From contig PAJV01000068.1 in assembly GCA_002706765.1 (NCBI GenBank), forward strand, positions 1-64,000: a stretch of 64,000 nt of DNA, read 5' to 3'. The notes below the pieces were generated by a model. It was not told the DNA's origin. It did no database searches and saw only the letters and a list, made by a program, of their open reading frames with translations. The position numbers were made by a program, and so were the translations under genes. Of this stretch, positions 1 to 64,000 are shown piece after piece. This stretch comes from Gimesia sp. Its GTDB lineage: Bacteria > Planctomycetota > Planctomycetia > Planctomycetales > Planctomycetaceae. Position 1 is the first letter of the stretch; each line of letters opens with the position of its first letter.

Positions 1-1
1 C

Positions 2-3000
2 AATGTGGATGGTACTTTCACTTATGATCCGAACGATCAGTTTGAAAGCCTGGCGGCTGGTGAGAACGGGAGCGACAGCTTCACGTATACGATTACCGAC
101 GACCAGGGTGGCACCGGTACTGCGACCGTGAATATCACGATCAGGGGTGTGAACGACAATCCGGTTGCTGTCGATGATGCCTTCAGTACCGATGAAAACA
201 CCACGCTGACGGGCGGCAATGTCCTGGATGCGAATCCGACGACCGCTGACAGTGATGTCGATGCCAGTGATAACCTCACTGTGACTGCGGTAACGGGAGG
301 CACTGTTGGCAGCGAGTTCGCATTGGGTTCAGGAGCTCTGTTGACGCTGAATTCAGATGGTACGTTCACTTACAATCCGAATGGGGTTTTTGAAAGCCTG
401 GCCGAAGGAGTAAATGGCAGCGACAGCTTTACCTACACGATCAGTGATGGTAATGGGGGCTCCGATACCGCGACCGCAACGATCACCGTGACCGGCGTGA
501 ACGATCCTCCGACTGTTAATGATATCTTCTATAACGCCGTTGAAGATGGCAGTGCCGTTATTGGCTTATTTGATGGTGCGGATGTCGACAGTGATGATGA
601 TGGCAACTCGCTGACCTATGTCATCTCGCCCGAGTATGATGGTGAAGGTTCTGTCATCAATAACGATGATGGCACGTTCTCGTTCGATCCGGGAACTGAC
701 TTCCAGTACCTGGCAGCTGGCGAAACTACAACGGTCACATTTACTTATATCGCTTCCGACACTCATACTGCTAACAGTAACACCGGGACCGTGGAAATCA
801 CTGTCACCGGGGTGAATGATCCCGTTGATGCAATTAACGATACCGATACGGTCACCAAAGACAATACCGTGGACATTGATGTTCAGGCCAATGATATTGA
901 CGTTGACCTTGATCCCCTGACGATCCTTGAGCTTGATGGCCAGACGGCAACGATTGGGGTGGCGATTGAATTGACATCAGGGGCGACAGTCACACTGCAG
1001 GCGAACGGAACTGTGACCTACAACCCGAATGGCCAGTTTAATGAACTGGTATTACCAACGGATACCGACACGGATACATTCACCTACCAGATTACGGATG
1101 GGAACAGCACGACTGACACGGCGACGGTTATCGTGACGATCACAGGCAGTAATGAACTGCTCGTGGTGACTGACGAACTGGATGATATTTCCCGGGACGG
1201 CCTGACGCCGGAAACCATTGACCTGGATCAGCATTTCAATGATCCCGACGCCGGTGATACGGTGACTTATAGCGTGGATGCAACGCTGGTCGGTGGCGGC
1301 TCACTGCCTGCCAATTTCTGGGCGAATGTTGCCGTCGTGGGAAGTAATTTAAATATCACTTATACCGATTACAGCTCGGAACAGGTGCGTCTGCCTCTGG
1401 TGATCACAGTGACCGCTGAATCGAGTGATGGAGTTTCTGACGATGTGACCAGCACATTTACGCTGACTCCGGATCCGCAGGCCACTTTAGATATCCGGTT
1501 GATTGCCCGTGATGTTGAATCCAGTGGCAGAGACTTTACCTCCTTCCGGTCCGAAGCTGACCTCGCTGCTCTCGTTGCCGGTGGTAAAGGGGGAGCACGG
1601 TTCCAACTGATCAATGGCTTACAGGATCTGAATTATGCGATCAGTGGGCTCACTGATTACAATAATGATGGTAGCCAACCGGGACCAGTCGTCGACATCC
1701 AGACAGATCTGATTGCTGTCAGAATTGTTGATACCACAAACAGTAACGCTACGGTATTTACACTGTATCATCGAACTAATAGCGACGATAACCCGATTGT
1801 CGACTTAACAGCAGGGACCATGAGCGGCGTCTGGGCCAGTGATGATTCCACACCGTTTACCAGTGCGATTCTGGACAAGTTATACAATGGCGATCTCGCC
1901 GTACAGGTTGAAATTACGGGTCTCGGTAAACCAAAACTCTCTGGAAAGAATATACTGGTATCACCCGAGGTCGATGATGTGAGTAATCTGCCTTCCTCGA
2001 TCACACAGGTAGTGACAGGCGATCAGTATGTCGTGGAAATCTGGATGAGTGACATACTGGCACAGGTGCTGGCCGGTCAGTTGACCGAGACGGCGAATGT
2101 GACTTCTGTGATCATGGACATGCTCTGGGATGTCGCGGATGCTTCCCTCTTTGATTTTGTGTTTACACCGGAATCTTCCGCCTTCGGCTTCCTGGCCGGC
2201 GTGGAAAATCCTGATTTTGGTGGTGGTGTACTCGGCAATATCAATGCCACGACAGTGGTGCCCGGATTAATGACCAATGGTTATGGCCGGGTCGGTTATG
2301 CCATCTTTACTGCGGAAACTGCGGCCGACGACGTCGATTTCACGATTGACACTACGGATCTGATTTCCGGAGCCGACGGCGTGGATCGAGGGGGCAACAT
2401 CGACTTCAGCCAGATTTCGATTACAAATACTTCCGTCGAACAGGTCGCTCCTTCCGAATTCTTTATTCAGACTGATCTAAGTAATCTGTCTGTTTCCGGG
2501 ACCATCACCATCGATGGTCAGGAAATCAATCTGCTGCCTCAGTCAGCTGGTTTGAATTCCACCAGCGTCAGTGGGCGTCTGAATGTATTATTCGATGATG
2601 TCAATAATCCGGGCACGATTCAGATTCTCGATTCCACGATTGAGGTCAATCCTTCTGGTCAGGGCCGTCCGGACCGGGATGACTCGGGAGTTTACTCTGC
2701 CACGGATCTGGCAGACTTCGGCCTGGTCGGCGATCAGTTGATTCCCGATGTGCTCGGATCTTTTGATGGAGAGTTAAACCTGGCGATTCGCGACGCGATA
2801 GCCCAGGTACTCTCCAGTCAGCAGGCGATTGATGGTTCTGGCAACTTTGATATCTCGGGAAACTGGTTCCTGGAGAGTGGGCTGCTGGATTCCATGATCG
2901 CATTGAAAAACACACAGGGGGCTGGACTTGATGATACCGTGGTCGACTTTAATTCCGAGTCGACGTCTGGTGTAACGATGACGTTCTTCGATCCCTTGAC

Positions 3001-5563
3001 GGGGGCACCAGCGGGGCTGGCAGCCTGGAGTCAGGCGAAACTGACAGAAGTGGATACAGGCGTATTTGAACTGGTGATTCCGATCAGCCGTCGTCTTGAG
3101 TTTACGACCGAAGACGGTGCTGACGTCGTGCTGAACTTGGTGGGATCGGCGACCGCCTACTTCACTGTGGGACAGGAAGATACGGATGAATTCGGCGATA
3201 CGATTACTACAGCAGAACCTGTCCCTTGGAACTCAACGAATCCCGGGACAGAGGTTTACCAGGGTATCATCGGTAATAACAGTTCGCTGGGAGACCCTGC
3301 CCATGACGTGGACATGTTCCGGGTTGAACTGGGTATCGGAGATACCGTCACCGTGGACGTGGATGCCGACATGTTTGATTCTGGTCTGGACAGCATACTG
3401 CGTCTGTTTGATTCAACAGGAACGCCCATCACGACTGGACTGGTTGATGGGTCTGGTAGCTCTGTTTCTGATGAGGATGGCGTTGTTGACGATGTCTATG
3501 AAGTGCCCGGTGAATTTATCTTCAGTCAGGGCGGACTGGATGCTTACTTCACCTTTACGGCTACGACGGCTGGTACTTATTATATCGGACTGTCTGCCTT
3601 TGATAACTATGACTACGATGCGACGACCACCGGACAGGGGACTGGCTCAGTAGATCCCACATCAACCGGTTCTTATGACCTGACGATTACCGTTGAAAAT
3701 GGCGGGGCTCCCTTACACGGGACGCAGTCGATTGTGACTGATACTACACTGGATGAGGGGACTGCCGTTGATCTGGTTGTGGTCCGCAATCAGACAGATC
3801 TGGGGCCAAACGGACATACTTCCGCACTGCCTGCCAGTGATACCTGGATTGACGAGTGGAGTTCGTTCTGGGTGGAAGTTTATGTCGAGACAGCGGATGC
3901 CAGAAGCATTACTGCTGCAGTCGCCGACTTGAACTACAACACAAATTTCTTCACTGCAACAACGATTGAGTTTGGCAGTGCATTTGCCGCAGCGGGAGAA
4001 GCGGTGATTGATGATTCTACGGGCGTCGTGACCGGAATCAGTGGAGTCGCCAATGCCGATAAGACCGGTTATGGTAAAAAGGCTCTGCTGGCTCGAGTCA
4101 AGTTTGAATCACTGGCGCAGGATGATGTCTCGATCGACTTTGAAGACAAATTCATCGGTCCACATGCTTTGGGTCTGTCACTGAGCAATGTCAGTGTCAG
4201 TCTGTTTAATGATGCTGAGACGACATTGGTCGTCGGTGATGCTCCTGATACCGATCTGTGGGCGATTGCCTACGATGTGAACGACGATGATACAATCAAC
4301 TACCGCGATCTGATAATCCTGGCTTCCATTTATGGAGAGAATGTTCTCGATGCCGATTCTCCTTACGTCTGGGCGTTGGATGCTGATAAGAGTGGAAAAG
4401 TAGATTATCGGGACCTGAACTTTATGGCTTCCAACTACGGTGTCCACAAAGGGGGAGATAAAGATGTTGTCTATCCATCTAACTTCCTGCAACGCTGGTA
4501 TGGTAAGACAACCGATATCACCGGCGATTCGACGATCGACCAGGTAATGGATGAAGCACTGGGGATCTGGCAGGATGCATTGGGCCTGGAAGCGGTTCCG
4601 GACATTCAGCTGGTAATTACCAACCTGGGCGGAACTCAACTGGGTGAAGGTAAGATAACCGCCGTCGATGAAGAGGGGCGTCCTGTTTCAGGGATTGTGA
4701 CTCTGGACGATAATGCCGCCGGTCTGGGCTGGTATTCGGATCTGGATTCATCTGTCTTCAGTGATACCGACCTCGAAGGGGGCGTGGCTTACTCGGCTGA
4801 TGCAGAATCTGCTGCCGCCGGTCATTATGACCTGCTGACGGTTTTGCTACACGAAATCGGCCACGTACTCGGATTCACAGATACTTACGCTCCGTTCGAA
4901 AGCTTTATTCAAACGGGCGTAGGCGGAACTCTGACCTTCGTGGGCAGTGGCTTTGAAGCCACGCTGACCGATGATGGTCTGCACCTGGATGATACAGTAC
5001 ATGCCGGCGATGTGATGAATGCGACATTGGATCCGGGCGTTCGCAAACTGCCTTCGATCCTGGATGCCCTGATTCTGCAGTCTGCTCACGAAGCTGCTGC
5101 ATCGGGCAGCTATGAGATCCTGGTCGGAGTGAATGCTCCTCTGATGGCGAATCTGCCGCTGGTGGCTGAACCTCCTGTGACGCAGGTTACAGAGGATGAA
5201 GATTCCCTGGTGACGACCGTCGCTTCTCTGCCCGAACTGTCGCCGGTTGTGTTTGATGTGACCAGCAGCCTGCTGACGGGTGATGAGACGGTTCAATCGG
5301 GATTGGCTCAGTACTTCAATCAACTGCTGCAGAGCCAGGGGACCGAACAGGGTGAACTGGATCTGACGGTTCTGGAAGGGTTGAGCGATGAGATCATCAA
5401 TGATCTGCGTTTGAACGGTCTGTCGATTGTTGACAGCGGGAAGATTGATGATTCGGCCCAGGCAGATCTGGAAATCAGTGATCTGGATCTGGCAGGTTTG
5501 AATGAAGAAATCGATGCTGATTTCGATGATGTCTTCTCAGACTGGGCAGGCCCCATACTTTAA
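2..5563 (+). CDS. Giant VCBS/cadherin-like exoprotein with metzincin-type and dockerin-like regions (5' partial)
   Basis: The frame is open from the first bases of the window, so the N terminus and any signal peptide lie upstream; about 1850 residues are visible. The first ~450 residues are tandem ~100-residue VCBS/cadherin-like repeats (recurring DGTFTY.PN, SDSFTYTI.D, V.GVND). A pre-peptidase C-terminal-like beta domain lies near residues 1070-1240. Two dockerin/EF-hand-like loops (DVNDDDTINYRDL and DADKSGKVDYRDL) follow at about 1420-1475. A zinc-protease motif HEIGHVLGFTD (HExxHxxGxxD, metzincin-like) sits near 1615. The C terminus is acidic and ends DDVFSDWAGPIL. The architecture suggests a secreted or surface adhesin with a possible protease domain. 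Family-level evidence is good; substrate and activity are unknown. A hairpin terminator follows directly. Confidence 0.88.
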   Translation, partial: NVDGTFTYDPNDQFESLAAGENGSDSFTYTITDDQGGTGTATVNITIRGVNDNPVAVDDAFSTDENTTLTGGNVLDANPTTADSDVDASDNLTVTAVTGGTVGSEFALGSGALLTLNSDGTFTYNPNGVFESLAEGVNGSDSFTYTISDGNGGSDTATATITVTGVNDPPTVNDIFYNAVEDGSAVIGLFDGADVDSDDDGNSLTYVISPEYDGEGSVINNDDGTFSFDPGTDFQYLAAGETTTVTFTYIASDTHTANSNTGTVEITVTGVNDPVDAINDTDTVTKDNTVDIDVQANDIDVDLDPLTILELDGQTATIGVAIELTSGATVTLQANGTVTYNPNGQFNELVLPTDTDTDTFTYQITDGNSTTDTATVIVTITGSNELLVVTDELDDISRDGLTPETIDLDQHFNDPDAGDTVTYSVDATLVGGGSLPANFWANVAVVGSNLNITYTDYSSEQVRLPLVITVTAESSDGVSDDVTSTFTLTPDPQATLDIRLIARDVESSGRDFTSFRSEADLAALVAGGKGGARFQLINGLQDLNYAISGLTDYNNDGSQPGPVVDIQTDLIAVRIVDTTNSNATVFTLYHRTNSDDNPIVDLTAGTMSGVWASDDSTPFTSAILDKLYNGDLAVQVEITGLGKPKLSGKNILVSPEVDDVSNLPSSITQVVTGDQYVVEIWMSDILAQVLAGQLTETANVTSVIMDMLWDVADASLFDFVFTPESSAFGFLAGVENPDFGGGVLGNINATTVVPGLMTNGYGRVGYAIFTAETAADDVDFTIDTTDLISGADGVDRGGNIDFSQISITNTSVEQVAPSEFFIQTDLSNLSVSGTITIDGQEINLLPQSAGLNSTSVSGRLNVLFDDVNNPGTIQILDSTIEVNPSGQGRPDRDDSGVYSATDLADFGLVGDQLIPDVLGSFDGELNLAIRDAIAQVLSSQQAIDGSGNFDISGNWFLESGLLDSMIALKNTQGAGLDDTVVDFNSESTSGVTMTFFDPLTGAPAGLAAWSQAKLTEVDTGVFELVIPISRRLEFTTEDGADVVLNLVGSATAYFTVGQEDTDEFGDTITTAEPVPWNSTNPGTEVYQGIIGNNSSLGDPAHDVDMFRVELGIGDTVTVDVDADMFDSGLDSILRLFDSTGTPITTGLVDGSGSSVSDEDGVVDDVYEVPGEFIFSQGGLDAYFTFTATTAGTYYIGLSAFDNYDYDATTTGQGTGSVDPTSTGSYDLTITVENGGAPLHGTQSIVTDTTLDEGTAVDLVVVRNQTDLGPNGHTSALPASDTWIDEWSSFWVEVYVETADARSITAAVADLNYNTNFFTATTIEFGSAFAAAGEAVIDDSTGVVTGISGVANADKTGYGKKALLARVKFESLAQDDVSIDFEDKFIGPHALGLSLSNVSVSLFNDAETTLVVGDAPDTDLWAIAYDVNDDDTINYRDLIILASIYGENVLDADSPYVWALDADKSGKVDYRDLNFMASNYGVHKGGDKDVVYPSNFLQRWYGKTTDITGDSTIDQVMDEALGIWQDALGLEAVPDIQLVITNLGGTQLGEGKITAVDEEGRPVSGIVTLDDNAAGLGWYSDLDSSVFSDTDLEGGVAYSADAESAAAGHYDLLTVLLHEIGHVLGFTDTYAPFESFIQTGVGGTLTFVGSGFEATLTDDGLHLDDTVHAGDVMNATLDPGVRKLPSILDALILQSAHEAAASGSYEILVGVNAPLMANLPLVAEPPVTQVTEDEDSLVTTVASLPELSPVVFDVTSSLLTGDETVQSGLAQYFNQLLQSQGTEQGELDLTVLEGLSDEIINDLRLNGLSIVDSGKIDDSAQADLEISDLDLAGLNEEIDADFDDVFSDWAGPIL

Positions 5564-5582
5564 ACAGTCTGTATGAATTTCA

Positions 5583-5625
5583 GGCCCTGATGTGTATGCG
5601 AGTGCTGGCATCAGGGCCTTTTTCT
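5583..5625 (+). terminator. Rho-independent terminator after the giant exoprotein
   Basis: A perfect 10-bp stem, GGCCCTGATG paired with CATCAGGGCC, encloses a 16-nt loop and is followed by TTTTTCTT. It starts 20 bp after the stop codon of the exoprotein gene. Confidence 0.85.
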
Positions 5626-5938
5626 TAGAATGTCACGTTCTGGGAGCTGCGGGGGAGATAGGGTGTCGAGTTGCGTTTTGACAACATACAGTCATTTTCG
5701 TAAGCGCTGACAGCCTGTATCCCAAGAGTTTTAAAGTCTTTGCATTCTGTTCTTGAATGCTGAACACTGCGATGGTATGTTTCAGGTGTCTTGAGTACAG
5801 TCAGGACAAATCAATCAAGTATTTTCGGGGTGAACTGCCGAAGTATCAGGGTGAAGTTCATTTCAATCAGTTCAGGTCCCACATTTCTGGAACCAGTTAC
5901 TTCTTAAGATTTTGTATCACATTGAGGAGAAAAAAAGC
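5626..5938. other. Intergenic region upstream of the DUF3467 gene
   Basis: About 310 bp with no convincing ORF. It should hold the promoter of the DUF3467 gene, but I see only a weak candidate (TTGACA near 5690 with a poor -10). The only clear signal is the Shine-Dalgarno GAGGAGA at 5924-5930 before the GTG at 5939. Confidence 0.4.
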
Positions 5939-6298
5939 GTGAGTGCTAAGAAAGATGACAAACCAGCTGATGAGACAACACAACCTGCTGCAGAACAGGC
6001 ACAGGCTCCCGCCCAGCAACAACAGGTCAAAGTTAATGACAGCAATGTTATTGCGAGCTACGCCAACTTCTGTCGCGTATCCAGCACCCCAGAAGAACTG
6101 ATTCTGGATCTGGGTCTGAATCCTCAGCCACTGGATCCAGCGAACACGGAGATCAATGTCGGGCAGCGGATCATCCTGAACCATTACACCGCCAAGCGAC
6201 TGCTGAGTGCTCTTTCAATGGCATTACAGCGTCATGAGCAGGCCTTTGGTGTTCTGGAAACAGATATTCGTAAACGCGTTGTTCGTCAGCAGACCTGA
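5939..6298 (+). CDS. DUF3467 family protein
   Basis: A 119-residue protein. After a low-complexity Lys/Asp/Ala/Gln N terminus (about 35 residues), the core reads [20 protein letters not shown] ... [19 protein letters not shown] ... HEQAFGVLE, which matches the DUF3467 pattern (YaNsfrV, F/L dFg, v.h..AKrLl..L). The GTG at 5939 is chosen because GAGGAGA lies 8-9 nt upstream; the frame extends upstream to a TTG at 5912 that lacks a ribosome binding site. Proteins of this family are small and cytosolic with no established function. It appears monocistronic, with a terminator at about 6380. Confidence 0.8.
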
Positions 6299-6379
6299 TC
6301 TGACAACGCTGATCGTCTCGTTTCCTGCAGCAATGGGGAGCGAGTGATGATGACAGTCTGATAAGATTAAGCTTACCCG

Positions 6380-6417
6380 CCGGCCCGTTGTGTTTTCACA
6401 TCGGAGCCGGTTTTTTT
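6380..6417 (+). terminator. Rho-independent terminator after the DUF3467 gene
   Basis: The stem pairs CCGGC (6380-6384) with GCCGG (6406-6410), with a further CGTTGTG/CACATCG inner stem carrying one mismatch, a TTTT loop and a run of seven T after the stem. It lies about 80 bp after the stop codon. Confidence 0.75.
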
Positions 6418-6734
6418 GTGCTGCTGCCTGGTAAGTAGAGAGGCCGAGTTCCCGGCCCAGTTCCCGGAGGGCTGGTTCCCGATATTCCGGTTTTTCCTGA
6501 AAATTTGGATAAAAGTATGGCAGCGGTTGAGTAGGAAAGTGAAATCGACTTTGGTAACTTTCTTTAGGACAGCGCAAGTCTGCTAGAGTAGAGAGCTTTA
6601 AATCTCTGATCTAATACGGTAATGTAGAAGAAACATGTTTTAAACCTGTATTCGCGACAGAGCATTCTCCCTGCGTGTCGAGTTGACACTGTGTGTGCCC
6701 TGCCGGATTCATTATTCAGCCCGGAGAGGGCACA
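6418..6734. other. Intergenic region upstream of odhA/sucA
   Basis: About 315 bp with no supported ORF. It contains the ribosome binding site GGAGAGGG (6723-6730) and presumably the sucA promoter, which I could not place with confidence. Confidence 0.4.
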
Positions 6735-9611
6735 ATGCTTGATAAACCAGATTCTGCTTCGTACTCCCATGAAGGCAATGGGCACTCCGATAATCAGCTG
6801 CCAGAAGAACTGATCAACGATTTGAGCTCGGAATCGTTAACTTTCGTAGAATCGCTGTACACAAGCTATCTGGAGTCGCCGAGCTCCGTGTCGCAGGAAT
6901 GGCGGGAGTATTTCTCGAAGTTTCCCCAGAAGATGCCCCGGAGCCGCAAACCGAATTTCGGACCCTCTTTCAAACGTCATACGATGTTCAATCCTCCCGG
7001 CAAGCAACAGAGGGAGGGCATGGACCGCCAGACGATGAAAATCGCAGATCGTCAGGAGCGTCTGGACCAGTTGATCCGTAACTACCGTGTACGTGGCCAT
7101 ATTCTGGCTTCCCTGGACCCGTTGGGAAAACAGCGGGCCACGCCTCCCGAGCTGATGCCCGAGTTCTACGATTTCTCGGAACGGGACTACGACCGCGTTT
7201 TTTCTACTTCCACGTTTGGTGGTCCCAAGCAGCGAACGCTGCGGGAGATGATCCAGTGGTTGAGAAATACCTACTGTCGATCGATCGGTGCGCAGTTCAT
7301 GCACATCGACAGCCTGCGTGTGCGGAAGTGGCTGCAGAACCGGATGGAAAGCACCGCCAATTTCCTCAAGTTCGAGCGCCCCGAATCATTGCGGATCCTG
7401 CGTCGCTTGACCGATGCGGTGGTGTTTGAAGAATTCATCCAGAAAAAATATGTCGGCCTGAAAAGCTTTTCGCTGGAAGGGGCCGAGAGCCTGATTCCGC
7501 TGCTGGATCTGGCGATTGAAAAAGCGGGCGAACAGGGCGTCGATGAAATCGTGTTCGGGATGGCACATCGGGGCCGCCTGAACGTCCTGACCAACATCAT
7601 GGGGAAAAAGCCCCGTGAAATTTTCCGCGAATACGAGGACTCTGTCCCCGAGATGAGTGTGGGGCGAGGCGATGTGAAATATCATCTGGGTTACAGCTCC
7701 GACTGGATGACTGAAACCGGACACAACGTGCACCTGACGCTTTGTTTCAACCCGAGTCACCTCGAATTCGTGAACCCGGTTGCCATGGGCCGGATGCGCG
7801 CCAAGCAGGACCGCTGGGCCAATATTGACCGTACCAAAGGCATGGTTCTGCTGATTCACGGTGACGCTGCTTTCGCCGGGGAAGGGGTTGTGCAGGAGAG
7901 TCTGAACCTGAGTGAGTTGCGGGGTTATCGAACGGGGGGAACGATTCATGTGATCGTCAATAACCAGATCGGTTTCACCACGGATCCGGCACAGAGCCGC
8001 TCTTCGACGTACGCGACAGACGTGGCGAAGATGTTACAGATCCCGATTTTCCATGTGAACGGGGAAGATCCGGAGGCAGTGGCCCAGGTGGTTCGACTGG
8101 CGATGGACTTCCGCAAGGAATTCCACCGCGATGTGGTAATCGACATGTATTGCTATCGTCGACGTGGTCATAATGAAGGGGATGAGCCAGCATTCACGCA
8201 GCCTTTGATGTACGACATTATCAACAAGCGTCCTTCAGTGAGAGACAGCTTTCTGCAGCGCATGCTGGAACGCAAGTCGGTGACGAAAGAAGATGGTGAT
8301 CGACTGCAGGATGAAAGTGTTTCCCACCTGGAGTCCGAACTGGCAGCAGCCCGGGTTGAAAATTATCCACACAGGGTTGAATTACCGGCAGGGATCTGGG
8401 CCGGCTACCGGGGCGGTCGTGAGTTACCGGCTGACCAGATTGATACCGGTGTTCCCGAGAAAAGCCTGGTGAACCTGCTCTTGAAGCAGACCGAGGTTCC
8501 CGAAAATTTCACGCCCCACAAGAAGATTCAGCGTCTGTTGAGTATCCGTCAGGAGATGGCAGAGGGAGAACGCAAGATCGACTGGGGAACGGCTGAGGCG
8601 TTGGCCTTTGCCTCACTGTTGACCGAAGGTTACCGAATCCGGGTCAGTGGTCAGGACGCACAGCGCGGCACGTTCAGTCATCGTCACGCCGTACTGCATG
8701 ATGTCAAATCCGGTAAAAAATATACGCCGTTGAAACATCTGGTGGAAGGACAGGGACCGGTTGAGTTCGTGAACAGTCCGCTTTCCGAAGCAGGCGTACT
8801 CGGTTTTGACTATGGTTACAGTCTGGACTGTCCCGATGGCCTGATTATCTGGGAAGCGCAGTTTGGCGATTTCTGTAATGCCGCCCAGGTGATCATCGAT
8901 CAGTTTATCGTTAGTGCCGAAGACAAGTGGCAGCGTTACAGCGGCATTGTGATGTTGTTGCCACACGGTTTTGAAGGGCAGGGCCCCGAGCATTCGAGTG
9001 CCCGCTTCGAGCGTTTTCTGCAACTGGCCGCCGAGAGCAATATTCAGATTGCGATGCCTACCACTCCCGATCAGTTTTTCCATCTGCTCAGGCGTCAGAT
9101 GATCCGCAAATGGCGGAAACCATTAATTGTGATGACACCCAAGAGTCTGTTAAGGCATCGCGACGCGGTTTCCAGCTTCAAGTCGATGAGTACAGGCTCG
9201 TTTATCAAAGTGATCGGCGATACCACAGATCTGAAGCCGGAGAAGGTCAAACGAATTCTGCTGTGTACCGGTAAAATCTACTACGATTTAAGCGAACACC
9301 GAAAGCAGACAGAGCGAGACGATGTGGCTATCATCCGCATGGAGCAGCTCTATCCGGTTCCGAAAGAGGAACTGGAGGCGGCACTGGCTCCGTTTGCAGA
9401 AGGGACTCCCGTGTACTGGGTTCAGGAAGAACCGGAAAACATGGGAGCCTGGCGATTCATGTATTGTCGCTTCAAAGGGAATCTGTTCGGTCGTCATCCG
9501 CTGAAAGGTGTGTATCGACCCGCCAGTGCCAGTCCGGCGACTGGTTCGGGGCGCAGCCATCAGTTTGAACAGGAAATGCTGATTTCCGAAAGTTTCCGGG
9601 AAGAGGAATAA
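6735..9611 (+). CDS. sucA: 2-oxoglutarate dehydrogenase E1 component
   Basis: Thiamine-diphosphate-dependent E1 subunit that decarboxylates 2-oxoglutarate in the TCA cycle; 958 residues, a normal length. The N terminus carries the E1 leader region ([20 protein letters not shown]). Hallmarks follow in order: [11 protein letters not shown] (~275), [12 protein letters not shown] (~338), [14 protein letters not shown] (~375), NNQIGFTT (~408) and the C-terminal transketolase-like half ([30 protein letters not shown]). The ATG at 6735 is chosen because GGAGAGGG lies 5 nt upstream; a GTG at 6693 in the same frame lacks such a site. The E2 gene (sucB) is not next door, so the complex is encoded at split loci. 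Confidence 0.96.
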
Positions 9612-9628
9612 GGATCAGGCACGGTCGC

Positions 9629-10555
9629 TCAAGCGTGAGCGCTGTGAATCAGATCTTTAAGGTGAAAGTGATGTTTCCCCAGTTTGCCGCCATAGTTTCC
9701 GGCGGTAATCTGGAGGATCCCCGGTTGCTGACAGATGGTATGCAGTCCGACCTGCATTGCCTGCTGTACGGGTTCGAACGCGGCACCGTCGATGACAATT
9801 TCATAGACGCAGCCAGTGCCCTGGGGGAGTTCTGACGTGGTTTGTGCCTGTAGCGTCGGGCAATAGGCATCGTTGGTGCTGGCCTTCAGTTTGGAATAGC
9901 GCGAGCCGACTTTACTGCCGCTGCGGACGATGCCCCCCGGGAAGGGGAGGATTGTAAGGTCGACCTGTTGCATGGCCGAGACTGCCGCTTCTGTTGCGAG
10001 CAGCCCTCTTTTCTGATCGGAGGCACAGATTAACAGATTACCGCCGGCGACTCCCTTGAACGTTCCGGTCTGATCCTCGCAGACAAATTCCCCATCCATG
10101 ACGGGCACACGCCAGAGTCTGCGGTTTCCCCATTTTTTGGAGATCTGAAAACCGTCTCCAAAAAAACGCAGTTGGCTGCCTAAGGAGATATTCTTTTCCG
10201 GATCTTCGCAGGTGTAGCCGGAGTAACAGGCGGTAGTCGGGCAGGTGAGAATGCATTGTCCGACGCGATTCGTGACGGCTTTTTCCAGAGCGGTCTGTCC
10301 GAAGGCAAAGAACATCAGGCTGACGCCGGGACGGCCATCGGGGCTTTCTGCCGGGGAGAGATATTTCTCGACTCCTGCTTCGGCATCACAGGCGATCACA
10401 CTGGTTGCATAGCCGGTGGCTTCTGCTGCTGCAATTCTGACCCAGGCCTCGGTCAGGGCCGTCACGATAATTCGCGTGCCGACGGTGGTAAATGCTTCCG
10501 CAAAAGTATCACAAACGGGAACACCGTTTAACGCCAGTTCTGGATGCTTGTTCAA
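9629..10555 (-). CDS. ftr: Formylmethanofuran--tetrahydromethanopterin N-formyltransferase
   Basis: Transfers a formyl group between (tetrahydro)methanofuran-type carriers and tetrahydromethanopterin in H4MPT-linked C1 transfer; called FhcD or Ftr in bacteria. The 308-residue product shows family blocks throughout: NGVPVCDTFAEAF at the start, AAEATGYATSVI, SPDGRPGVSLMFF, CPTTACYSG, LRFFGDGFQISKKW, GVAGGNLLICASDQ, FPGGIVRSGSKVGSRYSKLK, ASTNDAYCPTL and AGNYGGKLGKHHFHLKDL. The start is unusual: there is no ATG or GTG in range, and TTG at 10555 fits the expected N terminus, although the Shine-Dalgarno is weak. It lies 88 bp downstream of the response regulator on the same strand. Other fhc genes are not in the window. 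Confidence 0.93.
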   Translation of the reverse strand: MNKHPELALNGVPVCDTFAEAFTTVGTRIIVTALTEAWVRIAAAEATGYATSVIACDAEAGVEKYLSPAESPDGRPGVSLMFFAFGQTALEKAVTNRVGQCILTCPTTACYSGYTCEDPEKNISLGSQLRFFGDGFQISKKWGNRRLWRVPVMDGEFVCEDQTGTFKGVAGGNLLICASDQKRGLLATEAAVSAMQQVDLTILPFPGGIVRSGSKVGSRYSKLKASTNDAYCPTLQAQTTSELPQGTGCVYEIVIDGAAFEPVQQAMQVGLHTICQQPGILQITAGNYGGKLGKHHFHLKDLIHSAHA

Positions 10556-10643
10556 AATGGTTCCCGGAGAATTTCAAGGGGGCAATGAGAAAGTGACAGA
10601 TCTTTAAATTGATTATTGCGGAATGAAAAGCAAAAACAAAGGC

Positions 10644-11282
10644 TCACTGATCCCGGTCATATTCGGGAACATCTTTGATCTGCAGGTCCATCTGAATCAG
10701 TTTGGGAACGCTTTTGGCCTGCATTTTTTTCATGATTTTGGCGCGGTGCGCTTCGACCGTTTTGAAACTGACATTCAGCTTTTCGGCAATTTCGCGACTG
10801 GAAAATCCGACGACAACATATTCCATGACCTCCCGTTCACGGCGGGTGAGCGTTTCTTTGCGTTCCATCAGATCCTGGTTCTGCACCCGGTTCTGTTTGT
10901 TTCTGATGTCGGTTTCGATGCCTTTCTGAATGTAATCCAGCAGCACCTGATCGCTAACCGGCTTTTCCAGGAAGTCGATCGCTCCTGCTTTCATGGCCCG
11001 CACCGCCATAGGGACATCGCCGTAACCGGAGACGATGATGACAGGAATATCGTATCCGCGTTCCCGCAGTTTTTCCTGTAATTCCAGGCCACTCATACCG
11101 GGGATTCTGACATCCAGGACCAGGCAGCCGGGAAATTCCGGTGAATAACTCTCCAGAAACTCGCTGGCGAGTTCATGTGTCTGTACTTTCAGGCCGACCG
11201 ATTCGATCAGCCAGCGGAGTGATTTTCTGATGGCGGGATCGTCGTCTACAACGAAGACGGTTGCCTCTTGCTGGATAGTCAT
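10644..11282 (-). CDS. FixJ/NarL-type response regulator
   Basis: Two-component DNA-binding regulator. The N-terminal receiver has the acidic pocket VVDDDPAIRKSL, the phospho-acceptor Asp57 in LVLDVRIPGMSG, and the FixJ-like segment SGYGDVPMAVRAMKAGAIDF followed by the conserved Lys-Pro. The C-terminal LuxR-type helix-turn-helix is at about 145-195 (LTRREREVMEY ... SSREIAEKLNVSFKTVEAHR). The start at 11282 is chosen from FixJ homology and its position just after the kinase stop at 11287; an in-frame ATG at 11312 would overlap the kinase by 26 bp. Neither start has a strong Shine-Dalgarno. It is co-transcribed with the upstream PAS kinase, its obvious partner. Confidence 0.92.
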   Translation of the reverse strand: MTIQQEATVFVVDDDPAIRKSLRWLIESVGLKVQTHELASEFLESYSPEFPGCLVLDVRIPGMSGLELQEKLRERGYDIPVIIVSGYGDVPMAVRAMKAGAIDFLEKPVSDQVLLDYIQKGIETDIRNKQNRVQNQDLMERKETLTRREREVMEYVVVGFSSREIAEKLNVSFKTVEAHRAKIMKKMQAKSVPKLIQMDLQIKDVPEYDRDQ

Positions 11283-11286
11283 GATT

Positions 11287-13335
11287 TCAGACGCCACTAT
11301 TTCGATCTCCATGTGCTAATGGAAGAGTGATAATAAAACTGACTCCCTGTTTGTTTCTGCGCGGGGTCAACTTGCCTCCGTGGGCTTCGATAATCGTCTG
11401 ACTGATTGACAAACCGACGCCGAGTCCCTTTTGTTTTGTAGTATAGAATGTTTCGAAGATAGATTTTTCCTGGCCTTTTTTCAAACCCATTCCGCTGTCT
11501 GTTACACAAATCATCAGATTTCCCGCCTGATCCAGATCAGATTGAATCCCCACTCTGCGGTCTTCAGGGGGCTGCTCCGACATGGCTTCGAAGGCATTTA
11601 ACAGCAGATTGACCAGCACCTGCTCAATCTGGATTGCATCACCGATGATCTGGAGAGGTCCCGGGCTTAACTCCAGATGCAGTGTAACAAAATTACGTTG
11701 GATTTCATGTTCCAGCAGCGCGATGGAATTCTGGATGACGGCATTAATGTCCAGTTTTTTCTGTTCGACTTCACTCTTTTGAACATGACGCCTGAGACGC
11801 TTGATCGTTTCACTGGCACGTTGTGCCTGGCGTGATATTTCTTCGAGGGGTTCCACCAGATTATCCAGAGTTGTGGTTCCGGACTGAATACGGCGAATAC
11901 AGCCATTTGTATAATTATTAATTGCCGCCAGGGGCTGATTGAGTTCGTGCGAGAGTTCGGCAGCGAGTTCCCCCATGGTTGAAAGCCGGGAAAGATGCGC
12001 GAGTTCCGCGCGTCGTCTAACCAGCTCCTGTTCTGCCTGCTTCTGCTGCGTGATATCAGTGGCGATGACCATCGCGGCGATAATAACGCCTTCACTCACC
12101 ATGGCACCGATGCGGCAGGAATAGAGCGTTTTTTTTCCTTCCGGATTAAGCCCTTCGGTTTCCAGTACTTGTGTCTTTCCTGAATGAAAGACTTCCTGAA
12201 GAATGCGGCGAGCTTTAGCGAGGTCTGCCTGGTTCATGTAACTGAAAATGGATGAACCGATAATGGCATCCCTGCTTACCGACTGAATCTGATGATTAAT
12301 ATAGAGAATGTTCCCTTCATGATCGAGCGTCAGAATCGTATCAGGCGCGTTGGTCACCAGGGAGCGCCACTTGGCTTCTGTCTGCTGCAGCACATTATAA
12401 AGCCGGTTTCGCTTGGTATATTCCTCGTTCAGAATTGCATGTGCATGTTCCAACTCGGCAGTGCGGGACGCGACCCTGGCTTCCAGATTCTCGTTTAACT
12501 TTTCCAGTTCCTCCAGGGCGGAGTGTTCCCGGGTCACGTCCTTTACGCAGGAAAGCAGGAATGTCTCGCCGCGAAAATAGATCTGGACCGCAGAGAGCAT
12601 GGTACATAAGCGGGTGCCATTGGGAATGATGAAGTCAAAATAGAGTTCGCGCGCCGTCCCTTCTTTCTGCACCTGTTCAATCATTTCCCGGCGTGTCTGC
12701 TTGTCGGGCCAGAACCCGATGTCAAATGCACTTTTGCCCAGAACGAATTCCCGGCTGCATTGCAGCGCGGTCAGAAAGTTCTCATTGACTTCAATGAAGA
12801 CTCCGGTGTCAATCTCCGTAATGCACATGGCGATCGGATTCACCTGAAAGATCTTGCTGAAGCGATCTTCGGAGCGGCGGAGTTCTTCCTGCGAAGTGAC
12901 TTTCTCGGTGATATCAATGGCGACAGAAAGAAAGCCGTCCACCTGTCCCTGTTCATCGAAGAAGGGATTGTATTCGGCGTCAAAAACCAGCTCATTGACT
13001 GTCCGGATCTGCTGCTGTGGTTCACCGTTGAGTGTTCGCCGGAAAATATCGATCAGGTCGGGTTCAGCAGCGTACTCATTGAAGATAGATTTGCCCACCC
13101 ATTCGCCCGGGAGATAACCCAGTCGGGACAGGCCTCCCCCTTCGGAGAGTGTGACGATACCGTGGCGATCGACGGCCCAGATGATCAGGGGAGTGATGGA
13201 AAGGATTTTTCGCAGCAGTTGCTGATCTGAATCGATGATGTTTTGCAGGAGTTCGCTGGTCTGCAGTTCAGGGAAAGTTTCGGAGATGATGCGGGAGGCG
13301 AGACTGTTGTGTTCTGCTGACTGATTGTGGTTCAC
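11287..13335 (-). CDS. Multi-PAS sensor histidine kinase, FixL-like
   Basis: A soluble sensor kinase of about 682 residues without membrane segments. Three PAS regions are visible at roughly 50-150, 160-285 and 325-445, with a short coiled coil (LEELEKLNENLEARVASRTAELEHA, here split as LEELEKLNENLE and VASRTAELEHA) between the second and third. The HisKA H-box is GELAAELSHELNQPLAAI (~460), followed by an HATPase with N-box LLNAFEAM, DSGMGLKKG and GLGVGLSIS. The GTG at 13335 has GAGGAG 7 nt upstream; a GTG at 13353 in the same frame does not. It is paired with the downstream FixJ-like regulator (4-bp gap). The ligand of the PAS domains cannot be read from the sequence; haem binding is not shown. 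Confidence 0.92.
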   Translation of the reverse strand: MNHNQSAEHNSLASRIISETFPELQTSELLQNIIDSDQQLLRKILSITPLIIWAVDRHGIVTLSEGGGLSRLGYLPGEWVGKSIFNEYAAEPDLIDIFRRTLNGEPQQQIRTVNELVFDAEYNPFFDEQGQVDGFLSVAIDITEKVTSQEELRRSEDRFSKIFQVNPIAMCITEIDTGVFIEVNENFLTALQCSREFVLGKSAFDIGFWPDKQTRREMIEQVQKEGTARELYFDFIIPNGTRLCTMLSAVQIYFRGETFLLSCVKDVTREHSALEELEKLNENLEARVASRTAELEHAHAILNEEYTKRNRLYNVLQQTEAKWRSLVTNAPDTILTLDHEGNILYINHQIQSVSRDAIIGSSIFSYMNQADLAKARRILQEVFHSGKTQVLETEGLNPEGKKTLYSCRIGAMVSEGVIIAAMVIATDITQQKQAEQELVRRRAELAHLSRLSTMGELAAELSHELNQPLAAINNYTNGCIRRIQSGTTTLDNLVEPLEEISRQAQRASETIKRLRRHVQKSEVEQKKLDINAVIQNSIALLEHEIQRNFVTLHLELSPGPLQIIGDAIQIEQVLVNLLLNAFEAMSEQPPEDRRVGIQSDLDQAGNLMICVTDSGMGLKKGQEKSIFETFYTTKQKGLGVGLSISQTIIEAHGGKLTPRRNKQGVSFIITLPLAHGDRNSGV

Positions 13336-13545
13336 GGGGCAGCTCCTCAACACATCTTATCTTCAGGTCACTGTTAACAATTTCGCGGAGGTAGGAATGC
13401 CGAACCCCTCTATCGGGACAGGTTCTGAGAAATCCTGTCAGAGCAGGGTTCTGCCGCAAACGATCGGTTTAAGCTTTGATTATCCCGCATTGTGGTGAAA
13501 TGTCAAACTTTGGAACGCCTCGGGCGTTGATTCCCGTGTTTGAGA

Positions 13546-14337
13546 TCAAGTGAGGTCGACATCGATCTCACCGCCAGCCTGCTGATCTGACGCTTGTAAA
13601 TGCTGGTGATCTGTTAAGTCAAATTTCAGGGGAGTGACAGTGACAAAGCCATCTGCCAGCTCATGGATGTCAGTGCCCGGGTCCAGTTGATGATTTTGAA
13701 TCGGATCAAGTCCACTCCAGAAATAAGGACGCCCACGGGGATCAATTCGTTTTTCCATCACATCAAAATGTCGTTTTACTCCCAGGGAAGTCCATTTGAC
13801 CCCCCGTGGCCAGTCGGGCCGTATGGCGGGAAAATTGATATTCCAGAGACGGTCGGCGGGAGATTTTTCCTGTAACAGTTTTCTGATGACGGGAAGACTC
13901 TGTGTGGCGCAGCGGTCGTAGTCCGGTTTGGTGTCGTTGGCAAAACTGCTGGCTGCCGAAATGGCGATTGAAGGAATACCGGCGAAGGCACCTTCGATGG
14001 CTCCTGCAACAGTGCCGGAATAGAGCACGTTAATCCCCACATTCGAACCGGAATTGATGCCACTGACAATGAGGTCGGGACGTTTCGGGCAGAATTCCAG
14101 AATTCCCAGTTTGACACAGTCAGCCGGACTGCCGGCCACTGCCCAGCCCCAGTGCTTTTCACTTTCAAATTCCTGATGTATCATCAGTGGATGTAAATAG
14201 GTAATACTCAACCCCACCCCGCTCTGTTCGGCGAGGGGGGCCACTACTTCCACATCACCGAGTTGCGTTAAAGCTTTCTGCAGGCTGCGAATGCCGGGGG
14301 CGTGTATTCCATCATCGTTCGTCAATAAAATTTGCAC
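13546..14337 (-). CDS. surE: 5'/3'-nucleotidase SurE
   Basis: Survival protein SurE, a metal-dependent nucleoside monophosphatase; 263 residues, usual length. The N-terminal metal site [14 protein letters not shown] (Asp8, Asp9) is followed by [54 protein letters not shown] and NINFP. The GTG at 14337 is the start, with AAGGA about 7 nt upstream. It lies upstream of the sensor kinase on the same strand with a 210-bp gap, so joint transcription is uncertain. Confidence 0.95.
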
Positions 14338-14471
14338 GATTGATCCTTAACTCTGAATGGTTCAGACAGGTTCTGAACGACAGCTTATCTTAGTAACTTA
14401 TTGCGAAAATCCGCCGGTATCTGATTCAGAATAAGCCGGCCTGACTCTATCTTATCGGAACAGGTGATTTA

Positions 14472-15092
14472 ATGACAACGCGCCGACTGTTTGCGATTGT
14501 GCCTGCTGCTGGCCGAAGTCGACGTATGGGAGCCCATAAACTGCTGCTCTCGCTGGGCAGCGAAACAGTGATTCAGCGACTGGTGCGGGCCCTGAGCTGT
14601 AAATTAGTCACAAAAGTCGTCATTGTCGCCCGCCGGGATGACGCGCGTTTAGCAGAGCATCTGGCTGATTTGCCCGTCGAACTGGTGCAGCCGGAAACAG
14701 ATCCCCCCGATATGAAAACCAGTGTCCAGCACGCGCTGCACTGGATTAAGGAACGCTATCAACCAGCGGAGGATGAGAGTTGGTTACTGGTTCCGGCAGA
14801 TCATCCTGTGCTTGAGCAGTCTGTCATTGAAGAATTATGCGAGGGGTGGGAACAGTGTCCGGCTGACGTGATGATCCCCGCGTACCAGAATCGTAAGGGA
14901 CACCCGACTTTTTTTCGGTGGTCGATGGCGGGGGAGGTCTTTAAGCTCCCGGCAGAGCAGGGGATTAATGCACTCTGGCAGCGAGGGGGCGTACAGCCTC
15001 ACCTGCAGTCATGCGATGTGCCGGAAATCCTGCTGGACCTGGATACTCCTGAAGAATTTGAGGAATTGCAAAAGAAATATGGCAAAGATTAA
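14472..15092 (+). CDS. MobA-like molybdopterin/NTP nucleotidyltransferase family protein
   Basis: A 206-residue nucleotidyltransferase with the GT-A-like pyrophosphorylase signature AIVPAAGRSRRMGAHKLLL at residues ~8-26 and a second metal/substrate motif LLVPADHPVL near 112. It resembles the MobA/MocA (CTP/GTP:molybdopterin) group, for example the MocA-like proteins that mature molybdenum hydroxylase cofactors. The exact nucleotide and acceptor cannot be assigned, and no xanthine dehydrogenase genes are adjacent. It is divergent from surE with a 134-bp shared upstream region. Confidence 0.8.
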   Translation: MTTRRLFAIVPAAGRSRRMGAHKLLLSLGSETVIQRLVRALSCKLVTKVVIVARRDDARLAEHLADLPVELVQPETDPPDMKTSVQHALHWIKERYQPAEDESWLLVPADHPVLEQSVIEELCEGWEQCPADVMIPAYQNRKGHPTFFRWSMAGEVFKLPAEQGINALWQRGGVQPHLQSCDVPEILLDLDTPEEFEELQKKYGKD

Positions 15093-15500
15093 GAGACGTT
15101 GATGCATCCAGAAATAAAGATGTATTCATTCTCGGCAGAAAGTAACAGATCGGATGTCGTTTCTATGATTCATGTTGAGTTCTGATAACAGGTTACCACG
15201 AACGAATGTTGCATTTGTGAAACTTTGCAGGTGATAACGGTTATAAAGTGGAACCGGTAACAAGCTCTTCACTAAAAAGAGATATCCCCCTTTTTTCCTC
15301 AAGTTGCCGAAACTATGTGATCTATGCTTGAGTGCTAAATAGAACAACCCGCGATGATTTCGATTTTTCCATACGGGACGTCAGCTTTTGATTTGCATCT
15401 TTTTTCAGGTCATGTCAATAATGCAGACAGTCATGTATGAGATGAAAAATCGGAAAACGCACACTTTCATCATGTGACGCACTTTTTTGGAGGGGGAAAA
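15093..15500. other. Long leader region of the YTV-type protein gene
   Basis: About 408 bp without a supported ORF. It ends with the strong ribosome binding site GGAGGGGG at 15489-15496 before the ATG at 15501. No clear promoter or terminator was found. Confidence 0.4.
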
Positions 15501-16832
15501 ATGAAAAAGACTCTGGCCTTGGCATTCGCCGCTGTGGCAATGCTGGCTGTCAACGATTCGGCACAAGCCTGCAGGTATTTTGGAGCAGCCAGTTATAACT
15601 GCTGCCCGACTACTGCCTGTCAGCCAACAGCATGTTATACCGCCTGTCGAGTTGAGCGGAAAACCTGTTATCGTACTGTTTACGACCAGGTTGCAGAACC
15701 TCAACAGTACACGGCTTATCGCACCGAATACGAGACAGTTTACGAAGACAAGCAGGAAACCTGTTATCGCATGGTGAATGAAACGGTTTACCGCGATGTC
15801 GAATATACGGTTCAAAAGCCCGTATATGAAACATCGGAGCGGGAAGAGCGTTACACTGTCCGACGACCGGTGGTCGAAACCAAGTACCGTGATTGCAGCT
15901 ATCAGGTACAACGTCCTGTCTGGGAAAACCATGAACGGGAGTGTCGACGGACTGTGATGCGACCTGTTGTGGAAACAATCGAACAGGAATGCCGACAGAC
16001 CGTAATGCGACCTGTCACAGAAACGGTTAACCAGGAACGGTGTTATACGGTTATGAAGCCGGTAACGACCTACCGCACGGTGCATCGTTTACAGGGAGTC
16101 TGGGAAACAAAACAGATTACCAAACCCGGAAAATGCCGTCCCTGCTGGACCACTGATGCTTGCGGGATTCCGCGGATGACCATGGTTCAGGTTCCAGGGC
16201 GGACTCACTGTCGCAAAGTCTGGCGATTGAAACGTGTTGCCTGCCAGGTGCCTTGCACCCAGTATGTACCAGAAGTCGTTCGCCAGAACTGCCCGGTACA
16301 GGTAACGCGTTATGTACCCGAAGTGATTGTGAACAAAGTACCTGTAAAAGTCTGTAAAATGGTACCCGAAGTGGTTGTGACCAAAGTTCCTTACCGGACC
16401 TGCCGGTGGGTAACGGAAACCGTCGCTCAGAAGGTTCCTTATCAGACGTGTAACTGGGTTTGTGAAGAAAAGGTTCGTAAAGTTCCTGTTCAGACCTGTC
16501 GAATGGTCTCGGAACAATGCACCCGTAAAGTCGCTGAATGCGTCACGCGGAAAGTGCCTTTCACTGTCACACACCGGGTTGCCCGCTGCGTACCCAAACA
16601 GGTTCCTGTAACCTGCACACGGTATGTCACCAAATGCGTGGCCCGTAAGGTTCCTTACGAAGTCTGCACGATGGTTCCTACCACAGTCTGTCCTACGACT
16701 GCCTGTGCTACTGGTAACTGTGATCTGGCTCCTCAAAGCCAGGAAACAGCAAAACCGGTTGTTCCCGAACCACAGCCTGAACCGGAAGCAAATCCGGATC
16801 TGAATCCTGGTACGCCGAGAGTATCTGCTTAA
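15501..16832 (+). CDS. Secreted cysteine-rich YTV-type repeat protein
   Basis: A 443-residue secreted protein. The signal peptide covers residues 1-27 (MKKTLALAFAAVAMLAV ... AQA), followed by a CRYFGAASYNCC start. The rest is degenerate short repeats: first a YRT.Y..VYED / YTVQKPVYET / CRRTVMRPVVET type, then a VPY.TC.WV.E.V..KVP type rich in Cys, Val, Thr and Tyr. The tail is Pro/Glu-rich. This matches the YTV-repeat, cysteine-rich proteins known from planctomycete cell walls, where disulphide cross-linking is proposed. The ATG at 15501 has a strong GGAGGGGG upstream; a GTG at 15474 in frame would spoil the signal peptide. It is monocistronic, with a palindromic terminator after it. Confidence 0.85.
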   Translation: MKKTLALAFAAVAMLAVNDSAQACRYFGAASYNCCPTTACQPTACYTACRVERKTCYRTVYDQVAEPQQYTAYRTEYETVYEDKQETCYRMVNETVYRDVEYTVQKPVYETSEREERYTVRRPVVETKYRDCSYQVQRPVWENHERECRRTVMRPVVETIEQECRQTVMRPVTETVNQERCYTVMKPVTTYRTVHRLQGVWETKQITKPGKCRPCWTTDACGIPRMTMVQVPGRTHCRKVWRLKRVACQVPCTQYVPEVVRQNCPVQVTRYVPEVIVNKVPVKVCKMVPEVVVTKVPYRTCRWVTETVAQKVPYQTCNWVCEEKVRKVPVQTCRMVSEQCTRKVAECVTRKVPFTVTHRVARCVPKQVPVTCTRYVTKCVARKVPYEVCTMVPTTVCPTTACATGNCDLAPQSQETAKPVVPEPQPEPEANPDLNPGTPRVSA

Positions 16833-16866
16833 CAGGACGCTGGATTCGCTTGTGATGTAAATGAAC

Positions 16867-16900
16867 AAAGGCAGGTTTCAATTGAAACCTGCCTTTTTCT
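16867..16900. terminator. Palindromic bidirectional terminator
   Basis: A 30-nt perfect palindrome (16867-16896) centred on GGTTTCAATTGAAACC is flanked on the plus side by TTTTTCT. It lies between the convergent YTV-type gene and the first prepilin-like gene, so it can serve both. Confidence 0.8.
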
Positions 16901-16965
16901 AATTTCGATTCAAAGAAACTGAAAAATCGCTACTGTCGAGAGTTTTTCCTGTGCCAGGAACTGGT

Positions 16966-17301
16966 TTACCATCCACCTTCTGATTTCATGCCTTCAGCAC
17001 CACAGACGATGTCGCATGAGGTATTCAGGTCACAGTCATCGAACGCGTCATCAAACTCACTTCCGAGAATGTAGCTTTTGGTTTTTCCATGGCTGCCTGA
17101 CCAGAACCCGGTATAAGCATAAGTCTGGTTGAGTGCGCCGATGGCATTGGAAACGTCGTTAAGTTCCGTATTCACGGCGACAGCAACTTCGCTTAAACCG
17201 ACGATCATCGCCAGTACAGCGATTGTCAGAACCAGCACTAATTCTGCAGAGATCACGAAACCAGCTTCGTCATTGTACAAACGCTGAACGATACACAACA
17301 T
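16966..17301 (-). CDS. Flp/prepilin-like small protein, copy 1
   Basis: A 111-residue protein, first of four same-strand paralogs in 2.8 kb. The N-terminal motif YNDEAGFVISAELVLVLTIA resembles Flp/type IVb prepilins: short basic-acidic leader, Gly, hydrophobic helix with an early Glu. The Glu falls at +6 after the Gly instead of the usual +5. The hydrophobic helix runs to about residue 45, followed by VNTELNDVSNAIGALNQTYAY and a short polar tail with DDCDLNTSCD, two or three Cys that could form a disulphide. The start is supported by AAGGGGA upstream. It is the most divergent copy, with an extra Cys and a different C terminus (GAEGMKSEGGW). Pilus function is inferred. Confidence 0.78.
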   Translation of the reverse strand: MLCIVQRLYNDEAGFVISAELVLVLTIAVLAMIVGLSEVAVAVNTELNDVSNAIGALNQTYAYTGFWSGSHGKTKSYILGSEFDDAFDDCDLNTSCDIVCGAEGMKSEGGW

Positions 17302-17714
17302 GAGAGAGTCCCCTTACTTAATCGTAGAGTGCGCCGACCGTCGAATGCGAGTTCAACAGGCAAGCTATGTGAGAGAGAGTTTTGTTTGTGAGAGAGTATT
17401 TTGATTCGTGAATGTTTTCGCAGGGTGTTACCCCGTCAATCAATTCACGGAAGTTTTGTAATGCAGACGGTATGCCAGAGGGAGGGGATTGGCTGCTGTT
17501 CACAGGCCGATTGAACAGTTTATGTTCAAAACTGATAAAGACTTAGGGTGTGATGGAAATCAAGGAATCAGTGCGGGCATTAAAAGCGTGGATCCCCTTG
17601 AGGTGTTAAACAGCTTGAACACAAAGGTTAAACAAACTGTAAGCGCGTGTAATCGAAAAAGAACCGGCGGAAGTTCCGTCGGTTCTCTGAGAGAGCTTGT
17701 TTAGCAGCTGTCGA
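17302..17714. other. Leader of prepilin-like copy 1 and terminator of copy 2
   Basis: About 410 bp without a supported ORF. On the minus strand it holds the leader of copy 1, with CTCTCA motifs at 17370-17375 and 17389-17394 and one at 17301-17306 overlapping the start codon. It also holds the terminator hairpin of copy 2 (17654-17686). Confidence 0.5.
17654..17686 (-). terminator. Terminator after prepilin-like copy 2
   Basis: A 13-bp stem pairs 17660-17672 (AGAACCGGCGGAA) with 17674-17686, with a single G-U position and a very tight loop. Read on the minus strand it is followed by CTTTTTC. Confidence 0.7.
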
Positions 17715-18053
17715 TTATGGTGTGACGCTTTCAGAAGCAGTTACCGCTGAAGTACCTGTCACCAGGTCACAGGTGGTGTTCAAATCGCAGTCATCAACCG
17801 CATCATTGAACAGGGAACCAGCGTAGTGGCTTTTGGATTTGCCATCACAAAAAGTACTGGCACTAAAACCGGTATAAGCATAACTTTGATTCAGTGAACC
17901 GATGGCATTTGAGACATCGTTCAATTCGGTATTAACAGCAACAGCGACTTCGCTCAAACCGACGATCATTGCCAGTACAGCGATGGTCAATACCAGGACC
18001 AGTTCTGCAGAAATAATAAAGCCGTTTTCATCTTTCCATAATGCCCGCAACAT
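17715..18053 (-). CDS. Flp/prepilin-like small protein, copy 2
   Basis: A 112-residue paralog of copies 1, 3 and 4. The N terminus MLRALWKDENGFIISAEL leads into the same helix (VLVLTIAVLAMIVGLSEVAV), then VNTELNDVSNAIGSLNQSYAY, a polar turn with one extra Cys (STFCDGKSKSHYAG) and the conserved DDCDLNTTCDLVTGTSAVTA. The start is supported by AAGGGGAT about 8 nt upstream. A CTCTCAA motif lies 33 nt upstream of the start codon and a hairpin terminator follows the gene. Surface fibre or pilus-like assembly is inferred from the N terminus only; no secretion ATPase or prepilin peptidase gene is in the window. Confidence 0.8.
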   Translation of the reverse strand: MLRALWKDENGFIISAELVLVLTIAVLAMIVGLSEVAVAVNTELNDVSNAIGSLNQSYAYTGFSASTFCDGKSKSHYAGSLFNDAVDDCDLNTTCDLVTGTSAVTASESVTP

Positions 18054-18117
18054 GATTTTATCCCCTTGTTTTTTTAAATGTCTATTTTGAGAGCTGCTAT
18101 AATGTATCCAGTTTTCG

Positions 18118-18191
18118 GTAGCGCCTCCAAGTCCATTTGGACCGAGTATAATAGATCGACAGACGCTATGGTTAAATGTAATGCGATCTAG
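18118..18191 (+). repeat. 74-bp dispersed element, copy A
   Basis: One of three copies in the window (others at 57051-57124 and 61274-61347), all exactly 74 bp from GTAGCG to TCTAG. By my hand alignment copy A matches copy C at 62 of 74 positions and copy B at 57 of 74. Invariant parts include GTATAATAGA and the ending CTAG. It lies between prepilin-like copy 2 and the terminator of copy 3, with no plus-strand gene downstream. Confidence 0.75.
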
Positions 18192-18227
18192 AACTCCACT
18201 TGACGGAGTTTCATTTTCTTAGAAGTA

Positions 18228-18264
18228 AAAAGCTCTGTTCAGGATTTTCCTGAACAGAGCTTTT
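18228..18264. terminator. Terminator after prepilin-like copy 3
   Basis: A perfect 17-bp stem (AAAAGCTCTGTTCAGGA paired with TCCTGAACAGAGCTTTT) encloses a TTT loop, 20 bp beyond the stop codon of copy 3. The A/T ends make it effective in either direction. Confidence 0.85.
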
Positions 18265-18284
18265 CAAGTTTGTCGTAATGAAAA

Positions 18285-18614
18285 TTACGGAGTAGTAGCT
18301 TCAGAAGCAGTCACTGCTGCAGTACCTGTAACCAGGTCACAAGTTGTGTTCAGGTCGCAGTCATCGACAGAATCACTGAAACGTGAACCAGCGTAGTGGC
18401 TCTTGTTTTTCTCACCGGTACCAGCGAAACCTGTGTAGGCATAGCTCTGGTTCAGAGATCCGATTGCGTTTGAAATGTCGTTCAGTTCAGTGTTGACAGC
18501 AACAGCGACTTCGCTCAGCCCAACGATCATGGCCAGAACGGCGATGGTCAGTACGAGTACCAGTTCGGCTGAAATTACGAAACCTGCTTCATCGTTCCAA
18601 AGTTGATTTAACAT
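18285..18614 (-). CDS. Flp/prepilin-like small protein, copy 3
   Basis: A 109-residue paralog, nearly identical to copy 4 over the first 65 residues (MLNQLWNDEAGFVISAEL, then the shared helix, then NDISNAIGSLNQSYAY). The C-terminal half keeps FSDSVDDCDLNTTCDLVTG. The frame is open upstream to 18758, but the ATG at 18614 is chosen because copy 4 starts at the same MLNQLW and both have AAGGAACTCA 5' of it. CTCTCAA motifs lie at 18645-18651 and 18740-18746. The single Cys pair is conserved among copies. Function as pilin-like surface protein is inferred. Confidence 0.8.
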   Translation of the reverse strand: MLNQLWNDEAGFVISAELVLVLTIAVLAMIVGLSEVAVAVNTELNDISNAIGSLNQSYAYTGFAGTGEKNKSHYAGSRFSDSVDDCDLNTTCDLVTGTAAVTASEATTP

Positions 18615-19441
18615 CTTAGTGAGTTCCTTGGTCATAAAAATAAATTGAGAGACGAGTTTGTGGTTTGATTTCCGAGATAGAAAACAGCCCACGACATTGA
18701 GATAAATAAAGCGAAAGCGATATTTATCAATTTGCCAGATTGAGAGACTACGCTCCATTCAGGCACTTTTTGTGAAGTTACCGGCCCGTAACTTCACGGC
18801 ACAAACTGCAGTGTTGTATTCATCAAAGTTCTATAAAATGCACGTTATGACCCGCGGAGCGGTGGAAGCCCAGAAAATGATGCAAAGACATCATCCGCAT
18901 TGAATGCTCTCTCACCTTCATGCAATGCCGTTGACTTCTCTTCTTCTTTCGGGGACAAGTCGCGAGAATAAGAAGAAGCCTCAACACGGGTCACAACGTT
19001 GCGAATCAAACTGTGTCAGTAATCTCCAGGTAAATGAGTCGGTGATTGTTTAGCTTGTTACTTTTGTTTCTTGTTGCAGAGTTCATATCGCAGTCGGTGT
19101 GCCATTAGGGTGGTGGGGGAGTGTTGTGGGAAGTCCACAAAGCGTGTGGACCAGAAGAAACGCGAGGAGGGAATCGCTATAACTGTAATCAAACTTGTGG
19201 TTTACACATTCTGAAAAGAAAGGGCCAGAATGGCGCAGAAAGTTTGAGAGGTTGCGTGCAGGCAACATTCGTTATCAAGGATGTTGAACAGTCTGTAAAA
19301 GCGACTGTGAATCAAATGAGTTTTTTTTGAAACATCGGAACTCTGGCAGGGACGAATCCCTGTCAGAGTTCCGGATGAGTCGAATTAACTGATTATATCA
19401 GTTTCTCTCAATTCACACCTTAAGACCAAGGTGTAGTTACT
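18615..19441. other. Intergenic region between prepilin-like copies 3 and 4
   Basis: About 830 bp with no supported ORF on either strand. It holds the leader of copy 3 (two TTGAGAGAC motifs 95 bp apart on the plus strand), the hairpin at 19336-19373 downstream of copy 4, and a smaller ACACCTT/AAGGTGT hairpin just after the copy 4 stop. The middle (about 18,780-19,330) holds nothing I recognise and may contain decayed sequence. Confidence 0.45.
19336..19373. terminator. Hairpin downstream of prepilin-like copy 4
   Basis: A 17-bp stem (CGGAACTCTGGCAGGGA with its partner at 19357-19373, one G-U) and a CGAA tetraloop. There is no T-run on the minus strand, so termination or 3'-end protection of the copy 4 transcript is inferred from position. 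Confidence 0.55.
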
Positions 19442-19771
19442 TTAGAAAGTAGTACCTTCGTCAGCGGTGACAAGAGCAGTTCCAGTAACCAGATCACAAG
19501 TTGAGTTCAGGTCACAGTCATCTACCGAGTCAGCAAAGCGTGAACCGGCGTAGAAGCTTTTGGTCTTTCCACCATTACCCAGAAAACCAGTGTAAGCATA
19601 GCTCTGGTTCAGTGCTCCGATTGCGTTTGAAATGTCATTCAGTTCAGTATTGACAGCAACAGCGACTTCGCTCAGGCCAACAATCATAGCCAGAACAGCG
19701 ATGGTCAGCACGAGTACGAGTTCTGCAGAGATGACGAAGCCAGCTTCGTCGTTCCAAAGTTGATTCAACAT
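19442..19771 (-). CDS. Flp/prepilin-like small protein, copy 4
   Basis: A 109-residue paralog starting MLNQLWNDEAGFVISAEL with the shared helix, NDISNAIGALNQSYAY, and FADSVDDCDLNSTCDLVTGT near the end. AAGGAACTCAAAA precedes the ATG, and a CTCTCAA motif lies 22 nt upstream of it. The DNA is very similar to copy 3, pointing to recent duplication. It is the first of the array in transcription order and has a long structured leader. Pilus or fibre function is inferred from the N terminus. Confidence 0.8.
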   Translation of the reverse strand: MLNQLWNDEAGFVISAELVLVLTIAVLAMIVGLSEVAVAVNTELNDISNAIGALNQSYAYTGFLGNGGKTKSFYAGSRFADSVDDCDLNSTCDLVTGTALVTADEGTTF

Positions 19772-20427
19772 TTTTGAGTTCCTTGTGTTTTACTTGAGAG
19801 TTACGTTTTTGTTTTCGGCCCTGATCGAGAAACCATGAACCGCGAGAGACAACCTGGACGCTAACATGCTTCCAGGTCCCGGCAGTGGTTATCACTGGAC
19901 CGGACAGACCTTGAGAAGGTCTCTCCGAAACTTCGTTAACCACAGGAAAGCAGCAGTTCAGAACAAAAGGTGAGAACCGGTTCACTCACGATCTGCCTGG
20001 GTTCAGAGATGTGGAGTACACATTCCCCTCCCTGCTCATTTCCCTTTTTGCCAGTTATGCTGATCGCATAGACCATGCCGAAGGAACTATCTTCATAAAC
20101 GTTACAGGATGCAGAACACTCAAGTTTTAACTAACACCTTTAATGATTGCAGTTTAACAGCAACATTCTCTGCACTCGACAACGCTGGTTGTTCAGCAGG
20201 TGTGCCGGCTTTTGTAAGGATTCCGTTACATCGCTTTACATTTCATGTTTACGAAATCCAACAAATTCTTACATTGATCAGGATTGATCCGGTCGGCGAA
20301 AGATTCTGTGCCTTCCATTCAGAAGCAGCAGAGACTGGATTCGAGATGTGATACAATTACTGACCGGGTAAGAACATCCGGCTAACCGGAAGAGCAATAT
20401 CACCGTTTGTGAAAGTGTAAAGACAGC
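19772..20427. other. Structured leader of prepilin-like copy 4 and divergent upstream region of purU
   Basis: About 655 bp without a supported ORF. It holds hairpins GGTCC...GGACC with an inner AGTG/CACT (19875-19901) and AGACCTT-gag-AAGGTCT (19906-19922), enclosed by GTGGTT/AACCAC (19885-19943). The right part must hold the purU promoter; I could not place it. Confidence 0.45.
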
Positions 20428-21297
20428 ATGCAGGTTACCATCACAGCCGTCGGACCGGACAATCGCGGACTGGCTGACCCCATCGTTCACTATGTGACCG
20501 GTGTGGGAGCCAATATTCATGAAATTCAGATGTATGACCATGATTCGGAACGTCTGTTTGCGATGCTGTTACGTATCGACTGGCCCACTGAGGTGGAGCC
20601 GATCTCCGTATTGCGCGAGCGGATTATGCAGATCGGGACGCAAAAAGGTTTGACGTTGCGCGTCTGGGCTCGCGATGAGCACGAACGGCCTCCCCGGATC
20701 GCAATCTGTACAACTTATCGTAGTGAGCCTGCTGAAGCCGTGTTAAAAGCGATTGAAGCGGGTGAGATCAACGCGACGCCGGCAGTCATTATCGGGAACC
20801 GGGATCGTTGTCAGTCTCTGGCCGATCGGTATCAGCTGGATTTTCATCATATCGGCGATGAGCGCGGGAATCCCGACAATACCAGGCTGGTCGAACTGTT
20901 CGATACCTATGAAGTCGATTATGTACTGCTGGCCCGGTATATGCGTGTCCTGCCACCACGTATCTGCTGGAGTTTTGCCGGCGGTCGCATTATTAATCTG
21001 CATCATGGCCTGCTCCCTTCGTTTCCCGGATTTCAGCCCTACGAAGATGCATTCAGCCACCATATGCTGACCTTTGGTGCCACGATCCATTTCATTATTC
21101 CCGAACTGGATGCAGGAAATCAGATCATACATCAGAACGCGTTCACGGTTTCGCCGGGAACATCCCTGAAAGAAATCAAACGGATTGGCGAAACGGAGCA
21201 TGAGCCCGAATGCCTGGTGGAAGGGGTACGACGTGTGATCGATCAGGAAGTGGAACTGCATTTCCATCGCGTCGTTGGCAGGGAAGACAAAGCCTGA
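20428..21297 (+). CDS. purU: Formyltetrahydrofolate deformylase
   Basis: Hydrolyses 10-formyl-H4folate to formate and H4folate, linking folate C1 pools with formate. It is 289 residues, typical for PurU. An N-terminal ACT-like domain (VGPDNRGLADPIVHYV) is followed by the formyltransferase fold: RIAICTTYRSEPAEAVL, NRDRCQSLADRY, DYVLLARYMRVLP, INLHHGLLPSFPGFQPYEDA (catalytic Asn and His region) and GATIHFIIPELDAGNQI (catalytic Asp). It is convergent with the UDG gene, 12 bp between stops. Functionally it may complement the H4MPT-linked C1 branch represented by ftr about 10 kb upstream. Confidence 0.93.
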   Translation: MQVTITAVGPDNRGLADPIVHYVTGVGANIHEIQMYDHDSERLFAMLLRIDWPTEVEPISVLRERIMQIGTQKGLTLRVWARDEHERPPRIAICTTYRSEPAEAVLKAIEAGEINATPAVIIGNRDRCQSLADRYQLDFHHIGDERGNPDNTRLVELFDTYEVDYVLLARYMRVLPPRICWSFAGGRIINLHHGLLPSFPGFQPYEDAFSHHMLTFGATIHFIIPELDAGNQIIHQNAFTVSPGTSLKEIKRIGETEHEPECLVEGVRRVIDQEVELHFHRVVGREDKA

Positions 21298-21309
21298 CCC
21301 GATTCTGTT

Positions 21310-21996
21310 TTACCTGGCGTCCAGTTTCGTTTTGATCAGATCAAACACCGAATCAAACATGGGTTCCGTCAATCGACCGGTAAACGTGTTCTGCTGACTG
21401 GGGTGATAGCTGCCGATGAGCCAGTGACCGCCTGAAAACTGGTAGGCGGCGCCATGGGAAAATGCGGGTCGCTTTTCGGTCAGTTCTCCCTGGCGTTTTT
21501 TGAAGTCGAGCACGGCTTTCCAGCCGATCTGCCCGAGTGCCAGGAAAATCTGGACCGGCAGCATCTCTACAGTCTGTTCCAGCCAGGGGTGACAATTTTC
21601 GATTTCGTCGCGGGTTGGTTTATTCGCGGGCGGGGCACAATGGCAGGTGGCAGTAATGGCGCAGTTTATTAATTTCAGTCCGTCTGAACTATGTTCTGCG
21701 GTGGGCTGGCTGGCAAAACCAGCTTTGAACAGTGCACGATACAGCCAGTCTCCACTGCGATCGCCGGTAAACATTCTACCGGTGCGGTTGGCACCATGGG
21801 CGGCGGGAGCCAGTCCGACAATCAGCAATTGAGCCTGCGGGTCACCGAAATTAGGCACGGGTTGTCCCCAGTAGTCCCAGTCTTGAAAGGACTTTCGTTT
21901 TTCTTTCGCAATTTTCCGGCAGTGGGTCAGTAAACGTTCACACCGGGTGCAGTCAATAATGTTCTGATTCAATTTGTTCCACTGTGAAGCAGACAT
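21310..21996 (-). CDS. Family 5 (UDGb-type) uracil-DNA glycosylase
   Basis: Base-excision repair enzyme of 228 residues. An N-terminal Cys cluster (IDCTRCERLLTHCR) and later Cys in CAITATCHCAPP fit the Fe-S cluster of family 4/5 enzymes. The active-site motif GLAPAAHGANRTGRMFTGD is of the family 5 type, which has Ala rather than the Glu or Asp of other families, and the second motif is GSYHPSQQNTF. The ATG at 21996 has GAGGAC upstream. Substrate range (uracil, perhaps hypoxanthine or other deaminated bases) is known for the family, not shown here. Confidence 0.9.
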   Translation of the reverse strand: MSASQWNKLNQNIIDCTRCERLLTHCRKIAKEKRKSFQDWDYWGQPVPNFGDPQAQLLIVGLAPAAHGANRTGRMFTGDRSGDWLYRALFKAGFASQPTAEHSSDGLKLINCAITATCHCAPPANKPTRDEIENCHPWLEQTVEMLPVQIFLALGQIGWKAVLDFKKRQGELTEKRPAFSHGAAYQFSGGHWLIGSYHPSQQNTFTGRLTEPMFDSVFDLIKTKLDAR

Positions 21997-22285
21997 GCAG
22001 TCCTCAAGGCAAGGTAGTTGATGATCTCTGTCGGTAATGAATATCGTAACGATTAATCCGACAAAAACGATTTAAAGTGAATTCTCTACGCTACCAATAC
22101 CAGCAAACAGGTCATATCGTCAAACCGGAGTCTATATTTAAAACGAACATTTTAAATTCGGGACTTGATAATTCGTCGCAGGCCACTTTACGATAGTGGG
22201 TACGTGATTCCAGCACCGACCAGGCCTCGGTAGATATTCCCCCAACAGATTTACAGCTTTTGACCTCGTTTCAGGAACAGCCACT

Positions 22286-22789
22286 GTGTCGAAACTACAA
22301 CTTCCACTGATCTCCCTGATTGCTGCTATCCCTGGTGGCTTTTTAGCTTATCTGCTGGTGATGGCATTTTTGAACCATGCGGAATCGATGTCAACCATGC
22401 TGCTCGCGGTTGCTGGCACGACACTGCTGATGAGCGCTGTTCTGGTATTGATGCCCATCGGAGCTTTAATCTTTGGTCCCAAAGGGGGAGCGAAGAAAAA
22501 AGCGAAAGGCAAAGATTCGGAGGCAGCGGATTCATTTGACGAAGACGAAGCAGGCGACGAGGAACTGGTTTCCGATTCTGCCGCCGAACTGTCAGGCGAA
22601 TTTGAAGACGATGAACTCGGCGATGATTTTGACGAAACGGATGACGATTCATTCGAATCAGCCGGTGATCTCGAAATCGGTGATGATTTTGATGATGCCG
22701 AAGTCAGTGGCCAATTGTCGGACAGTGAATTCGATTTCGCTGACGATGATTATGAATTCGATGAGGATGATGAAGAAGAGAACAAATAA
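22286..22789 (+). CDS. Small membrane protein with a highly acidic tail
   Basis: 167 residues; family not recognised. Two hydrophobic segments lie at about 8-28 (LISLIAAIPGGFLAYLLVMA) and 38-62 (MLLAVAGTTLLMSAVLVLMP). A short basic stretch follows (PKGGAKKKAKGK), then about 95 residues dominated by Asp and Glu (for example DDFDETDDDSF, DDYEFDEDDEEENK). The GTG at 22286 is the start, with AGGAACAG upstream. Two-helix membrane anchors with acidic cytosolic tails recur in planctomycete genomes, but I cannot assign a function. Confidence 0.75.
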   Translation: MSKLQLPLISLIAAIPGGFLAYLLVMAFLNHAESMSTMLLAVAGTTLLMSAVLVLMPIGALIFGPKGGAKKKAKGKDSEAADSFDEDEAGDEELVSDSAAELSGEFEDDELGDDFDETDDDSFESAGDLEIGDDFDDAEVSGQLSDSEFDFADDDYEFDEDDEEENK

Positions 22790-22822
22790 ACTTCGTCCCC
22801 TGCTTCACCCCTCGTCAGCCGT

Positions 22823-24544
22823 TTATTTCAGATTCTGCTGAAAGAACTGGTCCATATCTTCGACCATGTCATTGAACCAGGGCAACTGGTTCCAGCAGCC
22901 ATGTTTGCCTTTGGGATAAACTTTAATGCCGGTGGTGACGCCCAGCAACTTCAGTTTTTCACGGGAAGGCACATTGCGGTCGGGATTATCGAGTTCACCC
23001 GTCATAAACAGCAGTGGTGGCGTTTTCTTATCGAAGTGCAGATAGGGATCGCTGAGCTTGTATAGCTCAGGAGCTTCATCAACCGATTTTCCCAACCATT
23101 GATTAGAGTAAGATTTGTTTCCGCTGTTGCGGGAGCGTTCTGCCACAGAGCCGGATGCCATTTCCATGGGGCCGGCCATCACAATGGCCGCCTGCAGCTT
23201 AGATGATTGAGCCGGATGGCCGGCGTCTCCCTGCAGCTGTTTTTCATCAGGTGCGGCTGCCATCAAACCGACCAGGTGACCACCGGCAGAGCCGCCGACA
23301 GCTCCGATCTGCTTCGGGTTAACATGGTACTTTTTCGCTTCCGCTCTCAGGAACCGGACGGCTGCATTGCAATCCTGGATAGCCGCAGGAAATTTTGCTT
23401 CATGGCCCAGACGGTATCCGACGGCCATGGTGACATATCCGCGTTCACTCAGCGCGACAGCCAGGGCGCGGAATTTTGTTTTGTCACCGTTCATCCAGCC
23501 GCCACCATGCACGACCACGACCGCAGGAAAAGGGCCTTTGCCCGACTGGGGGACGAAGATATCCGCCAGCAGTTTACGGGTTCCCGACTGTCCGTAGACC
23601 ACATTCAAATGCGGCGTGACCGATTCGGGAACGGTGGTCGCGGGACGCTGTATCTTTCCGCCTGTCGCAGAGACAGCCGGTTCCGGCATACAGCCATAGG
23701 CATTCATTCGCTGACGATACAGGCCACCGAAACCGGTGATGTAAAGCGAACGCATGTCCGAATCCCCGAAAGCACAGTTGATGGGGCGTGTCGGCGTCGG
23801 AATTTTTGCCAGCAGTTTACCTGCGGGATTCCAGATCCAGATGTCAGCAGGACCCGCGCAATAGACGTTTCCCGCGCGGTCGATGGTCATTCCGTCTGCT
23901 CCCTTGTCCGGGCCGGAATCCATTTTTGCAAACAGCCGCCCGTTGTTGGTGACGCCAGGGCTGGTGACATCATAGGCCCAGATTTCTTTGGGAACGTAGG
24001 CAGCGACATACAGGGTTTTCCCATCCGGTGACAGAATCAGTCCATTCGGGGTTTTGATATCTTTGACGGCGACAGACTGCTTGCCTGCGGGCGAAATCCA
24101 GATGACTTCACCTGCACCTGTAAGTGTGTAATAGATGCCTCCCTGTTGATCGACGACCAGATCGTTGGGTTTGCGAGGAGGTTTGGCATCGGCGGGCTGA
24201 CCGGCGATGGGAGTTTTCGTTTTGCCATTCAGCACACAGATCTGGCTGTTTCCATTGTCGGACAGGAAGAGCTTGCCATGGTTGAAATAACTGGCACTGA
24301 TCCTGCCGGCGTCATCCAGAAAGACCGAAACTTTTCCCGTGCGGGGAGAAAAGCGATAGAGTTTCTCCCCCTTTACATCCGGGAAATACAGATTGCTTCC
24401 CCCATCCCAGGCAGGGCCGTCTGCCAGATCAAAGTCTGTGGCGATCGTTTCCAGCGGGGAAGTCGTATCGACGATGGAATCATCTGCCAGGGCGTGATTC
24501 CAAAGTAGTGAGAATGTGAATAGAAATAGCACGAGCGGTTTCAT
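22823..24544 (-). CDS. Secreted SMP-30/gluconolactonase-like and alpha/beta-hydrolase fusion protein
   Basis: 573 residues with a signal peptide (MKPLVLFLFTFSLLWNHALA). Residues ~30-285 form an SMP-30/gluconolactonase-like beta-propeller (DGPAWDGGSNLYFPDV, KPNDLVVDQQGGIYYT, TPNGLILSPDGKTLYVA, GADGMTIDRAGNVYC). Residues ~320-573 form an esterase/lipase of the BD-FAE/acetyl-esterase type: HGGGWMNGD oxyanion loop (~346), nucleophile elbow GGSAGGH (~418), and a C-terminal His in KGKHGCW (~548). ATG 24544 is chosen for the signal peptide and AGGAAA upstream. The two modules suggest paired lactonase and esterase activity on a sugar ester in the periplasm; this is inference. Confidence 0.87.
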   Translation of the reverse strand: MKPLVLFLFTFSLLWNHALADDSIVDTTSPLETIATDFDLADGPAWDGGSNLYFPDVKGEKLYRFSPRTGKVSVFLDDAGRISASYFNHGKLFLSDNGNSQICVLNGKTKTPIAGQPADAKPPRKPNDLVVDQQGGIYYTLTGAGEVIWISPAGKQSVAVKDIKTPNGLILSPDGKTLYVAAYVPKEIWAYDVTSPGVTNNGRLFAKMDSGPDKGADGMTIDRAGNVYCAGPADIWIWNPAGKLLAKIPTPTRPINCAFGDSDMRSLYITGFGGLYRQRMNAYGCMPEPAVSATGGKIQRPATTVPESVTPHLNVVYGQSGTRKLLADIFVPQSGKGPFPAVVVVHGGGWMNGDKTKFRALAVALSERGYVTMAVGYRLGHEAKFPAAIQDCNAAVRFLRAEAKKYHVNPKQIGAVGGSAGGHLVGLMAAAPDEKQLQGDAGHPAQSSKLQAAIVMAGPMEMASGSVAERSRNSGNKSYSNQWLGKSVDEAPELYKLSDPYLHFDKKTPPLLFMTGELDNPDRNVPSREKLKLLGVTTGIKVYPKGKHGCWNQLPWFNDMVEDMDQFFQQNLK

Positions 24545-25054
24545 AGATGTTTCCTGATGTTTGAGAAAAAAAGTTCCCAACGAACATAATCAGCTGTTTT
24601 TTCCGGACCAGTCCAATCGGTCGCACGTTCCGGGTCTGCTTGATTCACTTTGCGGCGGCTTTTCAGAGCGATTTACATTTAATCAGAGCGATTCTCAAAC
24701 TGATATACTCGACCCCAATGGCCCTGCAGACTCTACAGTAAACAGGATCCAGTCTAAGTGGCAAAAACCGCTGATGGCACATACAATTGAAGCAATCAGA
24801 AGTGGCAATCCAGGATGCCCGGAATTTGAGTGAACCTCGGCAGTAATTTATGTATCAAAAAAATAGAGATCGATCCAGCGTCTCTGCCTGGGCGTCTCTG
24901 TCTGGTCGTCGCATGTGAATCTGGTATCTATTCTCAGTAAACTGAATCAGCAGATCAATCGTTAAGGGGACGAATGAGCCTGTTCTGTCTAAGAAACATC
25001 CTGAGCCTGTTTGGGTTTCCCAACCTGTCTATTTGCATGAATTGAAAGATCACG
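24545..25054. other. Intergenic region upstream of the NUDIX gene
   Basis: About 510 bp between divergent genes, without a supported ORF. A 14-bp direct tandem repeat (GCGTCTCTGCCTGG at 24878-24891, then GCGTCTCTGTCTGG at 24892-24905) is the only notable structure. Confidence 0.4.
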
Positions 25055-25606
25055 ATGAACGAGGAAGGTGAGGAATCCGATCAGACGATCATTGAACGCC
25101 GCTTTATCAGGCTGGTCCAGCGGGGGCGCTGGGAGTTTGTGCAGCGCGTGAATACGACGGGTGTCGTCTGCCTGTTTCCATTGACGGTGGATCGGTGGGT
25201 AATTTTTGTTGAGCAGTACCGTCCCCCCGTGGATGCGTGTGTGATCGAATTTCCGGCAGGTCTCGCGGGGGATATTGCAGGCCAGGAAGCGGAACTGCTG
25301 GAGACCGCTGCTGCCCGGGAACTGCTGGAAGAAACCGGCTACCAGGCGGGACGGCTGGTGCCGCTCGGTTCGACTGTATCCTCTGCGGGATTGACCGATG
25401 AAGCGGTCGAGTTTTTCCTGGCCCTGGACCTGCAGCAAGTCGGTGCCGGGGGAGGAGAGGAAACCGAAAATATTACGGTGCACGCGGTTCCCTTCGAGGA
25501 AATTGACGTGTGGCTACAGGCCGCACGAGACCGGGGATGTCTGCTGGATGCCCGGATTTATGCGGGCCTGTACTTTATCACGCAGCATCTTCAGAAAAAC
25601 GGGTAA
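25055..25606 (+). CDS. NUDIX hydrolase, ADP-ribose pyrophosphatase-like
   Basis: 183 residues. The NUDIX helix is AAARELLEETGY at about residues 85-96, preceded by EFPAGLAGDIAGQEAELLE; the Gly-to-Glu spacing is about two residues longer than the strict box. WVIFVEQYRPPVDACVIEFP and LVPLGSTVSSAGLTDEAVEF are typical of ADP-ribose or nucleoside-diphosphate-sugar pyrophosphatases. ATG 25055 fits the domain. It is followed after 94 bp by the aminotransferase on the same strand, but no functional link is evident. The exact substrate cannot be read from sequence. Confidence 0.85.
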   Translation: MNEEGEESDQTIIERRFIRLVQRGRWEFVQRVNTTGVVCLFPLTVDRWVIFVEQYRPPVDACVIEFPAGLAGDIAGQEAELLETAAARELLEETGYQAGRLVPLGSTVSSAGLTDEAVEFFLALDLQQVGAGGGEETENITVHAVPFEEIDVWLQAARDRGCLLDARIYAGLYFITQHLQKNG

Positions 25607-25700
25607 ACGGTTCCTGCAATCATGGATTGAAGCGGATATGATAAGCCGCCGGTTGCTAAGTTGATCAACTCAACACTTAAATAAAAGAGAATGAAAACAA

Positions 25701-26816
25701 ATGAGTGAAGAATGGATTGCCGACCGGATGCATCTGATTGATGCGTCTGGCATTCGAAAAGTATTTGACCTGGCAGCAAAGATGGAAAATCCGATTAACC
25801 TGAGTATCGGACAACCCCACTTCGATACACCAGATTCCATTAAAGATGCGCTCTGCCAGGCTGTGCGGGATGGCAAAAATGCTTACAGCCAGACGCAGGG
25901 AATTGCCCCCCTGATTGGAAAAATCCAGGCGCAGGTTGATGAGACCTATGGGCATGCGGACCGCCAGGTGTTTATCTCCAGTGGAACGAGTGGTGCGCTG
26001 ATGCTGGTTTTAAATGCGCTGATCAATCCGGGAGATGAGGTCATCATCTTCGATCCGTATTTTGTGATGTATACACACCTCACGCGCGTGGTGGGAGGGA
26101 CGCCGGTTTTTGTGGAAACCTATCCGGATTTCTCGATCGATATCGAAAAAGTCCGCGCCGCGATCACCGATCGTACGAAACTGATTTTGTTTAACAGCCC
26201 GAGTAACCCGACCGGGCATGTGGCCTCGGAAGAAGAGACCCGGGCGCTGGCGGAACTGGCGGCAGAGAAGAATATTGCGCTGGTCAGCGATGAGATCTAT
26301 CGTTCCTTCTGTTATGACGACCCCTTTGTGAGTCCGGCTGCATACAACGAACAGGTCATCGTGATTGATGGCTTCAGTAAATCGCACTCCATGACCGGTC
26401 ATCGGCTGGGCTTCGTGCATGGCCCCCGGAGCGTGATTCAGCAGATGATCAAACTGCAGCAATACACGTTCGTCTGCGCGCCCCATCCTGTGCAGTGGGC
26501 AGGGCTGGCTGCACTGGAATGCGATATCTCGGAGCGTGTCGACGAATATCGGGAAAAACGCGACCTGATGCGGAAGCTCCTCTCTGAGAAGTATACGATT
26601 TCCGGCGCCCAGGGAGCATTTTACATGTTTATCCGGACTCCCTGGGGGACGGCAACCGAATTCTGTACCGCGGCCATCCAGAATAATCTGCTGATTATAC
26701 CGGGTAATGTGTTCAGTGGTCGGGATACGCATTTTCGGATTTCGTATGCCCAGGAGAACCCGATTCTGGAGCAGGGAGCCGAAATTCTGAACCGTCTGGC
26801 AGACCATCCAATGTGA
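25701..26816 (+). CDS. Class I/II pyridoxal-phosphate aminotransferase
   Basis: 371 residues, fold type I aspartate-aminotransferase superfamily. Recognisable blocks are NLSIGQPHFDTPDSI, YSQTQGIAPL, SGTSGALMLVLNALINPGD, FNSPSNPTGHVASEEE (Asn and Pro contacting PLP), LVSDEIYRSFCYDD (Asp/Tyr), the Schiff-base lysine in DGFSKSHSMTGHRLGF (~227), and a C-terminal substrate Arg in THFRISYA. It could act on aspartate, alanine or an aromatic amino acid; the sequence does not decide. Confidence 0.88.
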   Translation: MSEEWIADRMHLIDASGIRKVFDLAAKMENPINLSIGQPHFDTPDSIKDALCQAVRDGKNAYSQTQGIAPLIGKIQAQVDETYGHADRQVFISSGTSGALMLVLNALINPGDEVIIFDPYFVMYTHLTRVVGGTPVFVETYPDFSIDIEKVRAAITDRTKLILFNSPSNPTGHVASEEETRALAELAAEKNIALVSDEIYRSFCYDDPFVSPAAYNEQVIVIDGFSKSHSMTGHRLGFVHGPRSVIQQMIKLQQYTFVCAPHPVQWAGLAALECDISERVDEYREKRDLMRKLLSEKYTISGAQGAFYMFIRTPWGTATEFCTAAIQNNLLIIPGNVFSGRDTHFRISYAQENPILEQGAEILNRLADHPM

Positions 26817-26976
26817 ATTATCCGTTAACCACGTGTTTAACTTCCGTCGGGAGCCGGTTTTTTGAGACAATTGAAAACTTTCTCTATACCTGAAAGGGTA
26901 TCACCTCTATTATGGAAAGAGTGTGCCGCTTTCTTTCAGTGATCAATCGACTTACGATACTGCCAGATAACAACTT

Positions 26977-28668
26977 ATGCCATCTGAAAAGCCGCAGAAT
27001 AAGACCAGTAAGGTTTCGGCTGAAACCACTGACGACAGCGCTGTCTCTCCCTCGCGTGAGCCGGAAGGGCTGCGTCTACCCCCTGCAACCGGGTTTGAGG
27101 AGTCTGATTCCACACAGGAGACTATCTATCGGTCCAGCGAGACCACACAAAAGCTGCATTATCCTCTCGAATCGGTGAGGCTGATTGGCAAACAGCTGGG
27201 TGATTTCAAGATCCTGCGCAAACTGGGGCAGGGAGGGATGGCGACCGTATACCTGGCCGAGCAGGTTTCGCTCAAACGTGAAGCTGCCATCAAGATCATG
27301 CACAGTGAACTGATGAGTGATGAAACTCACGTCAGACGATTCGAACGGGAAGCAAAGGCTGCTGCCGGTTTGACCCACCCTAATATAGTCCAGGTTTATA
27401 TGACGGGCGATTTTGACGGCACGCATTATATCGCGCAGGAATATGTACGTGGCGTCAATCTGAAAGAGCATCTGGCACGGAATACTCCCCCCGATTGTGC
27501 CTTGATCCTTCGCATTATGAGACAGGTGACGGCTGCTTTAAACGCGGCTGCAGAAAAGGGAATCGTGCATCGGGATATCAAACCTGAAAATATCATGATC
27601 ACTTCTAAAAAGCTGATCAAGGTGGCTGATTTCGGTCTGGCACAGATCGGTCAGACAGAAGAACGGGTGAACCTGACGCAGGTGGGAACCACCATGGGCA
27701 CTCCCCTGTACATGAGCCCGGAACAGGTCAATGGCAGAAACCTCGACCAGCGGAGCGACATCTATTCCCTGGGAGTCACCTGTTATCATCTGATCTCGGG
27801 CAAACCCCCCTTTCATGGCGAAACGGCTCTCTCCATTGCTGTGAAACATCTGAATGAAGCCGCTTTTCCACTGAAAAAACGCCGTCCCGATCTGCCTGAG
27901 GAACTCTGTAGCCTGGTGCATCGGATGATGGAAAAAGATCCGGACAAGCGGCCTGCAAATGCGACTGAACTGATGCAGGAAATTAAAAAAATATCGGAAG
28001 AGAGTCCCGGCATTCACAAACGCAGCTGGCGCGAAATGCTGCCGTTCCAGGAAAATCGCAGCTTTCAGAAACAACTGCTGGCATTTGTACTGGCATCCCT
28101 CAGTCTGGGTGGCGTGGCAGCAGCAGTGGGTTGGGTGAATCGGCCCGGCAATCCACTGGAGGCGCCCTACCAGGCATCCAGCGACGCGGACTCGGAACCG
28201 ACCATCATTCCCAAAGAGGAAAATGCATCCAAACAGTTTTTCCTGGCAACGCGACTGAGTGTCAGTGAAGATGCCTGGCAGGCCGTCATTACGAATTATC
28301 CGGACGATGAAATCTATACGCCTCGGGCGAAAATTCGCCTGGGAGTGTTATTGATCAGGCCGGGACGGTATGGGGAAGCCAGGACGATTTTTCAGGAACT
28401 GGTTAATTCAGGGCAGTCAGACCCGGTGACCAATGGTTATGCCGGCCTGATGGCTTTGGAGAGTCTCAATGGACAGGCACGAAAATCACAGGATATCTGG
28501 GAACTTTATGTCAAAGATCAGATCAATGGACTGGATGCGGAATTACGGGATATCGTGATACTGGCATTAGAGAGAAATCAGAAATCACCTCAGATTACAA
28601 CTAAAGAAGATCTACAAAAACTATTTGAATCTTTTCAAACTGAAGAAGAGCAGAATTTCACTCCCTGA
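26977..28668 (+). CDS. Membrane-anchored Ser/Thr protein kinase
   Basis: 563 residues, PknB-like. After a polar N terminus, the kinase domain spans about 70-345: glycine loop LGQGGMATVYLA, catalytic Lys in AAIKIM (~104), HRDIKPENIM (~197), DFGLAQIG (~218), GTPLYMSPEQ and SDIYSLGVTCYHL. All catalytic residues are present. A single transmembrane segment is near 368-388 (LLAFVLASLSLGGVAAAVGW), followed by an extracytoplasmic ~175-residue region with helical, TPR-like features. The FHA-GAF-phosphatase gene follows on the same strand after 219 bp, giving a kinase and phosphatase pair. Confidence 0.92.
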   Translation: MPSEKPQNKTSKVSAETTDDSAVSPSREPEGLRLPPATGFEESDSTQETIYRSSETTQKLHYPLESVRLIGKQLGDFKILRKLGQGGMATVYLAEQVSLKREAAIKIMHSELMSDETHVRRFEREAKAAAGLTHPNIVQVYMTGDFDGTHYIAQEYVRGVNLKEHLARNTPPDCALILRIMRQVTAALNAAAEKGIVHRDIKPENIMITSKKLIKVADFGLAQIGQTEERVNLTQVGTTMGTPLYMSPEQVNGRNLDQRSDIYSLGVTCYHLISGKPPFHGETALSIAVKHLNEAAFPLKKRRPDLPEELCSLVHRMMEKDPDKRPANATELMQEIKKISEESPGIHKRSWREMLPFQENRSFQKQLLAFVLASLSLGGVAAAVGWVNRPGNPLEAPYQASSDADSEPTIIPKEENASKQFFLATRLSVSEDAWQAVITNYPDDEIYTPRAKIRLGVLLIRPGRYGEARTIFQELVNSGQSDPVTNGYAGLMALESLNGQARKSQDIWELYVKDQINGLDAELRDIVILALERNQKSPQITTKEDLQKLFESFQTEEEQNFTP

Positions 28669-28729
28669 TATCGGGGGCCGGCTTTCTCAAGGGTTCTGGG
28701 AATCTTCGGGAGACAGCGGGACGCAAGCG

Positions 28730-28758
28730 CTGTCATTTTTCAGAAAATGTTCTATAAT
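28730..28758 (+). promoter_or_regulatory. Candidate promoter for the FHA-GAF-PP2C gene
   Basis: A perfect -10 hexamer TATAAT (28753-28758) lies in the kinase-phosphatase gap, with a weak -35 (TGTCAT) about 16-17 bp upstream. It suggests that the phosphatase can be transcribed separately from the kinase. Confidence 0.35.
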
Positions 28759-28887
28759 AAGCTTTTGTACTGAAGGGACTGAGGATGCCTCTGGATCTGC
28801 GAGATTTTGAAGGCAGGTTCAGGCCGGAGCCTCGGTACCGAGCTGTTCAACTTTATCAGTCAAACTCCAGTCTAGTCGGGCACAACG

Positions 28888-30612
28888 GTGGCGATTTTAC
28901 AAATACTCAAAGGGAAGGTTCCCGAACAGATCGTCGAGCTGAATGGCGAGCGGGTGATCATGGGCCGCCACCCGAATTGTGAAATTGTGCTCGATAATGT
29001 CGCCGTCAGTCGTTATCACGCCCAGATTCTGGAAAGTCACGGCTTTTTTTATCTGGAAGATCTGCACAGTCGCAATGGCACCCTGCTGAACGGGACCGTG
29101 ATCGAAGGTCGGACGGAACTGCATGAAAACGATACGATCAGTATCTGCGATATTGAGATGCAGTTCCTTTTGGACTATCAGCAATCTCCGGAATTCATTG
29201 ATTCCGCGATTCAGCAGACCCTGGAAGTGACGAATCAGTCCCTGAAACAGGATTCGCATCTTTCGCTGGATGACGCCGATTCCAGTGAAGGAGTGCTGGA
29301 TGGGTCGTCGATTATCAGTTCACTCGATCTGAATACCAGCAGCCAGTTACGGATCAACGTCAAACCCGAAGTGAAGCTGCATGCGGTGCTGGAAATCAGT
29401 CAGATTCTCAGCCGCGCCTTGAAACTGGACGAAGTGCTGCCGCGAATTCTGGATGGTCTGTTCAAGATCTTCCCTCCCGCTGACCAGGGCTTCATCATGT
29501 TGCAGAGCCCGGAGCGAAAAAAACTGGTAGTGAAGGCTACCAAAGCCAGGCGGAATGAAGACGAAGATTCGATTCGCATAAGTACGACCATTGTCCGCCA
29601 GGCGATCATGAGCGGCTCTGCGATTCTGAGTGCGGACGCCGTTGAAGATGATCGTTTCAAGATGAGCGAGAGTATCACTTCGTTACGAATTCGTTCCATG
29701 ATGTGTGTTCCCCTGGTTTCCCAGGGAGGGGACATTCTGGGAGTGATTCAGATTGCGACCCGCGATATCGGCCAGCAGTTTAATAAAGATGATCTGGATG
29801 TGCTGGTGGCGATCACGCAGCAGGCGAGCCTGGCGGTTGAGAATGCGAAGCTGCATGAGGACCTGGTCAGGCAGCGGGATATCGAACGCGACCTGGAGTT
29901 TGCCCATCAGATTCAGCTGGGATTACTCCCCCACAATCGTCCGAAATATAAAGAGTACGAATTCTTCGATTACTACGAATCGGCCCAGAGTGTGGGCGGC
30001 GATTATTTTGATTACATCGAATTGCCCAGTGGAAAACTGGCTGTCACGCTGGGAGACGTCGCCGGAAAAGGGGTACCCGCGGCGATTCTGATGGCGCGGT
30101 TGTATGCGTCTGCCCGGTATCAGGTGCTGTCCCGGAATACGGCTGATAAAGCGCTGGCGGAATTGAATACAGAAATCGCTTCGAGTGGCGTGGGGCTGCG
30201 TTTTATCACCTTCATCCTGGCGGTCCTGGATCCCAAAAAACATACCGTCTCCCTCGCCAATGCCGGTCACATGGCGCCCCTGCTGCGCAAATCGTCTGAT
30301 GGCAGTGTCGAACCGATAGCCCAGGACAAGTCGGGGATGCCCCTGGGGGTATTGAAGAAGCAGGTGTTCCATGTGGAAACGATCACCCTGGAAAAAGGGG
30401 ATACCCTGCTGCTGTATACTGACGGGGTCACCGAAGCCATGGACCAGGACAACAAGTTGTATCATAAGGATCGACTGGTCAAATATCTGAAGGCCGGTCC
30501 CGAAGCGGTAGAGCCACTCGTGAAGGGGCTGCTGTCGGATGTGGAATCCTTTCGAAACGAATCCATGCAGAAAGACGACATCTGTGTGGTCTGTTTCCGC
30601 CGCAAAAAATAA
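28888..30612 (+). CDS. FHA-GAF-PP2C (RsbU/SpoIIE-type) protein phosphatase
   Basis: 574 residues, soluble. The FHA domain (1-95) has GRHPNCEIVLDN and SRYHAQILE ... SRNGTLLNG, the pThr-binding motifs. A GAF domain spans about 160-325. The C-terminal PP2C/SpoIIE phosphatase (about 335-574) shows FAHQIQLGLLPH, SVGGDYFDYIEL, LAVTLGDVAGKGVPAAILMA, NAGHMAPLL and LLLYTDGVTEAMD, with the metal-binding Asp residues present. The GTG at 28888 is the start; its Shine-Dalgarno is weak. An FHA domain next to a Ser/Thr kinase gene suggests that it binds the phosphorylated kinase or its targets and acts on an anti-sigma or partner-switching component. Confidence 0.9.
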   Translation: MAILQILKGKVPEQIVELNGERVIMGRHPNCEIVLDNVAVSRYHAQILESHGFFYLEDLHSRNGTLLNGTVIEGRTELHENDTISICDIEMQFLLDYQQSPEFIDSAIQQTLEVTNQSLKQDSHLSLDDADSSEGVLDGSSIISSLDLNTSSQLRINVKPEVKLHAVLEISQILSRALKLDEVLPRILDGLFKIFPPADQGFIMLQSPERKKLVVKATKARRNEDEDSIRISTTIVRQAIMSGSAILSADAVEDDRFKMSESITSLRIRSMMCVPLVSQGGDILGVIQIATRDIGQQFNKDDLDVLVAITQQASLAVENAKLHEDLVRQRDIERDLEFAHQIQLGLLPHNRPKYKEYEFFDYYESAQSVGGDYFDYIELPSGKLAVTLGDVAGKGVPAAILMARLYASARYQVLSRNTADKALAELNTEIASSGVGLRFITFILAVLDPKKHTVSLANAGHMAPLLRKSSDGSVEPIAQDKSGMPLGVLKKQVFHVETITLEKGDTLLLYTDGVTEAMDQDNKLYHKDRLVKYLKAGPEAVEPLVKGLLSDVESFRNESMQKDDICVVCFRRKK

Positions 30613-30669
30613 TATTAACCGGCAGAACGTTCCTGACCGATCCCTGGTTCTGCTGTTCAATCTCACTGG

Positions 30670-32670
30670 ATGAGGCCCACTTTGACTACTGATGTACTTT
30701 CTATTCTCGGCAGCGATGGCAAAATCGCGCAGCGGCTCGAAAAATATGAGCATCGCCCCGAACAACTGGAGATGGCGGAAGCCGTGGCCAGCGCGATCGA
30801 ACAGAAACAGCATCTGCTGGTAGAAGCAGGAACGGGGGTCGGAAAAAGTTTTGCTTACCTGGTGCCTGCGATCCTGGCGACCTGTAAACAGAACGAAACC
30901 CGCTCGGGCAAGGATCGGAAGCGGTTGATTGTCTCCACGAATACGATCAGCCTGCAGGAACAGCTGATTACCCGCGACATTCCGTTTTTAAATGCCGTGT
31001 TGCCGGTCGAATTTTCTGCAGTACTCGTCAAAGGGCGCTCGAACTATATCAGCCTGCGTCGACTGAAAGGCGCTGTCGAGCGGGCCAGTAGTACCTTTTC
31101 GAAAGAAGAAGAACTGAGTCAGCTGGATCAGATCGTGAAGTGGTCTCATAAAACCACCGATGGCAGTCGCGCGGATCTGGAGTTCCGGCCCATTCCTAAA
31201 ATCTGGGATGAAATTCAGAGTGAGCACGGGAACTGCCTGGGCAAACGCTGTGCGACTTACAACGACTGTTTTTATTACCGGGCACGGCGACGTGTCTGGA
31301 ATGCCGACGTGCTGGTGGTGAATCATGCGTTGTTCTTCTCTGATCTGGCAATTCGCCGGGAGGGCAGCAGTATTCTTCCGGATTACGATACCGTCATTCT
31401 GGATGAAGCGCATACCATCGAGTCGGTCGCCGGCGATCACCTGGGGCTTTCCATTACGAACAGTCAGTTCGATTACCTGTTTAACAAACTGTATAACGAT
31501 CGTACCCAGAAAGGCCTGCTGCTGCATCACAATCTGGTGGACTGTCAGCAGCATGTCACGCGACTGCGATTTATGGTGGAAGATTTATTCGATCACCTGC
31601 TGGAATGGCAGGACAGTACCGGGCTGTCCAATCGCAGGATCAGGCAGTTGCCTCCGATCGAAAATGGTGTTTCCCACGAGATGCGATTACTGGCGGCACG
31701 CATTACTGAATACGCTTTCACTCTGAAAAATGAAGAAGAGAAGATCGAACTGTCCTCGGCAGCGGAGCGCTGTACTGCCCTGGGAGACTCCTTGAACAGC
31801 TGGCTGACGCAGCAGGCGGAAGGCGATTCTGTCTACTGGGTGGAAACTACTCGCGGGCGCAATCAGCGGGTGAAAATGGTCAATGCGCCGGTGGATGTCG
31901 GGCCGGTGCTTCGTGATGAACTGTTCAACCAGGCGCAGACGGTCATTTTAACTTCAGCGACCTTAGCGGTCGGCGATCAGGATTTCAGTTTTACGCGTTC
32001 GCGCCTCGGGTTAAATCAGTCAGAAGAATTAAAACTGGGCAGCCCGTTTAATTACAAAGAGCAGGTGCGGTTGATTCTCCCCGCTTCGATGCCCGATCCG
32101 GGCGAGAACCCGGCGGCGTATGAAGCGGCGGTCGCAGTGAAATTAAAGCAGTATATTGAACAGACCGACGGTCATGCCTTCGCGTTGTTTACCAGTTATA
32201 AAATGATGCAGCAGTGTGCCGACCGCATCAGTGGCTGGCTGCAGGAACACAACCTGGCATTGTACCTGCAGGGCGAGGGGTTACCGCGTTCCCTGATGCT
32301 GGAGCGGTTTCGTAATAATCCACGGGGCGTCCTGTTTGGGACGGACAGCTTCTGGCAGGGAATCGATGTGCCCGGCGATGCCTTGACCAACGTCATCATC
32401 ACCAAGCTGCCTTTCAGTGTTCCCGATCATCCGCTGCTGGAAGCCCGCGTCGAAGCCATTCGGAACCGGGGGGGAAATCCTTTTATGGATTACCAGATTC
32501 CGGAAGCGATCATCAAACTGAAACAGGGTTTTGGCCGGCTGATTCGAACGGCCAGTGATCATGGCCAGGTGGTCATTCTTGATCCCCGCGTGCGCACCAA
32601 ACGCTACGGGGAAAAGTTCCTGGAGAGCCTGCCCGACTGCACGATGATCATTGATGAGCAGGATGATTGA
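30670..32670 (+). CDS. DinG/XPD-type ATP-dependent DNA helicase
   Basis: 666 residues, superfamily 2 helicase. Motif I is EAGTGVGKSFAYLVP (~52-66), motif II DEAH is in VILDEAHTIE (~244), and the C-terminal motifs are LTSATLAVGD, GTDSFWQGIDVPGD, TKLPFSVPDHP and GFGRLIRTASDHG. Three Fe-S-type cysteines, C189-x4-C194-x5-C200, have the same spacing as in E. coli DinG, but the usual first cysteine aligns with Ser128 in GRSNYISLRRL. It is likely involved in replication-fork or R-loop repair, by family. It sits 57 bp after the phosphatase gene, so may be co-transcribed. Confidence 0.9.
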   Translation: MRPTLTTDVLSILGSDGKIAQRLEKYEHRPEQLEMAEAVASAIEQKQHLLVEAGTGVGKSFAYLVPAILATCKQNETRSGKDRKRLIVSTNTISLQEQLITRDIPFLNAVLPVEFSAVLVKGRSNYISLRRLKGAVERASSTFSKEEELSQLDQIVKWSHKTTDGSRADLEFRPIPKIWDEIQSEHGNCLGKRCATYNDCFYYRARRRVWNADVLVVNHALFFSDLAIRREGSSILPDYDTVILDEAHTIESVAGDHLGLSITNSQFDYLFNKLYNDRTQKGLLLHHNLVDCQQHVTRLRFMVEDLFDHLLEWQDSTGLSNRRIRQLPPIENGVSHEMRLLAARITEYAFTLKNEEEKIELSSAAERCTALGDSLNSWLTQQAEGDSVYWVETTRGRNQRVKMVNAPVDVGPVLRDELFNQAQTVILTSATLAVGDQDFSFTRSRLGLNQSEELKLGSPFNYKEQVRLILPASMPDPGENPAAYEAAVAVKLKQYIEQTDGHAFALFTSYKMMQQCADRISGWLQEHNLALYLQGEGLPRSLMLERFRNNPRGVLFGTDSFWQGIDVPGDALTNVIITKLPFSVPDHPLLEARVEAIRNRGGNPFMDYQIPEAIIKLKQGFGRLIRTASDHGQVVILDPRVRTKRYGEKFLESLPDCTMIIDEQDD

Positions 32671-32694
32671 ACGCAGTAAAGAAATCGGTCGGGA

Positions 32695-33105
32695 TTATTC
32701 CGAACCGAAAACGATGTCGCTGCTGCAGTATGAACCGCCAAAATTATTGGCCAGGGTGACGACCTGGTCCAGCCCATCCAGAAAAAGCGCGCGGCTTAAA
32801 TCGCTGAGCGGGTGTAAAAAGACGGACCACAGCACACCATCGCCAATTGCGTAGCGAGCATCCAGGGAGCGGTCAAAATTGGCTTCCATCACATCCCACA
32901 GATCGTCTTCTTCCAGGTCTTCCTCTTTGAGAATGGGGGTCATGATACGCACGCGATCATGTTCTGTATCGACAATCAAAAACAGGACTCGCTTACCGTA
33001 TTCTACTTTCCAGCAACCCTCTCCCGCTTCCAGAATCTGACCTACTTCATCAATCAGTTGTGAAATCGATTGCGCGTTTAACGTTGATTTGATGGTCGCA
33101 ATCAT
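32695..33105 (-). CDS. YbjN/CesT-like fold conserved protein
   Basis: 136 residues. Visible segments are LIDEVGQILEAGEGCWKVEY, LFLIVDTEHDRVRIMTPI, ANFDRSLDARYAIGDGVLW and LHPLSDLSRALFLDGLDQVV, a pattern typical of YbjN/type III secretion chaperone-like small proteins: an alpha/beta fold with a characteristic AxY..dg.l.......l. These are often general chaperone-like or signalling proteins. It is convergent with the DinG gene (24-bp gap). The assignment is at fold level and function is unknown. Confidence 0.65.
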   Translation of the reverse strand: MIATIKSTLNAQSISQLIDEVGQILEAGEGCWKVEYGKRVLFLIVDTEHDRVRIMTPILKEEDLEEDDLWDVMEANFDRSLDARYAIGDGVLWSVFLHPLSDLSRALFLDGLDQVVTLANNFGGSYCSSDIVFGSE

Positions 33106-33555
33106 TTGTCCTGCTCCTTGAACAAGTATCCTGAACTTTTGAAATCGGAAACCGGTAAAAAACCGAGTGGAACCTGAAGGTCCGGGTTCTTGTCCAAACC
33201 AGTACTTTCAGGAACTCTGCCCTGTTTTTGTTCACAGGATGTGATACGATTCCTGTTACCGGGCCGATTTCCATGTGCCTTTAATGTCTATTGTTTATCA
33301 CTTCACTTCAAAAAAGCAACAATTATTTTGAATCGTTCCCGAATTAGAGAATGCCGCCAATTTTACATTCGGCGAATCCTGATTATGATACGCGATCCAA
33401 AAATGCTCACGAAATCGGATTCCCTCGGAAATGATCCTGTCTAACAACTGTCGACACTTTGTATTTCGATTCCAATCTGTCACGACAGTCGCAGCAACGA
33501 TTTCGGTATGAATTATTTCGAGAGACTCTGATTTCTTTACTGATGCGGAAATACT
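33106..33555. other. Divergent intergenic region
   Basis: About 450 bp between the YbjN-like gene and the second kinase, with no supported ORF. Promoters for both genes must lie here but none is convincing. A small GCCG...CGGC hairpin lies near 33,353-33,376. Confidence 0.4.
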
Positions 33556-34713
33556 TTGACTACGAATAACTCCTCACATCCTGTTTCGCTGGACGAATTA
33601 GACCAGCAATACCAGAGCCTGCTCGACGGCCAATCCCTGGTCTGGCAAAATCAACGGGATTTTTCCCGCTGCCTGGGTGTCGGCGGACAGGGGGTGGTGT
33701 ATTTAAGTGCCCGTCAGGGCGCGGATGGATTTCAGATCCCGGTCGCGCTGAAGCTCTTTTCACCGAAACGTTACGCCGATGTGACCGCCTATCAGAGCGA
33801 GATGGCGCGACTCTCGCAGGTGGCAGCCCAGGTAGCGCGGGTGCAGGAAAATCACCTGGTCGCCGTACAGAATTTTGTCACCCGCAATCAAATCTACATC
33901 ATGGAAATGGAGTGGATCGATGGCTACGACTTGCGGAGCCTGTTGACGCCGGCGACATTCAAACAGATTCGTGAACAGGTCACGTCGAGGCGCTGGCGGA
34001 ATATCAATAATAATGTGTTTACCAAGGGAGTTCAGCAACCGCGCCTGAAGCCGGGAATTGCAGTGGCGATACTGCGGGAGTGCCTGGCAGCGCTGGCGGC
34101 GTTACATCGTAACGAGATCATCCACTGCGATATGAAGCCGGCCAATATCATGCTCAAACGCAGCGGGAACGCCAAGATTATCGATATTGGATCAGCCATC
34201 GATTTAAACAATCTGCCTTCCACGCAACCCTGTACGCCGACATATGCGGCTCCGGAAGTTCTTTCCGGCGGGCGGGCCACCCCCCAGTCCGATCTTGCCA
34301 GCCTGGGATATATACTGATCGAAGTCATTACCGGATTTCAACCATTCGCGAATCTGAAATACGCGCAGTTGATTAAAGCCAAACAGAATATCCTGCAACA
34401 GCTGCCCCAGTGGTTTCCCGCTGAAGAGTTCGCGCTCAGTGAACCATTGATGAAGCTCATTCATCGTCTGGTGCATCCCGATCCGACAGAACGCTTCCCG
34501 TCAGCAGAAGCCGCTGATCTGGGCGAAGATGGTGCGGCCGAATTTCATCGACTGCTCGTCAAAAGTGATCTTCCCAGTGACTATGAAAACGAATTGCGGC
34601 TCTGGATTGAGGAAGTCGAAACGGATTACTTTGAAGATGTCCAGTTGAACTCCGATCCGGACACCACCGTGTTCACCACCCGGGAATGGCAGGAAGAGGG
34701 GCAGGATCAGTGA
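33556..34713 (+). CDS. Ser/Thr protein kinase, compact and soluble
   Basis: 385 residues with a kinase domain and no membrane segment. The glycine loop is LGVGGQGVVYLSARQG (~36), the catalytic Lys is in VALKLFSPK, the catalytic loop is HCDMKPANIM (~188), and the metal-binding motif is DIG in KIIDIGSAID (in place of DFG), followed by PTYAAPEVLSGG. The catalytic Asp residues are kept, so activity is plausible. The tail is acidic and ends after ~70 residues beyond the kinase core. The TTG at 33556 is the only sensible start, since no ATG or GTG lies before the kinase domain. Unlike the kinase at 27 kb it is cytosolic. Confidence 0.85.
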   Translation: MTTNNSSHPVSLDELDQQYQSLLDGQSLVWQNQRDFSRCLGVGGQGVVYLSARQGADGFQIPVALKLFSPKRYADVTAYQSEMARLSQVAAQVARVQENHLVAVQNFVTRNQIYIMEMEWIDGYDLRSLLTPATFKQIREQVTSRRWRNINNNVFTKGVQQPRLKPGIAVAILRECLAALAALHRNEIIHCDMKPANIMLKRSGNAKIIDIGSAIDLNNLPSTQPCTPTYAAPEVLSGGRATPQSDLASLGYILIEVITGFQPFANLKYAQLIKAKQNILQQLPQWFPAEEFALSEPLMKLIHRLVHPDPTERFPSAEAADLGEDGAAEFHRLLVKSDLPSDYENELRLWIEEVETDYFEDVQLNSDPDTTVFTTREWQEEGQDQ

Positions 34714-34911
34714 TCAGCGGAGCCTTGAATCGCGGTCATTCATCGCGATAACTTTACAAGGCTAATTTAAACAGACCCGGTGAGCATTTGTTTTGAATCG
34801 CCGATTCCTGACCTGTTTTTTCTGATTCCTGATTTGCTGTCACTCACACGGCCTGCTATTTTAGCGTAGAAGAACTATCCACTACACATATATTGTATTT
34901 GAGGTTTCTCC

Positions 34912-35823
34912 GTGAATCAGCGTCTGACCGTCTGCCTGCTTCTGTTTGTGTTTTTCTCTGCCCGATTCGTTTCCGCGGCTCCTCCTGCACTGGAATTGAA
35001 ATCGGGTGACCGGATTGTCTTTCTGGGTAACACCATGATTGAACGGGCCCAGAAATTCGGGAGCTGGGAAAGCGTATTTCTGCGCAGTTTTCCCCAGGCA
35101 AAGCTCTCATTCCGTAACCTGGGCTGGAGTGGCGATACGGTCTGGGCGGAATCACGGGGTATCTTCGATCCTCCGGCCGTGGGTTATCAGCGGATGATCA
35201 AGCAGATCAGCGAGCTCAAACCGACTTACATTCTGCTGGGATACGGCGGAAACGAAGCGTTCGCCGGCAAAGACGGTTTATCTGCTTTTCAGACACAGTT
35301 ACAGAAGCTGATCACCGATTTGAAACCGACGGGCGCGAAATTGATTCTGGTTTCGCCTCACCGCTATGAAAATGAAGGCGCGCCACTACCAGACCCCGGG
35401 AAACACAATCAGAATCTGAAGCCGTATGCCGACCTGCTGCAGCAGACTGCGGAGAAAGGCAATCATTATTTTGTCGATTTTTATTCGCAGTTGATTCCGG
35501 AACCCAAAGGGGAACCCGGCTTAGAGTGGACGACCAACGGGATTCATCTGACGAAAGCAGGTTATGAACGGGCGGCAGGCATCATCGCCGTTGATCTGGG
35601 ACTGAAGCCGATTGAACTTTCCCCTGCCGTGGCTGAGGAAGTTGCTCAACTGACATTCGAGAAGAACCGTCAGTATTTTTATAACTGGCGTCCTCAGAAT
35701 ATTACCTATCTGCTGGGCTTCCGCAAACATGAGCAGGGACAGAATGCGAAAGAACTTCCCCAGTTCATTCCGTTAATCGAAGCCAAAGAAGCTGCGATCC
35801 ACAGCCTGGTTTCTTCGCATTAG
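34912..35823 (+). CDS. Secreted SGNH/GDSL-like protein with altered catalytic residues
   Basis: 303 residues with a signal peptide (LTVCLLLFVFFSARFVSA). The SGNH fold is clear: block I FLGNTMIERAQKFG, block II NLGWSGDTV, block III YGGNEAF (Asn114) and block V WTTNGIHLTKAGY. In block I the usual GDS Ser is Thr41, and in block V the usual Asp is Asn209, while His212 is kept. This suggests either an inactive, ligand-binding relative or a different mechanism. The GTG at 34912 is the start. It lies 69 bp upstream of the membrane-bound dehydrogenase gene, with which it is probably co-transcribed, a pairing that suggests joint carbohydrate breakdown. Confidence 0.85.
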   Translation: MNQRLTVCLLLFVFFSARFVSAAPPALELKSGDRIVFLGNTMIERAQKFGSWESVFLRSFPQAKLSFRNLGWSGDTVWAESRGIFDPPAVGYQRMIKQISELKPTYILLGYGGNEAFAGKDGLSAFQTQLQKLITDLKPTGAKLILVSPHRYENEGAPLPDPGKHNQNLKPYADLLQQTAEKGNHYFVDFYSQLIPEPKGEPGLEWTTNGIHLTKAGYERAAGIIAVDLGLKPIELSPAVAEEVAQLTFEKNRQYFYNWRPQNITYLLGFRKHEQGQNAKELPQFIPLIEAKEAAIHSLVSSH

Positions 35824-35892
35824 CTGCCTGAGCCTCATTCCGACTCACGACAATATCCCGACCTGTTATAGATCTCTGCAAGGATCGTTCCT

Positions 35893-39378
<3,486 letters not shown>

Positions 39379-39519
39379 GTTGAGATTTACGGCTTGAGTT
39401 TCATTCGGGAAACTGATGAATGTAAGAGTTGATCTGGCGTTCCGGGGCCGGATAGAATGAGCTTTCGTACTGGTATCTCAGTTTAAGTTGACTTGAGTCT
39501 CTCGTAAGGATTGCCGTTC

Positions 39520-40350
39520 GTGAATACTCCGCCTCCCCGTCGTAGAAAACGCAGAACTTCCAGTTCTTCTGAACCAGAGTATCAGTCACCCCGCAGAAGA
39601 AAAAAGAAGCCGGGTGCCAGCAGCCCGAAGAAAAAAAAGCAGTCCGTCAATAACGTGCTGCTGCTCAAGGTTGCTCTGTTTTCAGCCGGCGCACTGGTGC
39701 TTGTCGCCGGTATATTCATGTTTGACTGGAAGGGGCTGAGCAAGGACTTGGGGCTGGGGAACTCTCATGAGAAGATCTTGAAACAAGTGCTGGCAATTAA
39801 AGAAGAGCAGGCGGATATTTTTGCCTCCATAAAAGATCCATCAAGTGCCAGAGCCGCTCTTCCGCGCATGAAAGAAGTGACTGTGGAGATCGCGAAAGCA
39901 ATCGCGGCTCACAAGCAACTGAAACAGACTGATAAATTAACCCCGGAAGAAGACAGGGACCTCAAGGCAAAATACGATCCGTTGAATAAAGAAACGGATG
40001 CACGCTTAAGAAAAGAGATGGAACGGATTATGCAAATTCCGGGAATGGCGACGGTGATGGCGGAAGTGTTACAGGAAATCCGATTTGCTCAGATGGAAGC
40101 CCAGTCTCAGATCCAAAAAGATGCAGCATTAGCCGGCTTCAATGCCAGTGGCTATTCTCCTGTGACAGACAGTACCAGTATCACACCAGACATGCGGATC
40201 GAGGTACTCCATTTAGGCGATATCTGGAGACCGGGAAAAGTGACGGACGTCGCCCCCAATGGCAATGTCAAAGTCAATTTGGACATCCACAAACAGACAA
40301 ACGCCTTCGATCAATATTATCCACGCAACAAGTTACGAATTCCTGATTAA
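39520..40350 (+). CDS. Single-pass membrane protein with C-terminal SH3/Tudor-like region
   Basis: 276 residues; no family confidently recognised. The N terminus is very basic (PRRRKRRTSSSS ... RRRKKKPGASSPKKKKQ), followed by one transmembrane segment near 48-68 (LLLKVALFSAGALVLVAGIF). A helical, probably coiled-coil middle follows (about 80-215), then a C-terminal ~50 residues (MRIEVLHLGDIWRPGKVTDV ... YYPRNKLRI) resembling an SH3/Tudor-knot-like module (W..G.V..V). GTG 39520 is chosen because AAGGA lies 9 nt upstream; an in-frame TTG at 39511 is too close to it. Function unknown. Confidence 0.75.
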   Translation: MNTPPPRRRKRRTSSSSEPEYQSPRRRKKKPGASSPKKKKQSVNNVLLLKVALFSAGALVLVAGIFMFDWKGLSKDLGLGNSHEKILKQVLAIKEEQADIFASIKDPSSARAALPRMKEVTVEIAKAIAAHKQLKQTDKLTPEEDRDLKAKYDPLNKETDARLRKEMERIMQIPGMATVMAEVLQEIRFAQMEAQSQIQKDAALAGFNASGYSPVTDSTSITPDMRIEVLHLGDIWRPGKVTDVAPNGNVKVNLDIHKQTNAFDQYYPRNKLRIPD

Positions 40351-40785
40351 ACTGAGTTACAGAAGCGTTGAGGCCTCCTGGGACGGCAATTGTGCGCTGG
40401 TGATAAACTTTGTGAGTCAGTTTAGCTACCAGCTCACCCCGGACCTCATCTTCCCGGGCGACGGGCTTTCGTTTCTGCATGACAGGCATTCCAGAGCATA
40501 GACCAAACCAGAGTAATGATAGATTGCGTAGACTGGCAACGTTCAGAAAACAAGGGGCGAATTTGTCAATGGTGGAACCGTGGACCTGCAGTTCCCTCTC
40601 ATCTGGAAAACTAAAAAGCGTTTTCAGTTAAAATCCGGATTGGTTCCAGTTATAATGGAGAGTGGCAGCAGGAAGCCGTCGGGAATTAATAATGCAATAT
40701 TCGGCCCTTTGATCAAACATGGTGATGTATTGAAGATCGGGGCGTGAAGCAGTCTTTACTGAAATTCATTGAACAGGAGCGCGCG
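40351..40785. other. Upstream region of the aldehyde dehydrogenase gene
   Basis: About 435 bp with no supported ORF. It contains a candidate promoter (40628-40656) and the Shine-Dalgarno AGGAG near 40775 before the ATG at 40786. Confidence 0.45.
40628..40656 (+). promoter_or_regulatory. Candidate promoter for the aldehyde dehydrogenase gene
   Basis: -35 TTAAAA (4 of 6 consensus) is separated by exactly 17 bp from a perfect -10 TATAAT (40651-40656), 130 bp upstream of the start codon. Confidence 0.4.
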
Positions 40786-42279
40786 ATGTCAACAACTACT
40801 GCGAATGATCTGTATCCCGAAGTCCAGGCCTTTCTGGAAGGGGGGCCGCTCAGAGGAGTCGTCGGCGGAAAAGAGATCGAATCCACGGGGGGCGAGACGT
40901 TCGTCACGTCCGATCCGGGTTCCGGCAAACAGCTGGCAGAGGTCTTTAATTTTCAGGCCGCTGATGTGGATATGGCCGTCGATGTGGCGGATGCCGCATT
41001 CCGCAAAACCGGTTGGGCCAAACTGCCTCAGAATGAACGCAGCGCGCTGCTGCATCGTCTGGCAGATGCTGTCGAACAGCAGAAACATGTGATTGCCCAG
41101 CTCGAGTCTCTGGATGCCGGCAAGATTGAAGCCCAGGCGCAAGGCGACGTGCAGAACTTCGTCGATACGATTCGTTATTTTGCGGATCTGGCACAACACG
41201 TCCAGCGACGTTCGGTGCTGGCGGTGAAGAATCACGAAGCCTGGACCGTGCGTCAGCCTTACGGGGCGTGTGGATTTATCTTCCCCTGGAACTTTCCTTT
41301 TCTGCTGATCGGCTGGGGAATTGCTCCCGCACTGGCAGCCGGTAATACGGTTGTCATCAAACCAGCCGAAGATACCCCCATGTCCGCCATCTATCTGGCG
41401 CGACTGGCCAAAGAAGTGGGGATTCCCGATGGCGTAATCAATGTCGTGCCCGGCGATGGTGCTGTTGCGGGGGCTGCTTTGTCGGGGAACCCCAAGCTGA
41501 AACGAATGTCATTCACCGGTTCCCCTGAAGTCGGTCGCATGGTGGCGGAAGCCTGCGGTCGTAACCTGGTGCCCGTCAAACTGGAACTGGGTGGTAAGGG
41601 AGCCGCGGTCGTCTTTAATGATGTCGACATTCCGGACACGGCTGAAAAACTGGTCAATGCGATTACCTTTCATACAGGGCAGGTCTGCTGTGATGCAACC
41701 CGCTGGCTGGTTCACAAAAATATCTACGATGAATTCGTGAATGAATGCGTGGGACGACTGCAGAAAGTGCAGGTCGGATATCAGCTGAATGACGCCTCGC
41801 AGATGGGGCCGGTGGTCAACGCCAAACAGCATCAGCGTGTGCTTTCCTACCTGGAAAAAGGACAGGCGGAAGGCGCTGAATGCGTGCTGGAAGGGGGCGT
41901 TGCTGATGTTCCCGGTTACGAGGGCTATTATGTCAAACCGGCTCTGCTGGCAGGCACGCTGGACAACGTTGCGGCCCGGGAAGAGATCTTCGGACCGGTG
42001 GCGTTTCTGGCTCCGTTTGAAAATGAAGAGCAGGCGATTGAGATGACCAACAGCACGGATTACGGACTGGCCAACAGTGTCTGGACGTCCGATCTGTCAC
42101 GGGCGGCCCGCGTGGCCGAAGCCATGTGTGCGGGCAACAGCTGGATCAACGCCCACAACGTGTTTGCCCATGGTATTCCTTACGGCGGTATCAACAAGAG
42201 TGGGATGGGAGGCGGCGTACTGTCAGTGGAAACGCTGTTTGATTACTGGCGGAGCCTGTCCGTCGTGCGTCCTCTGTAA
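40786..42279 (+). CDS. NAD(P)-dependent aldehyde dehydrogenase
   Basis: 497 residues, the usual ALDH length. Cofactor and catalytic motifs are present: GFIFPWNFPFLLIGWGIAPA, GNTVVIKPAEDTP, FTGSPEVGRMVAE, the general-base Glu in KLELGGKGAAV (~265), the catalytic Cys301 in HTGQVCCDATR, EEIFGPVAF and NSWINAHNVF. It resembles betaine-aldehyde/aminobutyraldehyde-type enzymes, but the substrate cannot be fixed. ATG 40786 has AGGAG 8 nt upstream; an in-frame GTG at 40744 adds only 14 residues without a clear site. It stands alone, with its own promoter candidate and terminator. Confidence 0.92.
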   Translation: MSTTTANDLYPEVQAFLEGGPLRGVVGGKEIESTGGETFVTSDPGSGKQLAEVFNFQAADVDMAVDVADAAFRKTGWAKLPQNERSALLHRLADAVEQQKHVIAQLESLDAGKIEAQAQGDVQNFVDTIRYFADLAQHVQRRSVLAVKNHEAWTVRQPYGACGFIFPWNFPFLLIGWGIAPALAAGNTVVIKPAEDTPMSAIYLARLAKEVGIPDGVINVVPGDGAVAGAALSGNPKLKRMSFTGSPEVGRMVAEACGRNLVPVKLELGGKGAAVVFNDVDIPDTAEKLVNAITFHTGQVCCDATRWLVHKNIYDEFVNECVGRLQKVQVGYQLNDASQMGPVVNAKQHQRVLSYLEKGQAEGAECVLEGGVADVPGYEGYYVKPALLAGTLDNVAAREEIFGPVAFLAPFENEEQAIEMTNSTDYGLANSVWTSDLSRAARVAEAMCAGNSWINAHNVFAHGIPYGGINKSGMGGGVLSVETLFDYWRSLSVVRPL

Positions 42280-42311
42280 ACAGGACTGCATTTTCACTCT
42301 GAAAACAACGG

Positions 42312-42358
42312 GAAACCCGCCAGTGTTCTTTTGTCTGAAACACTGGCGGGTTTCTGTG
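42312..42358 (+). terminator. Terminator after the aldehyde dehydrogenase gene
   Basis: A perfect 16-bp stem (GAAACCCGCCAGTGTT paired with 42339-42354) encloses an 11-nt loop. It lies 33 bp after the stop; the following T-run is broken (TGTGTTTTCT). Confidence 0.75.
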
Positions 42359-42587
42359 TTTTCTAAGTCTGGTTAGGTGGATCGTTCAATTCGGAGTGGC
42401 ATTTCTGTTGAGTCAATTGAAATGCTCCTCTCAGCCTATATCGTACCTTGACAGGCGTTATTCACAGGCTTTAAGATCAATAGTACGATCCGTTTGCTGG
42501 GACCCACCTGTTCTCCCGGACCATGATGGCATGTTCCGGTTCTTAAGAGACGCACCAGGATCGAATTCAGCTTAATAAACACAGGGC

Positions 42588-45500
42588 ATGATCAGTATGC
42601 GTACCCTTTCTCTGCGACACTGGCTGCCAGTACTGGCCGTTGGTATTTCCTGTCTGACTCTGTTTGCGGAAGAAAAGCAGCCAGCTCCCGCAGCAAAATC
42701 TGACGCGACGGTCGACTTCAGCCGTGATATCAGGCCGATTCTTTCCAATAACTGTTTTTTCTGCCACGGTCCGGATGAAAAACATCGCGAAGCTGACCTG
42801 CGGCTGGATACGAGGGCCGGCGCTTTTGAATCGGTGATCGTCCCCGGCAATCTCAAAGAGAGTGCGCTGATCGAACGCATTCTTTCTGATGACCCTGATA
42901 TGCAGATGCCACCCGCAGAGTCCGGAAAGAAACTGAAGCCGGCGGAAATCGAGCTGTTAAAGCAATGGGTTCAACAGGGGGCCGCCTGGCAGGAACATTG
43001 GGCCTACCTCAAACCGGAACGGGCTGCCCTGCCGGAAGTCAAACAGAAAGACTGGCCGCAGAATGAGATCGATTATTTCGTGCTGGCGCGTCTGGAACAA
43101 GCGGGTTTGAAACCTGCGAAGCAGGCCGATAAACGGACGCTGGTACGACGCCTCTACCTTGATCTGCTGGGTCTGCCCCCCTCGAAAGAGGAAGTCGATG
43201 CATTTGTGAAATCGGATGATCCCCGGGCTTACGAAAAACTGGTGGACCGTCTGCTGGCGACACCTCAATATGCAGAGCGGATGACACTCAAGTGGCTGGA
43301 CCTGGCCCGCTATGCGGATACGAACGGGTACTCGATTGACGGCGGCCGCCACATGTGGCTCTGGCGTGACTGGGTGATCGACGCCTTCCACAAAAACAAA
43401 CCGTACGATGAATTCATCACGGAACAGATTGCCGGTGACCTGCTGCCTGAGGCGACGGACTGGCAGAAAGTGGCGACCGGCTTTAACCGCAATCACATGA
43501 TTACCCACGAAGGGGGCACGATTCCGGAAGAGAACCTGGTCAACTACACCGTTGACCGGGTGAAGACCACGTCTGAAGTCTTCATGGGACTGACGATGGG
43601 TTGTGCCCAGTGTCACGACCACAAATACGATCCCATTACGATGAAGGACTTCTACCAGTTCTTCGCGTATTTCAATCGGCTGGATGACCGGGGCCTGGAT
43701 GGGAACAGTGGCATTAACGCCGGCCCGAAACTGTCTGTGAAAACAGAACTCTCGTTTGCCAGCGAAGAATTAAAATCGCTGGATACGGAATTGAAACGCC
43801 TGCAGGCGGAGCTGGATCACCCGGATGAAGCCGCGATGCGGAACTGGGAAGCGGCGACACAACAGCAGTTGGCGGAACGGGGAAAAAATCTGAAGCTGCA
43901 TGAACTGGAGATCGTCAAGGTTTCCGATCCGAATACACGCTCTGATTTTGAAACCAGCGAAGAGGGACACATCCTCGCACTGGCAGCCAGCGGCCGTTCG
44001 CCTTCAATTTCCCTCAAGGTTAAACCGGGAACCGATCAGCTGACAGGCCTGCGAATTGTCTTCTACCCTAACGAGAAACTCCCCGAAGGAGGCATCGGGC
44101 ATGGCAAGAAAGAATCGTTTCCCGGCGGATTCATTTTGACGAGCCTGGCTGCTTCGGGAACCGCCATTCATTCAGATCAGCTCGACCTGTACTCCATGTT
44201 CAATATCGCAAAGATTACGGCCAGCCAATCCCATCCCGATTACCCGGTGCAGGACTGCCTGGATCCCCGCGATCATAACGGCTGGTCCCCCGCGCCGCAC
44301 AATCAGAGTCAGCAGCATTTGACGGCGACCTTTGAGAAGCCCTATGAAACCAAAGACTCAAAATATATTACCGTGATGCTCGTCTGGGGCGGGGGTGAAT
44401 TTGGTGGTCGGCAGGCCCTGATGGCCGGCGATTACCAGGTCTTCGGAATCTCTGGCATCGATGACGGCTCCACCATTCCGGAAGCCATCCAGACCATTCT
44501 GGCAGTCGAACCGGCGAAACGGGATGCAGCGCAGCAGACCGCGCTCAAAGTATATTACAGCCAGATTGCTCCTGAGCTGAAAAACACGCGGTATCAGCTG
44601 TCGAATCTGCAGGAACGCCGCAAAATGCTGACCGATTCATTCGAAACAATGGTGATGAATACGGCTGCGAAACCCCGTGAAACATTTATTTTAGATCGCG
44701 GTCAATACGATCAGCCGACCGTTCAAGTCAGTACGGGGGTTCCGGGCTTTTTACCAGGTCTGCCTGAACAGGCTCCTGGAAACCGCCTGGCATTAGCCGA
44801 GTGGCTGACGTCGCGGGAGAATCCGCTGACGACGCGCGTGGCGGTGAACCGGTTCTGGGAAATGCTGTTCGGTCAGGGAATTGTTTCCACGACGGCGGAC
44901 TTCGGCTCGCAGGGAGATCCTCCCACGCATCCCGCGTTGCTGGACTGGCTGGCGGTCGAATTTTATGAGCAGGGTTGGGATGTGAAACACATCCTGCGCA
45001 AGATTCTGCTCTCGGCGACTTACCGGCAGTCATCGGAGGGCACACCCGAACTCTGGAAAGAAGATCCGCAGAACCGCTTACTGGCCCGCGGGGCCCGTTT
45101 CCGGTTACAGGCCGAAGCAATCCGGGATGCGACGTTGAAAGTCTCCGGGTTACTTGTCGAGCGCGTGGGCGGCGCGAGTGTGAACCCGTATCAGCCGGAA
45201 GGCTTGTGGCGGGAAGTGAGTCATTACGGCAGCTCTCCGGCAACCGCGCAGGTCTTCGTACAGGATCATGGCGAAAAACTGTATCGCCGGAGCATGTATA
45301 CGTACTGGAAACGCACGGTGCCTCCGCCGAATATGCAGACCTTTGATGCGCCGAACCGTGAGGTCTGTCTGGTGAGTCGCGCCCGCACCAATACCCCGTT
45401 GCAATCGCTGGTGTTGCTGAACGATGTGCAGTTTGTGGAAGCGTCCCGCAATTATGCAGAACGCATCATGAAAGAAGGGGGCGCGGGAATCGAGTCCCGA

Positions 45501-45740
45501 ATCCGCTTCGCTTTTGCAGAAGCCTTAGGGCGACCTCCGGAAGCCTGGGAAGTGAAAACCGTCACAGAGGCCTACCAGCGTGAGCTGAAGAATTACCAGT
45601 CGAATGATCGTGCAGCGGTGGCGCTGTTGAATCAGGGGGAATCACAGCGAGACAAAAGTCTGCCCACTGCAGAAGCCGCTGCCTGGACGACCGTGGCGAG
45701 CATGATTTTCAATACCTACGAATTTATCACACGGGGATAA
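42588..45740 (+). CDS. PSCyt1-DUF1549-DUF1553 planctomycete cytochrome-like protein
   Basis: 1050 residues with a signal peptide ([15 protein letters not shown]). Order: planctomycete-specific cytochrome C domain (PSCyt1, about 40-130) with [21 protein letters not shown]1549/PSCyt2 (about 155-365) with [20 protein letters not shown] and a second haem-type motif [12 protein letters not shown] (~338); a variable middle with a coiled coil and beta region; and DUF1553/PSD1 in the C terminus ([74 protein letters not shown]). The gene is followed after 2 bp by its usual partner, a DUF1501 gene, so the two form an operon. Periplasmic redox or polysaccharide-related function is suspected for the family. 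Confidence 0.93.
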
Positions 45741-45742
45741 GC

Positions 45743-47203
45743 ATGGATCCTGTTTTTGAATACGAACGAATTGTAACGCGGCGGACGCTGCTGAGCCGCT
45801 CGGCACGCGGCATCGGTGGCGCGGCGCTGGCCAGCCTGTTGCAGCCGGAGCTGTTTAACGGGAGCGCACAGGCAGAGACGACCATTCCCGCGGGTGTCAA
45901 AAAAATCGCTCCCAAAGCGAAACGGATTATCTACCTGTTTCAGTCGGGAGGCCCTTCACACGTCGATCTGTTTGATTACAAACCGGTGCTGCGCGAACTG
46001 CACGGCTCGAATCTGCCCGATTCGGTTAAAGGGACGCAGCGGGTGACGGGCATGACGGCGGGACAGAAATCGTTTCCCGTCGTGGCGCCTTTCTGGGAGA
46101 TGAAGCAGTGCGGTCAGCATCAGACCTGGATCAGCGAACGGCTGCCTTATACCCAGACGATTGCCGATGACATTACGATTGTCAAATCGGTGCATACCGA
46201 AGCGATCAACCACGACCCGGCGATTACATTTATCAATACCGGTTCCCAGCAGATCGGTCATGCGAGCCTGGGTTCGTGGCTGAGTTATGGACTGGGCAGT
46301 GAAAATGAAAATCTGCCCGCGTATATGGTGATGCTATCGCAGGGGACGGGGAAGAATCCCGGGCAGCCTCTGTTTGATCGGCTGTGGGGATCGGGTTTTC
46401 TGCCTCCCAGTCACCAGGGCGTCAAACTGCGTCCCGGTTCGAGTCCGGTATTGTACCTGTCGAATCCGGCGGGCATCGATCGCAAACAGCGACGGAAACT
46501 GTTAGACGATCTGGCGACGCTCAACCGGGGACAGGCGGAAGAGATTGGCGATCCGGAAATTCAGGCGCGGATCAATTCGTACGAGATGGCCTATCGAATG
46601 CAGACTTCGGTGCCCGGCCTGATGGATCTGTCCGGCGAGACGGAACAGACGTTCGAAATGTATGGTCCCGAAGCTCGTAAGCCGGGCAGCTTCGCAGCAA
46701 ACTGCCTGTTGGCGCGACGGATGTCGGAGCGGGGCGTGCGGTTCGTGCAACTGTTTCACCGGGGCTGGGATCAGCATGTGTCCATTAAGAGCCAGTTACC
46801 CAACCAGTGTCAGGATGTGGATCAACCTTCGGCAGCGCTGGTCAAAGATCTGAAGCAGCGTGGGCTGCTGGATGAGACGCTGGTGATCTGGGGAGGCGAA
46901 TTCGGTCGCACCGTTTACAGCCAGGGAGCGATTGGCAGCCCGAGTGCGGGCCGCGACCATCATGGCCGCTGCTTCTCGATCTGGATGGCCGGCGGTGGCA
47001 TCAAACAGGGTTATGAATACGGCAAAACCGATGATTTCTGTTACAACATTGTCGAGAACCCGGTTCACATCCGCGACATGAATGCGACGATTCTGCACTG
47101 CCTGGGCATCGACCACCGGCGACTGACCTACCCCTATCGCGGCCTGGATGCCAAACTGACGGGCGTCGAAGAGGCCCACGTGGTCAAGGGGATTCTGAGC
47201 TGA
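45743..47203 (+). CDS. DUF1501 family protein, Tat-exported
   Basis: 486 residues. The N terminus carries a twin-arginine signal ([20 protein letters not shown]). The body is DUF1501 with an alkaline-phosphatase/sulfatase-like fold: [68 protein letters not shown] and [18 protein letters not shown], with metal-ligand-type His and Asp residues. It is 2 bp downstream of the PSCyt/DUF1553 gene and is almost certainly co-translated. The two-gene module is strongly expanded in planctomycetes; exact substrate unknown. It converges with the lipoprotein gene 3 bp further on. Confidence 0.93.
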
Positions 47204-47206
47204 TTG

Positions 47207-47701
47207 TTACATGCGCTTCAGTTCAATTTTCAATGACTCGTTATTCCCGTTCGGATCTATTTTGACTGTGACCGGTGATTTGGACGCATCAGAATAGATG
47301 GGGGGTATTATGTCGTTCTGTTCCACAATCTGGATCGGTTCAGTGCTCTTTGCCCCAGCTGCTTCCCCGTCTGCGGGCATGGATTCGGTATCTGGTTCCT
47401 GTGACGTGGACTGGTAAATCGTGACGCGGAATTCACCGGCGACGGAACCATCTCCCTCTTCATAAGTAGACATTATAAACGAACCATCTTCTGTAATGGT
47501 TCCCCCGGCGGCCTTGCCTTTCTGTGGCGAGACCGGGATGAACGAAATCGCTCCTCCCCCAACCATGGGCTTACCATTATAGATGACAATGCCGCTGGTG
47601 GGGAAAACGGGAGCTTTCCCCACATCACCACAGCCTGTCAGTATGCAGGTGAAACAGAGCAGGAGTGAATACTGGCAAGATCGGTATTTCATTAATTTCA
47701 T
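47207..47701 (-). CDS. Small secreted lipoprotein, carboxypeptidase-regulatory-like
   Basis: 164 residues. Signal peptide with lipobox LTGCG (Cys at ~24). The mature protein has one beta-sandwich-like region: SGIVIYNGKPMVGGGAISFI, GGTITEDGSFIMSTYEEGDG, and VAGEFRVTIYQS. This is the transthyretin/carboxypeptidase-regulatory-like lipoprotein type frequently found next to DUF1559 genes in planctomycetes. It lies 136 bp downstream of the DUF1559 gene on the same strand, so the two are likely linked. Function unknown. Confidence 0.8.
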   Translation of the reverse strand: MKLMKYRSCQYSLLLCFTCILTGCGDVGKAPVFPTSGIVIYNGKPMVGGGAISFIPVSPQKGKAAGGTITEDGSFIMSTYEEGDGSVAGEFRVTIYQSTSQEPDTESMPADGEAAGAKSTEPIQIVEQNDIIPPIYSDASKSPVTVKIDPNGNNESLKIELKRM

Positions 47702-47837
47702 AATGCTGCTTTGAACTGAAAGAGGATCAGGTTGATTTCATATCAGGATGACTCAGCGTCATGCAAGGCTCAGAACACAGGTAGCAATGCCGGGTAAGCT
47801 TTCAATACTGCCCATGAAATATGAGACTGCCTTGGAT

Positions 47838-48860
47838 TTAAAAGTTTTCGATCACTTCCCGTCCGCCTCGAGTGCTCAATGCCTGCCAGAGTGTCAGGTC
47901 GATATTATCTGAGAAGAACCTGACCGAACCATCAGCCATGGCTCCCTGGACGCCACCGGCATGATAGCTGCGAGTTGCGGAATACATTTCGGTATAAGGT
48001 GACCCGATCTGGATACAGGGCATTCCTTCATCAGGATAGCTGCGGCAGCCCCAGATCCCATCCGGTGTGGAACTGTTGGGACTGGTCTGAGTGCTGAAAA
48101 TGTTCGCCCCCATAACTCCGTATGGCCAGGTACCACGGGTGTCCTGGCTGGAAGGGCCGGTTGAACTTTGCAGTCTAAATTTCAGTTCGCTTAAAGCCAA
48201 TGTATTGGAAGTTCCATCTTTAATATCCCGTATGCCGATGCTGGAGTTATTGCCGAAGATACCCCCGATTTTCGCATTGCTGGTATGTACGCTCCCATAT
48301 CCGGCTTTGCCGTAGTTGGCGGCATAATTTCCCCGGGCCAGGTGTTCCAGCCCGGTTCCGTTAGCAAACTGCTCTCGATTGACGGGGTGTGACGGACAGA
48401 GCATGGCATTATATGGTTTGCTGCCCACATCCATGCCTTGTGAGGTATAGGTTCCATTTCCGAGCCAGTCCTGAACTTCATTGCGTTCATTGGCGATGGT
48501 CATGAAATCGTCGAACATGGCCGACTGCTCAAGATTGGCCAGGATCATGAGAATCCAGGAACCCCCAATGGCGACTGCCCCCGAGCCATGGGCTCCGTTC
48601 GGATTATCACCCGCACCGTTGACACTGCCGGGGGGAAAGACACCAAAGGTTGAATGGTAGTTCTGTAAGGCGAGTGCGAGTTGTTTTAAATTGTTTTTGC
48701 AGCTCGACCGCCTGGCTGCTTCGCGGGCCTGCTGAACTGCCGGGAGTAATAAAGCCACGAGGATGGCAATAATGGCAATGACGACCAGTAATTCTATCAA
48801 GGTAAAAGCCTGTCGACGATGAATCCGGGAAATGAAGTGGAAGCAGGAATCTTTGCGCAT
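47838..48860 (-). CDS. DUF1559 pseudopilin-like protein (H-X9-DG type)
   Basis: 340 residues. A prepilin-type N terminus [20 protein letters not shown] is followed by [20 protein letters not shown] and [16 protein letters not shown], hallmarks of the DUF1559 family. The C-terminal motif [16 protein letters not shown] fits H-X9-DG. ATG 48860 is chosen for AAGGA 8 nt upstream; an in-frame start at 48908 would add 16 residues ahead of the leader. Three CTCTCA motifs lie within 60 bp upstream on the coding strand (48878-48917). The family is massively expanded in planctomycetes and resembles type II secretion pseudopilins; function unknown. Confidence 0.92.
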
Positions 48861-49251
48861 CGTGTGTTCCTTGTTAGTGAGAGCAACGGTATGAGAGTAG
48901 AACCACAAATATGAGAGTGACAGATTTCTGAAATCAAAAAGAGGCTACTCTGCGAAGCATGGTCTTCCTGCGTTTAAGCTATCTATCGATTTTCAGACGT
49001 TCAATGTCATTCTAAGAGAGTCGACATTTATTCATCGATCTTTAACCCGTCGTTAATACGAAGTTGTTACGAAACACTCACCGATGAAAACAAATCGTAT
49101 TGCAGGAAATGGTAGTTCTGGTTTACATTACGGGCAGAGGGGGTTACTGCTGCCTGCTGCCGGCTGGATTCGAAGATGCTGTAACATATTGCTGGTAAAA
49201 GGCTTGTGTGCATACTGTCTGGCTGGGACGGTCGAACAAGGATGTTCTGTG

Positions 49252-49821
49252 ATGCTGAAACTGTCTTTCCGCCTGCTGTCGTGCGGTGTGCTGCTGTTGT
49301 GTAGTCTCGCTGCCTGTATTCCCGTTCCGATGACCAAGCCGGAACTCTATCGACCGCTGGCTGACTTTACGCCGCAGGATGGCGTTTACGATTTTGAGAC
49401 AAAGCAGGCGAAATTCAATGTGGCCCTGGATGATAATCCCAACGATGCGGATGTGCGATTTGCCCGGGCGCTGCTTTACATGGGAGTGGGGCGGTATGCT
49501 TCCGCCGAGGATGATCTGACGGCCGCGATCAAGGTGGCGGAGAAAGAGCGCGGCTATGATTCCGAGCGGCTGGCTTCGATCTATGTGCACCGGGGGCTGA
49601 TCCGCTGGGGTGATGAAAAAGCGGAACTGGCGATCAACGACTATTCCCGGGCGATTGAACTGGACCCTGCTAACTGGGAAGGTTACTTCCATCGCTGGCT
49701 GGCTTATCATTTCCAGGGTGAGGATGAGAAGGCAGAGCGGGATCGCAAGCAGGGGATGAAACTCGAGCCGGAAGTGTTCAGCCGCGAATACGTGCTGCGC
49801 TATGACGGGATCGTGCTATAG
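49252..49821 (+). CDS. TPR-repeat lipoprotein
   Basis: 189 residues. The N terminus LKLSFRLLSCGVLLLCSLAAC is a lipoprotein signal (lipobox LAAC, Cys at ~23), so ATG 49252 is taken as start, supported by AAGGA 9 nt upstream. The open frame reaches back to 49084 but the extra 56 residues would bury the signal. TPR-like helical pairs follow: ALDDNPNDADVRFARALLYM, SAEDDLTAAIKVAEKERG, LASIYVHRGLIRWGDEKAEL, AIELDPANWEGYFHRWLAYH. A protein-protein interaction role in the periplasm or outer membrane is inferred. Confidence 0.8.
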   Translation: MLKLSFRLLSCGVLLLCSLAACIPVPMTKPELYRPLADFTPQDGVYDFETKQAKFNVALDDNPNDADVRFARALLYMGVGRYASAEDDLTAAIKVAEKERGYDSERLASIYVHRGLIRWGDEKAELAINDYSRAIELDPANWEGYFHRWLAYHFQGEDEKAERDRKQGMKLEPEVFSREYVLRYDGIVL

Positions 49822-49949
49822 GCGGATACTGGAATGCTGCCAGAATTTCTTTAAGGATAGGCTCCCATCTGGCAGTCCGTTTCAACAGTGAAGCTGCTGA
49901 AGCCAGTATTCCGTTATCACATCTGACCAGTCGTTTCAGTGCTCATTTT

Positions 49950-50438
49950 TCATCTACCTGCTGAATCGTTTTTTGGAGATGGTTCACCTGTCATCCGGTA
50001 ATAATCTTTGTGAACGAGTTTCCGTGTTTCTTTGAGCTCTTCCACTGACATGTTCTTGATCTTTTCCAGAGTCAGGTTTCGTATAAAGCGTTTCTGCCGT
50101 GGCTGGGTGGGGGTGTCGAGGCCGAGCAGTTTATCCATGCGTTCGCGGCAACGGATCTGTTCACGTTCAGAGAGATTTGGATTACTGAGCTTATACAGGT
50201 AAAAGTGATATGCTTCGGCACGCATCTGCTCCAGGGGGACCGTCACACTTTCGACCATTTCCCGGCGGGCACGTGTGATATAACGTTCGACGGAGCGGGG
50301 AGAGAGCTGAAATTCTTTACTGACGACCCGTTTGATTTCAGACGGGTGTTTGTGCATGCCGAGTAATGCCTTGATGGTCTGCAGCAGATGATGACGCTGT
50401 TCGCGGGTGATACGGGTTCGGGGAGAAGGTGTGGTCAT
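49950..50438 (-). CDS. Helix-turn-helix protein, terminase-small-subunit-like
   Basis: 162 residues. The N-terminal half contains a winged/HTH-like region (LLQTIKALLGMHKHPSEIKR ... LSPRSVERYITRARREM), resembling phage terminase small subunits and transposase-type HTHs. The C-terminal half is helical and basic (NPNLSEREQIRCRERMDKLL, LTLEKIKNMSVEELKETRKL). The start at 50438 has AGGAG upstream. No phage genes flank it, so it is probably a chromosomal HTH protein of unknown target rather than a prophage remnant. Confidence 0.65.
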   Translation of the reverse strand: MTTPSPRTRITREQRHHLLQTIKALLGMHKHPSEIKRVVSKEFQLSPRSVERYITRARREMVESVTVPLEQMRAEAYHFYLYKLSNPNLSEREQIRCRERMDKLLGLDTPTQPRQKRFIRNLTLEKIKNMSVEELKETRKLVHKDYYRMTGEPSPKNDSAGR

Positions 50439-50917
50439 GGTCTGGTCTCCTGAGAAGAGAATAAAAGAAACGTTAGTGCGATGTACGAGATCATGCAGGT
50501 TGGCTCGGGCAGGTCAACCGCATTCATGCGCCGCTTTGACTTTGTTTTTGTTGCCTGAGCGTGTCAGGCGGAGTAAGGATGCGGAAAACGTTCTGAAAGC
50601 GGGTTCGAAAAGTGGTGAAGCAATCTGCAGTTGTGTCTCGAAAACAGGTGATGTTCCAGTGAATCCAGCAGCCAGATCACTGATCAGATTCATCCTGGTT
50701 CGTTGTATTTACCAAGATGAAAAGCGGGCAACGCGCGCGACGCATAACTGCGTAATTTCGGCAGCGGCACGGGTGAGTCAAGTTGAATTCTTTCACGGGT
50801 ACGCGTCGAACTGCTCAAATGGTAGTGAACCGGAAAAAGAGATGACAACCTGCGCAGGCTTTGGTAGTCTGAACTGATCCCATTTCAAAAAACATTCCGA
50901 TTACGGAGAGAAAGACC
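50439..50917. other. Divergent intergenic region
   Basis: About 480 bp between the HTH gene and the M20 gene, with no supported ORF. It ends with the ribosome binding site GGAGAG near 50905; no other recognisable signal. Confidence 0.4.
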
Positions 50918-52396
50918 ATGATGCGAGCGACTTTTGTAAGAGTTGTCGGATGTGTTCTGAGTGTGCTGTTGCTGTTCCGCTTTGTCGATGCGGAGGAAAA
51001 AGAACCGGAGAAACTGAGTGCAGCCCAGCAGACAGCCGTCGATGATATCACCCGTCGTGCGGACGACCTGAAAGCCGTGAATCAGTCAATCTGGAATTAT
51101 GCGGAAGTCGGTCTGCAGGAAAATCAGTCCTCGCAACTGCTGATAGAGAAACTGAAACAGGACGGGTTTACGGTGAAGAGTGGTGTGGCCGATATGCCGA
51201 CGGCATTTGTAGCGAGTTATGGAAGCGGAAAACCCGTGATTGGGATTCTTGCGGAATACGATGCATTACCCGGCCTGTCTCAGAAGACGGTTCCCTTTCG
51301 TGAAGCACAAACGGAAGGCGGCGCGGGACACGCCTGTGGTCACAGCGGGCTGGGAACAGCCGCTCTGGGGGCCGCACTGGCGGCGAAGGAGGCGATCGAC
51401 AAGCATCAGTTAAAAGGAACCGTGCGTCTGTATGGAACGCCGGCGGAAGAGACGGGACTGGGAAAAGTTTACATGCTGCTGGACGGACAGTTCAAGGATC
51501 TGGATATCTGTCTGCACTGGCATCCCTCGAATAACACCAACGTGCATCTGGGGAGTTCGAAAGCACTGGTGTCGGTCAAGTTCACCTTCACCGGTCTGCC
51601 CGCGCATGCTTCGGTCAGTCCGGAGAGTGGCGTGAGTGCGCTGGATGCGGTTGAGCTGATGAATACCGGGGTGAATTTTATGCGCGAGCACGTCAAGGAA
51701 GACGCGCGGATGCATTACGTGATTATTGACGGCGGTGGTCAGCCGAACGTGGTTCCTGCCCAGGCGACCGTCTGGTATTACGTGCGGGCCAATACACATG
51801 AGGATTTGGAACGGAATTATCAATGGGTCGTTGACATTGCTAAAGGGGCGGCACTGATGACCCGGACCAAACTGGCTATCCAGGTTGACACGGATAATCA
51901 CGAGTTGATTCCCAATACGCCTTTGTCGGAAGTGATTCACGAAAAGCTGACGACCATCGGCCCGCCTCAATTTTCGGAAGAAGAGAAAGCATTTGCCCGC
52001 CGGATTCAGCAGCCTCTGATCGAGGAATTCGGTCAGCAGTTTCCCGTGGCGATCGACAGTCGGGTGCATACACTGCTGGAATCCCGAACGTCGTCTAAAG
52101 GTTCGACTGATGTAGGGGATATCAGCTGGCATATTCCGACGGGGGGATTACGGACCACCTGTTTTGCTGCAGGGAACCCCGGTCACAGCTGGCAGAATGT
52201 GGCCTGTATCGGTTCTTCGATTGGTGAGAAGGGAATTCTCTATGCAGCCCAGGCACTGGCGGCCACGACGGTTGAACTCATGGAGAACCCGGCGCTGGTG
52301 ACAGAAGCCAAAGCGGACTTTGATCAGCGGATGAAAGACCGAAAATACATCACCCTCATTCCGAAAGGACAGAAACCACCTGTAAAAATCCGCTAA
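50918..52396 (+). CDS. Secreted M20-family amidohydrolase, AbgB-like
   Basis: 492 residues with a signal peptide (FVRVVGCVLSVLLLFRFVDA). M20 peptidase motifs: GILAEYDALPGLSQ, GAGHACGHSGLGTAALGAAL (metal-binding His and Cys), RLYGTPAEETGLGKVYML (Glu pair), CLHWHPSNNTNVHLG, and the dimerisation domain FTGLPAHASVSPESGVSALD. The closest family is AbgB (p-aminobenzoyl-glutamate hydrolase subunit), but export to the periplasm is unusual for that role, so the substrate may be another N-acyl amino acid. It is monocistronic. Confidence 0.87.
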   Translation: MMRATFVRVVGCVLSVLLLFRFVDAEEKEPEKLSAAQQTAVDDITRRADDLKAVNQSIWNYAEVGLQENQSSQLLIEKLKQDGFTVKSGVADMPTAFVASYGSGKPVIGILAEYDALPGLSQKTVPFREAQTEGGAGHACGHSGLGTAALGAALAAKEAIDKHQLKGTVRLYGTPAEETGLGKVYMLLDGQFKDLDICLHWHPSNNTNVHLGSSKALVSVKFTFTGLPAHASVSPESGVSALDAVELMNTGVNFMREHVKEDARMHYVIIDGGGQPNVVPAQATVWYYVRANTHEDLERNYQWVVDIAKGAALMTRTKLAIQVDTDNHELIPNTPLSEVIHEKLTTIGPPQFSEEEKAFARRIQQPLIEEFGQQFPVAIDSRVHTLLESRTSSKGSTDVGDISWHIPTGGLRTTCFAAGNPGHSWQNVACIGSSIGEKGILYAAQALAATTVELMENPALVTEAKADFDQRMKDRKYITLIPKGQKPPVKIR

Positions 52397-52407
52397 TCAA
52401 CGGCCGG

Positions 52408-53097
52408 TTATTCAGGACGATCAGAAGGGTGCCCGAATTTACCGATCAGCGGGACGAAAACGAATGCGCCCAGGTTTTCCTCGGTGAGCTTTCCGTTGTG
52501 AAGCGTGAATCGATACATGCGCTGACCGGTGGTTTCAGAGCCGAGGGGGATGATGATTCTTCCCCCCTCGTTCAGCTGTTGCTGGTAGGGCTCAGGTAAC
52601 CGCTCTGCCGCCGCAGTGACGATGATGGCATCGAAGGGAGCAGCCTGTGCAAGACCGAGAGTGCCATCATCGGTGTAGACGTGGACATTGTCATAGCAGA
52701 GTCGCTGGAGTCGCCCGGTCGCCTCTTCGGCAAGTTCGGGGATGCGTTCGACAGTATGGACTTCACGTGCGAGTTGTGAGAGGACGGCGGCGCCGTAACC
52801 GGAGCCTGTGCCGATTTCGAGGACACGTTCGTCTCCCGTCAACTGGGCTGCTGCGCACATGAAGGCTACGGTGTAGGGCTGCGAGATGGTCTGGTGACAG
52901 TCGATGGGGAGCGCGCAATCGTTGTAGGCAAAACGCTGCGACCCTGGTGGGACAAACTGTTCGCGGGGAATACATTTAATGGCTGCAAGGACGCGGGGAT
53001 CGTGGATGTCTCGCTGGCGAAGATGCTTTTCGACCATGGTCTGTCTGGCATTTTCGAATGGATCATCGTTGAGACTGGATTCGGAATGACTGCTCAT
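52408..53097 (-). CDS. pcm: Protein-L-isoaspartate O-methyltransferase
   Basis: 229 residues. Repairs isoaspartyl residues by SAM-dependent methylation. Motifs: EKHLRQRDIHDPRVLAAIKC, REQFVPPGSQRFAYNDCALP, HQTISQPYTVAFM, the SAM-binding VLEIGTGSGYGAAVLSQLA, and the downstream QQQLNEGGRIIIPLG. ATG 53097 is chosen for GGAAAGG upstream and domain fit; the frame is open to 53196. It is divergent from the sulfatase gene and convergent with the M20 gene (11-bp gap). Confidence 0.95.
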   Translation of the reverse strand: MSSHSESSLNDDPFENARQTMVEKHLRQRDIHDPRVLAAIKCIPREQFVPPGSQRFAYNDCALPIDCHQTISQPYTVAFMCAAAQLTGDERVLEIGTGSGYGAAVLSQLAREVHTVERIPELAEEATGRLQRLCYDNVHVYTDDGTLGLAQAAPFDAIIVTAAAERLPEPYQQQLNEGGRIIIPLGSETTGQRMYRFTLHNGKLTEENLGAFVFVPLIGKFGHPSDRPE

Positions 53098-53220
53098 GAG
53101 AGTACCTTTCCGGAAAATGTGTCGCTCAGTTCTAAGGAAAAAACGATATCGGTCTGTTATAATTCTATTGTGTCTGATTGAAGTTACTGCGTACATCCTT
53201 TTCGGAGATGATTTTGAATT

Positions 53221-54702
53221 ATGTGGATTCGAATGAACGCCTGCTGTCTGGTTGCTGTTTTAAGTATGCTGCTTGTACAGAGTCAAAATTCCGCTGCGGA
53301 GACTTCCGGGAAATCGCAGCCGAATGTGCTGTTGATTGCCATTGATGATTTACGCACAGAACTGGGGTGTTACGGCCTGCCTTATGTGCAGAGTCCGTCG
53401 CTGGATCAACTGGCGTCAGAAGGCGTACTGTTTACCAATCATTTTGTGCAGGTTCCTACCTGTGGCGCATCCCGCTATGCCATGCTGACGGGGCGGAGTC
53501 CGCAGAATTCGGGAGTGACCCGCAAAAACCAGGCGTTTTACAGTGGTCCCTCAGCCTTGTCTGCGAAACAGACAGCCGGTGCGCAGACGATGCCCGAGCT
53601 GTTTAGGCGGAGTGGCTACCGGACGACGTGTATTGGAAAAATCTCCCACACGGCCGACGGTCGGGTCTTTGAATATAACGGGCAGGGGGATGGCCGGGAT
53701 GAACTTCCTCATGCGTGGGATGAGCTGGCGACTCCTTTTGGATCCTGGAAACGGGGCTGGGGAATCTTCTTCGCGTATGCGAACGGACGCAGTCGGGAGG
53801 ATGGCAGCGGAATCCGGGACCTGATGGAATTCAAAGTAGAACAGGATGAAGATCTGCCCGATGGTCTGCTGGCGAAAACAGCGATCGAGAAACTGCTAGA
53901 ATATAAACAGGGAGATCAGCCTTTTTTCCTGGGACTGGGTTTCTTCAAGCCTCATTTGCCGTTTGTCGCGCCGCAACAGGACTGGGAGGCGTTTGAGAAT
54001 GTGAAAATTCCCCCGGTCCCCCACCCGGAGAAACCAGGGTCGACGTACTGGCATAAGAGCGGGGAATTCTACAGTTATGATATGGAGTATGAGAAAACAC
54101 GCCCCCTGTCACCCGCAGCGCGGGAGAATGTGCGAAGAGGATATCTGGCGTGTGTACGTTATACAGATCGGCAGGTGGGAAAGGTTTTAACGGCCCTGGA
54201 TGAGCTGGGACTGCGCGAGAATACGATTGTGATCGTGTGGGGCGATCATGGCTGGTTTCTGGGGGATTCTGCATTATGGGCCAAGCATGCGCCTTTGGAA
54301 CGGGCTTTGAAGAGTACGTTGATGATTCGGGCGCCAGGTGTATCAGCAGCGGGATTGAAGTCGGCGGCTCTGGTGGAGACCGTGGATATTTATCCCACGC
54401 TGATTGATTTGTGTCAGCCGGCATTTCGGAAGACGGAGTATCCGCTGGATGGTAAAAGTCTGAAACCGATTCTGACGGGTGAGCAGAAAGAGATACGCGA
54501 GGCGGCGCTCAGTTACTGGAATGACGCGGTGAGTGTGCGTACTCAGCAGTATCGATTGACGACAACGTTGAACAAGGGGAAGCCAGGCAAAATTGAGCTG
54601 TATGATATTATTGAGACGCCGGACCCGGTAGAGAACCTGGCGAAATCAAAACCAGAGGTCGTGAAAAAGCTGCTGCAGTATCTCCCCGCGCAGAAAAAAT
54701 AA
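53221..54702 (+). CDS. Secreted type I sulfatase (iduronate-2-sulfatase-like)
   Basis: 493 residues with a signal peptide (CCLVAVLSMLLVQSQNSAAE). The sulfatase signature is PTCGASRYAMLTGRSP, with Cys81 in a C-x-A-x-R context for conversion to formylglycine. Metal ligands are in NVLLIAIDDLRTELG and IVWGDHGWFLGD; HLPFVAPQQDW and WAKHAPLERALK are typical of the iduronate-2-sulfatase-like branch. A formylglycine-generating enzyme is not in the window. The likely substrate is a sulfated polysaccharide, as is common in marine planctomycetes. It is convergent with the isomerase gene (14-bp gap). Confidence 0.93.
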   Translation: MWIRMNACCLVAVLSMLLVQSQNSAAETSGKSQPNVLLIAIDDLRTELGCYGLPYVQSPSLDQLASEGVLFTNHFVQVPTCGASRYAMLTGRSPQNSGVTRKNQAFYSGPSALSAKQTAGAQTMPELFRRSGYRTTCIGKISHTADGRVFEYNGQGDGRDELPHAWDELATPFGSWKRGWGIFFAYANGRSREDGSGIRDLMEFKVEQDEDLPDGLLAKTAIEKLLEYKQGDQPFFLGLGFFKPHLPFVAPQQDWEAFENVKIPPVPHPEKPGSTYWHKSGEFYSYDMEYEKTRPLSPAARENVRRGYLACVRYTDRQVGKVLTALDELGLRENTIVIVWGDHGWFLGDSALWAKHAPLERALKSTLMIRAPGVSAAGLKSAALVETVDIYPTLIDLCQPAFRKTEYPLDGKSLKPILTGEQKEIREAALSYWNDAVSVRTQQYRLTTTLNKGKPGKIELYDIIETPDPVENLAKSKPEVVKKLLQYLPAQKK

Positions 54703-54716
54703 GCGGGGATCGGGGA

Positions 54717-55604
54717 TCAGAGCAGATGCGTTTTCATCCAGGTCAGGTATTCGCTGGCATAGGCATTCAGATTATCAAGGCTGCCTCCGCCGCGGATGGG
54801 AGAACACATTTCATAGGTGGCGATGCCATTGAAGCCGCCCTCTTTTAAGCCATGGAAGAACGCAGAGTAATCGATGAAACCCGTTCCGAATTTGACAGCG
54901 CGGACCAGATCCGGTTCCTGTCGCTGATAGTTGATGAGATCGGGCTGGTAAGTAAAGCGGGGCAACCTGATGTAGTCGGCATTGGTGGTGATTGCGGTAT
55001 GCGGGGCCATTTTGCGAGCGGCATCGAACAGGTTTTCGCCGCGCAGGGCAGGTGACCAGGCATCGAAGCCGAGTTTGCAGTTGGGGCGGTCGATATCAAA
55101 CAGGAGTTCCAGCAGGGCATCGGAATGAACACCGACATCGTGGTGGTTCTGAACGGCGACCGTCACGTTGAACTCAGCGGCCCGGTCACAGCATTCCTGT
55201 AACGCGGATACCGTCTGGTTCCAGAGTGCCTGGGGAGTCTGACGGGGAGAATCGTAGGCGGTAAATATGCGAACCGTCGAGGCGCCCAGCTGACTGGCGA
55301 TTTCCGCGAGTTGCTGGACGTATTGAATCTGCAGTTCGATCAGGGGAACTTCGGCTGCAGCAGACCCAGCAAAATCAGTATAGCCGCCGATGATGGCGCA
55401 ATTCACCCGGTGATGTTCGAGGGCTCCCTTGATGGATTCGATCAGTTCCGGAGAACTGTCAAGGGGAGCCAGATGGGGACGTTTTCCCATGAGCATCACG
55501 GAATCGTAGCCCAGTTTTGCAGACTGGGCGATGAATTCATTCAGGCTCAAGGCATGCTGTCCCCAGAAACCGGCATAACTGACTGAAAAAAGACAGAGCT
55601 TCAT
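54717..55604 (-). CDS. Xylose-isomerase-like TIM-barrel sugar isomerase/epimerase
   Basis: 295 residues. The AP-endonuclease-2/xylose-isomerase-like TIM barrel shows metal-ligand blocks AVQNHHDVGVHSDALLEL, DRPNCKLGFDAWSPALRG and GFNGIATYEMCSPI, with HRVNCAIIGGYTDFAG earlier. ATG 55604 is chosen for GGGAGT upstream. It lies 49 bp downstream of the DAHP synthase gene on the same strand and is probably co-transcribed, so the attenuator could control it too. No direct pathway link to aromatic biosynthesis is apparent; the enzyme might be a hydroxypyruvate isomerase or inositol-type epimerase relative. Confidence 0.85.
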   Translation of the reverse strand: MKLCLFSVSYAGFWGQHALSLNEFIAQSAKLGYDSVMLMGKRPHLAPLDSSPELIESIKGALEHHRVNCAIIGGYTDFAGSAAAEVPLIELQIQYVQQLAEIASQLGASTVRIFTAYDSPRQTPQALWNQTVSALQECCDRAAEFNVTVAVQNHHDVGVHSDALLELLFDIDRPNCKLGFDAWSPALRGENLFDAARKMAPHTAITTNADYIRLPRFTYQPDLINYQRQEPDLVRAVKFGTGFIDYSAFFHGLKEGGFNGIATYEMCSPIRGGGSLDNLNAYASEYLTWMKTHLL

Positions 55605-55653
55605 GAACGGACTCCCGGGAACAGGTCGCTTCAAATGATGGAGGACGGCTGGT

Positions 55654-56670
55654 TTATCCTAATTCTTTTCCGACGGCTGCTGCAACCTTGCGACAGAGAT
55701 CCATCGTTTGAGAGAAGGCATCCGGAGTCAGTGACTGGGCGCCATCACTCATGGCGCGGGAGGGATCCGGGTGAACTTCGAGGATCAGGCCATCACAGCC
55801 GGCGGCGATCGCAGCGGCACACATGGGAGGTACCAGGCTGGCGATGCCTGTCCCATGACTGGGATCGATGACGACGGGCAGGTGAGTGCGTTCATGCAGG
55901 TAAGGAACGGTGGCCAGCGGGAGTGTGAAACGGGTGTGTGTTTCGAATGTTCGTACGCCGCGTTCACAAAGCATCACCTGTTGATTGCCCTGATCGAGGA
56001 TGTATTCGGCAGCCAGGAGGAATTCTTCGATCGTGGCGGAAGGGCCGCGTTTGAGCAGAACGGGCAGACGGGTTTCGCCGACCGCCTGCAGGAGATGGTA
56101 GTTCTGCATATTGCGGGCGCCGATCTGCAGGACGTCGGCATACTGGCATAACAGATCAACATGGTTGGGTGTCATGACTTCCGTGACGACGGCGAGGCCG
56201 GTTTCTTCGCGTGCCAGTGCCAGGAGTTTGAGGCCTTCTTCTTTCATGCCCTGGAACGAGTAGGGACTGGTACGCGGCTTGAAGGCACCGCCTCGTAAAC
56301 CGGTGGCACCGGCGGCTTTGACCTGGTGGGCAACCTGCAGTATCTGTTCTTCACTTTCCACGGAGCAGGGACCCGCGATCACGCCGACATGGGAACCACC
56401 TATTTTGAGTCCGTGAGTGGTGACGATCGTAGGTTCGGGTTTGGTTTCTTTGCTGGCAACTTTATAAGCGGCGACGATCGGGACGACTTTTTCGACTTCC
56501 GCGCAGGATTCCAGTACTTCCTGGTGCCCGTCCCGTTTGATGCCGGCAGCGGCAATGACGGTCCGTTCTTCGCCGACGATGACATGGGCTTTGAGGCCCA
56601 TTTCTTCGACGCGTCTGACCATGGCCTGGACCATTTCTTCAGTAGCATTGGGTTTCATAACAACAATCAT
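55654..56670 (-). CDS. aroF: 3-deoxy-7-phosphoheptulonate (DAHP) synthase, type I-beta
   Basis: 338 residues. First enzyme of the shikimate pathway: condenses PEP and erythrose-4-phosphate to DAHP. The N-terminal ~70 residues are a ferredoxin-like regulatory domain (MIVVMKPNATEEMVQAMVRR). The barrel shows VIAGPCSVESEEQ (~105), GGAFKPRTSPYSFQG (~138), VVTEVM, LQIGARNMQNYHLL, LLKRGPSATIEEFLLAAEYI, PVVIDPSHGTG and EVHPDPSRAMSDG. The gene is preceded by a complete-looking Phe-rich attenuator, indicating control by charged tRNA-Phe. The isomerase gene follows in the same direction. Confidence 0.95.
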   Translation of the reverse strand: MIVVMKPNATEEMVQAMVRRVEEMGLKAHVIVGEERTVIAAAGIKRDGHQEVLESCAEVEKVVPIVAAYKVASKETKPEPTIVTTHGLKIGGSHVGVIAGPCSVESEEQILQVAHQVKAAGATGLRGGAFKPRTSPYSFQGMKEEGLKLLALAREETGLAVVTEVMTPNHVDLLCQYADVLQIGARNMQNYHLLQAVGETRLPVLLKRGPSATIEEFLLAAEYILDQGNQQVMLCERGVRTFETHTRFTLPLATVPYLHERTHLPVVIDPSHGTGIASLVPPMCAAAIAAGCDGLILEVHPDPSRAMSDGAQSLTPDAFSQTMDLCRKVAAAVGKELG

Positions 56671-56702
56671 GGCGTTGACTCATTTCTATTTCAGTCTCAG
56701 GG

Positions 56703-56739
56703 AATAAAAAAAGCCCTGTAACCAGTCAGGTTACAGGGC
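56703..56739 (-). terminator. Attenuator terminator upstream of aroF
   Basis: On the minus strand, stem GCCCTGTAACC (56739-56729) pairs with GGTTACAGGGC (56723-56713) around a 5-nt loop, 11 bp perfect, followed by TTTTTTTATT. It lies between the leader peptide stop and the aroF start codon, only 33 nt before the ATG. Its 5' arm contains GTAACCTG, which is the exact complement of CAGGTTAC inside the leader ORF (56802-56795), giving an alternative antiterminator. Confidence 0.85.
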
Positions 56740-56761
56740 CAATCGATTTCAGGGGTGTTCA

Positions 56762-56893
56762 TCAGTTATGAACGGTATGTATTCGATCGGTCAGGTAACC
56801 TGTGCCGGTAAACCAATAGCTCAAAAAGTGCCAGGCTGAAAAAAAGGACAGCCGCACAAAATTAAAGCTAAAAGTACCAAACCGATGTGTCAC
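56762..56893 (-). CDS. Phe-rich leader peptide of the aroF attenuator
   Basis: A 43-codon ORF starting with GTG at 56893 and ending TGA at 56764-56762; GGAG lies 7 nt upstream. The sequence begins MTHRFGTFSFNFV and continues RLSFFSAWHFLSYWF, with 8 Phe, 2 Trp and 2 Tyr in total, most within the first 28 residues, a composition like the pheL leader of E. coli. It ends in GTGYLTDRIHTVHN. It lies after a good promoter and before the terminator hairpin. Ribosome stalling at the Phe codons would free the antiterminator (56795-56802 with 56727-56734) and allow aroF transcription. The role is inferred from composition and structure. Confidence 0.8.
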   Translation of the reverse strand: MTHRFGTFSFNFVRLSFFSAWHFLSYWFTGTGYLTDRIHTVHN

Positions 56894-56961
56894 GGAGAAA
56901 CTCCAAAACGAACAAAATAGGATTTCTATCGAATTTCTTTCAATGGAAATCCAATGCGTAG

Positions 56962-56991
56962 ATCATACTCCTGTAGAACAAATCAAGTCAA
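56962..56991 (-). promoter_or_regulatory. Promoter of the aroF leader
   Basis: On the minus strand, -35 TTGACT (56991-56986, 5 of 6) is separated by 18 bp from -10 TATGAT (56967-56962, 5 of 6). Transcription would start near 56955, about 62 nt before the leader-peptide start. Confidence 0.7.
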
Positions 56992-57050
56992 CCGGGAAAA
57001 TCAAAAAGTTTCTCAATCGGTGTGAGAGCCAGACTGTTTCCGGTTTTCCT

Positions 57051-57124
57051 GTAGCGTCTGCAGAGCCCTTCGGACCGGGTATAATAGATCGAGAGCGGTT
57101 ATTGTAAAATGTGACGCGCTCTAG
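57051..57124 (+). repeat. 74-bp dispersed element, copy B
   Basis: Same 74-bp element as at 18118 and 61274; 57 of 74 positions match each of the other copies. Its terminal CTAG supplies, on the minus strand, the TAG stop codon of the gene at 57121-58059, so the element touches the end of that reading frame. Confidence 0.75.
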
Positions 57125-58059
57125 AAATGAGGTCCCTTGGGACTTCGCTTATGGAGATGTGAAAAGCTGATGCCCTGGTTGGGGGGAGTGGCTTTGATTC
57201 CCTGTTGCTTCTGGCCCGTTGGTTTGAAGTGTGGAGGCTTTGTCGTCGTGGCAGCAGAGCCCGGGAGTGGTATGCGAAACAGCTCCGGAATTCGATCCGG
57301 GTGTGTTTCGTCGGCGAATCCACTGCGTGAGATGCGAATCTGCTGGATCGATTTCATCAGCGCGGACTGGTGGAAGCAGTCTGCAGGGTAACAGGCCATG
57401 ATGGTTGCGAGCATTTTTTCCCAGTGGTCACTGCTCTGACTGGTCAGTCCGGCTGGGAACGAAATGCGTAAACCGGCTGTGATCAGTTCCCAGGTTTGAA
57501 CGGGAGAAGGGGCATTCAGGTTCGTTGCCTGGTCTTCTCCAAAATCGCGGGCGCGTTCCGGTTCGTGCGCAAATTCCTGCATGTTGTAGCGCAGTACAAA
57601 CTGCCCCAGCATCAGATCGGTCCAGCGTTCGATGGACCGTCTCGTACGATTGATTCGTTTAAGTGCCTCGAGACTCAGATGATTTTCTGCCACCATTACT
57701 GCCAGCACAACTCGTTTCAGATCCAGAAATGCCAGAAAAAGACTGCGTGCGATTGGTTCTGCCTGACACTGTTTCCGCTTTTGATCTGTAGCCGCGAAAA
57801 CTGTCGTGACGATTCGTATCAGCATTTCTTCGGCGAAGAAATCTTTGAAGATGACTTCGAGTTCTGATTCCGAGAGATCTTGCGGAATATCAGATTGTGC
57901 CAGCGGCTCAAGTATACGTCGTCGTTGTTTCAGATGTTCCTGCCCGTGATACCAGAAGTCACAGAGTACGTCGGACGAAAAGGGGGCTGTTCCTTCAATG
58001 AGAGCAAGACTTTGAGATGCAATGACTGCTGTGATTTCTGCGGTAATTTGCGAATTCAA
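57121..58059 (-). CDS. Unrecognised protein, C terminus set by a dispersed element
   Basis: 312 residues; no family recognised. It is largely alpha-helical (for example LKQRRRILEPLAQS, ARSLFLAFLDLKRVVLAVMV, ALKRINRTRRSIERWTDLML), with a low-complexity basic/Pro-rich C-terminal ~60 residues (TTTKPPHFKPTGQKQQGIKA ... HKRSPKGPHF). The start is TTG 58059, with no convincing Shine-Dalgarno, so the true start is uncertain. The stop codon lies inside the 74-bp element copy B, so the original C terminus may have been altered by its arrival. No signal peptide or membrane segment is apparent. Confidence 0.65.
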   Translation of the reverse strand: MNSQITAEITAVIASQSLALIEGTAPFSSDVLCDFWYHGQEHLKQRRRILEPLAQSDIPQDLSESELEVIFKDFFAEEMLIRIVTTVFAATDQKRKQCQAEPIARSLFLAFLDLKRVVLAVMVAENHLSLEALKRINRTRRSIERWTDLMLGQFVLRYNMQEFAHEPERARDFGEDQATNLNAPSPVQTWELITAGLRISFPAGLTSQSSDHWEKMLATIMACYPADCFHQSALMKSIQQIRISRSGFADETHPDRIPELFRIPLPGSAATTTKPPHFKPTGQKQQGIKATPPNQGISFSHLHKRSPKGPHF

Positions 58060-58290
58060 TGGAATGCCGTTCTGCCTTGAGAGTGAAATGACCCGGAGCC
58101 TGGAATCACGAAGAATTCCAATACTTTCTCTGGCAGGGTAAACGCAAACGGAATACCACTTTCATGGGGAATCGTAAGTCTGTTCCTAAAGACCGTTCTT
58201 AGAACGGCTTATGAGGGAAGAGCACTTATCGAATTAATAACCCGTGATGACTTAATCCATCGGCGTGTTGCTCAAAATCAACATGTGGTT

Positions 58291-59061
58291 TTATTTCTGC
58301 GGTGCTGTTTTGGCGACTTCTTCAGGAGTCAGTTTTCTCAGGCGGATATTCTTCAATGCAGCAGTGGTGCAGAAGGAAGTGAATCCAAACGGTCGGGAGA
58401 GTTCGACTTCGTGGCGGATTGAGATTTTGCGATCTTTCAGATTCTGATCCACAATCTGCTTTCCATCCAGCCAGACCTGAATTTTATGGTCGGTCACCTG
58501 CAGACGGATTTTATACCATTGATTTTTTTTGAATGTCTGAAAGGTGGTCGTACTGTTTTGTGAGGCATCATCTCCGTCGATACTGGAGATGCCACACAAG
58601 CTTCCCCCCCAGCCGCCTAAAATCAGTGAACAGGGATCCTTCTTGACGGGGAAAGTCAGTCCACAGAAAAAGTCAGTCCCGTCAACCCGCATGGCTTCCA
58701 GTTCCACTTCATAATTTGTCAGGGGAAGGTTTTTGGTATCGACGAGCGTTGCACCGGTCAGATCAACGCCCATTTCCAGGATCAGGTTTCCCTTCTCGAC
58801 ATGGACTTCGCCTTCCCCTCCGAATTGAGGGACTTTCCAGCCATCCAGGTTCTTACCATTGAACAGCGAAATCCACTCGTGTTCCGGCTGTTTCCCTGTT
58901 TTTTGAGAGGCGTTCGTTTTCCTGGCGTCCTCTTTTTCTGGGGGCGTATCTGCTGAGACAGACTGAGCAGTCAGCCAGCTGAAAGTGAGAACCAGTAGCA
59001 GACAGGTTTTCGGCAGGAAGCACTGATAAACCGGGGTTCCAAAATGATTTAAAATATTCAT
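58291..59061 (-). CDS. Secreted DUF1080 (3-keto-disaccharide hydrolase-like) protein
   Basis: 256 residues with a signal peptide (FLPKTCLLLVLTFSWLTAQS). The DUF1080 core has HEWISLFNGKNLDGWKVPQF, then GEGEVHVEKGNLILEMG, the beta-sandwich LPLTNYEVELEAMRVDGTDF and WYKIRLQVTDHKIQVWLDGK, and RPFGFTSFCTTAALKNIRLR at the end. The family, abundant in planctomycetes, has a concanavalin-like fold; some members are 3-keto-glycoside hydrolases or carbohydrate-binding domains. It stands alone; its upstream region is unremarkable. Confidence 0.88.
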   Translation of the reverse strand: MNILNHFGTPVYQCFLPKTCLLLVLTFSWLTAQSVSADTPPEKEDARKTNASQKTGKQPEHEWISLFNGKNLDGWKVPQFGGEGEVHVEKGNLILEMGVDLTGATLVDTKNLPLTNYEVELEAMRVDGTDFFCGLTFPVKKDPCSLILGGWGGSLCGISSIDGDDASQNSTTTFQTFKKNQWYKIRLQVTDHKIQVWLDGKQIVDQNLKDRKISIRHEVELSRPFGFTSFCTTAALKNIRLRKLTPEEVAKTAPQK

Positions 59062-59396
59062 AGCAGACCTGACGCTTTGTCAAAAGGTGGGGAAATGGTA
59101 AATCGTTGAGCCAGAAACCTGTTGCGGTTCAAGCGGTCTGGACCTCATCCTGTTTCAGAGAAAACGGTTAGAATCGCTACGCGACAGACTTTTCCCTATT
59201 AGAGAATAATGGTGACCAAACCGAAAGCCAAAAATATCGGTTTAACGGGATTATAACGAATTCAGGGGTCAGGCAAAATGATGAGCTCAAATCGTGGTGT
59301 GAGTCAGAAAAATGTGTTCATCTATCCGCGTTTTCTGAGCTAGGTTTTTGATGAACCTCGTGGAGATTCCGCGGCATTCATCAGATATAATCTCGT
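59062..59396. other. Divergent intergenic region
   Basis: About 335 bp between the DUF1080 and GGDEF genes with no supported ORF. A TATAAT lies at 59386-59391, only 6 bp before the TTG taken as start of the GGDEF gene, too close for a normal leadered promoter. Confidence 0.4.
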
Positions 59397-61148
59397 TTGC
59401 AGGTCAGAAAGCGCAGGGCTCAGTTGTCTTACCTAATTGCATCCATCATCGAAGTGGTCACTCAAAATGTCTCGCAGGGCGTTACAAACGCCAGTGTTGC
59501 AGCCATCGCCGGTGTCTGTCTTCTGCAATACATTGTTTACACTTTTAAGATGTCAGCAGTACGGAAAGAAAACGAACAGTTCCAGCGTAACCTTTCTGAA
59601 TTTGAAGAAGAGCTGCATGATATTCAGTCCGATCGGGCGATGACGCTGATCGAGAATCATATTTTAAGAGAGTTCGTCTCACAGTCCGATTTTGATCAGG
59701 CAATTGAGCTGCTTTTAAAACGCTACGTTCCATCACTGCGAGATGGATTCGGCTTGTACCTGAATCACATTAATGGTGAATTTAAACTGCGTGAATCACG
59801 GGGAATTTCGCGGAATACAAAAGCGGTTTACGAAATTGACCGGAGTATTCTGACGCAGTTGCGGAATCAGAACGTGCTGGTATTGCGTGGTGAGAAACTG
59901 AGAGAATCGAGTATCTATCAATGTTTTCACGATCAGGACAAAGCGCGGATTCAAAAGCTGTGCCTGCTGGCCGTGTATGACAAAAAAGATATTTCCGGAA
60001 TCTTTATCACGACTGAACTGTATCCCGAAGGTGTTGATGAAGTACAGCAGGTTAAGCTGGCGAAGCGGTTACTGATCTGTGTTTCGCGTAATATTGTCAA
60101 GAATCAGGATTTTGAATCACATCGGTTTGAGTTACGCGTCACGCGGGAACAGCTTGAATTACGATCTCTGGCAGATCAGCAGTTCAAGACACCGGTAATT
60201 ATGCTGGAAGAGTTTCTGGATCGATTAAGACATTTGACCAATTCGAGTAGAGCAGGGTTATTTCTTTCGACTCCCGGCGACGCCAGTGGCTGTAAGGCGA
60301 TCGTCGAATGTGGTATCACGCTCCAGTCAGGAGTGAAAGCCCGCTGGCGGGAACATGAGATGAACCTGGTACAACTCGGGCTCAATTCCGGAGAAAATAC
60401 GTCTCTTTCGGGCGATCAACTGGAGAACCATGGGATCCGTTCCCTGGTCGGGGCTGCCTTGATCTCGCCACTGATCACAAACCGGAAACGCATTGGTGTG
60501 CTCTGTCTGACCAGTCAGGACAGTCAACCTTATGATGAACGATCTTTAAGACTGATCTCGTGGGCATCGCAGTTTTTGTCGAATACACTTCTGAAAGTGC
60601 TCAACCATGCGACGATTGAACGCCAGGCGCGGCAGGATGGATTAACGGGGCTGGTCAATCGGCGCTCATTTGATGAACTGTTTGAAGATGAGTTTCATCG
60701 GGCTCAGTCAGCCGAGACTGCCTGTTCTCTCATTTTAATCGACCTGGATCACTTCAAAGCGGTCAACGATAATTATGGTCACCAGGCGGGGGATGAAGTC
60801 CTGCGACGAGTGGCACAGATTTTACGAGAACGGATCCAGGAGATACGATCATCGGATAACGTCATCGCCGCCCGTTATGGTGGTGAAGAGCTGGCGATCC
60901 TGTTACCGGAAGTCGGATTGACGGGTACAGAACGTATCGCAGAAGTCATTCGGCATTCGATTGAAGTGAGTGTCATCGAATTCAATGAAGTTCGTATTCC
61001 TGTCACAGCCAGCCTGGGGATTTCGACTTATTCACCCCATGTGATGGACAGTGTTCAGGCGATGCTGGCAGCTGCAGACAGCGCCCTTTATCAGGCAAAA
61101 GCAGAAGGCCGCAATCGAATCTGCAGCCTGAGTTCCGCTCCGGTTTAA
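59397..61148 (+). CDS. GAF-GGDEF diguanylate cyclase, membrane-anchored
   Basis: 583 residues. A hydrophobic segment near 30-50 (VAAIAGVCLLQYIVYTF) is followed by a coiled coil (about 55-85) and two GAF-like regions (about 95-230 and 265-400). The C-terminal GGDEF domain (about 415-578) begins with ARQDGLTGLVNRRSFDELFE and has LILIDLDHFKAVNDNYGHQA and ARYGGEELAILLPE, an active-type GGEEL site. c-di-GMP synthesis is likely. The start is uncertain: TTG 59397 is used here, TTG 59424 (after AGGGCTCAG) is an alternative, and ATG 59549 would lose the membrane segment. No EAL domain is present. Confidence 0.87.
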   Translation: MQVRKRRAQLSYLIASIIEVVTQNVSQGVTNASVAAIAGVCLLQYIVYTFKMSAVRKENEQFQRNLSEFEEELHDIQSDRAMTLIENHILREFVSQSDFDQAIELLLKRYVPSLRDGFGLYLNHINGEFKLRESRGISRNTKAVYEIDRSILTQLRNQNVLVLRGEKLRESSIYQCFHDQDKARIQKLCLLAVYDKKDISGIFITTELYPEGVDEVQQVKLAKRLLICVSRNIVKNQDFESHRFELRVTREQLELRSLADQQFKTPVIMLEEFLDRLRHLTNSSRAGLFLSTPGDASGCKAIVECGITLQSGVKARWREHEMNLVQLGLNSGENTSLSGDQLENHGIRSLVGAALISPLITNRKRIGVLCLTSQDSQPYDERSLRLISWASQFLSNTLLKVLNHATIERQARQDGLTGLVNRRSFDELFEDEFHRAQSAETACSLILIDLDHFKAVNDNYGHQAGDEVLRRVAQILRERIQEIRSSDNVIAARYGGEELAILLPEVGLTGTERIAEVIRHSIEVSVIEFNEVRIPVTASLGISTYSPHVMDSVQAMLAAADSALYQAKAEGRNRICSLSSAPV

Positions 61149-61273
61149 GCGATTCCTTAAAACGAGACTGTTTTGACTTGTTTACGTCTCTCTTCTCGTA
61201 AACAATGCATTCCGATGTCTGACCGGCTCGCATTAGTTGTGTATAAGCAGTCTAGACTGTGTCCAATTTTACT

Positions 61274-61347
61274 GTAGCGTCTCCAAGGCCATTTGGGTTG
61301 AGTATAATAGAATGTGAGACGCTATGGTTAAATGTGACGCGCTCTAG
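61274..61347 (+). repeat. 74-bp dispersed element, copy C
   Basis: Third copy of the 74-bp element. In this copy the 9-bp arms TAGCGTCTC (61275-61283) and GAGACGCTA (61316-61324) form a perfect inverted repeat, and it carries the invariant GTATAATAGA. It lies between the GGDEF gene and the glycosyltransferase gene, upstream of the latter in its own orientation. Confidence 0.8.
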
Positions 61348-61432
61348 CTGTGGTCATCGCGGTATTCCTGTTCTGTAAGGGAAGCAGAACAGCCAACCTT
61401 TCATGCTCTGAATCTCTGAATTTGATAGTCTT

Positions 61433-62236
61433 ATGTCCGATCCTGAATCCAGCTCAAACAGTTCCGTACCTCAACCGGGGCGAGGGCGTGTGATCGCTGT
61501 GATGCCTGCCTACAACGCTGCCAGTACCCTGGAACGGACCGTGGCTGACATCCCGGAAGGCTCCGTTGATGAAATCGTGCTGGTCGATGACTGCAGCAGT
61601 GATAACACCGTTGAAGTGGCCAAGCGGCTGGGGTTAACGGTCATTCAGCATGAGCGAAATAAAGGTTATGGTGGAAACCAGAAGACCTGCTATCGTTATG
61701 CCCTGTCTGCAGGGGCAGACTTTGTTGTGATGATTCATCCCGATTATCAATATGACAGTCGCGTGATTCCGGTAGCAACCGAACTGATCCGACTGGGAAT
61801 CTGCGATGTGATTCTTGGTTCCCGAATCCGAACCCGTGCGGAAACCCTGGCGGGGGGGATGCCTTTTTATAAGTATGTTGCAAACCGTTTCCTGACCATT
61901 GTCGAAAATATCGCACTGGGACAGAACCTGGGAGATTTTCACAGTGGGTTTCGTGCTTACAGCCGTGAAGTCCTGGAGACAGTTCCCTTCGATAAGAATT
62001 CAGACGATTTTATTTTCGATACGCAATTCCTGGCGCAGGCGGTACACTGTGGATTCAAGCTGAGCGACATCCCGGTTCCAGTCCGTTATTTTGAAGAAGC
62101 ATCGAGTATCAATTTCAGACGCAGTGCCCGTTATGGGATTCTGACTCTGGCTGTCATGCTGCAATACTGGTTGAACCGTCTGAAGATCTGGAAATCGGAT
62201 CTGTTCTCGCAGGACAGGCAGTATATTGTCGATTGA
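61433..62236 (+). CDS. Family 2 glycosyltransferase (dolichol-phosphate mannosyltransferase-like)
   Basis: 267 residues. GT-A fold motifs: [56 protein letters not shown], the DxD-like [32 protein letters not shown], and [21 protein letters not shown] hydrophobic stretch is near 225-250 ([15 protein letters not shown]). It resembles polyprenyl-phosphate glycosyltransferases; the donor sugar and lipid are unknown. Copy C of the 74-bp element lies ~85 bp upstream. It is convergent with the LRR-like lipoprotein (11-bp gap). Confidence 0.9.
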
Positions 62237-62247
62237 CTGAGGCCTGT

Positions 62248-63240
62248 TTAATTTTCAGATTTTTGATGCTTTGGAGCCGGCTGAGCCGCATCGTATTCCT
62301 TCCAGAATTCATCAGCGGCTTTAACAGTCTCAAAGCTGGTGCCCAGACCTTGAATGGTGGGGTTTTCTCTGATCACGTCCATGCCTTTTGTGATGTTGGC
62401 AGGTGTGAATATCAGCCGCTGCAAAGGCATGCCTTTCAGAGGCGTCAAATCGGTGACAGCAGAATTCGCCAGGTTCAGACGTAGAAACTGCATGCCTCTC
62501 AAAGGAGAGAGATCGGCGACTTTCGTATCCTGAATATCCAGGCTCTCCAGCAGCATGCCTTTGAGCGGAGACAGGTCCGTAATTTCGGTACTGGGAATCC
62601 AGAGTGTTTTAAGAGGCAGTGTATTGACCAGACCCAGGCTTTTGACTTTGGTATCAAACAGATTGAGTTGATTAAGGGGCATGCCCTCCAGTGGGGAAAT
62701 GTCCGAAACGGGAGTGTGCTCCATTCTGAGAATACGAATGGGCATACCCTGTAACGGACTGAGATCACTCACAAAGGATCCTTCCAGATAGAGTTCCTGT
62801 AGTTTCATTCCTTTCAGAGGACTCAGATCGGTAACCGGACAATGTGTGAGATCCAGGTACTGCAGATCCATGCCTTTCAGCGGGCTTAAGTCGGATACCG
62901 GGCAGTTCATCAGATCCAGGAACTGCAGTTTCAGAGCTTTGAGTGCAGAAATATCTTCCACGCCGATCAGTTTGGCTGAAATGATAATCCCTTTTTCTTT
63001 TCCGAATTCCGCATTGTTCTGGTAGTCGGGATTATCTTTTTTCAGGCGTTCGTGAATATCCTGTTCGGAGATGATCACTGGACCGGCAGGAGCGACCGGG
63101 ACGGGGGGATCTGCTTTGGTTGTTTTCGCCTTGTTGTCGGGCGCAGCTTCCTGGCTGCAGCCGTTCACCAGAATGATACTGATAGCAGAAATCAGAAAAG
63201 GGAAAATCAGCTGGCTTGGTTTATACATATTATTCAGCAT
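62248..63240 (-). CDS. LRR-like repeat lipoprotein
   Basis: 330 residues. The signal peptide ends in lipobox LVNGCS (Cys at ~28). A short linker rich in Lys/Pro follows, then nine 21-residue leucine-rich-type repeats of the pattern DLSPLKGM.L..L.L..T.V, for example SDLSPLKGMDLQYLDLTHC and SDISPLEGMPLNQLNLFDTK. The sixth is degenerate (KSLGLVNTLPLKTLWI). A short capping region ends the protein. Such solenoids mediate protein-protein contacts; function unknown. ATG 63240 or 63228 are both possible starts, neither with a strong Shine-Dalgarno. Confidence 0.83.
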   Translation of the reverse strand: MLNNMYKPSQLIFPFLISAISIILVNGCSQEAAPDNKAKTTKADPPVPVAPAGPVIISEQDIHERLKKDNPDYQNNAEFGKEKGIIISAKLIGVEDISALKALKLQFLDLMNCPVSDLSPLKGMDLQYLDLTHCPVTDLSPLKGMKLQELYLEGSFVSDLSPLQGMPIRILRMEHTPVSDISPLEGMPLNQLNLFDTKVKSLGLVNTLPLKTLWIPSTEITDLSPLKGMLLESLDIQDTKVADLSPLRGMQFLRLNLANSAVTDLTPLKGMPLQRLIFTPANITKGMDVIRENPTIQGLGTSFETVKAADEFWKEYDAAQPAPKHQKSEN

Positions 63241-63261
63241 TTCAGTGGAGATGGATTCGAG

Positions 63262-64000
63262 TCAGTTTACAAGTGGCAGACGACGTTCATCGAATAACAG
63301 ACCGAAGCCGGGCCGGTCTGAAACTTCGATCATGCCCTGTTGGATATCCGGTTGTCCTTTGACCCAGGTCATCCAGGGGCGACCGGTCTCTGCCAGTGGC
63401 TGGGAATCCAGGGCAGCGATCGCGTGCAACGCCCAGATTTCGCAACCCCGATGCGGACAGACACGCAAGCCGGCTTCCTGTGCCATTGTGTAGATTTTGA
63501 TCAGTTCCGTCAAACCACCACACCAGTTGACATCAGGCTGGAGCACTGTATGCAGATGCTGTTCGATGAGCGGACGAAACGCTTCTGCAGTAAATTCATG
63601 CTCGCCTCCCGCGATGGGGACTGCCGATTTATCTTTGAGGACTGCGTAGCCGGCCAGATCATCCGGGGAGAGGGGTTCTTCAATCCATTCGATCTGAAAC
63701 GGTTGGATCTCTTGCGCAATGGAGATGGTAGTTTCGATGTCCCATTTCATCCAGGCGTCGACCATCAGTAAAGGAGAAGGGCCGATGCTGTTTCGCGCCT
63801 GCTCAATGGAGGCGACCATCAATTCGCGTTGTTCCGGGGCAGCCACTTTTCCCAGATGTAATTTATAACCGGCATGCTCAGCGGTTGTCGCGAGATCTTC
63901 GGCAGACCAGACCGTGTGATAAGTCGGTATTTTTGTCCCGGGAGTGCCTCCCAGCAGTGCGACCACGGGTTGCTGTACCCGCTTTCCCTGCAGGTCCCAC
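63262..64000 (-). CDS. Mandelate-racemase/enolase-superfamily enzyme (5' partial)
   Basis: The gene runs off the right edge of the window; about 246 C-terminal residues are visible, the frame being open to 64000 (WDLQGKRVQQPVVALLGGTP). Barrel features: KLHLGK, LMVDAWMKWD (metal Asp), EWIEEPL (metal Glu), GGEHEFTAE (third acidic ligand), QPDVNWCGGLTELIKIY, and the His of the HRGCEIW loop. These fit the mandelate-racemase/sugar-acid dehydratase group. The substrate cannot be assigned without the N-terminal capping domain. It lies 21 bp upstream of the LRR-like lipoprotein gene on the same strand, so co-transcription is likely. Confidence 0.87.
   Translation of the reverse strand, partial: WDLQGKRVQQPVVALLGGTPGTKIPTYHTVWSAEDLATTAEHAGYKLHLGKVAAPEQRELMVASIEQARNSIGPSPLLMVDAWMKWDIETTISIAQEIQPFQIEWIEEPLSPDDLAGYAVLKDKSAVPIAGGEHEFTAEAFRPLIEQHLHTVLQPDVNWCGGLTELIKIYTMAQEAGLRVCPHRGCEIWALHAIAALDSQPLAETGRPWMTWVKGQPDIQQGMIEVSDRPGFGLLFDERRLPLVN

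Follow-up and report, generated by a model that had tools for sequence, protein, structure and literature searches.

In the window analyzed here, a stretch of 64,000 nucleotides from a Gimesia sp. contig, the gene for DAHP synthase, the enzyme at the entry to the shikimate pathway, is preceded by a short reading frame rich in aromatic codons and by a predicted intrinsic terminator. Does this locus control the enzyme according to the supply of amino acids and, if so, which amino acids would it read? A sequence-only reading had proposed a Phe attenuator and had taken proteobacterial pheA/pheL-type leaders as its precedent. Based on the anatomy of the locus, its conservation and its modelled folding, we favor, at a probability of about 0.9, a classical ribosome-mediated transcription attenuator that would sense the charging of tRNA-Phe, tRNA-Tyr and tRNA-Trp together. 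The whole element sits between the end of an upstream 312-aa open reading frame (57121) and the DAHP synthase ATG (56670). Comparison of the upstream frame itself (57121-58059, minus strand) with NCBIfam and Pfam gave no match at E 0.001. The parts of the locus, assigned from sequence and folding, are listed below.

56962..56991, minus strand: sigma-70-like promoter, TTGACT (56991-56986), an 18-nt spacer and TATGAT (56967-56962)
56901..56904, minus strand: Shine-Dalgarno-like GGAG, 7 nt 5' of the GTG, invariant in the genus alignment
56762..56893, minus strand: leader ORF of 43 codons, GTG at 56893, stop at 56764-56762, from the ORF translation
56875..56886, minus strand: region 1, predicted to pair with 56797-56786 (protector stem)
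56783..56802, minus strand: region 2, the antiterminator 5' arm, beginning 7 nt past codon Phe28
56757..56773, minus strand: small predicted hairpin GTTCAT/ATGAAC inside the antiterminator, overlapping the leader stop codon
56727..56746, minus strand: region 3, the 3' arm predicted for the antiterminator, sharing bases with the 5' arm of the terminator
56712..56740, minus strand: predicted intrinsic terminator hairpin (3:4), 11 Watson-Crick pairs and one G-U, -22.1 kcal/mol
56706..56711, minus strand: T tract of the terminator, six T
55654..56670, minus strand: DAHP synthase with ferredoxin-like domain, the putatively regulated gene, 338 aa, ATG at 56670 (NF006421, TIGR01361, PF00793, PF18152)
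54717..55634, minus strand: xylose-isomerase-like TIM barrel, a possible operon partner, 19 nt 3' of the DAHP synthase stop if a TTG start is used

The promoter, the 43-codon GTG leader with its Phe, Trp and Tyr codons and the 11-bp terminator with its T run had all been described in the sequence-only reading, and each was confirmed. The leader peptide, MTHRFGTFSFNFVRLSFFSAWHFLSYWFTGTGYLTDRIHTVHN, contains eight Phe (all encoded by TTT), two Trp and two Tyr, an aromatic share of 12/43 compared with 7.6% in six neighboring reading frames. A leader segment, CAGGTTAC (56802-56795), is the exact complement of GTAACCTG (56734-56727), as had been noted before; the latter had been assigned to the terminator 5' arm, and its last two bases in fact fall in the terminator loop, outside the arm. 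The predicted fold of 56960-56705 lies 5.3 sd below that of 200 shuffles. The promoter pattern, taken alone, is not clearly above chance (3 seen and 1.6 expected in 55500-58100). Leader ORF with ribosome binding site, control-codon cluster, terminator, mutually exclusive antiterminator and 1:2 stem, features by which an attenuator is recognized from sequence and folding, are present. A longer antiterminator, the protector stem and an invariant Tyr-Trp-Phe were added by the present analysis. Cotranscription of the TIM-barrel gene with DAHP synthase is possible.

We infer the start site, translation, stalling, termination and amino acid response from this anatomy and from models of RNA folding, and they would combine as follows. 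Transcription would start near 56955, and a ribosome translating the 43-codon leader would open the 1:2 protector stem. Shortage of any aromatic tRNA would stall this ribosome no later than Tyr26-Trp27-Phe28. Region 2 would then be exposed and could pair with region 3 while region 4 has yet to be synthesized, so that no terminator would form and DAHP synthase would be transcribed. With all three aromatic amino acids plentiful, the ribosome would run over region 2, the 3:4 hairpin would form and transcription would stop near 56706. A leader that is not translated would form 1:2 first, and termination would be expected here too. A stalled ribosome would thus probably let DAHP synthase be expressed when any one of the three aromatic amino acids is short.

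Folding of both states, which had been suggested as a check, did yield mutually exclusive 2:3 and 3:4 pairings. The antiterminator (56802-56783 with 56746-56727) has a minimum free energy of -26.8 kcal/mol, its small inner hairpin included, compared with the value listed above for the terminator. The sequential states were computed with one simple folding model and assumed ribosome and polymerase footprints; the ribosome was taken to cover 14 nt from the first A-site base, and only RNA 3' of it was folded. With the A site at any of the 11 tested aromatic codons (codons 5-28), the probability of 2:3 was 0.84-1.00 before region 4 emerged, and with the A site at codon 31 region 2 was covered by the ribosome. 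Before region 3 was made, 1:2 paired with a probability of 0.5-1.0 at 11 of its 12 positions. Once the RNA was complete, 3:4 prevailed in all of the modelled states (0.59-0.99, and 0.59-0.97 with the A site at codons 5-28), and with no ribosome and region 4 absent 2:3 was favored as well. Because the terminator is preferred at full length even with a stalled ribosome, and 2:3 is preferred before region 4 even with no ribosome, the modelled switch must be kinetic. A kinetic decision is also typical of known attenuators. The leader stop codon lies about 20 nt past region 2 in the genus, so a ribosome waiting there would not cover region 2.

Orthologs of the enzyme, one of which is a fragment, were found in 17/17 genus genomes with identities of 92-100%, all with leader and terminator, and the order of promoter, leader, antiterminator arm and terminator was the same throughout. 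Absence of the codon cluster or of the terminator in close relatives had been named as the observation that would speak against attenuation; such relatives were looked for in the genus, and none was found. The promoter hexamers (TTGACT and TATGAT/TATTAT) and their 18-nt spacing are kept in all 17 genomes in spite of divergence in the spacer sequence and in the 5' untranslated part. Six aromatic codons (Phe8, Phe10, Trp21, Tyr26, Trp27 and Phe28) are invariant in 15/15 distinct alignment rows, while Phe codons 5, 12, 17, 18 and 23 vary. Many non-aromatic leader codons are also invariant in the genus, and conservation by itself is therefore not enough to identify the control codons. What sets them apart is position: the aromatic codons closest to the antiterminator arm are the invariant Tyr26-Trp27-Phe28, the last of which ends 7 nt before region 2.

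Variable sites at codon positions 1, 2 and 3 of codons 2-28 number 9, 8 and 7, and this lack of a third-position excess means that the alignment gives no independent proof of leader translation. A one-base insertion 3' of region 2 in some rows shifts the frame and alters the tail of the peptide. In the 1:2 and 3:4 stems, 96.1% of alignment cells are paired, and the protector stem, with 11 of 12 positions pairing, survives wobble and single-side changes within the genus. No pair of either stem has changed on both sides, the genus rows being too alike, and covariation thus cannot be claimed inside the genus. Past region 1 and ahead of the control codons, the leader ORF contains an additional stem, which pairs 56857-56849 with 56838-56828 (columns 40-48 and 59-69 of genus alignment A2); one of its pairs is A-U for G-C in three genomes, two of which break another pair.

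To follow the element beyond the genus, the protein was searched for in 150 family, 148 class and 195 phylum genomes, and up to 450 nt upstream were examined for a sample of orthologs picked from the match tables blind to the upstream sequence. A fixed rule was applied: at least five F/W/Y in 10 residues, followed at a distance of 20-190 nt by a terminator with eight or more effective pairs. Five loci with too little upstream sequence (L041, L229, L179, L202 and L223) and one whose gene start was not found (L051) were left out of the counts. A cluster with its terminator was found at 17/17 genus loci, 47/66 loci from other genera of the family (28/37 genera), 20/43 loci from other families of the class (7/15 families) and 8/17 named planctomycete loci. 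For other classes of the phylum the count was 11/39 (families f45, f52, f60 and f70), in a sample made of the best 40 of 168 genomes with a match and therefore leaning towards close homologs. Some of the named loci appear to share their contigs with unnamed loci (L147 and L081, for instance, whose contigs are equal in length), and the group counts are therefore not to be summed. Among controls for all sampled loci, the rule picked out 0/246 reverse complements and 4/2460 dinucleotide shuffles. An aromatic-cluster ORF with no terminator required is less special than the full combination, being present in 124/246 real sequences, 13/246 reverse complements and 165/2460 shuffles; 30 of these 165 arose among the genus sequences, which are T-rich and contributed 170 shuffles.

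The rule is conservative, and some of its misses, which include 19/66 family orthologs and 23/43 in other families of the class, look like failures of detection. Five such loci (L055, L057, L119, L131 and L133) have aromatic leaders with no passing terminator, and two (L044 and L127) fall short by one residue. Other loci that the rule missed have no leader and terminator, and in genus g56 the apparent end of another gene stands there instead. A DAHP synthase paralog of about 50% identity gave 0/4 under the same rule and 1/24 in a second scan, where the single match is an ORF that we take for the end of an upstream gene. In some genomes this paralog seems to be placed after pheA (prephenate dehydratase), with no leader (L146, L328, L337 and similar loci), and in one (G166) the two genes adjoin on one strand.

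Outside the phylum, 6/60 loci had both cluster and terminator, compared with 0/60 reverse complements and 2/600 shuffles. These F/Y/W leaders (L166, L184, L181, L200, L207 and L213, with L165 as a further one that has no passing terminator) come from records of Geomonas propionica, a Geobacteraceae bacterium, Chloroflexi, Lachnospiraceae, Calditrichota and Acidobacteria, and the two leaders from Geobacteraceae (L166 and L184) are similar to one another. In other phyla the aromatic ORF by itself shows hardly any enrichment (9/60 versus 6/60 on the reverse strand).

Between genera no common peptide sequence is visible, and stem lengths and spacers vary. What recurs is aromatic content in a given place, illustrated by the cluster ends AFYFWFTGF (L043), WYGFYFWFTT (L067), TYWFWFYFTPTG (L136) and CYWVFYYFKYYYKRG (L246), followed by an arm complementary to the terminator 5' arm that changes between genera in step with the terminator (29 loci). 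When a locus was counted as having an antiterminator only if at most 5 of 100 base-shuffled regions matched its real duplex, 88/109 loci passed: 17/17 in the genus, 39/47 in the family, 16/20 in the class, 7/11 in the phylum and 7/8 among named loci. The figure for other phyla was 2/6, and this weak result makes those six loci leads rather than established members.

Which signal would the leader read? DAHP synthase supplies the Phe, Tyr and Trp pathways alike. In the original proposal Phe codons were the signal, which would make the Trp and Tyr codons incidental. Phe does predominate, making up 8 of 43 leader codons and 62/122 of the aromatic residues counted in cluster windows from the genus; Phe8 and Phe10 do not vary; and the Phe-Tyr-Phe aroR leader before aroF of Corynebacterium glutamicum is reported, in the available sections of two papers, to answer to Phe and not to Tyr (PMC11802643, PMC4046766). 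Across genera, on the other hand, 0/109 clusters are Phe-only and 94/109 contain all three aromatic residues; in Gimesia a Tyr, a Trp and a Phe are each fixed nearest region 2, where the control codons would act, while five other Phe codons drift; and the enzyme feeds all three pathways. The part of the proposal that invoked amino acid attenuation is thus upheld by the anatomy, the genus conservation and the recurrence in class and phylum, and its restriction to Phe we regard as unlikely. Much the same RNA switch would result if the nascent peptide itself arrested the ribosome by sensing an aromatic or other ligand in the exit tunnel rather than an empty tRNA, as with TnaC, an example of a ligand-sensing arrest peptide. 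The peptide is well conserved within the genus, as such a mechanism would predict, but since only aromatic content and position, and no peptide sequence, are kept between genera, we judge arrest of this type decidedly unlikely.

The reading frame could also encode a small functional or membrane protein that has its own terminator and stands before DAHP synthase by coincidence, and its GGAG site and hydrophobic stretches would fit such a protein. F, W and Y together have only five codons. Yet F+W+Y is the commonest residue triple at six or more of 10 residues in the leader position (63/148 sequences; next F+G+W, 56), and L+I+V, expected of membrane helices, is outside the twelve commonest. The ORF had no Pfam match, no common peptide is found outside the genus, and region 2 matches the terminator, all of which makes a coincidental small protein highly improbable. 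Equally remote is control by a T-box or another directly ligand-binding RNA. Tyrosine operons of other bacteria are said to be under T-box control, according to the part of a survey available (PMC1262725), but Rfam families at gathering score numbered 0 in 20 representative loci, matches in the window were all below that score, and a published survey that included one planctomycete genome recorded no T-box there. A T-box or riboswitch was rejected on these scans. The sub-threshold matches in the window were to NsiR1, mir-7918 and trpB; that to trpB occurs on both strands, and they were taken as terminator look-alikes. Ribosome-mediated attenuation responding to all three aromatic amino acids remains the reading that we prefer.

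Is the same device used elsewhere in amino acid synthesis? For each of the other genes, between 21 and 30 related genomes were searched, the genus contributing 17 or 13 of these, and the loci were scanned solely for intrinsic terminators of at least nine effective pairs with a codon cluster; a few loci were cut by contig ends. The thresholds per 10 residues were at least four F/W/Y for trpE and pheA, four F for pheS, five L/I/V for ilvB and three H for hisG. A leader with matching codons and a terminator was found at 0/30 trpE-family, 0/29 pheA, 0/19 pheS, 0/20 ilvB and 0/20 hisG loci, and a wider aromatic regulon using this device was accordingly not found at the trpE-family, pheA and pheS loci examined. 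At leuA, 16/20 loci have a Leu leader with a terminator, with runs such as MRNYNLLNLNLLRSLLLPARS, compared with 0/20 reverse complements and 0/400 mononucleotide shuffles. In the source genome itself, leuA (L378, contig C10 of G000) is preceded by a Leu-rich leader, MKKQNKMHIHNLLNLSLLRNLLL, and a strong terminator; the other leuA leaders are at L370-L374, L376, L377 and L379-L386. The leuA leader is likely a second attenuator. With leaders at leuA and DAHP synthase and none at the other loci, attenuation seems to serve two pathways at their entry points; within aromatic synthesis, judging from these sequences, its place seems to be the common entry and not the Phe or Trp branch.

The E. coli pheL-pheA, pheST and trpL-trp attenuators consist of a leader peptide, control codons and exclusive 1:2, 2:3 and 3:4 pairings. 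The element described here shares with them the control-codon leader and the mutually exclusive pairings. The E. coli systems, however, sit at terminal branches or at a tRNA synthetase, and each responds to a single amino acid; the planctomycete pheA, trpE and pheS loci examined, unlike those of E. coli, show no such leaders. Multivalent leaders that read several amino acids of one pathway family are known from ilvGMEDA and thrABC; these differ in using branched-chain or Thr/Ile codons, not aromatic ones, and in not controlling DAHP synthase. The aroR transcript of C. glutamicum is reportedly leaderless, whereas the locus described here has a GGAG and, by prediction, a 5' leader.

The pheA/pheL precedent that had been cited before leaves out two closer cases at DAHP synthase genes, C. 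glutamicum aroR and the Acholeplasma element uORFC-13-1. As in the Gimesia element, a short leader ORF in which aromatic codons stand side by side precedes the DAHP synthase gene, but in the available sections of its description aroR involves two aromatic amino acids, with Trp not mentioned and Tyr without effect, and it belongs to an actinobacterium. The likeness noted is one of function only. A predicted uORF attenuator before aroF of Acholeplasma, uORFC-13-1 also stands before DAHP synthase with a possible promoter, a ribosome binding site, Phe codon(s) and a terminator stem; as far as the excerpted account goes, it comprises 24 sequences from Acholeplasma and environmental sources only, has at least one Phe from its U run, and is described with no Tyr/Trp cluster (PMC8632094). 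Attenuation of E. coli aroF is cited as a hypothesis in the same excerpts (PMC8632094). In actinobacteria, a survey found no element ahead of the phenylalanine or tyrosine operons, in the portion available (PMC1262725). Planctomycete leader genes have been counted by distance in a study whose main text does not contain phenylalanine, aroF or DAHP (PMC4833913). No planctomycete ribosome-mediated attenuator was found in print by title or abstract in searches on attenuation or leader peptides combined with planctomycetes, DAHP synthase, Geobacter and leuA.

The distribution raises the thought, which we advance tentatively and hold at somewhat less than even odds, that a leader reading three aromatic amino acids at the entry to the shikimate pathway may be old and widespread, running through several classes of Planctomycetota and into other phyla, and that together with the leuA leaders it would imply close coupling of transcription and translation at these genes in planctomycetes. 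Attenuation requires a ribosome close behind RNA polymerase, and the finding would therefore bear on the question of coupling in planctomycetes. For Gemmata, about which no claim is made here, translation is reported to be confined to non-nucleoid regions, in a passage citing other work (PMC5287468), and other authors, in the section available, favor an ordinary Gram-negative cell plan for planctomycetes (PMC5394234). The combination of cluster and terminator also offers a way to find a class of short genes that have gone unannotated. If the proposed mechanism is true, a single leader peptide would integrate the supply of all three aromatic amino acids at the point where their synthesis begins.
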